Positions 1-37,484 of a stretch of 37,484 bases of DNA are shown piece by piece. The DNA is from a virus, in the IMG/VR virus record IMGVR_UViG_3300048839_001871, positions 1 to 37,484 of that record, one strand, 5' to 3'. A model generated the notes under the pieces. That model worked only from the letters and a program-made list of their open reading frames with translations. It made no database searches and was not told where the DNA came from. The translations under genes and the position numbers were made by a program. Every line of letters begins with the position of its first letter. Position 1 is the stretch's first letter.

Positions 1-297
1 TCAGTGCCGAGGAGGCCGCCAACCTCCGGACCGCGTATCGGCAATTCCTTGGATTAGACGCCGCAGGGTCGCCGCCGACTGGCCCCGCGCGTGCTCCGGA
101 GCCAGGAGTGCCAGGCCGCCCTGCAAGGACCGCTCGGCCTCGTCGAGGCTCAGGGACCCACGCTGGTGGAGCGCGGAAATGAGCAGCATCAGCGCCATTT
201 CCAGGCCCGCCACCGTTTCCGCCAGCGGCATCAGTTTGGCGTCGATGGACCGGTTCAGGTGCTCCTGCATCACTTGCATTGCCTTGTCGATTTCCAT
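1..297 (-). CDS. Unknown small protein, minus strand at left edge
   Basis: A 98-residue reading frame running leftward, with its stop at the first bases of the window. The protein starts MEIDKAMQVMQEHLNRS, is predicted mostly helical with a hydrophobic stretch around residues 32-43 (LEMALMLLISAL), and ends in a basic tail. I do not recognise a family. It is divergent from the rightward early operon, the position where Mu-like phages usually have the repressor, but I see no clear helix-turn-helix, so I do not call it one. It could equally be the last host gene beside the prophage. Confidence 0.5.
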   Translation of the reverse strand: MEIDKAMQVMQEHLNRSIDAKLMPLAETVAGLEMALMLLISALHQRGSLSLDEAERSLQGGLALLAPEHARGQSAATLRRLIQGIADTRSGGWRPPRH

Positions 298-508
298 GTT
301 TCGCTCCCTCGGAACGGTTGTGGTGACCCCGAGTGTAGCGGAAGCGCGTCACCTGCGCAGCCTTGCCGCCGCACCCGTAACGGCGGCGGGCGAAGTGGTG
401 AGCCCGCCGGAAGCAGAGCCGGCACCTTTCCTCGCGGCGCGCCGCCTTGTCCGGCCCTCTCCCCCCAGGGCCATTGCGGGTTCCTCCACCCGCCGGCGCG
501 CCGAACTG

Positions 509-560
509 GCCAGGGGGAGGCTTCCGGACGGAAGTCGGGGTTCTCCCCCTGGCCCTTTTC
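509..560 (+). terminator. Strong hairpin followed by a T-rich tract
   Basis: An 11-bp perfect inverted repeat (GCCAGGGGGAG at 509-519 and CTCCCCCTGGC at 543-553) encloses a smaller dyad (CTTCC/GGAAG) and is followed by CCTTTTCTT. This resembles an intrinsic terminator, or a folded interspersed repeat. It lies directly before the surviving 3' half of gapR, so it may have arrived with the event that removed the 5' half. Apart from this hairpin I see no gene in 298-570, only a weak dyad GGTGAC (322-327) / GTCACC (348-353) that could be an operator. Confidence 0.4.
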
Positions 561-570
561 TTCCGGTCCC

Positions 571-705
571 CTCGCGGAAGCCAAGGGCGCCGGCTTCGAC
601 GTCAAGGTCCTGCGCCAGATCGTCCGCCTGCGGAAGCTGGATAAGGCCGACCGTGACGAACAGGAAGAAATCGTCGACCTCTACAAGCGCGCACTGGACA
701 TGTGA
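571..705 (+). pseudogene. gapR: 3' fragment of gapR (DUF2312 nucleoid-associated protein)
   Basis: In this frame the sequence reads LAEAKGAGFDVKVLRQIVRL and continues through KADRDEQEEIVDLYKRALDM to a TGA at 703-705. This is the conserved C-terminal half of GapR/DUF2312, a small alphaproteobacterial DNA-binding protein that recognises overtwisted AT-rich DNA and is also carried by phages. The N-terminal coiled-coil half is absent; the upstream frame holds unrelated GC-rich sequence and the hairpin at 509-553. No ATG, GTG or TTG lies suitably near the start of homology, so a normal product is unlikely. The stop overlaps the GTG at 702 of the next gene, so the original gene probably belonged to the same operon. 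Recognition of the family is firm; loss of function is inferred. Confidence 0.7.
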
Positions 706-707
706 CC

Positions 708-1571
708 ATGAAGCTCCTTGAAACCACCCGGCTGCCCGTCTCCTCCATCGTCGTCGCCGACCGGCTCAGGGCCGTTTCGGAAGACCATGTGACCCTGCTG
801 GCGGCCTCCATGTCGGAACAGGGGCTGATGCAGCCCATCGTGGTCACCGCGCAGGCCAGGCGCCTGCTGGCGGGCGCCCATCGCTTGGCCGCCGCCAAGG
901 CCCTGGGCTGGGAGGACATCGAGGTCCGCCTAGTCGAGCCGGAAAGCGATGACCCGCGGACCGAGTGCAGGCTGTTCGAAATCGACGAGAACCTGGCGCG
1001 GCACGAACTCTCGCCCCTGGACCGCGCCGCCTTCCTCGCCGAACGCAACGCCTGCTTCCTCGCGCTCAACCCCGACGCCGGGCACGGCGGCGACCGCAAG
1101 GGGCTTCGGCATCAAGCGCTAAGGATTAGCGCTTGGTCCTTCAACCGGGAAACGGAGGAGAAGACCGGCCTCCGGCCCAGCACCATCCGGCGGGCGCTTT
1201 CGACTTTCCGGGGTCTTACGCCCCAGGTCCGCTCCCGCCTCGCCGGCACCTGGTTGGCCGCCAAGGAAGGCGAGCTCTACCGCCTGTCCCGCCTCGACCC
1301 CGAGGCCCAGCTCAAGGCCCTCGACCTGCTGCTGGCCGGCAAGGCGAAGACCGTGCAGGCCGCCGCCGACCTGGTCACCGGCCGGGCGCCTTCGCCCAAG
1401 GCCGCGGGCGCCACCCTGGCCCGCGCCCAGGACGTGTTCGGGCGGCTGTCCCGCCCCGACCAGAAGGCCTTCCTGGACTGGCTCTGGGAACAGGGGCACC
1501 TGGACACCGACCATCGGTTCAGGGTGCCGGACGCTCCCGCCCTCGCCCCCGAAGGTGAGGAGGCCGCCTGA
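708..1571 (+). CDS. ParB N-terminal-domain protein (Mu-like early gene)
   Basis: A 287-residue protein with a ParB/Spo0J-type N-terminal domain at about residues 8-90 (LPVSSIVVADRL, then SMSEQGLMQPIVV). It has a degenerate nucleotide-binding box GAHRLAAAKALGW and the ParB-like segment ENLARHELSPLDRAAFLAER. A central helical region around 150-210 resembles the KorB/ParB helix-turn-helix part (TGLRPSTIRRALS). ATG 708 is chosen; GTG 702 is an in-frame alternative overlapping the gapR stop. ParB-fold proteins recur near the transposase in Mu-like phages of alphaproteobacteria, where a role in regulation or DNA binding is more likely than partition, since there is no parA partner here. Stop and next start overlap as TGATG. 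The exact role is unknown. Confidence 0.8.
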   Translation: MKLLETTRLPVSSIVVADRLRAVSEDHVTLLAASMSEQGLMQPIVVTAQARRLLAGAHRLAAAKALGWEDIEVRLVEPESDDPRTECRLFEIDENLARHELSPLDRAAFLAERNACFLALNPDAGHGGDRKGLRHQALRISAWSFNRETEEKTGLRPSTIRRALSTFRGLTPQVRSRLAGTWLAAKEGELYRLSRLDPEAQLKALDLLLAGKAKTVQAAADLVTGRAPSPKAAGATLARAQDVFGRLSRPDQKAFLDWLWEQGHLDTDHRFRVPDAPALAPEGEEAA

Positions 1572-2038
1572 TGGTCAAGGTGCGCGGCGACCGGAAGACC
1601 ATGGACATCCTCCAGGATTGGAAGCCTCCGGCCGTCGCGGTCGGCTTCCGGCCGGAGGAAGTCCGGGCCGTATCCATCGCCGCCCGCTTCTGCAAGGCCA
1701 TGGCGCTGGCGCTGAAGGAATGCGGACGGACCCGCGAGGAGGTCGCCCGGACCATGAGCGCCTACCTGGGCGAGGAGGTGTCCAAAAACATGCTCGACGC
1801 CTACGTATCCGAGGCGCGGGACAGCCACGTCATCAACGTGGCGCGCTTCGCCGCCCTGGTCTACGCGACCGGCGACATGCGCCTGCTGGCCCTGCTGCCC
1901 GAAATGTTCGGCTTCATCGTCGCGGAAAAGAAGTACCGCCACTGGATCAACGCAGCCGTGGCCCGCGACAAGGCCAGCGAGATGCTGCAATTCGCCGACC
2001 AGGAAATGCGGGTGGCGAAATTGGGGGACTGGCCATGA
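1571..2038 (+). CDS. Mu-like early HTH-type protein
   Basis: A 155-residue protein starting at the ATG that overlaps the ParB stop. The segment REEVARTMSAYLGEEVSKNM (about residues 58-77) followed by LDAYVSEARDSHVINVARF looks like the regulator-like early proteins of Mu-type phages that share a motif of the kind 'M...G..VSK.MLDA..AE'. Some of these are annotated as DNA transposition or HTH proteins. It probably binds DNA or helps early regulation; I infer this from position and motif only. It ends six bases before the oppositely oriented gene at 2044. Confidence 0.65.
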   Translation: MVKVRGDRKTMDILQDWKPPAVAVGFRPEEVRAVSIAARFCKAMALALKECGRTREEVARTMSAYLGEEVSKNMLDAYVSEARDSHVINVARFAALVYATGDMRLLALLPEMFGFIVAEKKYRHWINAAVARDKASEMLQFADQEMRVAKLGDWP

Positions 2039-2043
2039 CGGCT

Positions 2044-2556
2044 TCAGTCCTTCGGCGGCCAGCCGGCCTTGTTGCGCTTCTTGGTCTCGGCCAGGGCCTG
2101 TTCCAGGTAACGCCTCGGAACCTGCATGGGAAGCATCCCTTCCGGGAGTTGCGGCAGGCGGTCGAGAGTCAGGATGCCGTGGGCACCATGGTCCAGGTCG
2201 CGGTACGCCAGGGGACGGACGAAGACGCACCGGCAGAAGGGACACTCGTAAAGCATCTGGTCGCGCCGGAAGAACAGGAAGGCGCGCACCACGCGGAACC
2301 CGAGCAGGAAGCCCATGATCAGCGTGTGATCGGCGCTGGTGTTCCAGTCGATGCGGGGAGCCAGGAGACGGTTGTCCCACATGAATTGCGCGGAGGGGCA
2401 GCACATGGTGCGTAAATGCCGCTCCACGTCGATCTCGCGGGCGTCGGCCCAGAAGTCGAAGGGTTCCACGGTCAAGTTCTTCTCCACCGTCCAGGAGTGG
2501 CTGAAGGCCTGCGATGATACGCCCGAGCTGATGGCCGAAACAACCTTCGGCCGCAT
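2044..2556 (-). CDS. Unknown opposite-strand protein with CPFCRC motif
   Basis: A 170-residue protein on the minus strand inside the otherwise rightward early block. Codon choice on this strand is normal for the window (G/C-ending codons throughout) and the sequence is compositionally protein-like, with FDFWADAREIDVERHLRTMC, a hydrophobic MGFLLGFRVVRAFLFFRR, then YECPFCRCVF. The three cysteines could be half of a metal site. The start at 2556 is the only good ATG before the frame runs into the transposase gene; no strong ribosome binding site is visible. I do not recognise a family. Its position, divergent from the transposase with 51 bases between starts, is like that of a lysogeny-expressed regulator or cargo gene. 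Confidence 0.6.
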   Translation of the reverse strand: MRPKVVSAISSGVSSQAFSHSWTVEKNLTVEPFDFWADAREIDVERHLRTMCCPSAQFMWDNRLLAPRIDWNTSADHTLIMGFLLGFRVVRAFLFFRRDQMLYECPFCRCVFVRPLAYRDLDHGAHGILTLDRLPQLPEGMLPMQVPRRYLEQALAETKKRNKAGWPPKD

Positions 2557-2558
2557 GA

Positions 2559-2574
2559 CCCGGATTCGTCCGGG
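2559..2574. promoter_or_regulatory. Inverted repeat with TTCG loop between divergent genes
   Basis: CCCGGA-TTCG-TCCGGG is a perfect 6-bp dyad with a four-base centre, in the 51-base gap between the minus-strand gene (start 2556) and the transposase start (2608). In RNA it could form a UUCG-type stem-loop ahead of transposase mRNA; in DNA it could be an operator for either gene. Function is inferred from position only. Confidence 0.35.
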
Positions 2575-2607
2575 CGATCCCCGGTGGCCGGGGCGGGGGA
2601 AAAAGCC

Positions 2608-4740
2608 ATGATGGAGAAGGAATTCTTCACCGCCGCCGAACTGGCGGGGCTCAAGTTGCCGGGATTGCCGGATACCAAGCAGGGAATCAATGCCCGCGCC
2701 AAGACCGAATCCTGGTCCGACCGCCAGGACCTGGCCGGCCGGCCCCTGGCCCGCCGGCGCCAGGGCCGGGGCGGGGGGATGGAATACTCCTACCGCCTGC
2801 TGCCGGGCCCCGCCCAGGCGCGCATCGTCGCCCTGCATGCCCCCAAGGCCGAGGCCATCCCGCTGGCCGCCAGCCGCGCCGACCTGGAACGCTCAGAGGC
2901 CTGGCGCTGGTATGACGCCCTGCCCGAGAAGAAGAAGGCCGAGGCCCGCCGCCGCCTGGCGGCGCTTGACCATTTCGCGGCCCTAAAGATGGGCGGCACG
3001 CCGGTTAACCTGGCGGCCAGGACCGCCGCCGCCCAGCATGGCGCCGGGCGCGCCACCCTGTTCAACTGGCTCAACCTGGTGGCGGGCCTGCCCCGCGCCG
3101 ACTGGCTCCCGGCCCTGGCCCCGCGCCAGGCCGGCGCGCCGGGCGAGACCGCCGATTGCAGCCCCGAGGCCTGGGAAATGCTGGTCGGGGATTACCTGCG
3201 CCTCGAAAGACCGACTTTCAAAGCTGCCTACTGGCGGGTGCAGCGGGCAGCCCAGGCCAACGGCTGGACTCTCCCCTGCGCCAAGACCCTGGAACGCCGC
3301 CTGCACCGGGAAGTCGCCGCGCCGGTCATCGTGCTGGCCCGCCAGGGCCTGGAAGCCTTGAAGCGGATGTATCCGGCCCAGGAACGGGACCGGGGCGTCT
3401 TCCACGCCCTGGAAGCGGTGAATGCCGACTTCCACACCTTCGACGTCTTCGTCAAATGGCCGGACGGCACGGTCGGCCGCCCCTCCATGGTGGCCTTCCA
3501 GGACCTCTATTCCGGGCTCTTCCTGTCCTGGCGCCTCGACCTGAACCCCAACAAGGAAGCCGTCCGCCTGGCCTTCGGGGACCTGGTCGAGACCTACGGC
3601 ATCCCCGAGCATTGCTGGTTGGATAACGGCCGCGAGTTCGCCGCCAAGTGGCTCACCGGCGGCACCCAGAACCGCTATCGATTCAAGGTGCGGGAAGAAG
3701 AACCCTTGGGCCTGCTCACCGCTTTGGGCGTGGAGATTCACTGGACCACCCCCTACCACGGCCAGGCCAAGCCCATCGAACGGGCCTTCCGGGACATGTG
3801 CGACACCATCGCCCGGCATCCCGCCTGCGCCGGCGCCTATACCGGCAACAATCCCATGGCGAAGCCGGAAAACTACGGCTCCAAGGCCGTGCCGCTCGAC
3901 AAATTCGTCCAGGTTTTGGAAGAGGAAATCGCCGCCCACAACGCCCGGCCGGGGCGCCGCGCCGCCGTCTGCGCCGGCCGCAGCTTCGGCGAAACCTTCC
4001 GGGCCTCCTACGAATCCTCCCCCATCCGCCAGGCCCTGCCGGAACAGCGCCGGCTGTGGCTGCTGGCGGCCGAGGGCATTACGGCCCGGAAGCCCGACGG
4101 CGCCCTGCATCTTCAGGGCAACCGCTACTGGGGTGGATTCCTGGCCGAATGGGTGGGACACAGCCTGGTGGCCCGTTTCGACCCCCAGGACCTCCAATCG
4201 GGACTGCACGTCTACCGCCTGGACGGCGCCTACCTGGGCTTCGCGGATTGTATCGAGGCGGCCGGCTTCGCCGACGTAAACAAGGCGCGCGAGCACGCGA
4301 GTGCGCGGAAGAAGTACCTCCGGGGTGTCAAGGACCAACTGGCCGCCGTCCGCAAGCTCGACCCCGACCAGGTGGCGGCCCTCATGCCCGCCGCCGCGCC
4401 GACGCCGGACCTGGAACGGCGGGTGGTCCAGATGGTCACCGCCCTCGACACCCCCATCATGCGGGCCCCGGCCCCCAAGCCTCAACCGCTCACCGATTCC
4501 CAGCAGGCCCAGCAGGTGGCGCTGCTGGCCGATTTCCAAGCCCGGCGGGAGGCCCCCAGGGCCGAAACCCCGGAAGACCGCTTCGCCCGTGCCCTCAAGG
4601 CCTTGGCCGACCAGGCCGCCGGCCGGCCCCTGGATGCCGAGGCCGCGCGGTGGCTCGCCGGCTACACGACCACCGCCGAATACAAGGCGCGCCGGCTGAT
4701 GCTCGACGATGCCGCTGCCCCCTTCGCCGCCGCCCGATGA
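2608..4740 (+). CDS. MuA-type DDE transposase
   Basis: A 710-residue Mu-family transposase, which binds the phage ends and carries out strand transfer for integration and replicative transposition. The N-terminal HTH_Tnp_Mu-type domain (EFFTAAELAGLKLPGLPDTK, then INARAKTESWSDR) recognises DNA. The rve/DDE catalytic core carries D274 (VNADFH), D339 (WLDNGREF) and E391 (KPIERAFRD), close to the numbering I recall for MuA. A beta-barrel Mu-C-like region follows (about 495-580), then a charged C-terminal tail likely to contact the ATPase. ATG 2608 is preferred; ATG 2611 and GTG 2584 are in-frame alternatives. Length is slightly above MuA. The TGA at 4738-4740 overlaps an ATG at 4737 in the frame of the next gene. 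No catalytic residue is missing. Confidence 0.95.
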   Translation: MMEKEFFTAAELAGLKLPGLPDTKQGINARAKTESWSDRQDLAGRPLARRRQGRGGGMEYSYRLLPGPAQARIVALHAPKAEAIPLAASRADLERSEAWRWYDALPEKKKAEARRRLAALDHFAALKMGGTPVNLAARTAAAQHGAGRATLFNWLNLVAGLPRADWLPALAPRQAGAPGETADCSPEAWEMLVGDYLRLERPTFKAAYWRVQRAAQANGWTLPCAKTLERRLHREVAAPVIVLARQGLEALKRMYPAQERDRGVFHALEAVNADFHTFDVFVKWPDGTVGRPSMVAFQDLYSGLFLSWRLDLNPNKEAVRLAFGDLVETYGIPEHCWLDNGREFAAKWLTGGTQNRYRFKVREEEPLGLLTALGVEIHWTTPYHGQAKPIERAFRDMCDTIARHPACAGAYTGNNPMAKPENYGSKAVPLDKFVQVLEEEIAAHNARPGRRAAVCAGRSFGETFRASYESSPIRQALPEQRRLWLLAAEGITARKPDGALHLQGNRYWGGFLAEWVGHSLVARFDPQDLQSGLHVYRLDGAYLGFADCIEAAGFADVNKAREHASARKKYLRGVKDQLAAVRKLDPDQVAALMPAAAPTPDLERRVVQMVTALDTPIMRAPAPKPQPLTDSQQAQQVALLADFQARREAPRAETPEDRFARALKALADQAAGRPLDAEAARWLAGYTTTAEYKARRLMLDDAAAPFAAAR

Positions 4741-4760
4741 CCCTTCAGGAGACGCCCCTC

Positions 4761-5471
4761 ATGACCGCCCCCTTGCCTACCATCGCTCCGCTCGCCAACG
4801 TCGCCCGGCTTATGGAGGTCGCGACGCGCCTCAAGGACCGCCCCGCCGGCCTGCCCGGCTTCGGCCTGTTCAGCGGCCCCGCCGGCTACGGCAAGTCGAT
4901 GGCCGCCCAGTTCGTGGCCAACAAAACCCGCGCCCACTATGTGGAGGTCAAGTCGGTCTGGACCCAGCGCGCCCTGGTCTCGGCGATCCAGATCGAGATG
5001 GGCCTGCTGCCGCCCCGCGAGGTCATCCGGGGCAGCGTCTGGAAGGCGGTGGACGAAATCGGCCTCCACATGGCCGAGAATCCCTCCCGCCCCCTCATCA
5101 TCGACGAGGCCGACCACCTTGTGCGCCGGCGGATGATCGAGATCGTCCGCGACATCCACAAGGACTGTGGCGAAGTCGGCGGCTCCATCGTCCTGGTAGG
5201 CGAGCAAGGTCTGCCGAAGGCGCTCAAGCAGTGGGAACGCATCGATTCCCGCATCCTGGCCCGTGCCGAGGCCTCCGCCCTGTCCCAGGCCGACATCCTG
5301 ACCCTGGCCGACATCGTCTGCCCCGGTCTGGAATTCGGCGGCGCCGCCCTGGAAAGACTGGAAAAGCAGGCGTCCGCGCGGCGCATCGTGGTGAGCCTGA
5401 ACGACATCAAGGAACGCGCGGCGCTGGCCGGCAAGACCGTCGTCGATGCCGCCCTGGTGGCGGGGGCCTGA
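4761..5471 (+). CDS. MuB-type AAA+ ATPase, transposition target selector
   Basis: A 236-residue AAA ATPase directly after the transposase, matching the MuB role: ATP-dependent DNA binding, target capture and stimulation of the transposase. Walker A is GPAGYGKS at residues 39-46 and Walker B is PLIIDEAD at 111-118, followed by a sensor-like GSIVLVGEQ and an arginine-rich segment RIDSRILARAEA. ATG 4761 is supported by AGGAG at 4747-4751; the upstream in-frame ATG 4737 overlaps the transposase stop. MuB itself is longer because it carries an N-terminal HTH domain; here the ATPase begins almost at the P-loop, and a separate Cro-like HTH protein is encoded at 6118. A split of the MuB architecture is possible. 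Confidence 0.92.
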   Translation: MTAPLPTIAPLANVARLMEVATRLKDRPAGLPGFGLFSGPAGYGKSMAAQFVANKTRAHYVEVKSVWTQRALVSAIQIEMGLLPPREVIRGSVWKAVDEIGLHMAENPSRPLIIDEADHLVRRRMIEIVRDIHKDCGEVGGSIVLVGEQGLPKALKQWERIDSRILARAEASALSQADILTLADIVCPGLEFGGAALERLEKQASARRIVVSLNDIKERAALAGKTVVDAALVAGA

Positions 5472-5473
5472 GC

Positions 5474-6121
5474 ATGGGCAGGAAACCCGCCGACGCTGTT
5501 GCCGCCGCCCGCTTCCCGCAAGGGCGCCCCGTCATCTGGCGGGCCATCCGGAAGCTGGCCAAGACCGGCCCCGATGCCGTCGCCGGCTTCACCCTGACGG
5601 AAATCTCCAAGCAGTGCGGGGACGAGATGCCCTGGGGCACCATCGAGACCTACGTCAAGTCCCTGGTCGCGGCCGGCATCCTGTCCCGGACGCGCGCCGG
5701 CAAGCCGGGCATCCCGGCGATTTACTTCCTGGACCGGGACCCCGGCGCCGAGGCCCCGCGCCTCCGCCGCGACGGCTCGCCGGTCACCATGGGCAGCGCT
5801 CAGGAATCGATCTGGCGCACCATCCGCATGCAGCGTGGCGTCTTCGCGTCCGCCGACATCGCCCTGACGGCGAACACCGATGAATACCCGGTCGCCGAAC
5901 TCGCGGTCGTCGATTACCTGAAATACATGCTGCATGCGGGCTACGTCGCCGTGGCCCGCCCGGCCGCCCGCGGCAAGCGGGGCAAGGCCCTCTACCGTTT
6001 CGTCCGGGCGCGGGACCCCGGCCCGCTGGCGCCGCAAATCCAGCGGGTCAAGGCGGTGTTCGACCCGAATACCGGGACCGTGGTCTGGACCTCGGCCAAG
6101 AATGCGGAGGACGAGGCATGA
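5474..6121 (+). CDS. Tandem winged-helix early protein
   Basis: A 215-residue protein starting two bases after the ATPase stop. Two similar winged-helix-like halves are visible. Residues 19-82 read VIWRAIRKLAKTG, then TLTEISKQCGDEMPWGTIET and YVKSLVAAGILSRTR. Residues 111-165 read SIWRTIRMQRGVFASADIAL, then VDYLKYMLHAGYVAVAR. Proteins of this kind follow the B gene in related Mu-like phages. DNA binding is likely; the target is unknown. The stop overlaps the next start (ATGA at 6118). Confidence 0.65.
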   Translation: MGRKPADAVAAARFPQGRPVIWRAIRKLAKTGPDAVAGFTLTEISKQCGDEMPWGTIETYVKSLVAAGILSRTRAGKPGIPAIYFLDRDPGAEAPRLRRDGSPVTMGSAQESIWRTIRMQRGVFASADIALTANTDEYPVAELAVVDYLKYMLHAGYVAVARPAARGKRGKALYRFVRARDPGPLAPQIQRVKAVFDPNTGTVVWTSAKNAEDEA

Positions 6122-6522
6122 GCAGGGGACCCAAGCCCGGCATCCGCCCCGCCGCCCATTCCACCGCCGCCACGGTGGCCGCCGCCTGGGGGCGCGCCGC
6201 CCCGGCCTGGCTGGCCGAACTGGCGCGCATCTGCGACGACTCGTCGCAAGCCGAAATCGCGGGCCGGCTCGGCTATTCGCCGGCCACCCTCTCGGCCCTG
6301 GTCAACGGCCGCTACCAGGGGGACCTGGACGCCATCGCCCGCGCCGTCGAGGCCAAGCTCTTCGCGGCGCCGGTGGCCTGCCCGGCGGCCGGCGACATCA
6401 CGCTGGCCGCCTGCCTGGAGGCCCGCCGCCATGTGGCGGCCGGCAACCGCTCCGGCGCCCACCGCCAGCGCTTCGCCCGCGCCTGCCCCGCCTGCAATCA
6501 AGTCGTCAAGGGGGGTGTGTGA
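6118..6522 (+). CDS. Cro/XRE-like helix-turn-helix protein
   Basis: A 134-residue protein with a helix-turn-helix at about residues 34-70 (ICDDSSQAEIAGRLGYSPAT, then LSALVNGRYQGDLDAIARAV). The 'NGRYQGD' turn is typical of the lambda-repressor-like domain at the N-terminus of MuB and of related Mu-phage regulators. The C-terminal part has a CPAC pair (ARACPACNQ). Because the ATPase at 4761 lacks its N-terminal HTH, this gene may supply that function in trans, or it may be an independent regulator. Start and stop overlap the neighbouring genes, so it is part of the early operon. Confidence 0.7.
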   Translation: MSRGPKPGIRPAAHSTAATVAAAWGRAAPAWLAELARICDDSSQAEIAGRLGYSPATLSALVNGRYQGDLDAIARAVEAKLFAAPVACPAAGDITLAACLEARRHVAAGNRSGAHRQRFARACPACNQVVKGGV

Positions 6523-6848
6523 TGTTGTCTCAAGACCTCAGCAACCTGGCCGCCGACCTGGCCGACTACCGCACCACCGGAGTGTCCTGGCAGCCGCAGG
6601 CCGTCATGGACATCGTCGCCGTCCTCATGGATTGCGCCGAACGGGCGGAGGCCATGGAGGCCTCCATGGTCCGTGCCGTCCAGGCCGGCGCCGCCGACAT
6701 CGCGCTGCGCGATGCGATGACCCGCGCCGCCGAGGCCCAGGCCCGCCGCCGCTCCTTCCGCCTGGTGCCTCCTGCTTCGTCTCCCTCTCCCTCTCCCCTT
6801 GCGGGAGAGGGGCGGGGTGAGGGGGAATCCCGGAGCACCCAGCCATGA
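6522..6848 (+). CDS. Unknown early protein with repeat-derived C-terminus
   Basis: A 108-residue frame starting at the ATG that overlaps the previous TGA. Residues 1-86 are helical and acidic to neutral (AVMDIVAVLMDCAERAEAME). The last 20 or so (SSPSPSPLAGEGRGEGESRS) are the translation of an interspersed palindrome at 6781-6825, so the native C-terminus has probably been replaced or extended. Family unknown. The TGA at 6846-6848 overlaps the start of the next small gene. Confidence 0.5.
   Translation: MLSQDLSNLAADLADYRTTGVSWQPQAVMDIVAVLMDCAERAEAMEASMVRAVQAGAADIALRDAMTRAAEAQARRRSFRLVPPASSPSPSPLAGEGRGEGESRSTQP
6781..6825. repeat. Interspersed palindrome, CCTCTCCC/GGGAGAGG type
   Basis: A stem CCTCTCCC (6790-6797) and GGGAGAGG (6803-6810) with loop CTTGC, flanked by pyrimidine-rich CTCCCTCTCC and by GGGGTGAGGGG. 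From memory this is a very common intergenic repeat type in GC-rich proteobacterial genomes. Here it lies inside the 3' end of the small gene at 6522 and supplies its last codons. Confidence 0.75.
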
Positions 6849-7018
6849 CCCACAACCCCGTCATGGCCGGGCGCGACCCGGCCATCCACGCCTCCCGTCC
6901 TCGCTGGACCTTCTGCGACCTCTGCGGCCTGTCGTTCCGCACCTTTGGGCCGGACGACCTCCGCTGCACCTGGTGCTGCGGGGGCCTGCCCCATCCCCGG
7001 AGGGCCAAGGCATGCTGA
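6845..7018 (+). CDS. Small zinc-ribbon-like protein
   Basis: A 57-residue frame starting at an ATG overlapping the previous stop. It has two CxxC pairs (FCDLC and RCTWC, C-x2-C-x13-C-x2-C), a plausible small zinc ribbon. The N-terminal segment VMAGRDPAIHAS is the translation of an alphaproteobacteria-type interspersed palindrome (6859-6890), so the original start may have been downstream or the N-terminus is an addition. The frame ends inside the first codons of the DnaA-like gene (ATG 7012). Function unknown. Confidence 0.5.
   Translation: MTHNPVMAGRDPAIHASRPRWTFCDLCGLSFRTFGPDDLRCTWCCGGLPHPRRAKAC
6859..6890. repeat. Interspersed palindrome ATGGCCGGG-N5-CCCGGCCAT
   Basis: A perfect 9-bp inverted repeat, ATGGCCGGG at 6863-6871 and CCCGGCCAT at 6877-6885, with centre CGCGA. 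Sequences translating as 'VMAG.DPAIHA' are, from memory, a familiar intergenic repeat in alphaproteobacteria. It lies 33 bases after the repeat at 6781-6825, and together the two form the border between two small phage genes. Confidence 0.75.
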
Positions 7019-7473
7019 CCGTCCGAGTCATCGTCCACGCCGCCGCCGACATCTTCGGCGTCCCCGAAAAGGCCCTGGTCGGGGACCGCCGGCTGGCGGC
7101 CATCACCCACGCCCGCCAGGCGATCATGGCCGTCGCTCATGCCCAACAGCGCTGGGGCTGCACCCATATCGCCCGTGTCGTGAACAAAGACCATACGACG
7201 GTGCTGCATGCCTTGCGGGCGGTGGCCGAACGGCGCCGGCGGCAACCGGACTACGACGCCAAGGTCCGCGCCCTCGAAGCCCGCGTGGCCGAATTGTCGG
7301 GCGCGGCCGACCGGGCGGAGTGGCCGGAGGCCGGAACCTATCTCGCCGCCGTGCAGACCGCCGACCACTTGGCCGAGGCGCTGACCCGCCTGGCCCGCAA
7401 GAACCCCGTCTATTTCGCCGACCTGGTGCGGCCGGTGCTGGCTGCCGCCCTCAAGCCGGGAGACGCCCGATGA
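7012..7473 (+). CDS. DnaA domain IV-like DNA-binding protein
   Basis: A 153-residue protein whose first 75 residues match the C-terminal DNA-binding domain of the replication initiator DnaA: a helix ending in FGVPEKALVGDRR, then RQAIMAVAHAQQRWGCTHIA, and the signature NKDHTTVLHALRAV, corresponding to the DHTTV element that reads the DnaA box. The AAA+ part of DnaA is absent. The rest is helical with a possible coiled coil. A stand-alone domain IV protein in a phage early operon could compete for or recruit origin sites, or act as a regulator; this is inference. The ATG overlaps the upstream small gene, and the stop overlaps the next start at 7470. Confidence 0.8.
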   Translation: MLTVRVIVHAAADIFGVPEKALVGDRRLAAITHARQAIMAVAHAQQRWGCTHIARVVNKDHTTVLHALRAVAERRRRQPDYDAKVRALEARVAELSGAADRAEWPEAGTYLAAVQTADHLAEALTRLARKNPVYFADLVRPVLAAALKPGDAR

Positions 7474-7631
7474 CTTCCCGCTCCCTCCGCCGCGTCCGCA
7501 TCGTGGCCGCCAACCGGGCCCGCTTTGTCCTCGGCCTGGCGGTCTACGGCCCGCTCCACGCCCTCTGCGCGGCCTATGCCGCCGTCCAACTCGTCAAGGA
7601 GATGCTCGATGCCAAAGCCCGCGAAGCCTAA
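7470..7631 (+). CDS. Small probable membrane protein
   Basis: A 53-residue frame starting at the ATG overlapping the DnaA-like stop. It has a basic N-terminus (SRSLRRVRIVAANRAR), then one hydrophobic segment (FVLGLAVYGPLHALCAAYAA) long enough to cross the membrane, then a short polar tail. It overlaps the start of the next gene by 23 bases. Function unknown. Confidence 0.45.
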   Translation: MTSRSLRRVRIVAANRARFVLGLAVYGPLHALCAAYAAVQLVKEMLDAKAREA

Positions 7632-8148
7632 GCCGCCCGGCGAGGGCCAAGAAGAAGACCTGGCCCGCCTGGCCTCCGCCTTCGGCGCCGCCTACCGCAC
7701 CCTGGAAGCCGCCGTCGGCACGGTGGAGGCGGAGATCGCCGCCGTCCGGGCCAAACACTTCGACGACCTGGTCGCGGCTGTGGCGGCCACCGAATCCGCC
7801 CGCGCCGGCCTGGAAGCCGCCGTCGACGCCCGCCGCGACCTCTTCGTCAGGCCCCGGACCCGCACCGTGGACGGGGTCCGCTACGGCGTCACCCTGCAAC
7901 GGGGCGGCATCCACTACGACAGCGACGCCGCCGTGGTGGCCCGGATCGAGGCCCTGATGCCCGACCGCGCCGGCCTGCTGATCGCCACCACCAAGGTGCC
8001 GGTCAAGACGGCGCTGGCCGACCTGCACGAGACGGAGCTCAAGCGCCTGGGCGTCGAGCGCCGGGGCGATACGGACAAGGTGGTGGTGAAAATGGTGGCC
8101 GGCGACGCGGAAAAGCTCGCCGCCGCTTTGGTGGGAGAACGGAAATGA
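7609..8148 (+). CDS. Gam-like protein (candidate host-nuclease inhibitor)
   Basis: A 179-residue protein with a helical or coiled-coil first half (residues 15-80) followed by a beta-rich part (TRTVDGVRYGVTLQRGGIHY), then VPVKTALADLHETELKRLGV and DTDKVVVKM. This arrangement resembles Mu Gam, which binds DNA ends as a dimer and blocks host exonuclease: coiled-coil helices, a 'G.....R' strand, then 'K.pvk.al..l...elk..Gv' and a final strand. The position in the early region fits. Overall similarity is weak by eye, so this is a candidate only. The final ATGA overlaps the next ORF. Confidence 0.45.
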   Translation: MPKPAKPKPPGEGQEEDLARLASAFGAAYRTLEAAVGTVEAEIAAVRAKHFDDLVAAVAATESARAGLEAAVDARRDLFVRPRTRTVDGVRYGVTLQRGGIHYDSDAAVVARIEALMPDRAGLLIATTKVPVKTALADLHETELKRLGVERRGDTDKVVVKMVAGDAEKLAAALVGERK

Positions 8149-8450
8149 CCTGCCGTTGCAAGATAGATTTGAACACAGAGAACACAGAGCAACAGAGGAG
8201 GAAAGGGGAGGCGGCTGCCGCCGCGCCGGCCTCTCGGTGCCTCACTGCCTCTGTGGTGGAAGATGGCTGTTCTTGCCCGCCCGCCGTCGCCACCGGCACC
8301 GGCGCCGACGCCGTCGAGCCGGGGGACACCCCCGCCGCCCCCGAGGGCGGCTGCGGTTGCGGCTGCCGCCACTCGGGCGGCCTGAGCCGGGAGGAAAAGG
8401 ACAAGCGTCTCGACGTCCTGGCCCAGGGCCTGGCCATTCTGAGGGAGTGA
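8145..8450 (+). CDS. Small cysteine-rich ORF interrupted by an in-frame repeat
   Basis: A 101-residue frame. Residues 1-5 (MTCRC) are followed by about 33 residues translated from the repeat at 8171-8262 (including DLNTENTEQQRRKG and CLTASVVE). A cysteine-rich section (DGCSCPP, GGCGCGCRH) and a charged helix (SREEKDKRLDVLAQGLAILR) follow. The simplest reading is a short Cys-rich phage protein carrying an in-frame repeat insertion. The C-terminal helix and the spacing to the next ATG (8455) support real coding; the function is unknown. Confidence 0.45.
   Translation: MTCRCKIDLNTENTEQQRRKGEAAAAAPASRCLTASVVEDGCSCPPAVATGTGADAVEPGDTPAAPEGGCGCGCRHSGGLSREEKDKRLDVLAQGLAILRE
8171..8262. repeat. CACAGAG-type interspersed repeat, copy A
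   Basis: The left arm (8171-8199) carries AACACAGAGAACACAGAG and CAACAGAGG; the right arm (8231-8259) carries CTCGGTGCCTCACTGCCTCT then GTGGTGG. The right arm is nearly identical to the reverse complement of the left arm of copy B (9711-9738), so the two copies are inverted relative to each other. The element lies within the coding frame at 8145. I associate such (CC)ACAGAG repeats with intergenic repeats of many proteobacteria. Confidence 0.8.
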
Positions 8451-8454
8451 AGCC

Positions 8455-9279
8455 ATGGCGAACCGGAACACCGTGATCCCGAACCGGGACCTGGGCAAGA
8501 AGCCGGAATTCCGCTGGCTGAGCCTCGACCTCCTGGTGGTCGACGAACGCTACCAGCGCCGGATCACCAAGGACGGCACGATCCTCATCAACCGGATCGT
8601 CCGCGAATTCGACTGGTCGAAGTTCCAACCCTTGACAGTCACCGGTCCGGACGCGTCCGGCGACTACCCCGTCATCGACGGCCAGCACCGTCTGGAAGCT
8701 TGCCGGCGCCACCCGGACGTCGCGGAGGTCCCCTGCTGGATCGTCCAGGCGCCGCAACTGGCCGACCAGGCGCGCAGCTTCGTCGCGGTCAACAAGCACC
8801 GGATCGGCGTGACGCGCGTCAACGTCTTCTGGGCCCAGCTGACCGCCGGCGCCCCGGACGCCGCCTGGATCAAGGGAATCTGCGACAAGGGAGGGGTGAA
8901 GATCGGCAGGGTCGGGACCGGCATCCAGCCGCCGCTCACCACCGTGGCGCTGTCCTCCCTGCTCAAGCTTCGGCCGCTCGGCGACGACACCATTGTCGCG
9001 GCCTTGCGGGTCCTGGCGGAGGCTCAGCCGGAGGCCGAGAACGCCCTGCGCGGCGCCACCATCACCGCCCTAACCAGGTTGATCGGACAGCACGGCGACG
9101 GCCTGGATCGCGCCCGCCTGGTTGAAGTCGTCGCCGACATGGACCTGGACGGGGAAATCGACCGGGCCAGGGCCTACCGCAAGGCCATGGGCGGCAATCT
9201 TGAGGAGGCGCTCCGCCTCATCATCACCCGGTCCTACAACAAGGGCTTGCGGGACGCCAACCGCCTGCCGGAGAAATGA
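8455..9279 (+). CDS. Second ParB-fold protein (DGQHR-type)
   Basis: A 274-residue protein with a ParB/sulfiredoxin-like N-terminal fold: the strand FRWLSLDLLVVDERYQR, a helix, then PLTVTGPD and the signature VIDGQHRLEACRRHP at about residues 72-87, followed by VPCWIV. The DGQHR motif is typical of ParB-like nucleotide-binding domains and DUF6551-type phage proteins. The rest is helical. It differs clearly from the ParB-like protein at 708, so the phage carries two distinct proteins of this fold. The biochemical activity (nuclease, CTPase or DNA binding) cannot be read from sequence. Confidence 0.75.
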   Translation: MANRNTVIPNRDLGKKPEFRWLSLDLLVVDERYQRRITKDGTILINRIVREFDWSKFQPLTVTGPDASGDYPVIDGQHRLEACRRHPDVAEVPCWIVQAPQLADQARSFVAVNKHRIGVTRVNVFWAQLTAGAPDAAWIKGICDKGGVKIGRVGTGIQPPLTTVALSSLLKLRPLGDDTIVAALRVLAEAQPEAENALRGATITALTRLIGQHGDGLDRARLVEVVADMDLDGEIDRARAYRKAMGGNLEEALRLIITRSYNKGLRDANRLPEK

Positions 9280-9280
9280 C

Positions 9281-9727
9281 ATGCCCCGCCTGACACTCAC
9301 CGCCGCCGCCGCCCTGCTCATCTCCGCCCAGGCCCAGGCCGCAGAGTGGCCCGCCTATGCCGGCACCGTGGTCTCCGTCCACGACGGCGACACCCTCACG
9401 GTCGAGGCGCGGATCTGGCCGGGCGTCGTCGCCCGCGATGCCGTCCGCGTCCAGGGCCTCGACACGCCCGAGCTCCGGGGCAAATGCCCGGCCGAGCGCC
9501 AGGCCGCCCAGCAGGCCAAGGAGCTCACCGCCCGCCTGGCCCCGACCGGCGGTCCGGTGACCTTGCAGGTCAAGGGCCGCGACAAGTACGGCCGGCTGCT
9601 TGCCCGCGTGGTGCTGCCGGACGGCCGCGACCTGGCCGCCGTGCTGATCGAGGCCGGCCTCGCCCGCCCCTACGATGGCGGCGCCCGCGCCGGCTGGTGC
9701 AGAAAAGATGAACCACAGAGGCAGTGA
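9281..9727 (+). CDS. Secreted SNase-family nuclease
   Basis: A 148-residue staphylococcal-nuclease-like protein. A signal peptide is apparent (MPRLTLTAAAALLISAQAQA, likely cleaved after residue 20), so it should act in the periplasm or outside the cell. Signature residues are present: DGDT with D37, R56 and D61 in VRVQGLDTPE, E64, and R105 in DKYGRLLA, corresponding to the Asp/Arg/Glu/Arg set of the family. The last residues (RKDEPQRQ) come from repeat copy B (9711-9790), so the natural C-terminus after AGWC has been altered slightly. It may degrade competing or released DNA; related nucleases occur in other Mu-like phages. Confidence 0.85.
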   Translation: MPRLTLTAAAALLISAQAQAAEWPAYAGTVVSVHDGDTLTVEARIWPGVVARDAVRVQGLDTPELRGKCPAERQAAQQAKELTARLAPTGGPVTLQVKGRDKYGRLLARVVLPDGRDLAAVLIEAGLARPYDGGARAGWCRKDEPQRQ

Positions 9728-9790
9728 GGCACCGAGGAAGCAAGGGAGAGAGAAGCAACCTTCTCTGTGCCTCTGTGTCTCTGTGGTGGA
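9711..9790. repeat. CACAGAG-type interspersed repeat, copy B (inverted)
   Basis: The left arm is AACCACAGAGGCAGTGAGGC plus ACCGAGG (9711-9737); the right arm is TTCTCTGTGCCTCTGTGTCT plus CTGTGGTGG (9761-9789). It is the inverted counterpart of copy A (8171-8262); the two bracket the second ParB-like gene and most of the nuclease gene. It forms a long imperfect hairpin, supplies the last codons of the nuclease and ends just before the AAGGAG ribosome binding site of the next gene. Confidence 0.8.
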
Positions 9791-9805
9791 AAGGAGTCCG
9801 ACCTA

Positions 9806-10084
9806 ATGGCTAATCCCATCGCCTCCGCCCCCTCGGGCAGCTGGATTGGCGCCTCCCCGGTCATGGGGCCCGCCGAATTCTCCCGCCGCGCCGCCCGGGT
9901 GGCGGCCACCCGGGCCCCCGGCTCCCCCGGCGGGCGGGATGCCGCGACCCAGCTGCTGGCCGACTGCCTGATGACGCTGGGCTACGTGGACGGTCTGACA
10001 ATCCTCAAACCCTACCTGACCAGCCTGGACGGCGGTTACGACCAGGCCGTCGCCGCGGCCGCCCAGGCGGCGGAAGGGGGCTGA
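9806..10084 (+). CDS. Unknown small protein
   Basis: A 92-residue frame. ATG 9806 is chosen because AAGGAG (9791-9796) lies nine bases upstream; the frame is open further upstream but only through repeat copy B. The N-terminal half is Ala/Pro/Gly-rich; the C-terminal half (AATQLLADCLMTLGYVDGLT) looks helical. It probably belongs to the early operon; no family recognised. Confidence 0.5.
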   Translation: MANPIASAPSGSWIGASPVMGPAEFSRRAARVAATRAPGSPGGRDAATQLLADCLMTLGYVDGLTILKPYLTSLDGGYDQAVAAAAQAAEGG

Positions 10085-10085
10085 G

Positions 10086-10349
10086 ATGCTGGACCGCCTG
10101 GCCACCGCCCTGCTGACGTTGGAGACCGCCACCTGCCGGCGCCGCAAGGAGGACCCGGAGCTCAGGGGCGCCATGGCGGTGCTGCGCGGCGCCGTGCTGG
10201 ACGGGACCTTGCGGGAGGTGGCGGGCGACGCGGTTCCGGCCGCCGACCTGGTGGCCGCCTGGCTAGCCGCCGGCGGCGACTGGCGCGACCTGGTGGCGGC
10301 GGTCAACGCCGCCGCCCTCGATGCATCGACTCGGAGGACACCATCATGA
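10086..10349 (+). CDS. Unknown small helical protein
   Basis: An 87-residue frame starting one base after the previous stop. The sequence (LATALLTLETATCRRRKEDP, later LVAAWLAAGGDWRDLVAAVN) is helical with no recognisable motif. Its end overlaps the GemA-like start at 10346. It is supported by spacing and the continuous operon layout only. Confidence 0.5.
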   Translation: MLDRLATALLTLETATCRRRKEDPELRGAMAVLRGAVLDGTLREVAGDAVPAADLVAAWLAAGGDWRDLVAAVNAAALDASTRRTPS

Positions 10350-11158
10350 TTGCCGCGCGCAAGTTCGCGGACACCGCCCGCGCCAAGCAAATCAAGGCCA
10401 TCCACGCCATGCGGCGCGAACTCGCCCTGGCCGAGGACAGCTACCGGGCCATCGTCTCCCGCGTTTCCACGGGCCGCACCGACTCCTCGGCCGACCTCAA
10501 GCCGGCGGAACGCGCCGCCCTGCTGGACGAGCTGCGCCGCTTCGGCGCCGGCAAGAAGTCGCCCCGGAAAGCCCCCCGCCGCGCGGGGCGCCGTCCCCTG
10601 GCGCCGGGCGAGCGCCAGGCGAAAATCCGTGCCCTCTGGCTCGCCCTCTTCCAGGCCGGAGAGCTCTCCGACCCGTCCGAGGAAGCCCTGGACGCCTACG
10701 TCGCCCGCCAGACCGCCGGCGCCAAGGGGCAGGGCGGCGTCGGCGTGGCATCGGCCGCCTGGCTGGACCAAGCCACGGCCGACCGGGTGGTGAAGGGACT
10801 GCGCGGCTGGTGCCTCCGGGTCGGCGTGCCCTTGGCCAAGGCCGACAAGGTGGCCATGGTCGACCTGGGCCGCCACCAGGCCTGCCTGGACAAGGCCCCG
10901 GCCGGCTTTGCCGACAAGGTGCTGCAACTGGATGCCCTCTGGCGCCGCCTCATCGCCGTCGGCGCCATGCGCACCGGGCCCTTCGCCGACCTCGGCACCT
11001 GGCTCCGCAGGCGGGCCGGCGTCGCCGCGCCCTACTACGCCGATCCGTCCGAGATGGACGGCCTCATCGAGCGGCTGGGGGCCTGGCTCCGCAAGGAGAT
11101 GGCCGCCCGCGCCATCCCGGTGCCCCTGTCCAGGTGGATGCAGGAGAACGGCCGATGA
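10346..11158 (+). CDS. gemA: GemA/gp16-like protein (DUF1018)
   Basis: A 270-residue protein with the DUF1018/GemA N-terminal signature: KQIKAIHAMRRELALAEDSY, then SADLKPAERAALLDELRRFG (residues 14-67). The C-terminal part contains KIRALWLALFQAGELSDPSE and a helical domain typical of the longer gp16-family proteins. In Mu, GemA is an early modulator of host gene expression and DNA topology. ATG 10346 is preceded by GGAGGA (10333-10338). The TGA (11156-11158) overlaps an ATG at 11155 that leads into the leader RNA region. As in Mu it comes before the mor-type gene, but here an antirepressor module is interposed. Confidence 0.85.
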   Translation: MIAARKFADTARAKQIKAIHAMRRELALAEDSYRAIVSRVSTGRTDSSADLKPAERAALLDELRRFGAGKKSPRKAPRRAGRRPLAPGERQAKIRALWLALFQAGELSDPSEEALDAYVARQTAGAKGQGGVGVASAAWLDQATADRVVKGLRGWCLRVGVPLAKADKVAMVDLGRHQACLDKAPAGFADKVLQLDALWRRLIAVGAMRTGPFADLGTWLRRRAGVAAPYYADPSEMDGLIERLGAWLRKEMAARAIPVPLSRWMQENGR

Positions 11159-11163
11159 CCACC

Positions 11164-11192
11164 TTGACTTTCGGGGGCGGGACGCGCAGCAT
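11164..11192 (+). promoter_or_regulatory. Weak sigma70-like promoter candidate before the leader RNA
   Basis: TTGACT (11164-11169) is a good -35 match. With 17-base spacing the -10 would be CAGCAT (11187-11192), which matches only three of six consensus positions. It would start transcription at about 11199, just at the first antisense hairpin of the candidate C4-like RNA. Position is the main argument. Confidence 0.25.
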
Positions 11193-11320
11193 TCCGAATG
11201 GAGCTCAAAACTCCGCTCAGACGGAAGCCGCCCTGTTAGTTTTGCGGCTATTTTCATGCCTGGACTGTGTCCAGGATGCCCCTATGGCGGGGGTGTGGAG
11301 ATATAAGGCCCGCAAGGGCA
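11190..11320 (+). ncRNA. Candidate C4-type antisense leader RNA
   Basis: The 267 bases between gemA and the next ORF contain a run of stem-loops: CATT/AATG (11190-11200); GGAG-CTCAAAA-CTCC (11200-11214), displaying CTCAAAA in its loop; GCCGC/GCGGC (11227-11248); CCTGGAC-TGT-GTCCAGG (11259-11275); and GCCC-GCAA-GGGC (11308-11319). GCTCAAAAC (11203-11211) is complementary to GTTTTGAGC at 11347-11355, and TCAAAA also pairs with TTTTGA (11418-11423) between the ribosome binding site and ATG of the next ORF. GGCGGGGG (11286-11293) pairs with CCCCCGCC (11355-11362). A leader RNA, a small ORF and an antirepressor in this order reproduce the P1/P7 immI layout (c4, icd, ant), where C4 RNA is processed from the same transcript and represses ant. 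Family assignment is from organisation, structure and remembered similarity to other antirepressor leaders. Confidence 0.6.
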
Positions 11321-11346
11321 CGAATAATCCCGCCTGTTCTGAGCAG

Positions 11347-11422
11347 GTTTTGAGCCCCCGCCGCCAGTGGGTCTCAAAAGCTTTCTGGTGGTGCACTTCA
11401 ACGCCAACTCAGAAGGCTTTTG
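11347..11422 (+). promoter_or_regulatory. Mutually exclusive hairpins controlling the small-ORF ribosome binding site
   Basis: CAAAAGCTTTCTGG (11375-11388) pairs over 14 positions, two of them G-U, with TCAGAAGGCTTTTG (11409-11422), which contains the AGAAGG ribosome binding site (11411-11416) of the ORF at 11426. The same CTCAAAA (11373-11379) can instead pair with TTTTGAG at 11348-11354, freeing the site. TTTTGAG is also the target of the upstream leader loop (11204-11210). Binding of the leader RNA to 11347-11358 would therefore favour the closed form. This is read directly from base complementarity; the regulatory outcome is inferred. Confidence 0.55.
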
Positions 11423-11425
11423 ACA

Positions 11426-11665
11426 ATGACCTCCCTTACCTTGCCCGAATTCCGGGTCAAGCTGCACCGGGCGACCGCGCTCGCCCATTCATGGCTGGAT
11501 CGGCATGCGACCCGGCCCGACGCCACCGTATTGAGACTGGCCTTCCTTCTCTGGCGGCATGCCCGCGGGAACACGGCGCTGCGCGAAGCCCTGGTGCTGC
11601 GCGGCGCCCTGAGCGTTGCCCGGAACGCTCTTCCTCTCAAGACGAAGTTTTCCGCGAACCAATAG
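11426..11665 (+). CDS. Small ORF in the icd position
   Basis: A 79-residue basic protein (SWLDRHATRPDATVLRLAFL, then LVLRGALSVARNALPLK). ATG 11426 follows AGAAGG (11411-11416) with nine-base spacing; a TTG at 11420 is an alternative. Its TAG (11663-11665) abuts the ribosome binding site of the antirepressor, so translation of the two is probably coupled. In P1 the ORF at this position, icd, interferes with cell division and its translation is needed for ant expression. I see no clear sequence similarity to Icd, so only the position is comparable. Confidence 0.55.
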   Translation: MTSLTLPEFRVKLHRATALAHSWLDRHATRPDATVLRLAFLLWRHARGNTALREALVLRGALSVARNALPLKTKFSANQ

Positions 11666-11680
11666 AAGGAACCCAGTGTC

Positions 11681-12358
11681 ATGACCGATACCAACCTGAT
11701 TTCCGTGCCCTTCCGGGGCGACACCTAGTCCTACACCGTCCAGGACGGCGAGCAGATGGTGCCCGTCCGGCCGATCTGCGACGCCCTCGGCCTCGACTGG
11801 AAGAGCCAGCACCGCAAGTTGACCAGCAATTCGGAACGCTGGTGTGTGGTCATGATGACCACACACGATGCGTCTGGACGCGCGCAGGAGATGGTCTGCC
11901 TGCCCCAGCGTCGCCTGTTCGGATGGCTGATGACCATCCAGCCTACCAAGGTCAAGCCGGAGGTACGGGAGAAGCTGATCGCCTATCAGCGGCACTGCGA
12001 CGAGGTGCTCTACCGGCACTTCATCCTGGGCGACGCGGCCCATCCGGGGCTGCTGGCCGAACTGGAGCGGGAGCGCCGGGCCGGGGGCGAGGCGCGCTCG
12101 CAGGTGATCGCGCTGCGCCAGATCGTCCTGGCGGAGAAGCCCTTCTGGTCCCGCCTCGAACGCTACCGGCGCCTGGGCTACGACACCGCCCTGGTGGCCG
12201 ATCTGGTCGGGCGGGGCGCCCAGGAACTCCGGCGCATCGTCACCATGCTGGAAAACCTGGGCGTCCTGGACCGCGTCCCGGCCGGCCGCTGCTACGACGA
12301 GCCCCTGCCGGACGAGGCTGCCCTGTCCCGCATGGTCCGGGAGGTCGGCCATGGGTGA
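11681..12358 (+). pseudogene. Antirepressor (P22_AR_N family) with in-frame amber codon
   Basis: From ATG 11681 (GAAGGA at 11665-11670) the frame encodes MTDTNLISVPFRGDT, then TAG at 11726-11728 (codon 16), then continues in the same frame to TGA at 12356-12358. The continuation is a classic P22_AR_N domain: MVPVRPICDALGLDWKSQHR, then MVCLPQRRLFGWLMTIQPTK and VKPEVREKLIAYQRHCDEVL. A helical C-terminal part follows (residues 125-225). Phage antirepressors of this family inactivate the phage repressor. The amber codon should abort full-length synthesis; a restart at ATG 11756 would give 200 residues lacking the first strand of the domain. It may be inactive, suppressed or expressed as the short form. 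The rest of the frame shows no other damage. Confidence 0.8.
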
Positions 12359-12509
12359 GGTGGTCCGCTTCCCCCGTCCCTGGGCCGGGGCCCATCCCCC
12401 GCCCCTCGGCGCCGACGCCGACCTGGTCGCCCGCTTCCGGGCGATCCTGGCGGAAGCCCAGCCGATCGAACCGCCGCGCCGCCGCCACCGCCGGCCCGAA
12501 GCCCGGTAG
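12351..12509 (+). CDS. Small unknown ORF after the antirepressor
   Basis: A 52-residue frame starting at an ATG overlapping the antirepressor end (ATGGGTGA). It begins MGEVVRFPRPWAGAHPPP, has a short helix (DADLVARFRAILAEAQPIE) and ends in an Arg-rich tail (PPRRRHRRPEAR). The overlap with the upstream stop favours coding, but composition is biased and no family is recognised. Confidence 0.4.
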   Translation: MGEVVRFPRPWAGAHPPPLGADADLVARFRAILAEAQPIEPPRRRHRRPEAR

Positions 12510-12539
12510 CGGCACCCCGAAGATGGCGGAGGTCCGGTG

Positions 12540-12914
12540 ATGGACCTCCGCTACCTGCCCCCCCTCTTGGCCGAGGTCCGCGCGAAAGCCGGCGATGCCG
12601 CCGTGCTGCGCCTCATCGCCGAGTTTGGGGGGCAGGAAATCGTCATCCCCAGAAACGCGGCAAAAGGGCATCTCATTGCGTCGCGTTGCGGCCTCGCCGT
12701 CGAACAGGCCCTGGTGGCGCTGCGCGGCGGGGAAAAGGTGGACATCCCCAACGCCGCAGCCTGCCGCTCCCGCAAGGCCGCCCTCCTGGCCATGGACGGC
12801 AGCGGCATGACCCGTAACCAGCAGGCCAAGGCGGCCGGCGTGACATCGCGGTATGCCCGGAGGGTGTGCAAATCGGCCCCAGCGCCCCTTCCCCTTTTTG
12901 ACCGCAAAGGGTGA
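12540..12914 (+). CDS. mor: Mor/C-type transcription activator
   Basis: A 124-residue protein matching the Mor/C family, which activates middle or late promoters in Mu. The N-terminal dimerisation part reads YLPPLLAEVRAKAGDAAVLR, then LIAEFGGQEIVIP. The C-terminal HTH is at about residues 83-112 (LAMDGSGMTRNQQAKAAGVT, then SRYARRVCK). ATG 12540 follows GGAGG (12528-12532). It directly precedes the lysis and head genes, so by position it is the probable late activator; the sequence does not separate Mor from C and I see only one such gene. A tail (APAPLPLFDRKG) follows the HTH. Confidence 0.85.
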   Translation: MDLRYLPPLLAEVRAKAGDAAVLRLIAEFGGQEIVIPRNAAKGHLIASRCGLAVEQALVALRGGEKVDIPNAAACRSRKAALLAMDGSGMTRNQQAKAAGVTSRYARRVCKSAPAPLPLFDRKG

Positions 12915-12916
12915 CG

Positions 12917-12934
12917 GGCGGACCAGGTTCCGCC
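12917..12934. promoter_or_regulatory. Dyad between activator and late genes
   Basis: GGCGGA-N6-TCCGCC lies in the 78-base gap between the Mor/C-like gene and the first lysis gene. Mor and C bind interrupted dyads just upstream of their promoters, so this is a candidate activator site. No convincing -10 element is visible; low confidence. Confidence 0.25.
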
Positions 12935-12992
12935 ATGGCCAAAATCCTCCCGCGCGCGATTCTGGCGGCCACGCAACGATGCGAGGTCCGCC

Positions 12993-13439
12993 ATGCCCGA
13001 CACCCTCCTCCCGCGCGGGGTCCGCAACCACAACCCCGGCAACATCCGCGAATCCCAGGGCGACAGGACCCGATGGTTGGGCGAACGCGCCACCGACGAC
13101 GACCCCGCCTTCGAGGAGTTCCAGACGCCCGAGATGGGTTTCCGCGCCCTCGCCCTGGTGCTGCTCAGCTACCGCCGGCGCGGCATCACCCGGCTCAACA
13201 AAATCCTCGCGACTTACGCCCCGGCCTCGGAAAACGACACCGACTCCTACGTCCGCCACGTGGCCGAACTGCTGGGCGTGGCACCCGACGACGACGTGGA
13301 CGTTGGCAACCCCGACACCCTGGCCCTGCTGCTCCGCGCCATCTCACGGCACGAAAACGGCGTCCGGTCGGACGGCACCGACTGGTGGACCGACGCGCAG
13401 ATCGCCGAAGGCGTCCGCCTGCTGGCCCTGAACCGCTGA
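12993..13439 (+). CDS. Endolysin-like / virion protein P5-type muralytic protein
   Basis: A 148-residue protein with the sequence pattern of phage structural/endolysin proteins: RGVRNHNPGNIRESQGDRTR, then DPAFEEFQTPEMGFRALALV and LLSYRRRGITRLNKILATYA, then PASENDTDSYVRHVAELLGV. Such proteins are annotated as structural protein P5 or predicted lytic transglycosylase-like domains. It is expected to cut peptidoglycan during lysis. No signal peptide or holin-like segment is present in this protein. It is first in the presumed lysis block after the activator; GAGGT (12983-12987) precedes ATG 12993. Confidence 0.8.
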   Translation: MPDTLLPRGVRNHNPGNIRESQGDRTRWLGERATDDDPAFEEFQTPEMGFRALALVLLSYRRRGITRLNKILATYAPASENDTDSYVRHVAELLGVAPDDDVDVGNPDTLALLLRAISRHENGVRSDGTDWWTDAQIAEGVRLLALNR

Positions 13440-13450
13440 GGGATGAAATC

Positions 13451-13798
13451 ATGCGCAAGCTCACCCTTATCGCTCCTCTCCTCCTCGCGCTGGCGCTGTC
13501 GGCCTGCGCCCAGGACCGCGCCGGCCTGACGGTCGCCGAGGTGTCCTGGTGCCCGGGCCCCGACGGCCAGGCCATTATTTGCGGCGCAAAGCTGACCGAC
13601 GGCAAGGAGCGCCAGGACGTGGAGCTCTCGGTGATGCTCCCGGACGGGGGTGGGGTCGATTACAAGGCCCGCGCGGTCAAAGCCTTCGACGGCCAGCGGA
13701 TCCGTGCCGCCGTTCATGCGGCCCTGATCCGGGAGCTTGGTCAGGCGACCCCGGGCCTGGTCGACGCCATCGTCGCGGCCGTCGCGGGGGTGCCGTGA
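13451..13798 (+). CDS. Lipoprotein in the lysis block
   Basis: A 115-residue protein with a clear lipoprotein signal: MRKLTLIAPLLLALALSAC, lipobox LSAC with C19 as the lipidated residue. The mature part (VSWCPGPDGQAIICGAKLTD and onward) has two further cysteines and a helical C-terminus. It should be anchored in a membrane facing the periplasm. Its place after the endolysin suggests a spanin-like or lysis-related role, but I see no Rz partner and the mature domain is larger than typical Rz1. The stop overlaps the lipase start at 13798. Confidence 0.65.
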   Translation: MRKLTLIAPLLLALALSACAQDRAGLTVAEVSWCPGPDGQAIICGAKLTDGKERQDVELSVMLPDGGGVDYKARAVKAFDGQRIRAAVHAALIRELGQATPGLVDAIVAAVAGVP

Positions 13799-14565
13799 TG
13801 ACCGCCATTCCCGACGCCTTCCTGGCCTTCCTGGCCCGCCGGGCCCGCAAGGCCTACGCGACCGAGGCCGAAGTCCGCGCCGCCCTCGCCGCTCAAGGGG
13901 CCGAAACGGCCGGCTGGTACGAACACAAGACCTGCGAGGCCTTTCTGGCCCGCTACGACCGCCTCGCGGTCATGTCCTTCCGGGGGACAGAGCCGACCAA
14001 GGAGCCCGCCGACCTGCTGGTCGACCTGGACGCCACCAGGGCGCCGATGGTCGCCGACGGGGTGACCGAATTAGTTCACCGGGGCTTTTGGCACAACCTG
14101 GCGCCCCTGGTCTCCCGGATTTCCAAGGACGTCCAGGGCCTGCGGGGCGACGGCCTCGAAGTCTACGTGACGGGGCATAGCAAGGGCGGCGCCGAGGCCG
14201 TCCTCTACTGCCTCTGGGAGGCCCTCCACTCCCGTAGTCCGGGCAGCGCCCTGGTCACCTTCGGCGCGCCGCGCTGCCTGTCCCCCAGCGCCGCCGAGGC
14301 CATGCGAATCCTGGCCCATGCCCCCCGCCATATCCGCGTCGTGCATCGCTGCGACGCCGTGCCCCTGGTGCCGCCCATTCTGGGCGGCTACCGCCACGAC
14401 TGCGACGCGACCTGGCTGGACGGGGAGGGCGGCCTCTGGCCCACCGTCCATCCGGCCTGGGAGGCGGCCCGCCGCGCCGTCAACCTCCGCCCCGGCCGGT
14501 CGGTCAGGGACCACAGCATCGACCGCTACATCGCCGCCCTGGACAAGGCTGCCGCCCATGGATGA
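13798..14565 (+). CDS. Class 3 lipase-family alpha/beta hydrolase
   Basis: A 255-residue protein with the lipase class 3 pattern. The segment LAVMSFRGTEPTKEPADLLV provides the oxyanion region; the nucleophile elbow is VTGHSKGG with S128; VTFGAPRCLS follows; the acid residue is probably D186 (VHRCDAVPLVPP) and the histidine H239 (DHSIDRY). All triad positions are present. There is no signal peptide, so it is cytosolic unless released at lysis. A true lipase fold in the lysis block could attack membrane lipids or modify the host surface; the substrate is unknown. It overlaps its neighbours at both ends, so it belongs to the phage operon. Confidence 0.85.
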   Translation: MTAIPDAFLAFLARRARKAYATEAEVRAALAAQGAETAGWYEHKTCEAFLARYDRLAVMSFRGTEPTKEPADLLVDLDATRAPMVADGVTELVHRGFWHNLAPLVSRISKDVQGLRGDGLEVYVTGHSKGGAEAVLYCLWEALHSRSPGSALVTFGAPRCLSPSAAEAMRILAHAPRHIRVVHRCDAVPLVPPILGGYRHDCDATWLDGEGGLWPTVHPAWEAARRAVNLRPGRSVRDHSIDRYIAALDKAAAHG

Positions 14566-14764
14566 CGTCGACCTCGCCCAGGAACTGGAGCAGCTCCGCC
14601 GGACGGAAGCCCTGGCTCGCCAGGTGGGCGCCTCGGCCATCGCCGCCCCCGGCGACGGCACCTGCCAGGACTGCCAGGATACCATCCCGGCCGAGCGCCT
14701 GGCGGCCCTGCCCGGCGCCCGCTTCTGCGCCTTCTGCCAGGGCGAACGGGAGGGGCGCATATGA
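14558..14764 (+). CDS. TraR/DksA-like zinc-finger protein
   Basis: A 68-residue protein with the four-cysteine finger C-x2-C-x17-C-x2-C (TCQDC, IPAERLAALPGARFCAFCQ), the hallmark of phage TraR/DksA-type proteins. These bind the RNA polymerase secondary channel and shift transcription without ppGpp. The N-terminal helix (VDLAQELEQLRRTEALARQV) is the short tip-bearing part seen in TraR. ATG 14558 overlaps the lipase end; the stop overlaps the next ATG. Mu-like phages often carry such a gene here. Confidence 0.85.
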   Translation: MDDVDLAQELEQLRRTEALARQVGASAIAAPGDGTCQDCQDTIPAERLAALPGARFCAFCQGEREGRI

Positions 14765-15123
14765 CCTGGCGCGATTGGCTCGACCTCTGGCCGGTGGTTT
14801 TGGTGGTCTTCAACCTCATCTTCGGCGCCGCCGTCTTCGCCCTGACGAAGACCTTCGTTTCCAAGAAGGATTTCGCCGACTTCCAGGCCGTACACGACCG
14901 GGACCACGATGGGCTGGCGGAGCGCCTGGCGCGCGGTGAGGCGCGCTTCTCGCATTTCGATGCGACCCTGGACGCAATGCCGACCAAGGACGAACTGCAT
15001 ATGCTGGGACTCCAACTCGCCGAACTGCGGGGCGACCTGAAGGAAACCCGTGCCCTGCTGCGCAATACCCAGCGCGACGGAGACCTCCTGATTCGCGGAC
15101 ACCTGGAAGGGGAAAAGGGATGA
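14761..15123 (+). CDS. DUF2730 phage protein
   Basis: A 120-residue protein with one N-terminal membrane segment (LWPVVLVVFNLIFGAAVFAL) and a long helical cytoplasmic or periplasmic part (GLQLAELRGDLKETRALLRN). This matches DUF2730, found between TraR-like and gp26-like genes in Mu-type phages (gp25 position). A lysis-related or membrane role is possible; it has not been shown as far as I know. Confidence 0.8.
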   Translation: MTWRDWLDLWPVVLVVFNLIFGAAVFALTKTFVSKKDFADFQAVHDRDHDGLAERLARGEARFSHFDATLDAMPTKDELHMLGLQLAELRGDLKETRALLRNTQRDGDLLIRGHLEGEKG

Positions 15124-15425
15124 CCGCCAACGAGGCCGTGCAGCGGCTCATCGAGGAGGACCGCCGCCTCGTCGTCCTCAAGCTCCTCCACGAGGACGGC
15201 GACTACTCACTCAACGAGCGCCTGCTGCGCAAGGCCCTGAAGGTCTGGGGCCACGGCTGCACCGACACGGAGGTGCGCCGGCTGCTGGACTGGCTGGAAG
15301 CCAACCTCGCGGTGCGGATCGACCGGGAGGAAATCTGGATCGCCGTCCTGACCCGCCTGGGGGCGCAGCACGTCGAGGGCGATACCCTCATCAAGGGCGT
15401 CGCCCGTCCGGGACCGGAGTCCTGA
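15120..15425 (+). CDS. Mu gp26-like winged-helix protein (VpaChn25_0724 family)
   Basis: A 101-residue protein reading RRLVVLKLLHEDGDYSLNER, then LLRKALKVWGHGCTDTEVRR, then LLDWLEANLAVRI and IWIAVLTRLGAQHVEGDTLI. This is the typical gp26 or VpaChn25_0724-family pattern with a winged-helix fold. It lies immediately before the small terminase gene, as in Mu. The role is uncertain, perhaps regulatory or packaging-related. Both ends overlap adjacent genes. Confidence 0.8.
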   Translation: MTANEAVQRLIEEDRRLVVLKLLHEDGDYSLNERLLRKALKVWGHGCTDTEVRRLLDWLEANLAVRIDREEIWIAVLTRLGAQHVEGDTLIKGVARPGPES

Positions 15426-15988
15426 TGGGCCAGCCCTCCTCCATCGACCGGGAGGTCTCGGCCGCCGACAAGGCGGCCTTGCAGCGCCTGGTGGCCGATC
15501 CGGCCTTCACGGTCGACGACCTGGCCGCCTGGCTGAAGTCCAAGGGCTACGACATCTCCCGCTCGGCGGTCGGCCGCTACGCCAAAAACATCCGCGCCAT
15601 CGGCGAACGGCTCCGCCAATCCCGCGAAGTCACCGAGGCGCTGGCCAAGGAGATCGGCGACGCCGCCGTGCAGGGGCAGCAGGGCCGCCTGCTGGTCGAG
15701 ATGGCCCGCACCCTCGCCTGGGACCTGGTCATGAAGCTCCAGGAGGGCGGCGCCGAGGTCGATACCAAGGACCTGGCCTTCATCGGCAAGGCCCTGGCCG
15801 AGATGGCCAAGGCACTCCGGTACGACCAGGACTTCGAGCTCAAGCTCCGCGAACGCATCGAAAGGGAAACCCGCGAGAAGGCGGCGGCCGAGGTGGAAAC
15901 CACCGCGACCGAGAAGGGCCTCAGCCGCGAAACCGTCGAGGCCATCAAGGCCCGTATCCTGGGGGTCAAGTCTCCGGAGGGCGCATGA
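15425..15988 (+). CDS. DUF3486 small terminase-like protein (Mu gp27)
   Basis: A 187-residue protein with an N-terminal HTH (FTVDDLAAWLKSKGYDISRS, then AVGRYAKNIRAIGERL) followed by a long helical part and an acidic C-terminus. This is the DUF3486 layout. Members precede the large terminase in Mu-like phages and are considered the small terminase subunit that recognises the packaging start. It overlaps the large terminase start by four bases. Confidence 0.85.
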   Translation: MGQPSSIDREVSAADKAALQRLVADPAFTVDDLAAWLKSKGYDISRSAVGRYAKNIRAIGERLRQSREVTEALAKEIGDAAVQGQQGRLLVEMARTLAWDLVMKLQEGGAEVDTKDLAFIGKALAEMAKALRYDQDFELKLRERIERETREKAAAEVETTATEKGLSRETVEAIKARILGVKSPEGA

Positions 15989-17559
15989 CGCCCGAAGCCG
16001 CCCAGGCCCTGCCGGAAGCACTGCGGGCCCTCGGCCCCGACCTGCCCTCCGTCCTGCTCTCCTTCCAGGGCCGGCTGCTGGCCACCACGGCGATCTACCA
16101 GGTGGTCATCTGCGAGAAATCCAGGCGCATCGGCATGACCTGGGCGGTGGCGGCGGATGCCGTGCTCACCGCCGGTTCGGCCCGGTCGGCCGGCGGCATG
16201 GACGTGCTCTACATCGGCTACAACCTGGACATGGCCCGCGAGTTCATCGACACGGCGGCCATGTGGGCCAAGGCCTTTCTGCCGGCGGCCGGCGAGGTGC
16301 AGGAATTCCTGTTCAAGGATACCGACGAGAAGGGGGCCGAGAAGGACATCCAGGCCTTCCGCATCTCGTTTGCCTCGGGCTTCGAAATCGTCGCGCTCAC
16401 CTCCAAGCCCCGTTCCTTGCGCGGCCGCCAGGGCTACCTCATCTTCGACGAGGCGGCCTTCCACGACGACCTGGCCGGCATGATGAAGGCCGGTCTCGCC
16501 TTCCTCATGTGGGGCGGCAGAATCCTGGTCATCTCGACCCACGACGGCGAGGCCAACCCCTTCAACGGCCTGGTGCTGGACAGCCGCTCGGGTCGCAAGC
16601 CCTACAAGGTGCTCCGCGTGACCTTCGACGATGCCATCGCCGACGGGCTCTACGAGCGCGTCGCCCTGATGCTCCAGGCACGCGGCCAAACTGTGAAGCC
16701 GAAGGAAGACTGGATTGCCGACATCCGCGCCTTTTACGGCGACGACGCGGCCGAGGAACTGGACGTGGTCCCGGCGCAGGGCTCGGGCGTGGCCCTGGGG
16801 CGCGCCCTGATCGAGGCCCGCATGGAGCCGGATATTCCGGTGCTGCGCTGGACGGTGTCCGACTCCTTCGCCCGCCAGGCCGACCATATTCGCGTTGCGG
16901 AATGCCAGGACTGGCTGGAGCGGGAGGTCAAGCCTCACCTGGCCCGCCTGGACCCGGCGGCGGATTCCTTCTTCGGCGAGGATTTCGGACGGGTGTCGGA
17001 CCTCACGGTCATCTGGCCGGTGCAGCTGATGGCCAACCTCCTGCGCCGCCCGCCCTTCGTCGTCGAGCTGGCCAACGTGCCCTACAAGCAGCAGGAACAG
17101 GTGCTGCTCTGGCTGGTACGGCGCCTGCCGCGCTTCCGCGCCGGCGCCCTGGACGCCACCGGCAACGGCGGCTTCCTGGCCGAAGCGGCGGCCCAGGAAT
17201 TCGGCTTCGAACACATCGCCCAGGTGAAGCTGTCGCAGGAATGGTACCGGGAGAACATGCCGCCCTTCGTCGCCGCCTTCGAAGACGCGGGCTTGGTGCT
17301 GCCCAAGGACCGGGACCTGCTGAACGACCATGCGGCCCTGAAGAAGATCAACGGCGTGGTGCAGATGCCCGCCGTCCGCGCCCAGGACAGCAAGGACAAG
17401 ACCCGCAAGCGCCACGGTGATTCCGCCATTGCCCATGCGCTCGCCTGGTTCGCGACGCGCATGCCGGCCCACGAATACGCCTACACCTCCGCCGCCGGGT
17501 CCGATGACGGCCGGGGCGGGTTCGACGACGGGGCGCGCTGGCGTCCGGGAGCCTGGTGA
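15985..17559 (+). CDS. Large terminase (Mu gp28-like)
   Basis: A 524-residue terminase ATPase/nuclease that pumps DNA into the prohead and cuts it. The Walker A-like motif is EKSRRIGMTW (residues 44-53); Walker B is YLIFDEAAFH with D155 and E156; the coupling motif is ILVISTHDG. The nuclease domain carries likely metal ligands D333 (GEDFGRVSDL), D390 (LDATGNGG) and D479 (RHGDSAIAHA). Length fits gp28. The C-terminal tail is Gly/Asp-rich. The TGA overlaps the portal ATG at 17559. Confidence 0.93.
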   Translation: MTPEAAQALPEALRALGPDLPSVLLSFQGRLLATTAIYQVVICEKSRRIGMTWAVAADAVLTAGSARSAGGMDVLYIGYNLDMAREFIDTAAMWAKAFLPAAGEVQEFLFKDTDEKGAEKDIQAFRISFASGFEIVALTSKPRSLRGRQGYLIFDEAAFHDDLAGMMKAGLAFLMWGGRILVISTHDGEANPFNGLVLDSRSGRKPYKVLRVTFDDAIADGLYERVALMLQARGQTVKPKEDWIADIRAFYGDDAAEELDVVPAQGSGVALGRALIEARMEPDIPVLRWTVSDSFARQADHIRVAECQDWLEREVKPHLARLDPAADSFFGEDFGRVSDLTVIWPVQLMANLLRRPPFVVELANVPYKQQEQVLLWLVRRLPRFRAGALDATGNGGFLAEAAAQEFGFEHIAQVKLSQEWYRENMPPFVAAFEDAGLVLPKDRDLLNDHAALKKINGVVQMPAVRAQDSKDKTRKRHGDSAIAHALAWFATRMPAHEYAYTSAAGSDDGRGGFDDGARWRPGAW

Positions 17560-19199
17560 TGACGACTCTCTACGACATGTACAACCAGCCCATCGACTTC
17601 AAGCGGCTGAAGCAGGAGGAGGCCGGCCCCACGGTGACCGGCGTCCGCAACCCCTTCGGGGCGCACCCGGAGGACGGCCTCACGCCGGCCAAACTCGGCC
17701 GGCTGCTGAAGGACTCCGAGGCCGGCGATCCGACCGCCTACCTGGAACTCGCCGAAGCCATGGAGGAAAAGGACCCGCACTATCGCAGCGTCCTGGCCAC
17801 CCGAAGGATGCAGGTGGCATCCCTGGAAGTGACCGTCGCGGCCGCTACCGACGACAAGGCCGACCTGGCCGCCGCCGACCTGCTCCGCGAATGGCTGGCC
17901 CGCGACACCCTGCAATCCGAGCTCTTCGACCTGCTGGACGCCGTCGGCAAGGGCTTCGCCGTGGCCGAAATCGACTGGGAGACGACGGGCAAGCGCTGGA
18001 TGCCGCGCGCCCTCGTCTGGCGCGACCCGCGCTGGTTCCGCTTCGATGCCGACGGCACCACGCTGCGCCTGCTGGGAGAGGGCGGCCAGCTGGTGCCCCT
18101 GGCGCCCTGGAAGTTCGTCCGCCACGTCCACAAGACGAAGTCCGGCCTGCCCATCCGCGGCGGCTTGGCCCGAGTCGCCGCCTGGGGCTACCTGTTCAAG
18201 AACTTCGACCTGAAGTCGTGGGTGGCCTTCGCCGAAGGCTTCGGTCGCCCGACCCGGCTGGGAAAGTACCACGCCGGCGCCACGGAAGCCGACAAGCAGG
18301 TGCTGTTGAAGGCGGTGCGCTCCATCGCTTCCGACGCGGCGGCCATCATTCCCGAATCCATGGCCATCGACCTGGTCGAGGCCAAGATCACCGGCAACGT
18401 CCAGCTCTTCGAGTCTCTCGCCGGCTACCTGGACCGCGCCGTCTCCAAGGCCGTGCTGGGCCAGACCGGCACCACCGATGTGGGCCAGCATGTCGGCACC
18501 GCCGATGCCCACGAAAGGGTGCGGGAAGACATCGAGGCCTGGGACGCCATGCTGCTGGCCACCACGCTGAACCGCGACCTGGCGCGGCCCATCGTCGACC
18601 TCAACCTGGGGCCCCGCGACCGCTATCCCCGCCTGGTCATCAAGCGGCCGGACGAAGACGACCTGGACAAGATGGCCGAGCGGCTGGCCAAGCTGGTGCC
18701 GCTGGGCTTGCGGATCGGCGCCTCCACCGTGCGCGACAAGCTGGGCTTCCCCGACCCGGACGAGGGGGAGGAGGTGCTCGCCGTCCAGGGCGCGGCGCCG
18801 ACCACCCCGGCGCCGACGCCGGCGGAACAGGCGAAGGCACTCGGGGGCCGGGGGGAGCCTGCGAGGGCGGGGGTCTCCCCCCGTTCACATGATTCCGGGG
18901 GGCACCCCCGTGGCCTCCGGGGGGTGTCCCCCGCGATCAAGAGCATGGCCCGCGACGCCGCCGACACCGCCGACGCCGTCGACCGGCTGATTGCCGACCT
19001 GGCCGAGGGGGGAGAGCTGGAGCAGGCCTTCGCCCCCGTCCTCGATGGCGTCGTCGACCTGGTCGAGGGCGCCGGGAGCTACGAGGAGCTGCGCGCCGCC
19101 CTGGCGCCGGGGCTGGCGGGCCTGAACAGCGACCGGCTTGCCGACCTGCTGGCCAGGGCGATGTTCGCCGCCCGGCTCGCGGGGATGGTGGAGGAGTAA
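17559..19199 (+). CDS. Portal protein, DUF935 family (Mu gp29), with repeat insertion
   Basis: A 546-residue portal protein forming the dodecameric DNA channel of the head. DUF935 signatures include SVLATRRMQVASLEVTVAAA, EIDWETTGKRWMPRALVWRD and LPIRGGLARVAAWGYLFKNF, then FGRPTRLGKY and IDLVEAKITGNVQLFESLAG. ATG 17559 is preferred over GTG 17556. Residues of about 430-457 (GGRGEPARAGVSPRSHDSGG and HPRGLRGVSP) are the in-frame translation of an interspersed repeat (18850-18925) placed in the C-terminal region, where gp29 proteins vary. The frame is otherwise uninterrupted, so function is probably kept. Confidence 0.92.
   Translation: MTTLYDMYNQPIDFKRLKQEEAGPTVTGVRNPFGAHPEDGLTPAKLGRLLKDSEAGDPTAYLELAEAMEEKDPHYRSVLATRRMQVASLEVTVAAATDDKADLAAADLLREWLARDTLQSELFDLLDAVGKGFAVAEIDWETTGKRWMPRALVWRDPRWFRFDADGTTLRLLGEGGQLVPLAPWKFVRHVHKTKSGLPIRGGLARVAAWGYLFKNFDLKSWVAFAEGFGRPTRLGKYHAGATEADKQVLLKAVRSIASDAAAIIPESMAIDLVEAKITGNVQLFESLAGYLDRAVSKAVLGQTGTTDVGQHVGTADAHERVREDIEAWDAMLLATTLNRDLARPIVDLNLGPRDRYPRLVIKRPDEDDLDKMAERLAKLVPLGLRIGASTVRDKLGFPDPDEGEEVLAVQGAAPTTPAPTPAEQAKALGGRGEPARAGVSPRSHDSGGHPRGLRGVSPAIKSMARDAADTADAVDRLIADLAEGGELEQAFAPVLDGVVDLVEGAGSYEELRAALAPGLAGLNSDRLADLLARAMFAARLAGMVEE
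18850..18925. repeat. G-rich interspersed palindrome, copy 1 (inside portal gene)
   Basis: The element runs from GGGGGAGCCTGCGAGGGCGG through ATTCCGGGGGGCACCCCCGT to GGCCTCCGGGGG. Its reverse complement aligns with copy 2 (19227-19296) with few mismatches over about 70 bases, including GGGGGGAGACCCCCGCCCTC. It contains inner dyads (GGGGGTCTCCCCCC; GGGGGGCACCCCCG). It lies in frame in the portal gene without introducing a stop. Confidence 0.85.
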
Positions 19200-19202
19200 C
19201 CC

Positions 19203-20549
19203 GTGGGGGAGATGGACTTCCAACCACCGGGGGCCACGGGGGCGGCCCCCGGAATCAAGAGCAGGGGGGAGACCCCCGCCCTCGCGGGCTCCCCCCTGGC
19301 GCCCGAGGAATCCCTCCGGTTCTTTCGCCAGAAAGGCCTCGGCCTCTCCTTCGATTGGCGGGACGTCTGGCAGGAGGAACACGGCGCCGCCTTCGTCGTC
19401 GCCAAGGCCATGCGGGTGGACATCCTGGAAGACATCCGCGAGGCCCTGGACAAGGCCCAGACGCGGGGGCTGACGTTCCAGGAATTCAAACGCAATCTCG
19501 CCCCCATCCTGCAGTCCAAGGGCTGGTGGGGCCGGAAGGACATGGTCGACCCCGCCACGGGCCAGACCGTCAGTGCCCAGCTCGGCTCCGACCGCCGCTT
19601 GCGCATCATCTTCGACACCAACCTCAGGATGGCCGAGGCCGCCGGGCGGTGGGAGAGGATCGAGCGCACCGCCGAGGCCCGGCCCTTCCTCCGTTATGTG
19701 GCCATCCGCGACGGCCGGACCCGGCCCGAACACATGGGCTTCCACGGCACCGTCCGCCCGGTGGGGGACGCCTGGTGGTCGACTCACTATCCCCCCAACG
19801 GCTGGCGCTGCCGCTGCACCGTGCAGCAGCTCTCGGCCGCCGACCTGACGCGGTTCGGCTACCAGGTCTCGCCGGAACCCAAGGTCTCAACCCGGCCCTG
19901 GACCAACAAGCGCACCGGGGAGGTGCTGCGGGTCCCGGAAGGCATCGACCCCGGCTTCGCCTACAACGTCGGCAAGTCCCGGTACCGCGCCCTGACGCCG
20001 CCTCCCTCCGGTGGCCTGCCCACCAGCTTCCCGCCGGGCACCGCCCTGCCGCCGCTGCCCGATCCCTCGCCCTTCCCGGCCAGCCAGGTCCTGCCGCAGG
20101 GCGGTGCGGACGCCGACTACGTCAAGGCCTTCCTGGCCGACTTCGGCGCCCGGCCCGGCAAGCCCACGATCTTCACCGACAAGATCGGCGAGCCGCTGGT
20201 GATATCGGATGACCTGTTCCGGTCTCCCGATGGCACCGTCAAGGTCCGGAAGCGGGGCCGGGGCCCGCTCATGCGGATGCTGGCGGCGACGCTGAAGGAC
20301 CCGGACGAAATCTGGTGGATATGGGAGGAAAGCCGGACCAAGCCGGGCACCTGGCTGCTGCGCCGGCGCTACATCGGGAGGTGGTCGGTGGCCGGTACCC
20401 AGGAGACCGGCCTGGCGGTCTTCGACTGCAACCAGGATGGTTGGACCGGCGTGACGGCGCTTGCCCCTTCGCCCGCCGACCGCCGCCGCCAGGACCGCTA
20501 TATCTATGGGCTGCGCGCCGGCACGCTGGCCTGGCGCCGAAAAGACTGA
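19203..20549 (+). CDS. MuF-like head morphogenesis protein fused to PBECR2-type nuclease domain
   Basis: A 448-residue protein. GTG 19203 is chosen because GAGGAG (19191-19196) lies six bases upstream; ATG 19212 is too close to its own G-run. Residues 9-31 are repeat-derived (copy 2). Residues 35-215 form the Phage_Mu_F/SPP1 gp7 domain (LSFDWRDVWQEEHGAAFVVA; GWWGRKDMVDPATGQ; RPEHMGFHGTVRP; YPPNGWRCRCTVQQLS with the conserved Cys pair). Residues 315-447 (PTIFTDKIGEPLVISDDLF, DEIWWIWEESRTKPGTWLLR, RRYIGRWSV, DRYIYGLRAG) resemble the phage Barnase-EndoU-ColicinE5/D-RelE-like (PBECR2) domain found at the C-terminus of some MuF proteins. MuF proteins are head minor proteins and may be ejected with DNA, so the tail could act as an intracellular nuclease toxin; this is inferred. 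Confidence 0.85.
   Translation: MGEMDFQPPGATGAAPGIKSRGETPALAGSPLAPEESLRFFRQKGLGLSFDWRDVWQEEHGAAFVVAKAMRVDILEDIREALDKAQTRGLTFQEFKRNLAPILQSKGWWGRKDMVDPATGQTVSAQLGSDRRLRIIFDTNLRMAEAAGRWERIERTAEARPFLRYVAIRDGRTRPEHMGFHGTVRPVGDAWWSTHYPPNGWRCRCTVQQLSAADLTRFGYQVSPEPKVSTRPWTNKRTGEVLRVPEGIDPGFAYNVGKSRYRALTPPPSGGLPTSFPPGTALPPLPDPSPFPASQVLPQGGADADYVKAFLADFGARPGKPTIFTDKIGEPLVISDDLFRSPDGTVKVRKRGRGPLMRMLAATLKDPDEIWWIWEESRTKPGTWLLRRRYIGRWSVAGTQETGLAVFDCNQDGWTGVTALAPSPADRRRQDRYIYGLRAGTLAWRRKD
19227..19296. repeat. G-rich interspersed palindrome, copy 2 (inside MuF gene)
   Basis: The element runs from CCGGGGGCCACGGGGGCGGC through CCCCGGAATCAAGAGCA and GGGGGGAGACCCCCGCCCTC to GCGGGCTCCCCCC. It is an inverted copy of the element at 18850-18925, about 300 bases away. 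It is translated as GATGAAPGIKSRGETPALAG plus SP near the MuF start, between MDFQPP and PEESLRFFRQKG, where related MuF proteins usually read directly on. This marks it as an in-frame insertion. Confidence 0.85.
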
Positions 20550-20574
20550 ACCCCCGCAGGGGCGGGGGTTCAGT
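20545..20574 (+). terminator. Perfect 13-bp hairpin at the end of the MuF gene
   Basis: ACTGAACCCCCGC (20545-20557) and GCGGGGGTTCAGT (20562-20574) are perfect complements around the loop AGGG; the left arm includes the MuF stop codon (20547-20549). There is no T-tract after it, so it may be a processing or stability hairpin, a bidirectional terminator or another interspersed repeat rather than a classical intrinsic terminator. Confidence 0.5.
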
Positions 20575-20922
20575 CCGGAGCTTTAGGATCAGCGCCATGG
20601 GCGCCTGTGCTCCCGACCCCTCCATCATACCGCCGCCCGGCCTCCCGGTCCAGAAATTCCGCCCAGGAAGCCCGGAAGGCCCGAGGTGCCCCCCGGCCGC
20701 CTTCCGGCCGGGAAAACCCGTTCAACGGCCGTTCAATGGGGGGCTGTGCGGGGCTTCCCCCTTTCGCATTCCGGGGGGCACTCCCGTGGCCCCCGGCGGG
20801 AGGGGTCGCGCGCGCGAGGCCCTGAGGGCTTCCCCCGGAACTCGTTCCGGGGGGCAAGGGGGCCGGCGGGGCGCTAGGGTCGGCGGCAAGCACCCCTCTG
20901 GCCCCAGGACCCGCCCCCGTCC
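20575..20922. other. Non-coding, repeat-rich spacer between MuF and protease
   Basis: About 350 bases without a convincing gene in an otherwise gapless late operon. It holds part of the G-rich palindrome (copy 3, 20768-20796, ATTCCGGGGGGCACTCCCGT, matching copy 1 with two mismatches in 29) and a further dyad CCCCCGGAAC (20832-20841) / GTTCCGGGGG (20844-20853). A GGCCGCCTTCCGGCC dyad lies near 20695. It looks like accumulated interspersed repeats. A leftward frame over it is rejected below. Confidence 0.6.
20768..20853. repeat. G-rich interspersed palindromes, copy 3 and adjoining hairpin
   Basis: The first 29 bases match copy 1 (18891-18920 region) in the same orientation. The following CCCCCGGAAC-TC-GTTCCGGGGG is a perfect 10-bp inverted repeat. 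Unlike copies 1 and 2 this one is intergenic, which is probably the usual location of the family. Confidence 0.7.
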
Positions 20923-21948
20923 ATGCCCGCCGCCGACCTCATCGCCCGCTGTACCGTCCTGCTGCCAGAAGGCGCCACGCCGCCCGAATGGGTCAAGCTG
21001 ATGCCGGCCGGCGCCGTCGAGGCGGTGGACGGCCGCAAGTGGACCGTCGACCCGGCCACCGTGGTGGCCGCCTCCAAGGCCGGCGTCGACCTGGTGGTCG
21101 ATTACGAACACCAGACCGACCATGCCGAAAGGAACGGCCAGCCCGCCCCCGCCGCCGGCTGGGTCAAGGAGCTCGAGGCCCGCCCCGACGGCATCTGGGG
21201 CCGGGTCGCTTGGACGGCCAAGGCCGCCGCCCATCTGGCGGCGCGGGAGTACCGCTACCTCTCGCCCACCTTCATGCACACGAAGGCCGGCGCCGTGACG
21301 CGGATTCTCCGCGCCGCGCTGACCAACGCCCCGGCCATCCATGATTTGCCCGCGCTGGCGCGGGAAGAAACAACGGAAAAGGACCCGCCCATGGAGAAGC
21401 TGCTCAAGGCCCTCTGCAAGCTGCTCGGCTTGCCGGAGGATACCGCCGAGGACAAGGCCCTTGCCGCCCTGTCCGACCGCCTGGCCCAGGCGGATACCGC
21501 CGAACAGGCCCTGGCCAAGGCGAAGAAGGATATCGGCGCCAAGGAGGGCGAGGATCTGTCCGTCGCCCTGGCCCGTACCGCCCAGGCCCTGGGCACCCCG
21601 GACCCGGCCAAGTACGTTCCGGCCGACCAGGTCGCGGCGCTGGCTCGCGAACTCAACGCCCTCAAGGCCGGCGTCGCCGGCGACAAGGCCACCGCCCGCG
21701 TCGAGCAGGCGGTCAAGGACGGCCAGTTGCCGCCATCGCTGAAGGACTGGGGCCTGGCGCTGGCCAAGTCCGACCTGGCCGCCTTCGACGCCTACCTGGC
21801 GTCCGCGCCGAAGCTGGCCGGCCCCGGCCAGGCCGCCGCCGCCACCCCGCCCGGCGGCGCTTCGCCGCTCACCGAGGAAGACAAGGCCGTCTGCCGGCAG
21901 ATGGGCCACGATGAAGAGGCCTTCCTCAAGGCCAAGGAGGACAAGTGA
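20923..21948 (+). CDS. Phage protease (Mu gpI-like) with C-terminal scaffold
   Basis: A 341-residue protein. Residues 1-145 are the Mu-type prohead protease: GRKWTVDPATVVAASKAGVD, LVVDYEHQTDHAERNGQPAP, AAGWVKELEARPDGIWGRVA, YRYLSPTF. The DYEHQ element is the family hallmark. Residues from about 157 are charged and helical, as expected of the scaffold that is cleaved during head maturation. ATG 20923 follows the repeat-rich spacer and has no strong ribosome binding site visible. The product would process the scaffold and head proteins. Confidence 0.88.
   Translation: MPAADLIARCTVLLPEGATPPEWVKLMPAGAVEAVDGRKWTVDPATVVAASKAGVDLVVDYEHQTDHAERNGQPAPAAGWVKELEARPDGIWGRVAWTAKAAAHLAAREYRYLSPTFMHTKAGAVTRILRAALTNAPAIHDLPALAREETTEKDPPMEKLLKALCKLLGLPEDTAEDKALAALSDRLAQADTAEQALAKAKKDIGAKEGEDLSVALARTAQALGTPDPAKYVPADQVAALARELNALKAGVAGDKATARVEQAVKDGQLPPSLKDWGLALAKSDLAAFDAYLASAPKLAGPGQAAAATPPGGASPLTEEDKAVCRQMGHDEEAFLKAKEDK
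21391..21948 (+). CDS. Internal in-frame scaffold product (Mu Z-like)
   Basis: ATG 21391 is in frame with the protease gene and is preceded by AAAAGGA (21377-21383) at seven-base spacing. Starting there gives 185 residues beginning MEKLLKALCKLLGLPEDTAE, a helical, charged protein. In Mu the scaffold Z is made from an internal start in gene I, so this nested start probably makes the separate scaffold. The nested arrangement is known in the family; the site here is inferred from the visible signal. Confidence 0.55.
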   Translation: MEKLLKALCKLLGLPEDTAEDKALAALSDRLAQADTAEQALAKAKKDIGAKEGEDLSVALARTAQALGTPDPAKYVPADQVAALARELNALKAGVAGDKATARVEQAVKDGQLPPSLKDWGLALAKSDLAAFDAYLASAPKLAGPGQAAAATPPGGASPLTEEDKAVCRQMGHDEEAFLKAKEDK

Positions 21949-22352
21949 TGGCCGCCCTGACCGGACCCCGCGATACCCTGGAGCGCCTCGGCGCGACCGA
22001 AAGCTACCCGCTCGCGGCGGGTGCGACCCTCTTCGCCGGCGCCCTGGTGGTGCTGGACGCCGGCTATGCCAAGCCGGGCGTCACCGATACCGGGCTCAAG
22101 GCCGTCGGCCGGGCCGAGGAATCGGTCGACAACGCCTCGGGCGCCGACGGCGCCAAGGCGGTCACCGTCCGCCGGGGCTGCTTCCGGTATGCCAACTCCG
22201 CCGGGGGCGATGCCATCGGCCAGGCCGACGTCGAGGGCACCTGCTACGTGGTCGACGACGCCACCGTGGCCAAAACCGACGGCACCGGCACCCGGTCCGT
22301 CGCCGGTACCATCCGCGCCGTGGACGCCCTGGGCGTCTGGGTGCAGTTCTAA
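21948..22352 (+). CDS. Head decoration-like protein (DUF2190-type)
   Basis: A 134-residue beta-rich protein: YPLAAGATLFAGALVVLDAG, YAKPGVTDTGLKAVGRAEES, VTVRRGCFRYANSAGGDAIG, CYVVDDATVAKTDG, AGTIRAVDALGVWVQF. This is the usual look of capsid decoration/cement proteins placed between protease and major head genes in Mu-like phages (gp33 position). The ATG overlaps the protease stop. Confidence 0.7.
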   Translation: MAALTGPRDTLERLGATESYPLAAGATLFAGALVVLDAGYAKPGVTDTGLKAVGRAEESVDNASGADGAKAVTVRRGCFRYANSAGGDAIGQADVEGTCYVVDDATVAKTDGTGTRSVAGTIRAVDALGVWVQF

Positions 22353-22364
22353 GGAGCAGGCGTC

Positions 22365-23261
22365 ATGCCAACCATCATCACCCCCCAGTTGCTCGGCTCG
22401 GTCACCACCGGGTTCAAAATGTCCTTCAACCAGGGCTTCGACGGCGTCGCGAGCAGCTTCAAAAAGGTGGCCATGCTGGCCCCCTCCGACAGTGCCGAAG
22501 AGGTCTATCCCTGGCTCGCCGCCACGCCCGGCCTGCGGGAATGGATTGGCCCTCGCCTGGTGAAAAACCTGGGTGCTGGCAAGATGTCCATCGTCAACCG
22601 TAAGTTCGAGGACACGGTGGGCGTCGAGCGGACGCATATCGAGGATGACAAGATCGGGCTCTACGGTCCGATGTTCGCCATGATGGGCGAGGCGGCTGCC
22701 GAGCTTCCGGACGAACTGGTCTGGGACCTGGTCAAGGCCGGCTTCTCCACCCTCTCCTGGGACGGACAATACTTCTTCGACACCGACCATCCCGGATTCG
22801 ACGAGGAGGGCCAGGCGGTGTCGGTGTCCAATTTCGGCGGCGGCGCCGGTACGCCGTGGTTACTGTTCTGCACCAAGAAGGTGCGGAAGCCCTTCATCTA
22901 CCAGAAGCGGACCGAGGTCGAGTTCGTCGCCAAGGACAAGAAGGAAGACGACAACGTCTTCGGGGAAGACCGTTATCTCTACGGCACCCGTGTCCGCTGC
23001 GCGGTCGGCTTCGGCTTCCACCAGGCCTGCTTCGCCTCCAAGCAGGACCTGACGGCCGACAACTTCAACGCCCTTTACGCGGCCATGAGCTCCCAGAAGA
23101 AGGAGAACGGCAAGGCCATGAACATGGTGCCCGACCTCCTGGTGGTGCCGCCCAGCCTGCGGGCGGCGGCGGAGCTCATCGTCGAAGCCCAGCAGGTCAA
23201 CGGCACCACCAACACCAACTATCGCAAGGTCGACCTCCACGTCGAACCGCGCTTGGCTTGA
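22365..23261 (+). CDS. Major head subunit (Mu gpT-like)
   Basis: A 298-residue protein of the Mu-like gpT family with HK97-type capsid function. Conserved segments include TTGFKMSFNQGFDGVAS, PSDSAEEVYPWLAATPGLRE, TVGVERTHIEDDKIGLYGP, DGQYFFDTDHP and PDLLVVPPSLRAAAELIVEA. AAGGAG (22352-22357) precedes ATG 22365. Length matches gpT. No defects. Confidence 0.92.
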   Translation: MPTIITPQLLGSVTTGFKMSFNQGFDGVASSFKKVAMLAPSDSAEEVYPWLAATPGLREWIGPRLVKNLGAGKMSIVNRKFEDTVGVERTHIEDDKIGLYGPMFAMMGEAAAELPDELVWDLVKAGFSTLSWDGQYFFDTDHPGFDEEGQAVSVSNFGGGAGTPWLLFCTKKVRKPFIYQKRTEVEFVAKDKKEDDNVFGEDRYLYGTRVRCAVGFGFHQACFASKQDLTADNFNALYAAMSSQKKENGKAMNMVPDLLVVPPSLRAAAELIVEAQQVNGTTNTNYRKVDLHVEPRLA

Positions 23262-23272
23262 GGGGATAACCG

Positions 23273-23518
23273 ATGAAGCAGGTCCGTATCATCTCCCGTA
23301 CCCATGAAGGCTTTCGCCGCGCCGGGATCGCGCATTCGACCAAGCCGACCCACTACCCCATCGACAGCTTCACGCCCGAGCAGCTGGCGGCCCTGAAGGC
23401 CGAGCCGCAGCTGGTGGTGGACGAGGTCGAGGTCCCCGATCCCGAACCCGCGGACGCCCCGGCCGACGACGACAAGCCGGAGGACAAGCCCAAGCCCAAG
23501 GGCAAGAAGGATACCTGA
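23273..23518 (+). CDS. HI1506/gp35-like protein
   Basis: An 81-residue protein with the gp35/HI1506 family core (HEGFRRAGIAHSTKPTHYPI, DSFTPEQLAALKAEPQLVV) and an acidic then Lys-rich tail (DDDKPEDKPKPKGKKDT). It sits directly after the major head gene as in Mu-like prophages. Its role is undefined, probably head-related. Confidence 0.8.
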   Translation: MKQVRIISRTHEGFRRAGIAHSTKPTHYPIDSFTPEQLAALKAEPQLVVDEVEVPDPEPADAPADDDKPEDKPKPKGKKDT

Positions 23519-23602
23519 GGGGGCCAGTGACGGGGGCGGCGGGGGACCGGCGGCGCCCGAGGCAGCGACACAGGTCCCATCCTCCACGCAATGGAGCCAG
23601 CC

Positions 23603-23755
23603 ATGCAGGTCCCCGGCGATCTAATCCATTCCCTGGCACGCCTCGGCGCCCTTCCGCGCCCCCGCAAGGCGCGCGGGTCCCGCTACATGCCACATCAGGG
23701 CCAGCGGGAATGCGCCCGCCGCCGCGCCCGCCTGGCCGCCGGCAAGGCCGCCTGA
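23603..23755 (+). CDS. Small basic protein between head genes
   Basis: A 50-residue protein (MQVPGDLIHSLARLGALPRP, then SRYMPHQGQRECARRRARLA). ATG 23603 has GGAG (23593-23596) in front; in-frame ATG 23591 is an alternative. From memory, small basic proteins with an RYMPHQG..EC.RR segment occur at this place in related prophages; function unknown. It ends one base before the next gene. Confidence 0.55.
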   Translation: MQVPGDLIHSLARLGALPRPRKARGSRYMPHQGQRECARRRARLAAGKAA

Positions 23756-23756
23756 G

Positions 23757-24185
23757 ATGGCCTACGCCACCGCCGCCGCCCTGATGGCCCGCTTCGGGGA
23801 AGCCGCTTTGGTGCAGCTCTCCGACCGGGCCGATCCGCCCGCCGGGGCGATGGACGCGGCCGTGGTGGACACCGCCCTGGCGGATGCGACCGAGACGGTC
23901 AACGGCTATCTCGCCTCCCGCTACCAGGTCCCCTTGTCGCCGCTGCCCGAGCCCGTCAAGCGGGCCGTCTGCGACATCGCCTGGTATTTGCTCCATCGCG
24001 ACGTCGTGCCCGACCTGGTGCGGACGCGGTACCAGGACGCCCTGGCGTACCTCGAAAAGGCCGCCAGGGGCATCGTGGTCCTGCAAGCCGCCGGCGTACC
24101 GGCGCCCGAGGTCCCGGCCGGCCCGGCCGTTCTGGTCGCGGCGCCCGAGCCGGTCTTCGGCTACGACGCCCTCAGGGAGTTCTAG
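23757..24185 (+). CDS. DUF1320 protein (Mu gp36), head-tail connector
   Basis: A 142-residue protein: MAYATAAALMARFGEAALVQ, ALADATETVNGYLASRYQVP, LPEPVKRAVCDIAWYLLH, RYQDALAYLEKAARGIVVL. This is the DUF1320 pattern, an adaptor-type helical protein joining portal and tail. It starts one base after the preceding small gene. Confidence 0.88.
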   Translation: MAYATAAALMARFGEAALVQLSDRADPPAGAMDAAVVDTALADATETVNGYLASRYQVPLSPLPEPVKRAVCDIAWYLLHRDVVPDLVRTRYQDALAYLEKAARGIVVLQAAGVPAPEVPAGPAVLVAAPEPVFGYDALREF

Positions 24186-24187
24186 GG

Positions 24188-24703
24188 ATGCCCGTCCAAC
24201 TTCGCATCACCGCCGAGGGCAGGGAGCAAATCGCCGCCGCGCTGCGCCTGCTCCAGGGTCGCGTCGCTGACCTCCGCCCCGTGTTCGACGAACTGGGCGC
24301 CGGCCTGGTCGCCGGCACCCTCGACCGGTTCGAGCGGCAGGAAGGCCCCGACGGCAAGCCCTGGCGGGAGCTCGCCGACGCCACCCTGATCCGCCGCGCC
24401 GGCGGCATGCGGGCCTTCCGCAAGGGCTCCAATCGCCGCACCAAGGCGGTCGAGCGCCTGGCGGGCGCCCAGATCCTCATCGACTCCGGCCGCCTCATGC
24501 GCTCGATCACCCACCGGGCCGGCCGCGACCGGGTCGAGGTGGGGACGAATCTCGTCTACGGGGCTATCCACCAGTTGGGCGGCAAGGCCGGCCGCAACCG
24601 GGCCGCCACCATCCCGGCCCGGCCCTACCTGGGCGTCTCCGCCGGCGATGCCCAGGCCGCCCTGAAGCTGCTGGCCGACCACCTGGCCAGGGGGCTGCGA
24701 TGA
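24188..24703 (+). CDS. Virion morphogenesis protein (gpG-like tail completion)
   Basis: A 171-residue protein of the phage virion morphogenesis family: LRPVFDELGAGLVAGTLDRF, QEGPDGKPWRELADATLIRR, QILIDSGRLMRSITHRAGRD, VEVGTNLVYGAIHQLGG, IPARPYLGVS. These proteins complete the tail or neck. In Mu, gene G follows F, but here it lies among the connector genes, as in several related phages. The stop overlaps the next start. Confidence 0.9.
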   Translation: MPVQLRITAEGREQIAAALRLLQGRVADLRPVFDELGAGLVAGTLDRFERQEGPDGKPWRELADATLIRRAGGMRAFRKGSNRRTKAVERLAGAQILIDSGRLMRSITHRAGRDRVEVGTNLVYGAIHQLGGKAGRNRAATIPARPYLGVSAGDAQAALKLLADHLARGLR

Positions 24704-25344
24704 TCGGCGCCGTCGAAACCGCCATCGTCGCCCGCATCAAGGCCGCCGCCACCCCAGACGGGCTCGGCTGGACGCCCAAGGTCGTGGACTCGGTCGGGGA
24801 CCGCATGCGGTCGGATGCCCTGCTGGCCAGGGCCCTGGCCAGCCTGCCCGCCGTCTGGCTCGCCTTCCGGGGCGAGGTGCCGGTCGAGGAAAGCCACGGC
24901 GGCGACAAGGTCGTCGCCACCTGGGACCTCATCTGCGTGGCCCAGCACCGGGGCAACGAGGTGGCGGCCCGCCACGGCGCCGGCGCTGCCGTCGGGGTCT
25001 ACCAGATGGCCGAGGACCTGGTGGCCCTGCTGGCGCGCCAGGACCTGGGCTTGGAGATCGAGGGCGGCCTTGCCTACGGCGGCATGGACCTGCTTTTGGA
25101 TACCGAGATTCCCGCCAAGGCGGCCGAGGCCATCGTCAAGCTGTCGGCGGCCGTCCTGGCCGTGACCTTCCAGGCCACCTTCCGGCGCAGCTACGGCGCC
25201 GACGCCGGAGCCAACATCGGCGAGTTCCTGACCGCCCACGTGGACTGGGACCTGCCGCCCTTCCTCGACCCCGCCCCCGAGGCCCTGCCGCTGGCGGCGG
25301 GCGCGGGCGATTCCGACCAACTCGTCATTATCCGGGAGACCTGA
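24700..25344 (+). CDS. gp37-like (DUF1834) tail terminator-type protein
   Basis: A 214-residue protein (MIGAVETAIVARIKAAATPD, LPAVWLAFRGEVPVEES, VVATWDLICVAQHRGNEVAA, GVYQMAEDLVALLARQDLGL, AVTFQATFRRSYGADAG), matching Mu gp37. Members resemble tail terminator/completion proteins. It starts inside the end of gpG and ends one base before the DUF2635 gene. Confidence 0.85.
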   Translation: MIGAVETAIVARIKAAATPDGLGWTPKVVDSVGDRMRSDALLARALASLPAVWLAFRGEVPVEESHGGDKVVATWDLICVAQHRGNEVAARHGAGAAVGVYQMAEDLVALLARQDLGLEIEGGLAYGGMDLLLDTEIPAKAAEAIVKLSAAVLAVTFQATFRRSYGADAGANIGEFLTAHVDWDLPPFLDPAPEALPLAAGAGDSDQLVIIRET

Positions 25345-25345
25345 C

Positions 25346-25555
25346 ATGGCCGACCTCTATCTCAAGCCCGCCCCCGGCCGCCGGGTCCTCGACCCGGTGA
25401 CCCACGAGCCCCTGGCGCCGGAGGGAGAGGTCAAGCCGCGCACCGGCTTCTGGCTGCGCCGGCTCAAGGACGGCGACGTGGAGGATCTCGCGGCGCCGCC
25501 GCAGCCGCACGGCTCGGCGGTCCCCGCCAAGCCGGCCCGCAAGGACAAGGAGTAA
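25346..25555 (+). CDS. DUF2635 protein (Mu gp38)
   Basis: A 69-residue protein (MADLYLKPAPGRRVLDPVTH, EPLAPEGEVKPRTGFWLRRL, KDGDVEDL). This is the DUF2635 signature, always located just before the tail sheath in Mu-like phages. The Lys-rich C-terminus is usual. Its role is unknown. Confidence 0.88.
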   Translation: MADLYLKPAPGRRVLDPVTHEPLAPEGEVKPRTGFWLRRLKDGDVEDLAAPPQPHGSAVPAKPARKDKE

Positions 25556-25561
25556 CCGCCC

Positions 25562-27034
25562 ATGGACGGCTCGATTTCCTTCAACGAGATCCCGCTCAAC
25601 ATCCGGGTACCCGGCGTCTACGCCGAGTTCGACAATTCCATGGCGGTGCAGGGCCTGGCCATCGACCCCACCCGCTGCCTGGTCATCGGGCCCATGCTGC
25701 CGACCGGCACGGCCACGGCCGACACCCCCGTCCGGGTGCTCTCCTGGGACCACGCCGTCAACCTGTTCGGGCGCGGCTCCCAGCTGGCCCAGATGTTCGA
25801 CTACTTCAAATCGGCGAACCGCTTCACCGACGTCTGGGCCCTGCCCGTCGTCGACGACCCGGCCGGCCAGGCCGCGACCGCCACCCTCATCGTGACCGGC
25901 GCCGCCACCGCGTCCGGCACCGTCGCCCTTTATGTGGGCGGCGAACGCATCCGTGCCGGGGTCTCGGCCGGCGCCACGCCCACGCAGATCGCCGCCTCCC
26001 TCGCCGCCGCCGTCAACGCCGCCCTCGACCTGCCGGTCACCGCTGCCGCCGCCCTGGGCGTGGTGACCCTCACCTTCCGGCACAAGGGGGAATCGGGCAA
26101 CGCCCTTGACCTCCGCCTCAACCGGCGCCAGGGCGAAACCCTGCCGGCCGGCATCGCCATCGCCATCGCCGGCTTTTCCGGCGGCGCCGCCAACCCGGAC
26201 ATCGCCGCCTCCCTCGCCGCCCTGGGCGACAAGGCCTACCACTTCTGGGCTGCCGCCTGGTCGGACAGCGCGACCGTCGATGCCCTGCACGAGGAGCTCA
26301 CCCGCCGCTGGGGCCCGCTCGTGCAGCTGGACGGCCATTGCTTCATCGGCGTCAACGGCTCCCACGGAACCCTGTCGGCTTTCGGCCAGTCCAAGAATAC
26401 CCCCCTGCTCTCGGGCGTTGGTCTTTCCGGCACGCCCACCCCGCCCTGGGGCATTGCCGCCCAGAGCTGCGCCGTCTGCGCCTATCATCTCGACATCGAC
26501 CCGGCCCGCCCGGTGCAGACCCTCATTTTGCCCGACGTGGTGGCGCCGGACGAGGCCGACCGCTTCACGTTGGAGGAACGCAACCTGCTTCTCTACGACG
26601 GCTTCTCGACGCTCATGATCGGCGACGACGGCACCGTCCGCCTGGAACGGGTGGTCACGCTCTATCGCACCAACGCCTACGGGCTGCCGGATCCGTCCTA
26701 TTTGGACCTGGAGACGCGGGCGACGCTCTCCGTCCTGCGCCGGACCCTCCGGGCACGGATCACGCAAAAGTATCCTCGGCATAAGCTGGCCGACGACGGC
26801 ACCCGCTTCTCGCCCGGCCAGGCGGTGGTGACCCCCAGCATCATGCGGGCCGAACTCATCGCCCTCTTCGGGGAATGGGAGTTCCGCGGGTGGGTGGAGG
26901 GGCTGGAGCAGTTCAAGGCCGACCTGCTGGTGGTCCGCAACGCGGACGACCCGAACCGGCTCGACGCGCTCTTGCCGCCGGACGTCATCAACCAGCTGCG
27001 CGTCTTCGCCGCGCAGATCCAGTTCCGCCTGTAG
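25562..27034 (+). CDS. Contractile tail sheath (Mu gpL)
   Basis: A 490-residue sheath protein. It begins FNEIPLNIRVPGVYAEFDNS; central parts include YHFWAAAWSDSATVDALHEE and PTPPWGIAAQSCAVCAYHLD. The C-terminal domain reads YGLPDPSYLDLETRATLSVL, RRTLRARITQKYPRHKLADD and FRGWVEGLEQFKADLLVVRN. Sheath subunits contract around the tube during infection. AAGGAG (25547-25552) precedes ATG 25562. Full length for the family. Confidence 0.93.
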   Translation: MDGSISFNEIPLNIRVPGVYAEFDNSMAVQGLAIDPTRCLVIGPMLPTGTATADTPVRVLSWDHAVNLFGRGSQLAQMFDYFKSANRFTDVWALPVVDDPAGQAATATLIVTGAATASGTVALYVGGERIRAGVSAGATPTQIAASLAAAVNAALDLPVTAAAALGVVTLTFRHKGESGNALDLRLNRRQGETLPAGIAIAIAGFSGGAANPDIAASLAALGDKAYHFWAAAWSDSATVDALHEELTRRWGPLVQLDGHCFIGVNGSHGTLSAFGQSKNTPLLSGVGLSGTPTPPWGIAAQSCAVCAYHLDIDPARPVQTLILPDVVAPDEADRFTLEERNLLLYDGFSTLMIGDDGTVRLERVVTLYRTNAYGLPDPSYLDLETRATLSVLRRTLRARITQKYPRHKLADDGTRFSPGQAVVTPSIMRAELIALFGEWEFRGWVEGLEQFKADLLVVRNADDPNRLDALLPPDVINQLRVFAAQIQFRL

Positions 27035-27049
27035 GAGGGCTACTAAGTC

Positions 27050-27397
27050 ATGGCAAAGGCAATCGGCCGCGTCACGGTCACCGTCGACGGTACCAAGCTC
27101 GACAACCTGCCGGGCACCGCCATCAACCTGGGCGGCGTCGCCCGCGAGGCGGTGGAGACCGACCAGGGCGTGCACTACGCCGAAATGCTCAAGGCCTCCG
27201 GCGTCACGGTCACCGTGCCGGTGACCAAGGACACGCCGCTGGAAGCCATCAAGGGATGGGTGGCGGCCACCCTGCTGTGGGAGGGCGACAACGGCGTCAA
27301 GTACACTATCAAGAACGCCTTCACCCTGGACACCCTGGAAGTGAAGGACGGCAAGGCGGAAATCAAGATGGCCGGCGATCCGGCCGAGAAGATGTAA
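27050..27397 (+). CDS. Tail tube protein (Mu gpM)
   Basis: A 115-residue beta-rich protein (AKAIGRVTVTVDGTKLDNLP, VTVTVPVTKDTPLEAIKGW, ATLLWEGDNGVKYTIKNAFT, LEVKDGKAEIKM), matching the Mu-type tail tube. It forms the inner tube around the tape measure. It directly follows the sheath gene, as expected. Confidence 0.9.
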   Translation: MAKAIGRVTVTVDGTKLDNLPGTAINLGGVAREAVETDQGVHYAEMLKASGVTVTVPVTKDTPLEAIKGWVAATLLWEGDNGVKYTIKNAFTLDTLEVKDGKAEIKMAGDPAEKM

Positions 27398-27409
27398 GGG
27401 GGCCGGGAC

Positions 27410-27736
27410 ATGAAGACGGACACCACCATCCTGCTCGCCTATCCCGTCGACCACGAGGGGCTCTGCTACGAGCAGCTCACCCTCCGCCGCCTCACGGTGC
27501 GGGACCGCCTCGCCGTCCAGGACCGGGACGTCTCCCCGGCCCGCCAGGAAATCGCCCTGGCGGCCCTGGCCGCCGGCGTACCGGAGGAAGTCATCCTGGA
27601 ACTGGATATCATCGACTACGACCAGGTGCAGCGGGCGCTGGCCGGTTTTTTTCCGCCCCCGCCGAAGACCTCCGCCGCGCCGTCGCAGCCCTTGCCCGAT
27701 GGACGGGATGGGGACTCGGGGAGCTCCTCGACCTGA
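27410..27736 (+). CDS. Tail assembly chaperone, short form (Mu gp41)
   Basis: A 108-residue zero-frame product (TTILLAYPVDHEGLCYEQLT, LRRLTVRDRLAVQD, EVILELDIIDYDQVQRALAG), the pattern of E/gp41-type tail assembly chaperones, which coat the tape measure during tail assembly. After the slippery run at 27646-27652 the zero-frame sequence (FPPPPKTSAAPSQPLPDGRD and a Ser-rich end) looks non-conserved, while the -1 frame looks coding. The biologically conserved part therefore ends at about residue 81. Confidence 0.85.
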   Translation: MKTDTTILLAYPVDHEGLCYEQLTLRRLTVRDRLAVQDRDVSPARQEIALAALAAGVPEEVILELDIIDYDQVQRALAGFFPPPPKTSAAPSQPLPDGRDGDSGSSST

Positions 27737-27804
27737 CGCCGGCGGAACTGGCCGACTGGTCGGCGGCGGCGGCCTCGCTCTTACCGCAGCGAGACGCCGA
27801 CTAG
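27410..27804 (+). CDS. Tail assembly chaperone, frameshift form (gp41-gp42)
   Basis: A -1 shift at T TTT TTT (27646-27652) joins the first 81 codons to the frame ending at TAG 27802-27804, adding AEDLRRAVAALARWTGWGLG and ELLDLTPAELADWSAAAASL for about 131 residues in all. The added part resembles gp42-type C-terminal extensions (RW.GW...ELL.LTPAEL..W). Two-product chaperones made by frameshifting are conserved in long-tailed phages; Mu itself is reported to use a -2 shift, so -1 here would be a variation. The event is inferred from frame and slippery site. Confidence 0.75.
27646..27652 (+). promoter_or_regulatory. Programmed -1 frameshift slippery heptamer T TTT TTT
   Basis: In the zero frame the codons are GGT TTT TTT CCG with seven T in a row, an ideal X XXY YYZ heptamer. 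Slipping back by one gives TTT TTT TCC GCC and enters the gp42-like frame. The downstream GC-rich stretch (27653-27700) could form a stimulatory structure, but I did not identify a specific hairpin. Confidence 0.75.
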
Positions 27805-27999
27805 GATCAGGAGGCCGATGGCCACGAAGACGGTGGGGATGGCGACGAAGGCGGCGCCGAGGACGGTCTGGAAGGGGTCGAGGGTGGAGCCGGGCAGCAG
27901 GACCGCCGCCCATCCCGCCCAGCAGAGCAGGTAAAGGGCGCCCAGGCGCTTGTGATGGCGAAGAGGATCGGCGGCGATGGGTTTCGGCACGGGTTCCAT
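27781..27999 (-). CDS. Antisense small membrane protein within tail operon
   Basis: A 72-residue minus-strand protein with two likely membrane segments (LGALYLLCWAGWAAVLLPG; LGAAFVAIPTVFVAIGLLIL) and a basic cytoplasmic N-terminus (PIAADPLRHHKRLG). Codons are mostly G/C-ending, as in real genes of the window. It fills the gap between the chaperone frameshift frame (ending 27804) and the tape measure start (27977), overlapping both slightly, so the gap is otherwise unexplained. Function unknown; a holin-like or superinfection-exclusion protein is possible from size and topology only. Confidence 0.6.
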   Translation of the reverse strand: MEPVPKPIAADPLRHHKRLGALYLLCWAGWAAVLLPGSTLDPFQTVLGAAFVAIPTVFVAIGLLILVGVSLR

Positions 28000-29839
28000 G
28001 GCCTTCTCCCTGGTGATCGGCGGCATGGTCGCGGACAGTTTCCGCACCGCCATCGGCACCACTATGGGCGGAATCGACCGGGTCGGCAAGGGGCTGGGGG
28101 ACCTCCAGACCTCCTGGGCCCAGGTGGGCGCGGCCATCGGCGCCGGCTCCGGCATCGGCAAGCTGGTGAGCGTCGCCGGCGATTTCGAGCACAAGCTGGC
28201 CCAGGCCGGCGTCACGGCCGACCTGACTGCCGCCCAGGTGGCGGGGCTGCGCGACAAGATTCGCGGCCTGGCGGTCCCGGCCGAAACCAACCAGTCCATG
28301 GACCAACTGCTGGGGGCCTATACCGCCCTGGTCTCGGCGGGGCTCGGCCACGGTCAGGCGGTCGAATCCCTCCGCGCCCTGGGGCGGACGGCGACGGCGT
28401 CGGGTTCGAACATCGAGGACCTGGCCAAGACCGCCTTCCAGCTGGTGGATACCCTTGGGGTAGCGCCGGAGAATCTCTCGGCCGAACTGGACCGGCTCGC
28501 CTTTGCCGGCAAGAAGGGCGCGTTCGAACTCAAGGACATGGCCCAGCATTTTCCCGCCTTGGCCGCGCAGGCCAAGGAGTTGGGGCTGACCGGCACCGAG
28601 GCTGTCGCTACCCTGGCCAGCGCGTTGCAAATGGCCAAAAAAGGTGCCGCCGATCCGGCCGAAGCGGCCAACAACATGAAGAATTTCCTTATGAAGATCA
28701 CGTCGAAGGAAGCCCGGCAGAACTTCCAGAAATTCGGCGTCGACGTGACCAAGACCCTGAAGGAGGCGATGGAAAAAGGGGAGAACCCCTTCGAGGCGGT
28801 AGTCCGCATGATCGACAAGGCCCTGGGCACCGACAAGAACACCCGCAAGAACCGCCTTGGCGAACTGTTCGGCGACATGCAGGTGCAGCAGTTCCTGGTG
28901 CCCGTGCTTGGCAACATCAAGGGCCTCGAACAGTTGACGGCGGAAATCAAGGAGGCCAAGGGCACCGTCGACGCCGATTTCAAGACCATGATGGCCACCT
29001 TCAAAGAGTCGACTGCGGGGTTGGGCAATGCCATCGGGTCCCTGGGCGAGTCCATCGGCAAGTCGTTCCTGCCAATCCTCACCGGGGCGGCCACGGCCAT
29101 CACCCCTCTGGTTCAGGGTCTGGCGGACCTGGCCAACAAGGCCCCGGCCACCACCTTCGCCCTGACCGGCCTGGCGGCGGGGGCACTGGCCATCGGCCCG
29201 GCGTTGACCGGCATCCGCATCGGCATGGCGCTGATGTCCACCTCGGTGATCGGCAACTTCGTCACGGCGATCCGCGCCGGTTACGGGGTGATGACCGCCT
29301 TCAACCTGGTCTTGGCCGCCAATCCCATCGGCGCCGTGGTGGCGGCCGTGGGCCTGCTGGTGGCCGCCGGGACCTTGCTCTACGACAACTGGGAGCCCGT
29401 GTCGGCCTTCTTCAAGGGGCTGTGGGAGGACCTGGGCAAGGTCTGGGACACGGTCGGCAAAATCGGCTCGGCCATCGGCAAAGGCTTCGGCAAGCTGATC
29501 GGCCTGGACGGGACCGAGGGCAAGTCCCTGCCCGAGGGCTTCGGCGGGATGTTCGGCGGCAACACCGACGACGCCCGCGAGCGCCGCTACCGGGAGCGGC
29601 TCGCCGCCCTCAAGGACCCGGAGCGTCTCAATCGGTCGACCGAGGCCCTGGCCGCCGCCGGGGCGGGCATGTCTCCGGGGGCACCCCTGGGCCCCGTGGG
29701 CGCCGCCGGCGCCGCCGGCAAGGTGCAGGTCCAGGTCGACTTCGCCAACGCCCCCAAGGGCACCCGCGTCGCGGCCCGGAGCGATTCCGATGACATCGGC
29801 CTCGCCGCCAATCTCGGCTTCGCCATGGGGGGGCCTTAA
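27977..29839 (+). CDS. Tail tape measure protein
   Basis: A 620-residue protein of the TP901/PhageMin_Tail type. It determines tail length and helps DNA pass. Visible parts: an N-terminal Gly-rich region (FSLVIGGMVADSFRTAIGTT), the domain ADLTAAQVAGLRDKIRGLAV to EDLAKTAFQLVDTLGVAPEN with KEARQNFQKFGVDVTKTLKE, and hydrophobic membrane-like stretches at about 385-475 (TTFALTGLAAGALAIGPALT; ANPIGAVVAAVGLLVAAGTL). ATG 27977 is preferred because AAGAGGA (27961-27967) precedes it; ATG 27998 is an alternative. It is short for the family but consistent with a modest tail. Confidence 0.9.
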   Translation: MGFGTGSMAFSLVIGGMVADSFRTAIGTTMGGIDRVGKGLGDLQTSWAQVGAAIGAGSGIGKLVSVAGDFEHKLAQAGVTADLTAAQVAGLRDKIRGLAVPAETNQSMDQLLGAYTALVSAGLGHGQAVESLRALGRTATASGSNIEDLAKTAFQLVDTLGVAPENLSAELDRLAFAGKKGAFELKDMAQHFPALAAQAKELGLTGTEAVATLASALQMAKKGAADPAEAANNMKNFLMKITSKEARQNFQKFGVDVTKTLKEAMEKGENPFEAVVRMIDKALGTDKNTRKNRLGELFGDMQVQQFLVPVLGNIKGLEQLTAEIKEAKGTVDADFKTMMATFKESTAGLGNAIGSLGESIGKSFLPILTGAATAITPLVQGLADLANKAPATTFALTGLAAGALAIGPALTGIRIGMALMSTSVIGNFVTAIRAGYGVMTAFNLVLAANPIGAVVAAVGLLVAAGTLLYDNWEPVSAFFKGLWEDLGKVWDTVGKIGSAIGKGFGKLIGLDGTEGKSLPEGFGGMFGGNTDDARERRYRERLAALKDPERLNRSTEALAAAGAGMSPGAPLGPVGAAGAAGKVQVQVDFANAPKGTRVAARSDSDDIGLAANLGFAMGGP

Positions 29840-29840
29840 G

Positions 29841-31082
29841 ATGGCCACGACCCCCTCCGCCTGGCGCCAGTCGTTGCGTCCCGCCTCCTTCCGCGGCGTG
29901 CCCTTCCTGGTGCAGAGCCGCTCCCTTTCTGGCGGCCGGCGCACCACCAGCCACGAGTATCCGGGGCGCGACGAGCCCTACGTCGAGGACCTGGGCCGCA
30001 AGCAGCGTTCCTGGTCGGTCGAGGCCTTCGTCGTCGGGCCCGACTACATGGCCGCCCGCGACAAGCTGCTGGACGCCCTGGAGAAGGCGGGACCCGGCGA
30101 ATACGTCGACCGCTGGGGCATCGGGCATACCGTCCAGGTCACCGAGCTTCGGGTCTCGGAGCGGCAGGACCAGGGCGGCATGGCCGTCTTCTCGCTTTCC
30201 TTCGTCGAGGCCGGGGCCCAGGCCCTGCCCACCACGCGGGTCGACACCGGCGCCGCCACCCGGACGGCGGCCGACGCCGCGATTCCCTCCATTCTCGACG
30301 ACTTCGCCGGCCTCTTTTCGGTCCGGGGGCCGGAGCGGGTCCAGGCCGACGCCCTCACTCAACTGGATACGGCCCTGGCCACCGTCCAACGCCTGGCCTC
30401 CGGCCTGCCGTCGCCCTCCGTCTCCGGCCTTTCGGGCCTGATGCCGGCCGACGCCGGCAAGACCTTCGCCCTGCTGCGCCGGGTCTCCGCCCTGCGGTCC
30501 GGCCTGTCGCTGTCCCTGTTCCGACCGGCCGACCTGGGCAGCCAGGTGCAGTCCCTCTTCGCCGGCCTGGTGGGCTTGCAGCCCGCCGGGACCGCCCGTT
30601 ACGCCGCCGCCAAGGGCCTGGCCGCCTACGACGCGGCCTACGTTCCCCCGGCCGGCACGCTGACCACGGTGGCGTCCCGCACCGTGGCCAACCGCCTCGC
30701 CCTCGGCGCCCTGGTGCGCCGCTCCGCCCTCATCGAGGCGGCCAGGGCCTCGGCCGACCTGCCCTTCGCCGTCCACGACGATGCCGTCGCCGAGCGGACC
30801 TGGCTCTCCCGGTCCCTCGCCGCCGCCCTGAACGCCCCCGACCCTGTCTACCGGGCGATGACGGACTTGCGCATCAAGGCGGTCCGCGACATCACGGCGC
30901 GCGGCGCCGACCTGACCCGGCTGGCGGTCTTCACCCCGGCCCAGACCTTGCCGTCCCTTTACCTGGCCCAGCGGCTCTACGGCGATGCCGGGCGGGCCGC
31001 GGAAATCGTCGCCCGTAATCCCGGCCTCCGCCACCCCGGCTTCGTGCCGGGCGGCAATCCCTTGCAGGTGCTCCATGTCTAG
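29841..31082 (+). CDS. gpN-like tail/DNA circularisation protein
   Basis: A 413-residue protein with the DNA circularisation N-terminal domain (SWRQSLRP-like opening WRQSLRPASFRGVPFLVQSR, RTTSHEYPGRDEPYVEDLGR, KQRSWSVEAFVVGPDYMAAR, GEYVDRWGIGHTVQV). In Mu, gpN is a baseplate hub-related protein encoded after the tape measure. The C-terminal half is helical and Ala-rich. The ATG is one base after the tape measure stop, and the gene overlaps the gpP start by eight bases. Confidence 0.88.
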   Translation: MATTPSAWRQSLRPASFRGVPFLVQSRSLSGGRRTTSHEYPGRDEPYVEDLGRKQRSWSVEAFVVGPDYMAARDKLLDALEKAGPGEYVDRWGIGHTVQVTELRVSERQDQGGMAVFSLSFVEAGAQALPTTRVDTGAATRTAADAAIPSILDDFAGLFSVRGPERVQADALTQLDTALATVQRLASGLPSPSVSGLSGLMPADAGKTFALLRRVSALRSGLSLSLFRPADLGSQVQSLFAGLVGLQPAGTARYAAAKGLAAYDAAYVPPAGTLTTVASRTVANRLALGALVRRSALIEAARASADLPFAVHDDAVAERTWLSRSLAAALNAPDPVYRAMTDLRIKAVRDITARGADLTRLAVFTPAQTLPSLYLAQRLYGDAGRAAEIVARNPGLRHPGFVPGGNPLQVLHV

Positions 31083-32130
31083 TCCCGAGGTGACATTGAC
31101 CGTGGATGGCCAGGTCCACCGGGGCTGGCAGGAGGTGAGCGTCACCCTCTCCGTCGAGCGGTTGTCCGGCCAGTTCGACCTGACCCTGACGGATGCCTGG
31201 AGCGAGGGGGGAAAAATCATTCGGCGTTCCATCCGGCCGGGGTCCGCCTGCGCCCTGGCCCTCGCCGGCACCACGGTGGTTACCGGCTATGTCGACAAGG
31301 TCGCGCCCAGCTACGACGCCACCAGCCACCGCCTCAGCGTCTCCGGGCGGGACCGGACCGGAGACTTGGTGGATTGTTCCAGCGACCGGCAGGAGTTCCT
31401 CAAGCTCGACGCCGGGCAGATCGCCGCCCTGCTCTGCCAACCCTTCGGCATCCCGGTCACGTCCAGGGGCGACATGGGCAAGCCCTTCGGCCGCTACGCG
31501 GTCAACATCGGCGACACCTTCGGCCGCGCCATCGAGGAGATTTGCCGGCAAAGGGGACTCTGGGCCTATGCCGACGGCCAGGGCGGCCTGGTGCTGACCG
31601 ACCGGGTGGGCGGCATCGGCCCCGGCATCGTCCTGGTCAAGGGCTCCAACATCCTGGCCGGGGGCGCCGAGCTCGACTGGACCGACCGATTCTCCCATTA
31701 CATCGTCAAGGGCTCCCAGGAGGGCGCCGACGGCATGCCGGCCGACGAGCTGGCCAAATGGGTTGGCCAGGCATCCGACAATGCGGTGACCCGCCACCGG
31801 CCCCGCGTCACCCTGCACGAGCTGTCGTCGGAGGGTCCCGGCGTCCAGCCCCGTGCCGACCACGAGGCTCGCGTCAAGGCGGGCCGCTCCGCCCGCTATA
31901 GATATGAGGTGCAGGGCTGGACCGGGCAGTCCGGCATCCTGCGGCCCGGCCAGTCCGCCCATATGGGAGCCTACGGCGACGGCTGGACCGGAGCAGCCTC
32001 CAGTCAGACCTACGTCATATCCGAGGTGACCCTCACGCGGGGCGCCGGCGGCACGACCGCCGACCTCACCCTCATGCACCCGGCCGCCTTCGACAAGTTG
32101 GCCGAACCGACGGCGGGGGACTCCTGGTAA
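31075..32130 (+). CDS. Baseplate hub protein (Mu gpP)
   Basis: A 351-residue protein of the gpP/gp44 type: LTVDGQVHRGWQEVSVTLSV, GTTVVTGYVDKVAPSYDATS, LSVSGRDRTGDLVDCS, AIEEICRQRGLWAYADGQGG, WTDRFSHYIVKGSQEG. Beta-barrel repeats resemble gp27-like hub proteins that sit above the spike. The stop overlaps the gp45 ATG at 32130. Confidence 0.9.
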   Translation: MSSPEVTLTVDGQVHRGWQEVSVTLSVERLSGQFDLTLTDAWSEGGKIIRRSIRPGSACALALAGTTVVTGYVDKVAPSYDATSHRLSVSGRDRTGDLVDCSSDRQEFLKLDAGQIAALLCQPFGIPVTSRGDMGKPFGRYAVNIGDTFGRAIEEICRQRGLWAYADGQGGLVLTDRVGGIGPGIVLVKGSNILAGGAELDWTDRFSHYIVKGSQEGADGMPADELAKWVGQASDNAVTRHRPRVTLHELSSEGPGVQPRADHEARVKAGRSARYRYEVQGWTGQSGILRPGQSAHMGAYGDGWTGAASSQTYVISEVTLTRGAGGTTADLTLMHPAAFDKLAEPTAGDSW

Positions 32131-32720
32131 TGGACCTCCGCGCCCTTTCCCGCCTGTTGGAGCCCGTCGTCAACCGCCTCCGCCTGCTGGTCGGGCGGGG
32201 GCACCTGACCCGCGTCAACGACGCCACCGCCGTCCAGACGGTCCAGGCGGTCTTCCTGGCCGGGGAAACGCACGAGGGCATGGAGCGGTTGCAGCAGTAC
32301 GGCTTCACCAGTCACCCCCATCCGGGCGGGGCCACCGAGACCCTGGCCCTGTTCGTCGGCGGCGATAGGGGCAACGGCGTGGTCATCTGTGCCGGGGACC
32401 GGCAATACCGCCTGCGGCCGCTGGCGGAGGGCGAGGTGGCCCTCTACGACGACCTCGGGCAGGTGGTGCATCTCCGCCGCGGGGGCATCCTCATCGACAG
32501 CCCGCTCAACGTCACGGTGCGGGCGGGGGAAATCCTGCGCCTCGAAGGCCGGGAGGTCCACCTGCACGCCCAGGAAAAGTACCGCTGGGACGTCAACGGC
32601 CATGGCCAGGTCTGGTGGCCGAACAAGGTGGACAGCTGGACCATCGGCGCGGTGGGCGGCCAGTCCTTCCCCATCAGCCCGGCGGAAATCGAGGGAGCGA
32701 GCGGCAAATGGCCGACCTAG
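32130..32720 (+). CDS. Baseplate spike protein (Mu gp45/gpV-like)
   Basis: A 196-residue protein with an N-terminal OB-fold part (VQTVQAVFLAGETHEGMERL, QQYGFTSHPHPGG) and a C-terminal beta-helix-like part (VVHLRRGGILIDSPLNVTVR, AGEILRLEGREVHLHAQEKY), matching Mu gp45, the membrane-piercing spike. The tip in Mu binds metal through histidines; HLHAQ is visible here, but I cannot assign ligands. It overlaps the next gene by 13 bases. Confidence 0.9.
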   Translation: MDLRALSRLLEPVVNRLRLLVGRGHLTRVNDATAVQTVQAVFLAGETHEGMERLQQYGFTSHPHPGGATETLALFVGGDRGNGVVICAGDRQYRLRPLAEGEVALYDDLGQVVHLRRGGILIDSPLNVTVRAGEILRLEGREVHLHAQEKYRWDVNGHGQVWWPNKVDSWTIGAVGGQSFPISPAEIEGASGKWPT

Positions 32721-33178
32721 GTCTCGACTTTGTCAGCAACGGCCAGGCCTTCTTCTGCGACCTGGCCCCCGGTTCCAAGGGCGGCCTCGCCCTCGACGGG
32801 ACGCTGCGTTCGGCCGTGCTGGTCTCCCTCTTCACCGACCGCCGCGCCAACGCCGACGACACACTGCCGGACGGCGGCACCGACCGGCGCGGCTTCTGGG
32901 GCGACATCATCGCGCCCGACCAGCTGCCCGAGGGCAGCCGGCGGCCGCTCGGCTCCCGGCTCTGGTTGCTGGCGCGCGAAAAGCAGACCGACGAGACCCG
33001 GCACCGGGCCGAGGCCTATGCCGCCGAGGCCCTGCAATGGCTGATCGACGACGGCATTGCCGCCGCCGTGACGGTACGGGGCGAGTGGGTGGCCAGGGGC
33101 GTCCTGGCCCTGGCCATCGCCATCACCCGGCCGGGCGCCGTGCCCGAACGCTACACCGAGCTCTGGAGGCTGGCATGA
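32708..33178 (+). CDS. Baseplate wedge protein (Mu gp46, gp25/W-like)
   Basis: A 156-residue protein: ALDGTLRSAVLVSLFTDRRA, NADDTLPDGGTDRRGFWGD, LGSRLWLLAREKQTDETRHR, EAYAAEALQWLIDDGIAAAV. This is the GP46 family. It corresponds to the T4 gp25-type wedge component. It overlaps both neighbours, typical of the baseplate operon. Confidence 0.9.
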   Translation: MADLGLDFVSNGQAFFCDLAPGSKGGLALDGTLRSAVLVSLFTDRRANADDTLPDGGTDRRGFWGDIIAPDQLPEGSRRPLGSRLWLLAREKQTDETRHRAEAYAAEALQWLIDDGIAAAVTVRGEWVARGVLALAIAITRPGAVPERYTELWRLA

Positions 33179-34239
33179 CCGGGGACAACCGCTTCGCCCG
33201 CCCGACCCTCACCGACTTGGTGCGCCGCGCGGAAGGGGAGATGGACAGCCGCCTGCCCGGCGGCGATGCCCGCCTGGCCGGCTCCGTCCTCAACGTGCTG
33301 GCCCGTGTGCAGGCCGGCGGCGCCCACGAGCTCTTCGGGTTCCTCGACCGCACTTGGCCGGAACGCTTCGTCCATTCGGCCTCGGCCGATTTCCTGGTCT
33401 ACCATGCGGCGGTCTGGGGCATCGCCCGCGTGCCGGCGACGGCGGCCGAAGGGACGCTCACCCTGGACGGTACCGCCGGCACCGTCATCCCGGCCGACAC
33501 CCCCCTGCAACGGGGCGACGGGGTCGAATACGTCACCACGGCCGAGGCCGTCCTGCCGGCTGCCGTTCCCGTCGTCGCGGTCCTGCCCGGCACGGCCGGC
33601 AACACGGCCGAAGGGGTCGCGCTGTCGCTCACTTCCCCCATCGCCGGGGCGGCGGCGCGCGGCGCCGTGGCCGCCCCCGGATTGACGGGCGGGGAGGAGG
33701 CCGAGGCCGACGAATCGCTCCGGTCCCGCCTGCTCACCCGGATTCAGGAGCCCCCCCACGGCGGCGCCCACTTCGACTATGTCGCCTGGGCTCTCCAGGT
33801 GGCGGGCGTGACGCGGGCCTGGGTCAAGCCCCTGTGGATGGGGCTCGGCACCGTCGGCGTGACTTTCGTGATGGATGGGCGGGCCGACATCATCCCGACG
33901 GCGGAGGACCTGGCCGCCGTCCATGAGTATCTCGAGCAGGCCCGGCCCGTCACCGCCGAGCTGGTGGTCTTCGCGCCCGTCCCGGTCGTGGTGGACTTCG
34001 ACATCCGCCTTGACCCCAATACGCAAGCCGTCAGGGACGCCGTCGAGGTCGAAATCCGCGACCTCTTCGCTCGCGAGGCGGCCCTGGGCGCAGACCTGCT
34101 CATCAGCCATGTCCGGGAGGCCGTGAGCCTGGCCGCCGGGGAACACGACCATACCGTCCTGGCGCCGTCGGCCGACGTGGTCATCGCGGCCAACCAGATC
34201 GCCGTGGTGGGCGGGTTCACCTTCTCGGGGGGCGCATAA
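33175..34239 (+). CDS. Baseplate J-like protein (Mu gp47)
   Basis: A 354-residue baseplate J-like protein: PTLTDLVRRAEGEMDSRLPG, LDRTWPERFVHSASADFL, GTAGTVIPADTPLQRGDGVE, LPGTAGNTAEGVALSLTSPI, ADESLRSRLLTRIQEPPHGG, DYVAWALQVAGVTRAWVKP. It forms the wedge with gp46 and gp48. Full length; no defects seen. Confidence 0.92.
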   Translation: MTGDNRFARPTLTDLVRRAEGEMDSRLPGGDARLAGSVLNVLARVQAGGAHELFGFLDRTWPERFVHSASADFLVYHAAVWGIARVPATAAEGTLTLDGTAGTVIPADTPLQRGDGVEYVTTAEAVLPAAVPVVAVLPGTAGNTAEGVALSLTSPIAGAAARGAVAAPGLTGGEEAEADESLRSRLLTRIQEPPHGGAHFDYVAWALQVAGVTRAWVKPLWMGLGTVGVTFVMDGRADIIPTAEDLAAVHEYLEQARPVTAELVVFAPVPVVVDFDIRLDPNTQAVRDAVEVEIRDLFAREAALGADLLISHVREAVSLAAGEHDHTVLAPSADVVIAANQIAVVGGFTFSGGA

Positions 34240-34240
34240 G

Positions 34241-34843
34241 ATGACCGTCCCCGTGCAACGCGCCGCGCCCGACCTTTATCGCCGGATGCTGGCGGCCCTC
34301 CTGCCGCCCGGCGCCGCCTGGCCCCGCGACCCGGACAGCAACATGGGACGGCTGCTGGACGCGGCCGCCCAGGAACTGGCCCGCGTCCACAACCGGCAGG
34401 TCGACCTGGTGGAGGAGGACGACCCGCGCACGGCGTCCGAGCTGCTGGGCGCCTGGGAGACCGAGGTCGGCCTCCCCGACCTCTGCACCGGGGCGGAGGG
34501 CGCGACGGTCCAGGAGCGCCGCCAGGCGGTCCACGCCAAGCTGACCAGCCGGGGCGGGCAGAGCCGGGCCTATTTCATCGCCCTGGCCCGGAGCCTGGGC
34601 TATGAGGTGACCATCAAGGAGTTCCGCCCCTTGCGGGCCGGATTCAAGGCGGGAGCGCCCTGCTGCGACACTCCCTGGCAGTTCGTCTGGCGGGTCCAGG
34701 CGCCGGCGGCCACGGTGCGCCGGTTCACGGCCGGCTCCAAGGCCGGGGAACCCCTGGCCGCCTGGGGCAACAAGACCCTCGAATGCGCCTGCCGCCGACG
34801 CGCGCCGGCCCATACCCTCGTGCAATTCGGCTACGGAGGCTGA
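34241..34843 (+). CDS. Baseplate/tail protein gp48 (DUF2313, YmfQ-like)
   Basis: A 200-residue protein: RMLAALLPPGAAWPRDPDSN, LLDAAAQELARVHNRQVDLV, DDPRTASELLGAWETEVGLP, DLCTGAEGATVQERRQAVHA. This matches the YmfQ/DUF2313 family, tail protein I-like, which links baseplate and fibres. The C-terminus has several cysteines (CCDTPW, LECACRR), usual in this family. It is followed by the fibre gene four bases later. Confidence 0.9.
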   Translation: MTVPVQRAAPDLYRRMLAALLPPGAAWPRDPDSNMGRLLDAAAQELARVHNRQVDLVEEDDPRTASELLGAWETEVGLPDLCTGAEGATVQERRQAVHAKLTSRGGQSRAYFIALARSLGYEVTIKEFRPLRAGFKAGAPCCDTPWQFVWRVQAPAATVRRFTAGSKAGEPLAAWGNKTLECACRRRAPAHTLVQFGYGG

Positions 34844-34847
34844 TCTC

Positions 34848-36131
34848 ATGTATCGCATCGACAACGGCACCGCCGCCCAGGCCCTCCCCGACCCGACGCC
34901 GCCCGGCGAACGGCCCGACGGCTACTTCACCGCTGGGGACCCGGCGGGAGCCACCCCCGCCACCGACGTCGACGCCGAATGGCTCAACATGACACAAGAA
35001 GAGCTTTCCAACGTCATCGAGGGCGCCGGCATCGGCCTCGACAAGTCCGACCGCGCCCAGCTGCTGGCAGCCATCAACGCCCTCATCGCCGCCGCCGCGC
35101 CCAACCTCGGCACCGCCGCCTACAAGGACTGGGGCAACGGCATCGGCCAGCTGCCCGAGGTCGAGGCCGCCACCGGCAAGCTCAACCCGGCCATCATACC
35201 CACCACGGCTGCCGATGCTCTCTACGAGCAGATCCTGGCGAACACGGCCCTGGACGCCGAGGTCAACGGCGTCGGCCTGCGGGTACTCGACGCCCTGGCC
35301 GACCCTTACGTGGACACCTCTGGCATCGACGCCGGCCTGTCATCGGGTTGGACGCACGACGCCGCCAACAAGCTGGTGCACAACCCCGGCCAGACGGGAG
35401 GATACGGACCCGACCTCATCGATGGCACGCAGACCTATACGGCAAGTTCGTATACCGGCGCGCCGCCGCCCAACGCGGCGGATGGCACGACCGCGACGGT
35501 CTGGGGCAGCAACAACCAGACGGTGGCCTGGTGGCAGGTGCAATTTCAGACGGGCAAGACCATCGGCAAGTGGCGCGGCTATTTAACGGCGAACGTCACG
35601 ATCACCCAAATCCGGACATTGGCCTCGCTCGACGGCGCCAATTTCGTCGTCATTGATACCTGGGCCGGCAGCTTTACCGCCGGAAACTGGTACGAGCGCG
35701 AGGTTGTCAACAGCACAGCTTACCTATATTGGCGCGTCGAAACGACAATGGGAACGACGGCGAACCACGGCTGGGGCGAGGTCGAGATGTACGAGTCCTT
35801 GCCGCCCCTGAACCCGCCCGCCATGACCCTGGTCTCCAATCCCGAGACGACCTTCGCGACGCCCTCGGTCGGGGCGATGCTGGCCATCATCCAGCCGGTC
35901 GACGCGGTGACCTACGGCACCGATGTGACGGGGCTGATGCGGCGGGCCGAGGCCGAGGCCTGGGAGGACGTGCCCCTAACCAAGATCGGCACCACCAAGG
36001 AGGGCTACGATCTGGTCTTCGGCCTCGTCACCTTCGCCGGAACCTCGGGCACGGCACTTAGGCGTCGGCTCGACGTCGCGGCCGGGAAGGAGATCAAGGT
36101 CCACTGCTCGCTCATGGATGGGAGGGTCTAA
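34848..36131 (+). CDS. Tail fibre with discoidin-like domain
   Basis: A 427-residue fibre. The N-terminal attachment part (YRIDNGTAAQALPDPTPPGE, DGYFTAGDPAGATPATDVDA, EWLNMTQEELSNVIEGAGI) is typical of Mu-like fibres. Residues of about 195-317 (TYTASSYTGAPPPNAADGTT, ATVWGSNNQTVAWWQVQFQT, ANVTITQIRTLASLDGANFV, GNWYEREVVNSTAYLYWRV, GWGEVEMYES) form an F5/8 type C (discoidin)-like carbohydrate-binding fold. This section is visibly richer in A/T than its surroundings, suggesting module exchange. It likely determines host range. Confidence 0.82.
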   Translation: MYRIDNGTAAQALPDPTPPGERPDGYFTAGDPAGATPATDVDAEWLNMTQEELSNVIEGAGIGLDKSDRAQLLAAINALIAAAAPNLGTAAYKDWGNGIGQLPEVEAATGKLNPAIIPTTAADALYEQILANTALDAEVNGVGLRVLDALADPYVDTSGIDAGLSSGWTHDAANKLVHNPGQTGGYGPDLIDGTQTYTASSYTGAPPPNAADGTTATVWGSNNQTVAWWQVQFQTGKTIGKWRGYLTANVTITQIRTLASLDGANFVVIDTWAGSFTAGNWYEREVVNSTAYLYWRVETTMGTTANHGWGEVEMYESLPPLNPPAMTLVSNPETTFATPSVGAMLAIIQPVDAVTYGTDVTGLMRRAEAEAWEDVPLTKIGTTKEGYDLVFGLVTFAGTSGTALRRRLDVAAGKEIKVHCSLMDGRV

Positions 36132-36134
36132 TTA

Positions 36135-36545
36135 ATGGCCGACATCATCGCCACCGCCACCGCCGGCGCCTCGCGCCGCGCCGCCGCCCAGGCCCTCGTC
36201 GACCAGCGGGCCGAGATGGCCCGTGCTCGGTTCGTCACGCCCGGAGAGATCAAGCAGGCGATCTACGGGCAAAAGGCCGTCGAGGCCGACCGCCTGGCCT
36301 CCGACGCCAGTCCAGATGCAGCGAACTATCCGCTGCTGGCCCCCGAGGCCGCCGCCCTGGGCGTCACGCTGGTTGACCTGGGCGCCACCGTCCGGGCCAA
36401 GCGTGACGCCTGGCTGGCCGCCGCCGGCCAGATCGAGGCCCTCTGCCAGGTCGCCAAGGCCTCGATCGAGGGCCTGCCCGCCGATGCCCCGGCCTCCGAC
36501 TACTGGACCATCATCGCCGCCATCGCCTGGCCTTTGCCGGCCTAG
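36135..36545 (+). CDS. Probable tail fibre assembly protein
   Basis: A 136-residue helical protein (ASRRAAAQALVDQRAEMARA, RFVTPGEIKQAIYGQKAVEA, ATVRAKRDAWLAAAGQIEAL, CQVAKASIEGLPADAPASD). The 'v.akr.awl.a...ie......a...i' segment resembles DUF4376/fibre chaperone C-termini. It follows the fibre by three bases, which fits a chaperone for it. Assignment is from position and weak pattern. Confidence 0.55.
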   Translation: MADIIATATAGASRRAAAQALVDQRAEMARARFVTPGEIKQAIYGQKAVEADRLASDASPDAANYPLLAPEAAALGVTLVDLGATVRAKRDAWLAAAGQIEALCQVAKASIEGLPADAPASDYWTIIAAIAWPLPA

Positions 36546-36561
36546 AGCCGGCCGGGGCGGG

Positions 36562-36588
36562 GGTTGGGGCGCTGGAACGCCCCGAACC
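36562..36588 (+). terminator. Hairpin after the fibre cassette
   Basis: GGGGCG (36566-36571) and CGCCCC (36578-36583) pair around CTGGAA, extended by GGTT/AACC with one bulge. It ends the tail operon but lacks a clear T-tract. The 135 bases up to the methyltransferase contain a second hairpin and no gene. Confidence 0.4.
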
Positions 36589-36631
36589 GGGAGTTGGACC
36601 CTCCCAGGCCGTAACCGGCCGATCACGGCCA

Positions 36632-36656
36632 TCCCGCCACCCCGTACAGGGCGGGA
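36632..36656 (+). promoter_or_regulatory. Hairpin just upstream of the methyltransferase
   Basis: TCCCGCC (36632-36638) and GGCGGGA (36650-36656) pair perfectly around an 11-base loop, ending eight bases before the AAGGAG (36664-36669) of the methyltransferase gene. It could affect translation or end an upstream transcript. In Mu the equivalent modification genes are tightly controlled, so the position is suggestive only. Confidence 0.35.
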
Positions 36657-36680
36657 GGAGAATGAAGGAGCAGGGACATC

Positions 36681-37484
36681 ATGTCCATGCGAGAGGTCCG
36701 GCCCGTGGTGCCGGTGGCCCCCTACATCGGGGGCAAGCGGAATCTGGCCGCCCGCATCATCCAGCGAATCGAGACCGTTCCCCACGCCACCTACGCCGAG
36801 CCCTTCGTCGGCATGGGTGGGGTCTTTCTGCGCCGCCGCCTGGCCCCGCCGGCCGAGGTCGTCAACGACTGGAGCCGCGACGTGGCCACCCTGTTCCGGG
36901 TGCTTCAGCGCCATCTGCCGCAGTTCCTGGATACCCTCAAGTTCCAGCTGACGACCCGCGCCGACTTCGACCGCCTGACGGCCACCGACCCGGCGACCCT
37001 GACCGATCTGGAGCGCGCGGCGCGATTCCTCTACCTCCAGCGCTGCGCCTTCGGCGGCAAGGTGGCGGGGCGGAATTTCGGGGTGTCGGTGGGCTATCCG
37101 GGGCGCTTCAACCTGACGACCCTGGAAAGGGACCTGGCGGCGGTCCATGAGCGCCTGGCGGGCGTCATCATCGAGTGCCTGCCCTATGGGGAGTTCATCC
37201 GGCGCTACGACCGCCCCGACACCCTCTTCTACCTGGACCCACCCTACTGGGGATCGGAGGGCGACTACGGCAAGGACCTGTTCGGCCGCCCCGACTTCGC
37301 GGCCCTGGCCGATCAGCTCGCCGGCATCAAGGGAGCCTTCCTCCTGTCGATCAACGACACCCCCGAGGTCCGGGGCCTGTTCGGCGGCTTCCATATCCAG
37401 GGCGTCGATACCACCTACAGCCTGCCCGGCGGCGGCCATGCCACCCGCGCCAGGGAGCTCATCATCTCCAACCGGCCGGGATAA
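36681..37484 (+). CDS. Dam-type (D12 class) DNA adenine N6-methyltransferase
   Basis: A 267-residue protein with the D12/Dam motif order: PYIGGKR (14-20) for the AdoMet-binding start, AEPFVGMGGVFLRR (39-52) as motif I, a target recognition middle part, and catalytic DPPY at 186-189 (FYLDPPYWGS). It transfers methyl from AdoMet to adenine N6, probably in a short specific sequence. No restriction partner is visible. Located at the right end, where Mu has mom, it likely protects phage DNA or affects regulation. ATG 36681 is used (ATG 36687 also possible). Its stop is the last codon of the window. Confidence 0.9.
   Translation: MSMREVRPVVPVAPYIGGKRNLAARIIQRIETVPHATYAEPFVGMGGVFLRRRLAPPAEVVNDWSRDVATLFRVLQRHLPQFLDTLKFQLTTRADFDRLTATDPATLTDLERAARFLYLQRCAFGGKVAGRNFGVSVGYPGRFNLTTLERDLAAVHERLAGVIIECLPYGEFIRRYDRPDTLFYLDPPYWGSEGDYGKDLFGRPDFAALADQLAGIKGAFLLSINDTPEVRGLFGGFHIQGVDTTYSLPGGGHATRARELIISNRPG

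Follow-up and report, generated by a model that had tools for sequence, protein, structure and literature searches.

Antisense RNAs of the C4 type are widespread (PMC2864571, PMC5320573), and the circuit in which such an RNA precedes a small ORF and an antirepressor gene (C4/icd/ant) is already known from P1 and P7. In the immI region of these phages, the elements a1 and b1 are followed by the RNA, by a second pair of elements (a2 and b2), and then by the small ORF and the antirepressor, an order that the P1 record annotates as a1-b1-C4-a2-b2-icd-ant. An antisense RNA flanked by complementary sites, together with a leader hairpin that carries a T-run, is also found in P4 (CI RNA, with seqA and seqC) and in Gifsy-1, where a small ORF likewise stands before the antirepressor (IsrK-orf45-anrP). 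The RNA family sRNA-Xcc1 (Rfam RF02221), by contrast, has been presented as an sRNA that acts in trans, is linked to virulence and resides in integrons and plasmids, and its founding member is a discrete 88-nt RNA identified by RACE and Northern blotting (PMC2996969).

The present analysis concerns a Mu-like phage represented by one IMG/VR virus record (IMGVR_UViG_3300048839_001871), all 37,484 bases of which make up the window, where a leader with the same order of elements as the P1/P7 immI region lies between gemA and mor. With a probability of about 0.85, in our estimate, this leader works as an antisense immunity switch of the C4 type, one that is built on an sRNA-Xcc1-type RNA and silences its own antirepressor operon.

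The spacing of the elements in the window and in P1, respectively, is 11 and 14 nt from a1 to b1, 71 and 74 nt from b1 to the RNA, 87 and 80 nt from the RNA to a2, 35 and 29 nt from a2 to b2, and 222 and 215 nt from a1 to the ATG, while b2 lies 18 nt from the ATG in both, over the ribosome-binding site. The C4 RNA of P1 and the core of the window RNA are both 77 nt long, and both start at the GG of TATGG[C/T]GGGG. On the other hand, the window differs from P1 and P7 in having no C4 model match, a different hairpin I core, a small ORF that is not detectably Icd, an antirepressor of the P22_AR_N type, and a Mu-like host phage. It also differs from P4 and Gifsy-1, in that it has neither an isrK nor a C4 match, and P4 controls replication genes rather than an antirepressor. 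The initial annotation had proposed a C4/icd/ant-type circuit here, which is borne out by the six pairing elements at P1 spacing, their co-variation and the antirepressor context, and is not borne out as regards the C4 family, Icd, or an intact ant.

The RNA and its family

The 267-base leader (11159-11425) is indeed strongly structured (-123.6 kcal/mol, z -4.95, 0 of 200 shuffles), and its features are collected in Table 1. The initial annotation had called its RNA C4-like, which holds for the pairing elements, the P1 spacing and the co-variation, but not for membership of the Rfam family, given that a search of 10900-12600 with the C4 covariance model (RF01695, threshold 45 bits) gave no match up to E = 10, the positive controls P1 and P4 scoring 68.8 and 74.9 bits. 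The RNA is RF02221-like instead: the stretch 11286-11370 matches the full length of the sRNA-Xcc1 model in core sequence and structure, with 40.5 bits (E 3.1e-5), which is under the gathering score of 53 bits.

Table 1. Features of the leader and of the genes behind it (positions in the window)
Feature	Position	Strand	Remarks
-35-like TTGACT of the module's own putative promoter	11164..11169	+	-10 region CAGCAT at about 11187-11192 is weak
a1 hairpin GGAG-CTCAAAA-CTCC	11200..11214	+	a1 loop seen in the fold
a1, GCTCAAAAC	11203-11211	+	complementary to a' (8-9 nt); co-varies, 2/40320 permutations
b1 target GCTCAGA	11215..11221	+	complementary to b' (7 nt); co-varies, 2/40320
Terminator-like hairpin AGCCGC/GCGGCT, then ATTTTC	11226..11255	+	seen in the fold; conserved in 8 leaders
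C4-type antisense RNA (candidate), RF02221-like	11286..11370	+	RF02221 40.5 bits; three-way junction in the MFE fold
b' antisense element, TTCTGAGC	11337..11344	+	loop and 3' side of hairpin II
a' antisense element, GGTTTTGAGC	11346..11355	+	between hairpin II and the closing stem
a2 target, TCTCAAAAGC	11372..11381	+	complementary to a' (7 nt); co-varies, 2/40320
b2 target, CTCAGAAGG	11408..11416	+	Shine-Dalgarno for the 79-aa ORF lies within it; b2 at -18 from the ATG
79-aa ORF	11426..11665	+	occupies the icd position; no Pfam, PHROG or NCBIfam match; no relative in viral contigs
P22_AR_N antirepressor frame	11681..12358	+	TAG at 11726-11728; reopens from ATG 11756

According to a DNA search, two Azospirillum plasmids or elements contain the stretch 11199-11385, and the A. 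lipoferum copy (L031) scores 61.9 bits with RF02221, while the records of two further close DNA relatives score 53.9 bits (that of L153, a metagenomic relative) and 55 and 70.3 bits (that of L154). Since these nearest relatives stand above the cut-off under which the window copy falls, the window RNA is, judged from its sequence, a divergent relative of RF02221. Conversely, P1 and P4 match C4 and give no RF02221 match, so that the models tell the two families apart; Rfam places C4 in clan CL00128 and RF02221 in no clan, and the RF02221 search of 14 control genomes gave no match.

The Azospirillum leaders (L030, L031/L252 and L249) share with the window 70-79% DNA identity over the RNA, the position of the promoter, and the six elements. 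They differ from it in their specificities, in a first ORF that directly encodes a 270-aa protein unlike P22_AR_N, and in that one Azospirillum element carries two RF02221 modules (L249 and L252), which have different a/b elements and paralogous downstream proteins. Two RF02221 modules per element were also seen in L060, L089 and L120.

In the MFE fold of 11284-11371, the window RNA forms the three-way junction of the RF02221 architecture (closing stem, hairpin I and hairpin II), with a core of 77 nt (11286-11362) closed by a 9-bp stem of 11286-11294 with 11354-11362. When the RNA is folded alone, a' is largely free and b' occupies the loop of hairpin II together with its 3' arm. Co-variation within the RNA supports this structure, as the closing stem and hairpin II of 36 members contain 87 cells in which both sides have changed, against 33.8 after shuffling (0 of 500 as high), a count that understates the closing stem because MAFFT misaligns closing stems of differing length, which also explains why RNAalifold gives two helices only.

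Pairing sites and their co-variation

The pairing elements became apparent in an alignment of the window and the Azospirillum copies, where the regions of highest variability form matched sets. Compensatory changes, by which the initial annotation could be judged, are abundant in three sets of loci. In the first set, made up of eight related leaders (the window, L030, L031, L055, L071, L099, L153 and L154), a' and b' match their own complements both upstream and downstream, each of the four pairings being reached by 2 of 40,320 permutations, which is the lowest possible count, as the two permutations are indistinguishable. The elements a and b change independently of each other: L055 and L071 share a' and not b', L055 and L099 share b' and not a', and each of these three loci has targets that match its own a' and b'.

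The second set consists of prophage loci found mostly through the RF02221 core pattern, from which representatives without a common 7-mer in the element were taken, the window and a few leaders of the first set included. In 36 of the 41 loci, b' has a match of at least 6 nt in its own downstream region, compared with 20% when other loci are taken, and its own upstream region likewise gives 36 of 41, compared with 33%; for a', the corresponding values are 17 of 25 against 19% downstream and 16 of 25 against 16.5% upstream. The permutation z is 7 to 14 for all four pairings of this set and 4.5 to 7.9 in the third, which has 18 representatives from cellular Gammaproteobacteria (the RNA being present in 25 of 369 genomes), although neither the cells nor the loci are independent events, and the co-variation figures are thus strong support rather than exact probabilities. 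Some RF02221 loci do not have some of the pairings, for example L035, L273 and L274.

In the window, b2 is complementary to b' over 7 nt. The duplex of a'b' with a1b1 reaches -25.6 kcal/mol (1 of 2000 shuffles as low), while that of the RNA with the a2-b2 region is modestly better than shuffles (52 of 2000), because the a2 and b2 sites are 26 nt apart. In all eight related leaders, the sequence TTGAC precedes the a1 hairpin by 35-37 nt, a position which suggests that the module probably has its own promoter; the scan of the leader for E. coli-type consensus promoters found nothing.

The hairpin that follows b1, with its T-rich tail, is kept in 8 of 8 leaders and is a possible attenuator, by analogy with P4 and IsrK. 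If so, the switch might work chiefly through premature transcription termination, as in the mechanism described for the P4 CI RNA (seqA, seqB and seqC; PMC4825925), an RNA that matches Rfam C4 and has an isrK-like leader, and not by blocking the ribosome-binding site. We regard this as rather unlikely, given that most loci have b2 placed on the Shine-Dalgarno, its match usually starting 13 to 19 nt upstream of the start codon, and such a placement is needed only for the control of translation; the tail, moreover, reads TATTTT, and the terminator scan did not call the hairpin, whose loop exceeds the limit of that scan.

Being self-inhibitory, the strong hairpin into which the stretch from a2 to b2 folds across the Shine-Dalgarno (z -4.27) could make the leader mainly cis-acting, or else the short a1-b1 leader RNA could be a trans activator like IsrK of Gifsy-1, given the same order of RNA, small ORF and antirepressor in IsrK-orf45-anrP (PMC4825925) and the isrK matches of the P4 and P1 leaders. 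Either role would be compatible with the antisense switch as an added layer, but as the main function it is quite improbable, since a repressor acting in trans would require just such pairing of a' and b' on both sides and such switching of specificity. Moreover, the founding member of the sRNA-Xcc1 family exists as a discrete RNA (PMC2996969), and the window has no isrK match.

Downstream genes and the Mu-like setting

The 79-codon ORF reported in the initial annotation is real, and its position is that of icd, but no relation to Icd is detectable, as searches of Pfam, PHROG, NCBIfam and viral contigs gave no family or convincing relative. A small ORF precedes the antirepressor in L069 and L131, as in the window and in P1. 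Unrelated small ORFs were also seen directly behind the RNA in L069, L131, L144, L254, L257 and L259.

The antirepressor domain reported next to it is equally real (PF10547, P22_AR_N, 3.6e-34, 117.8 bits, profile positions 20-114 of 115; PHROG 524, Ant, 3.9e-39), but its frame, read from ATG 11681, is interrupted by an in-frame TAG at codon 16 that had been overlooked. An uninterrupted product could therefore arise only from an internal start, such as ATG 11756, which omits the first 19 profile positions, and the antirepressor of the window copy may be dead or shortened. A shortened product is conceivable by analogy with ant2 of P1, which also starts internally according to the annotation of the P1 record.

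Given this TAG, and the absence of the module from all 48 Mu-like relatives, the module could be decayed cargo, acquired and then either inactive or providing only superinfection immunity through its RNA. This is doubtful, considering that the module keeps all six pairing elements intact, along with the 79-aa ORF and its Shine-Dalgarno, that the start at ATG 11756 is available, and that the TAG, being read from a single virus record, could be an assembly error.

The antisense switch is also favored by the genes that follow related RNAs elsewhere. Among the first ORFs behind 38 RNAs, matches were found to P22_AR_C (8), KilA-N (8), Rha (5), Bro-N (5), AntA (4), P22_AR_N (3) and ORF6N (3), one protein being able to match more than one family. 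The RNA lies ahead of ant in Aaphi23 and Rac-SA53, of the antirepressor of Bordetella IFTN1, of KilA-N in Acinetobacter 4316, and of a BRO gene on a Pseudomonas plasmid, and it is left unannotated in all of these records. In four cellular loci with pairing elements (L253, L255, L278 and L279), the gene directly behind the RNA encodes a SymE toxin (PF08845), which fits the report of sRNA-Xcc1 upstream of symE in the commonest integron cassette of Xanthomonas (PMC12444791).

This gene context, with antirepressor or SymE genes directly behind the RNA, also bears on the role described for sRNA-Xcc1, which has been tied to HrpG/HrpX control and to many predicted host targets (PMC2996969; PMC12189769). 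It is very improbable that the window RNA is such a trans-acting regulator of host genes, with incidental local complementarity, as the local pairing co-varies far above chance in three sets of loci.

A different RNA, int-alpA (RF02996), was seen about 100 nt upstream of ant in L004, L005, L015 and L025, and downstream of it in L006. The ant genes next to it are related to that of the window, and the RNA ends in a 3' T-run in the four upstream loci; it is possibly another RNA control of ant.

As for the phage itself, the window encodes MuA transposase domains, Portal_Mu (2.8e-103), GemA (PF06252, 2.5e-31) and Mor (PHROG 836, 1.1e-17; Pfam Mor 23.2 bits, slightly below the cut-off of 24.9), which mark it as Mu-like. 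The interval between the gemA stop at 11158 and the Mor start at about 12540 holds the structured leader, the 79-codon ORF, the P22_AR_N frame and a 52-aa ORF. The description of the module as inserted here, made from the sequence, is justified: gemA and mor overlap in Mu and directly adjoin each other in L163, L164, L165 and L208, and the RF02221-type RNA is absent from 48 Mu-like relatives, many of them fragments, which were reached through the terminase after a GemA pattern search had given no relatives, the positive control being that the same search finds the window and other virus records. For these reasons, the module of RNA, ORF and ant looks acquired by the phage.

Elsewhere in the window, a class 3 lipase domain (PF01764, 1.6e-18) is encoded at 13549-14565, just past an endolysin-like ORF, and an ORF of similar look sits upstream of the terminase in the relative L160. 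At the right end, 36132-37439 on the opposite (-) strand is a 435-aa ORF without a Pfam match.

Proposed action of the switch and its meaning

Taken together, the elements, their positions, the structure, the co-variation and the gene context suggest the following mode of action. Transcription from the promoter just upstream would yield one transcript of a1-b1, the RNA and the operon of the small ORF and ant, from which the RNA would be cut out, its three-way junction presenting b' in a hairpin loop and a' as single strand. As the 3' end of the RNA has no terminator, the RNA presumably undergoes processing of the kind that RNase P carries out on C4 (Hartmann 1995, as cited in PMC5320573).

The released RNA would then pair in trans with a2 and b2. 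With the Shine-Dalgarno lying inside b2, this would keep the first ORF from being translated, and ant, which lies behind the 79-aa ORF, would be silenced through coupling, together with any action on its presumed target repressor. Pairing with a1-b1, followed by the T-tailed hairpin, may add feedback or an early, P4-like termination. A prophage would in this way silence its own antirepressor operon and that of an incoming phage with the same a/b specificity, and a joint change of a and b would create a new specificity.

RF02221, although catalogued as a virulence-linked trans-acting sRNA, thus seems to be an antisense immunity RNA of the C4 type. A description of sRNA-Xcc1 as a C4-type RNA was not found in the accessible papers that mention it, and it is apparently unreported. 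We consider it likely that the family is a second, separate lineage of the C4/CI type, with a switchable two-part specificity, which controls prophage antirepressor operons and, in an antitoxin-like manner, SymE toxins, its role in virulence being secondary or mistaken.

This reading would provide a mechanism and a natural target for an RNA family whose annotated members occur in many Proteobacteria and are usually taken for virulence sRNAs, and it would make prophage cross-immunity predictable from two short elements that can be read in the DNA. Mu-like phages, which are usually understood through their protein repressor, would gain an RNA-based layer of immunity at the junction of early and middle genes. 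Finally, the loci with symE suggest that one phage immunity device may have been put to a second use in mobile elements, that of keeping SymE toxins in check.
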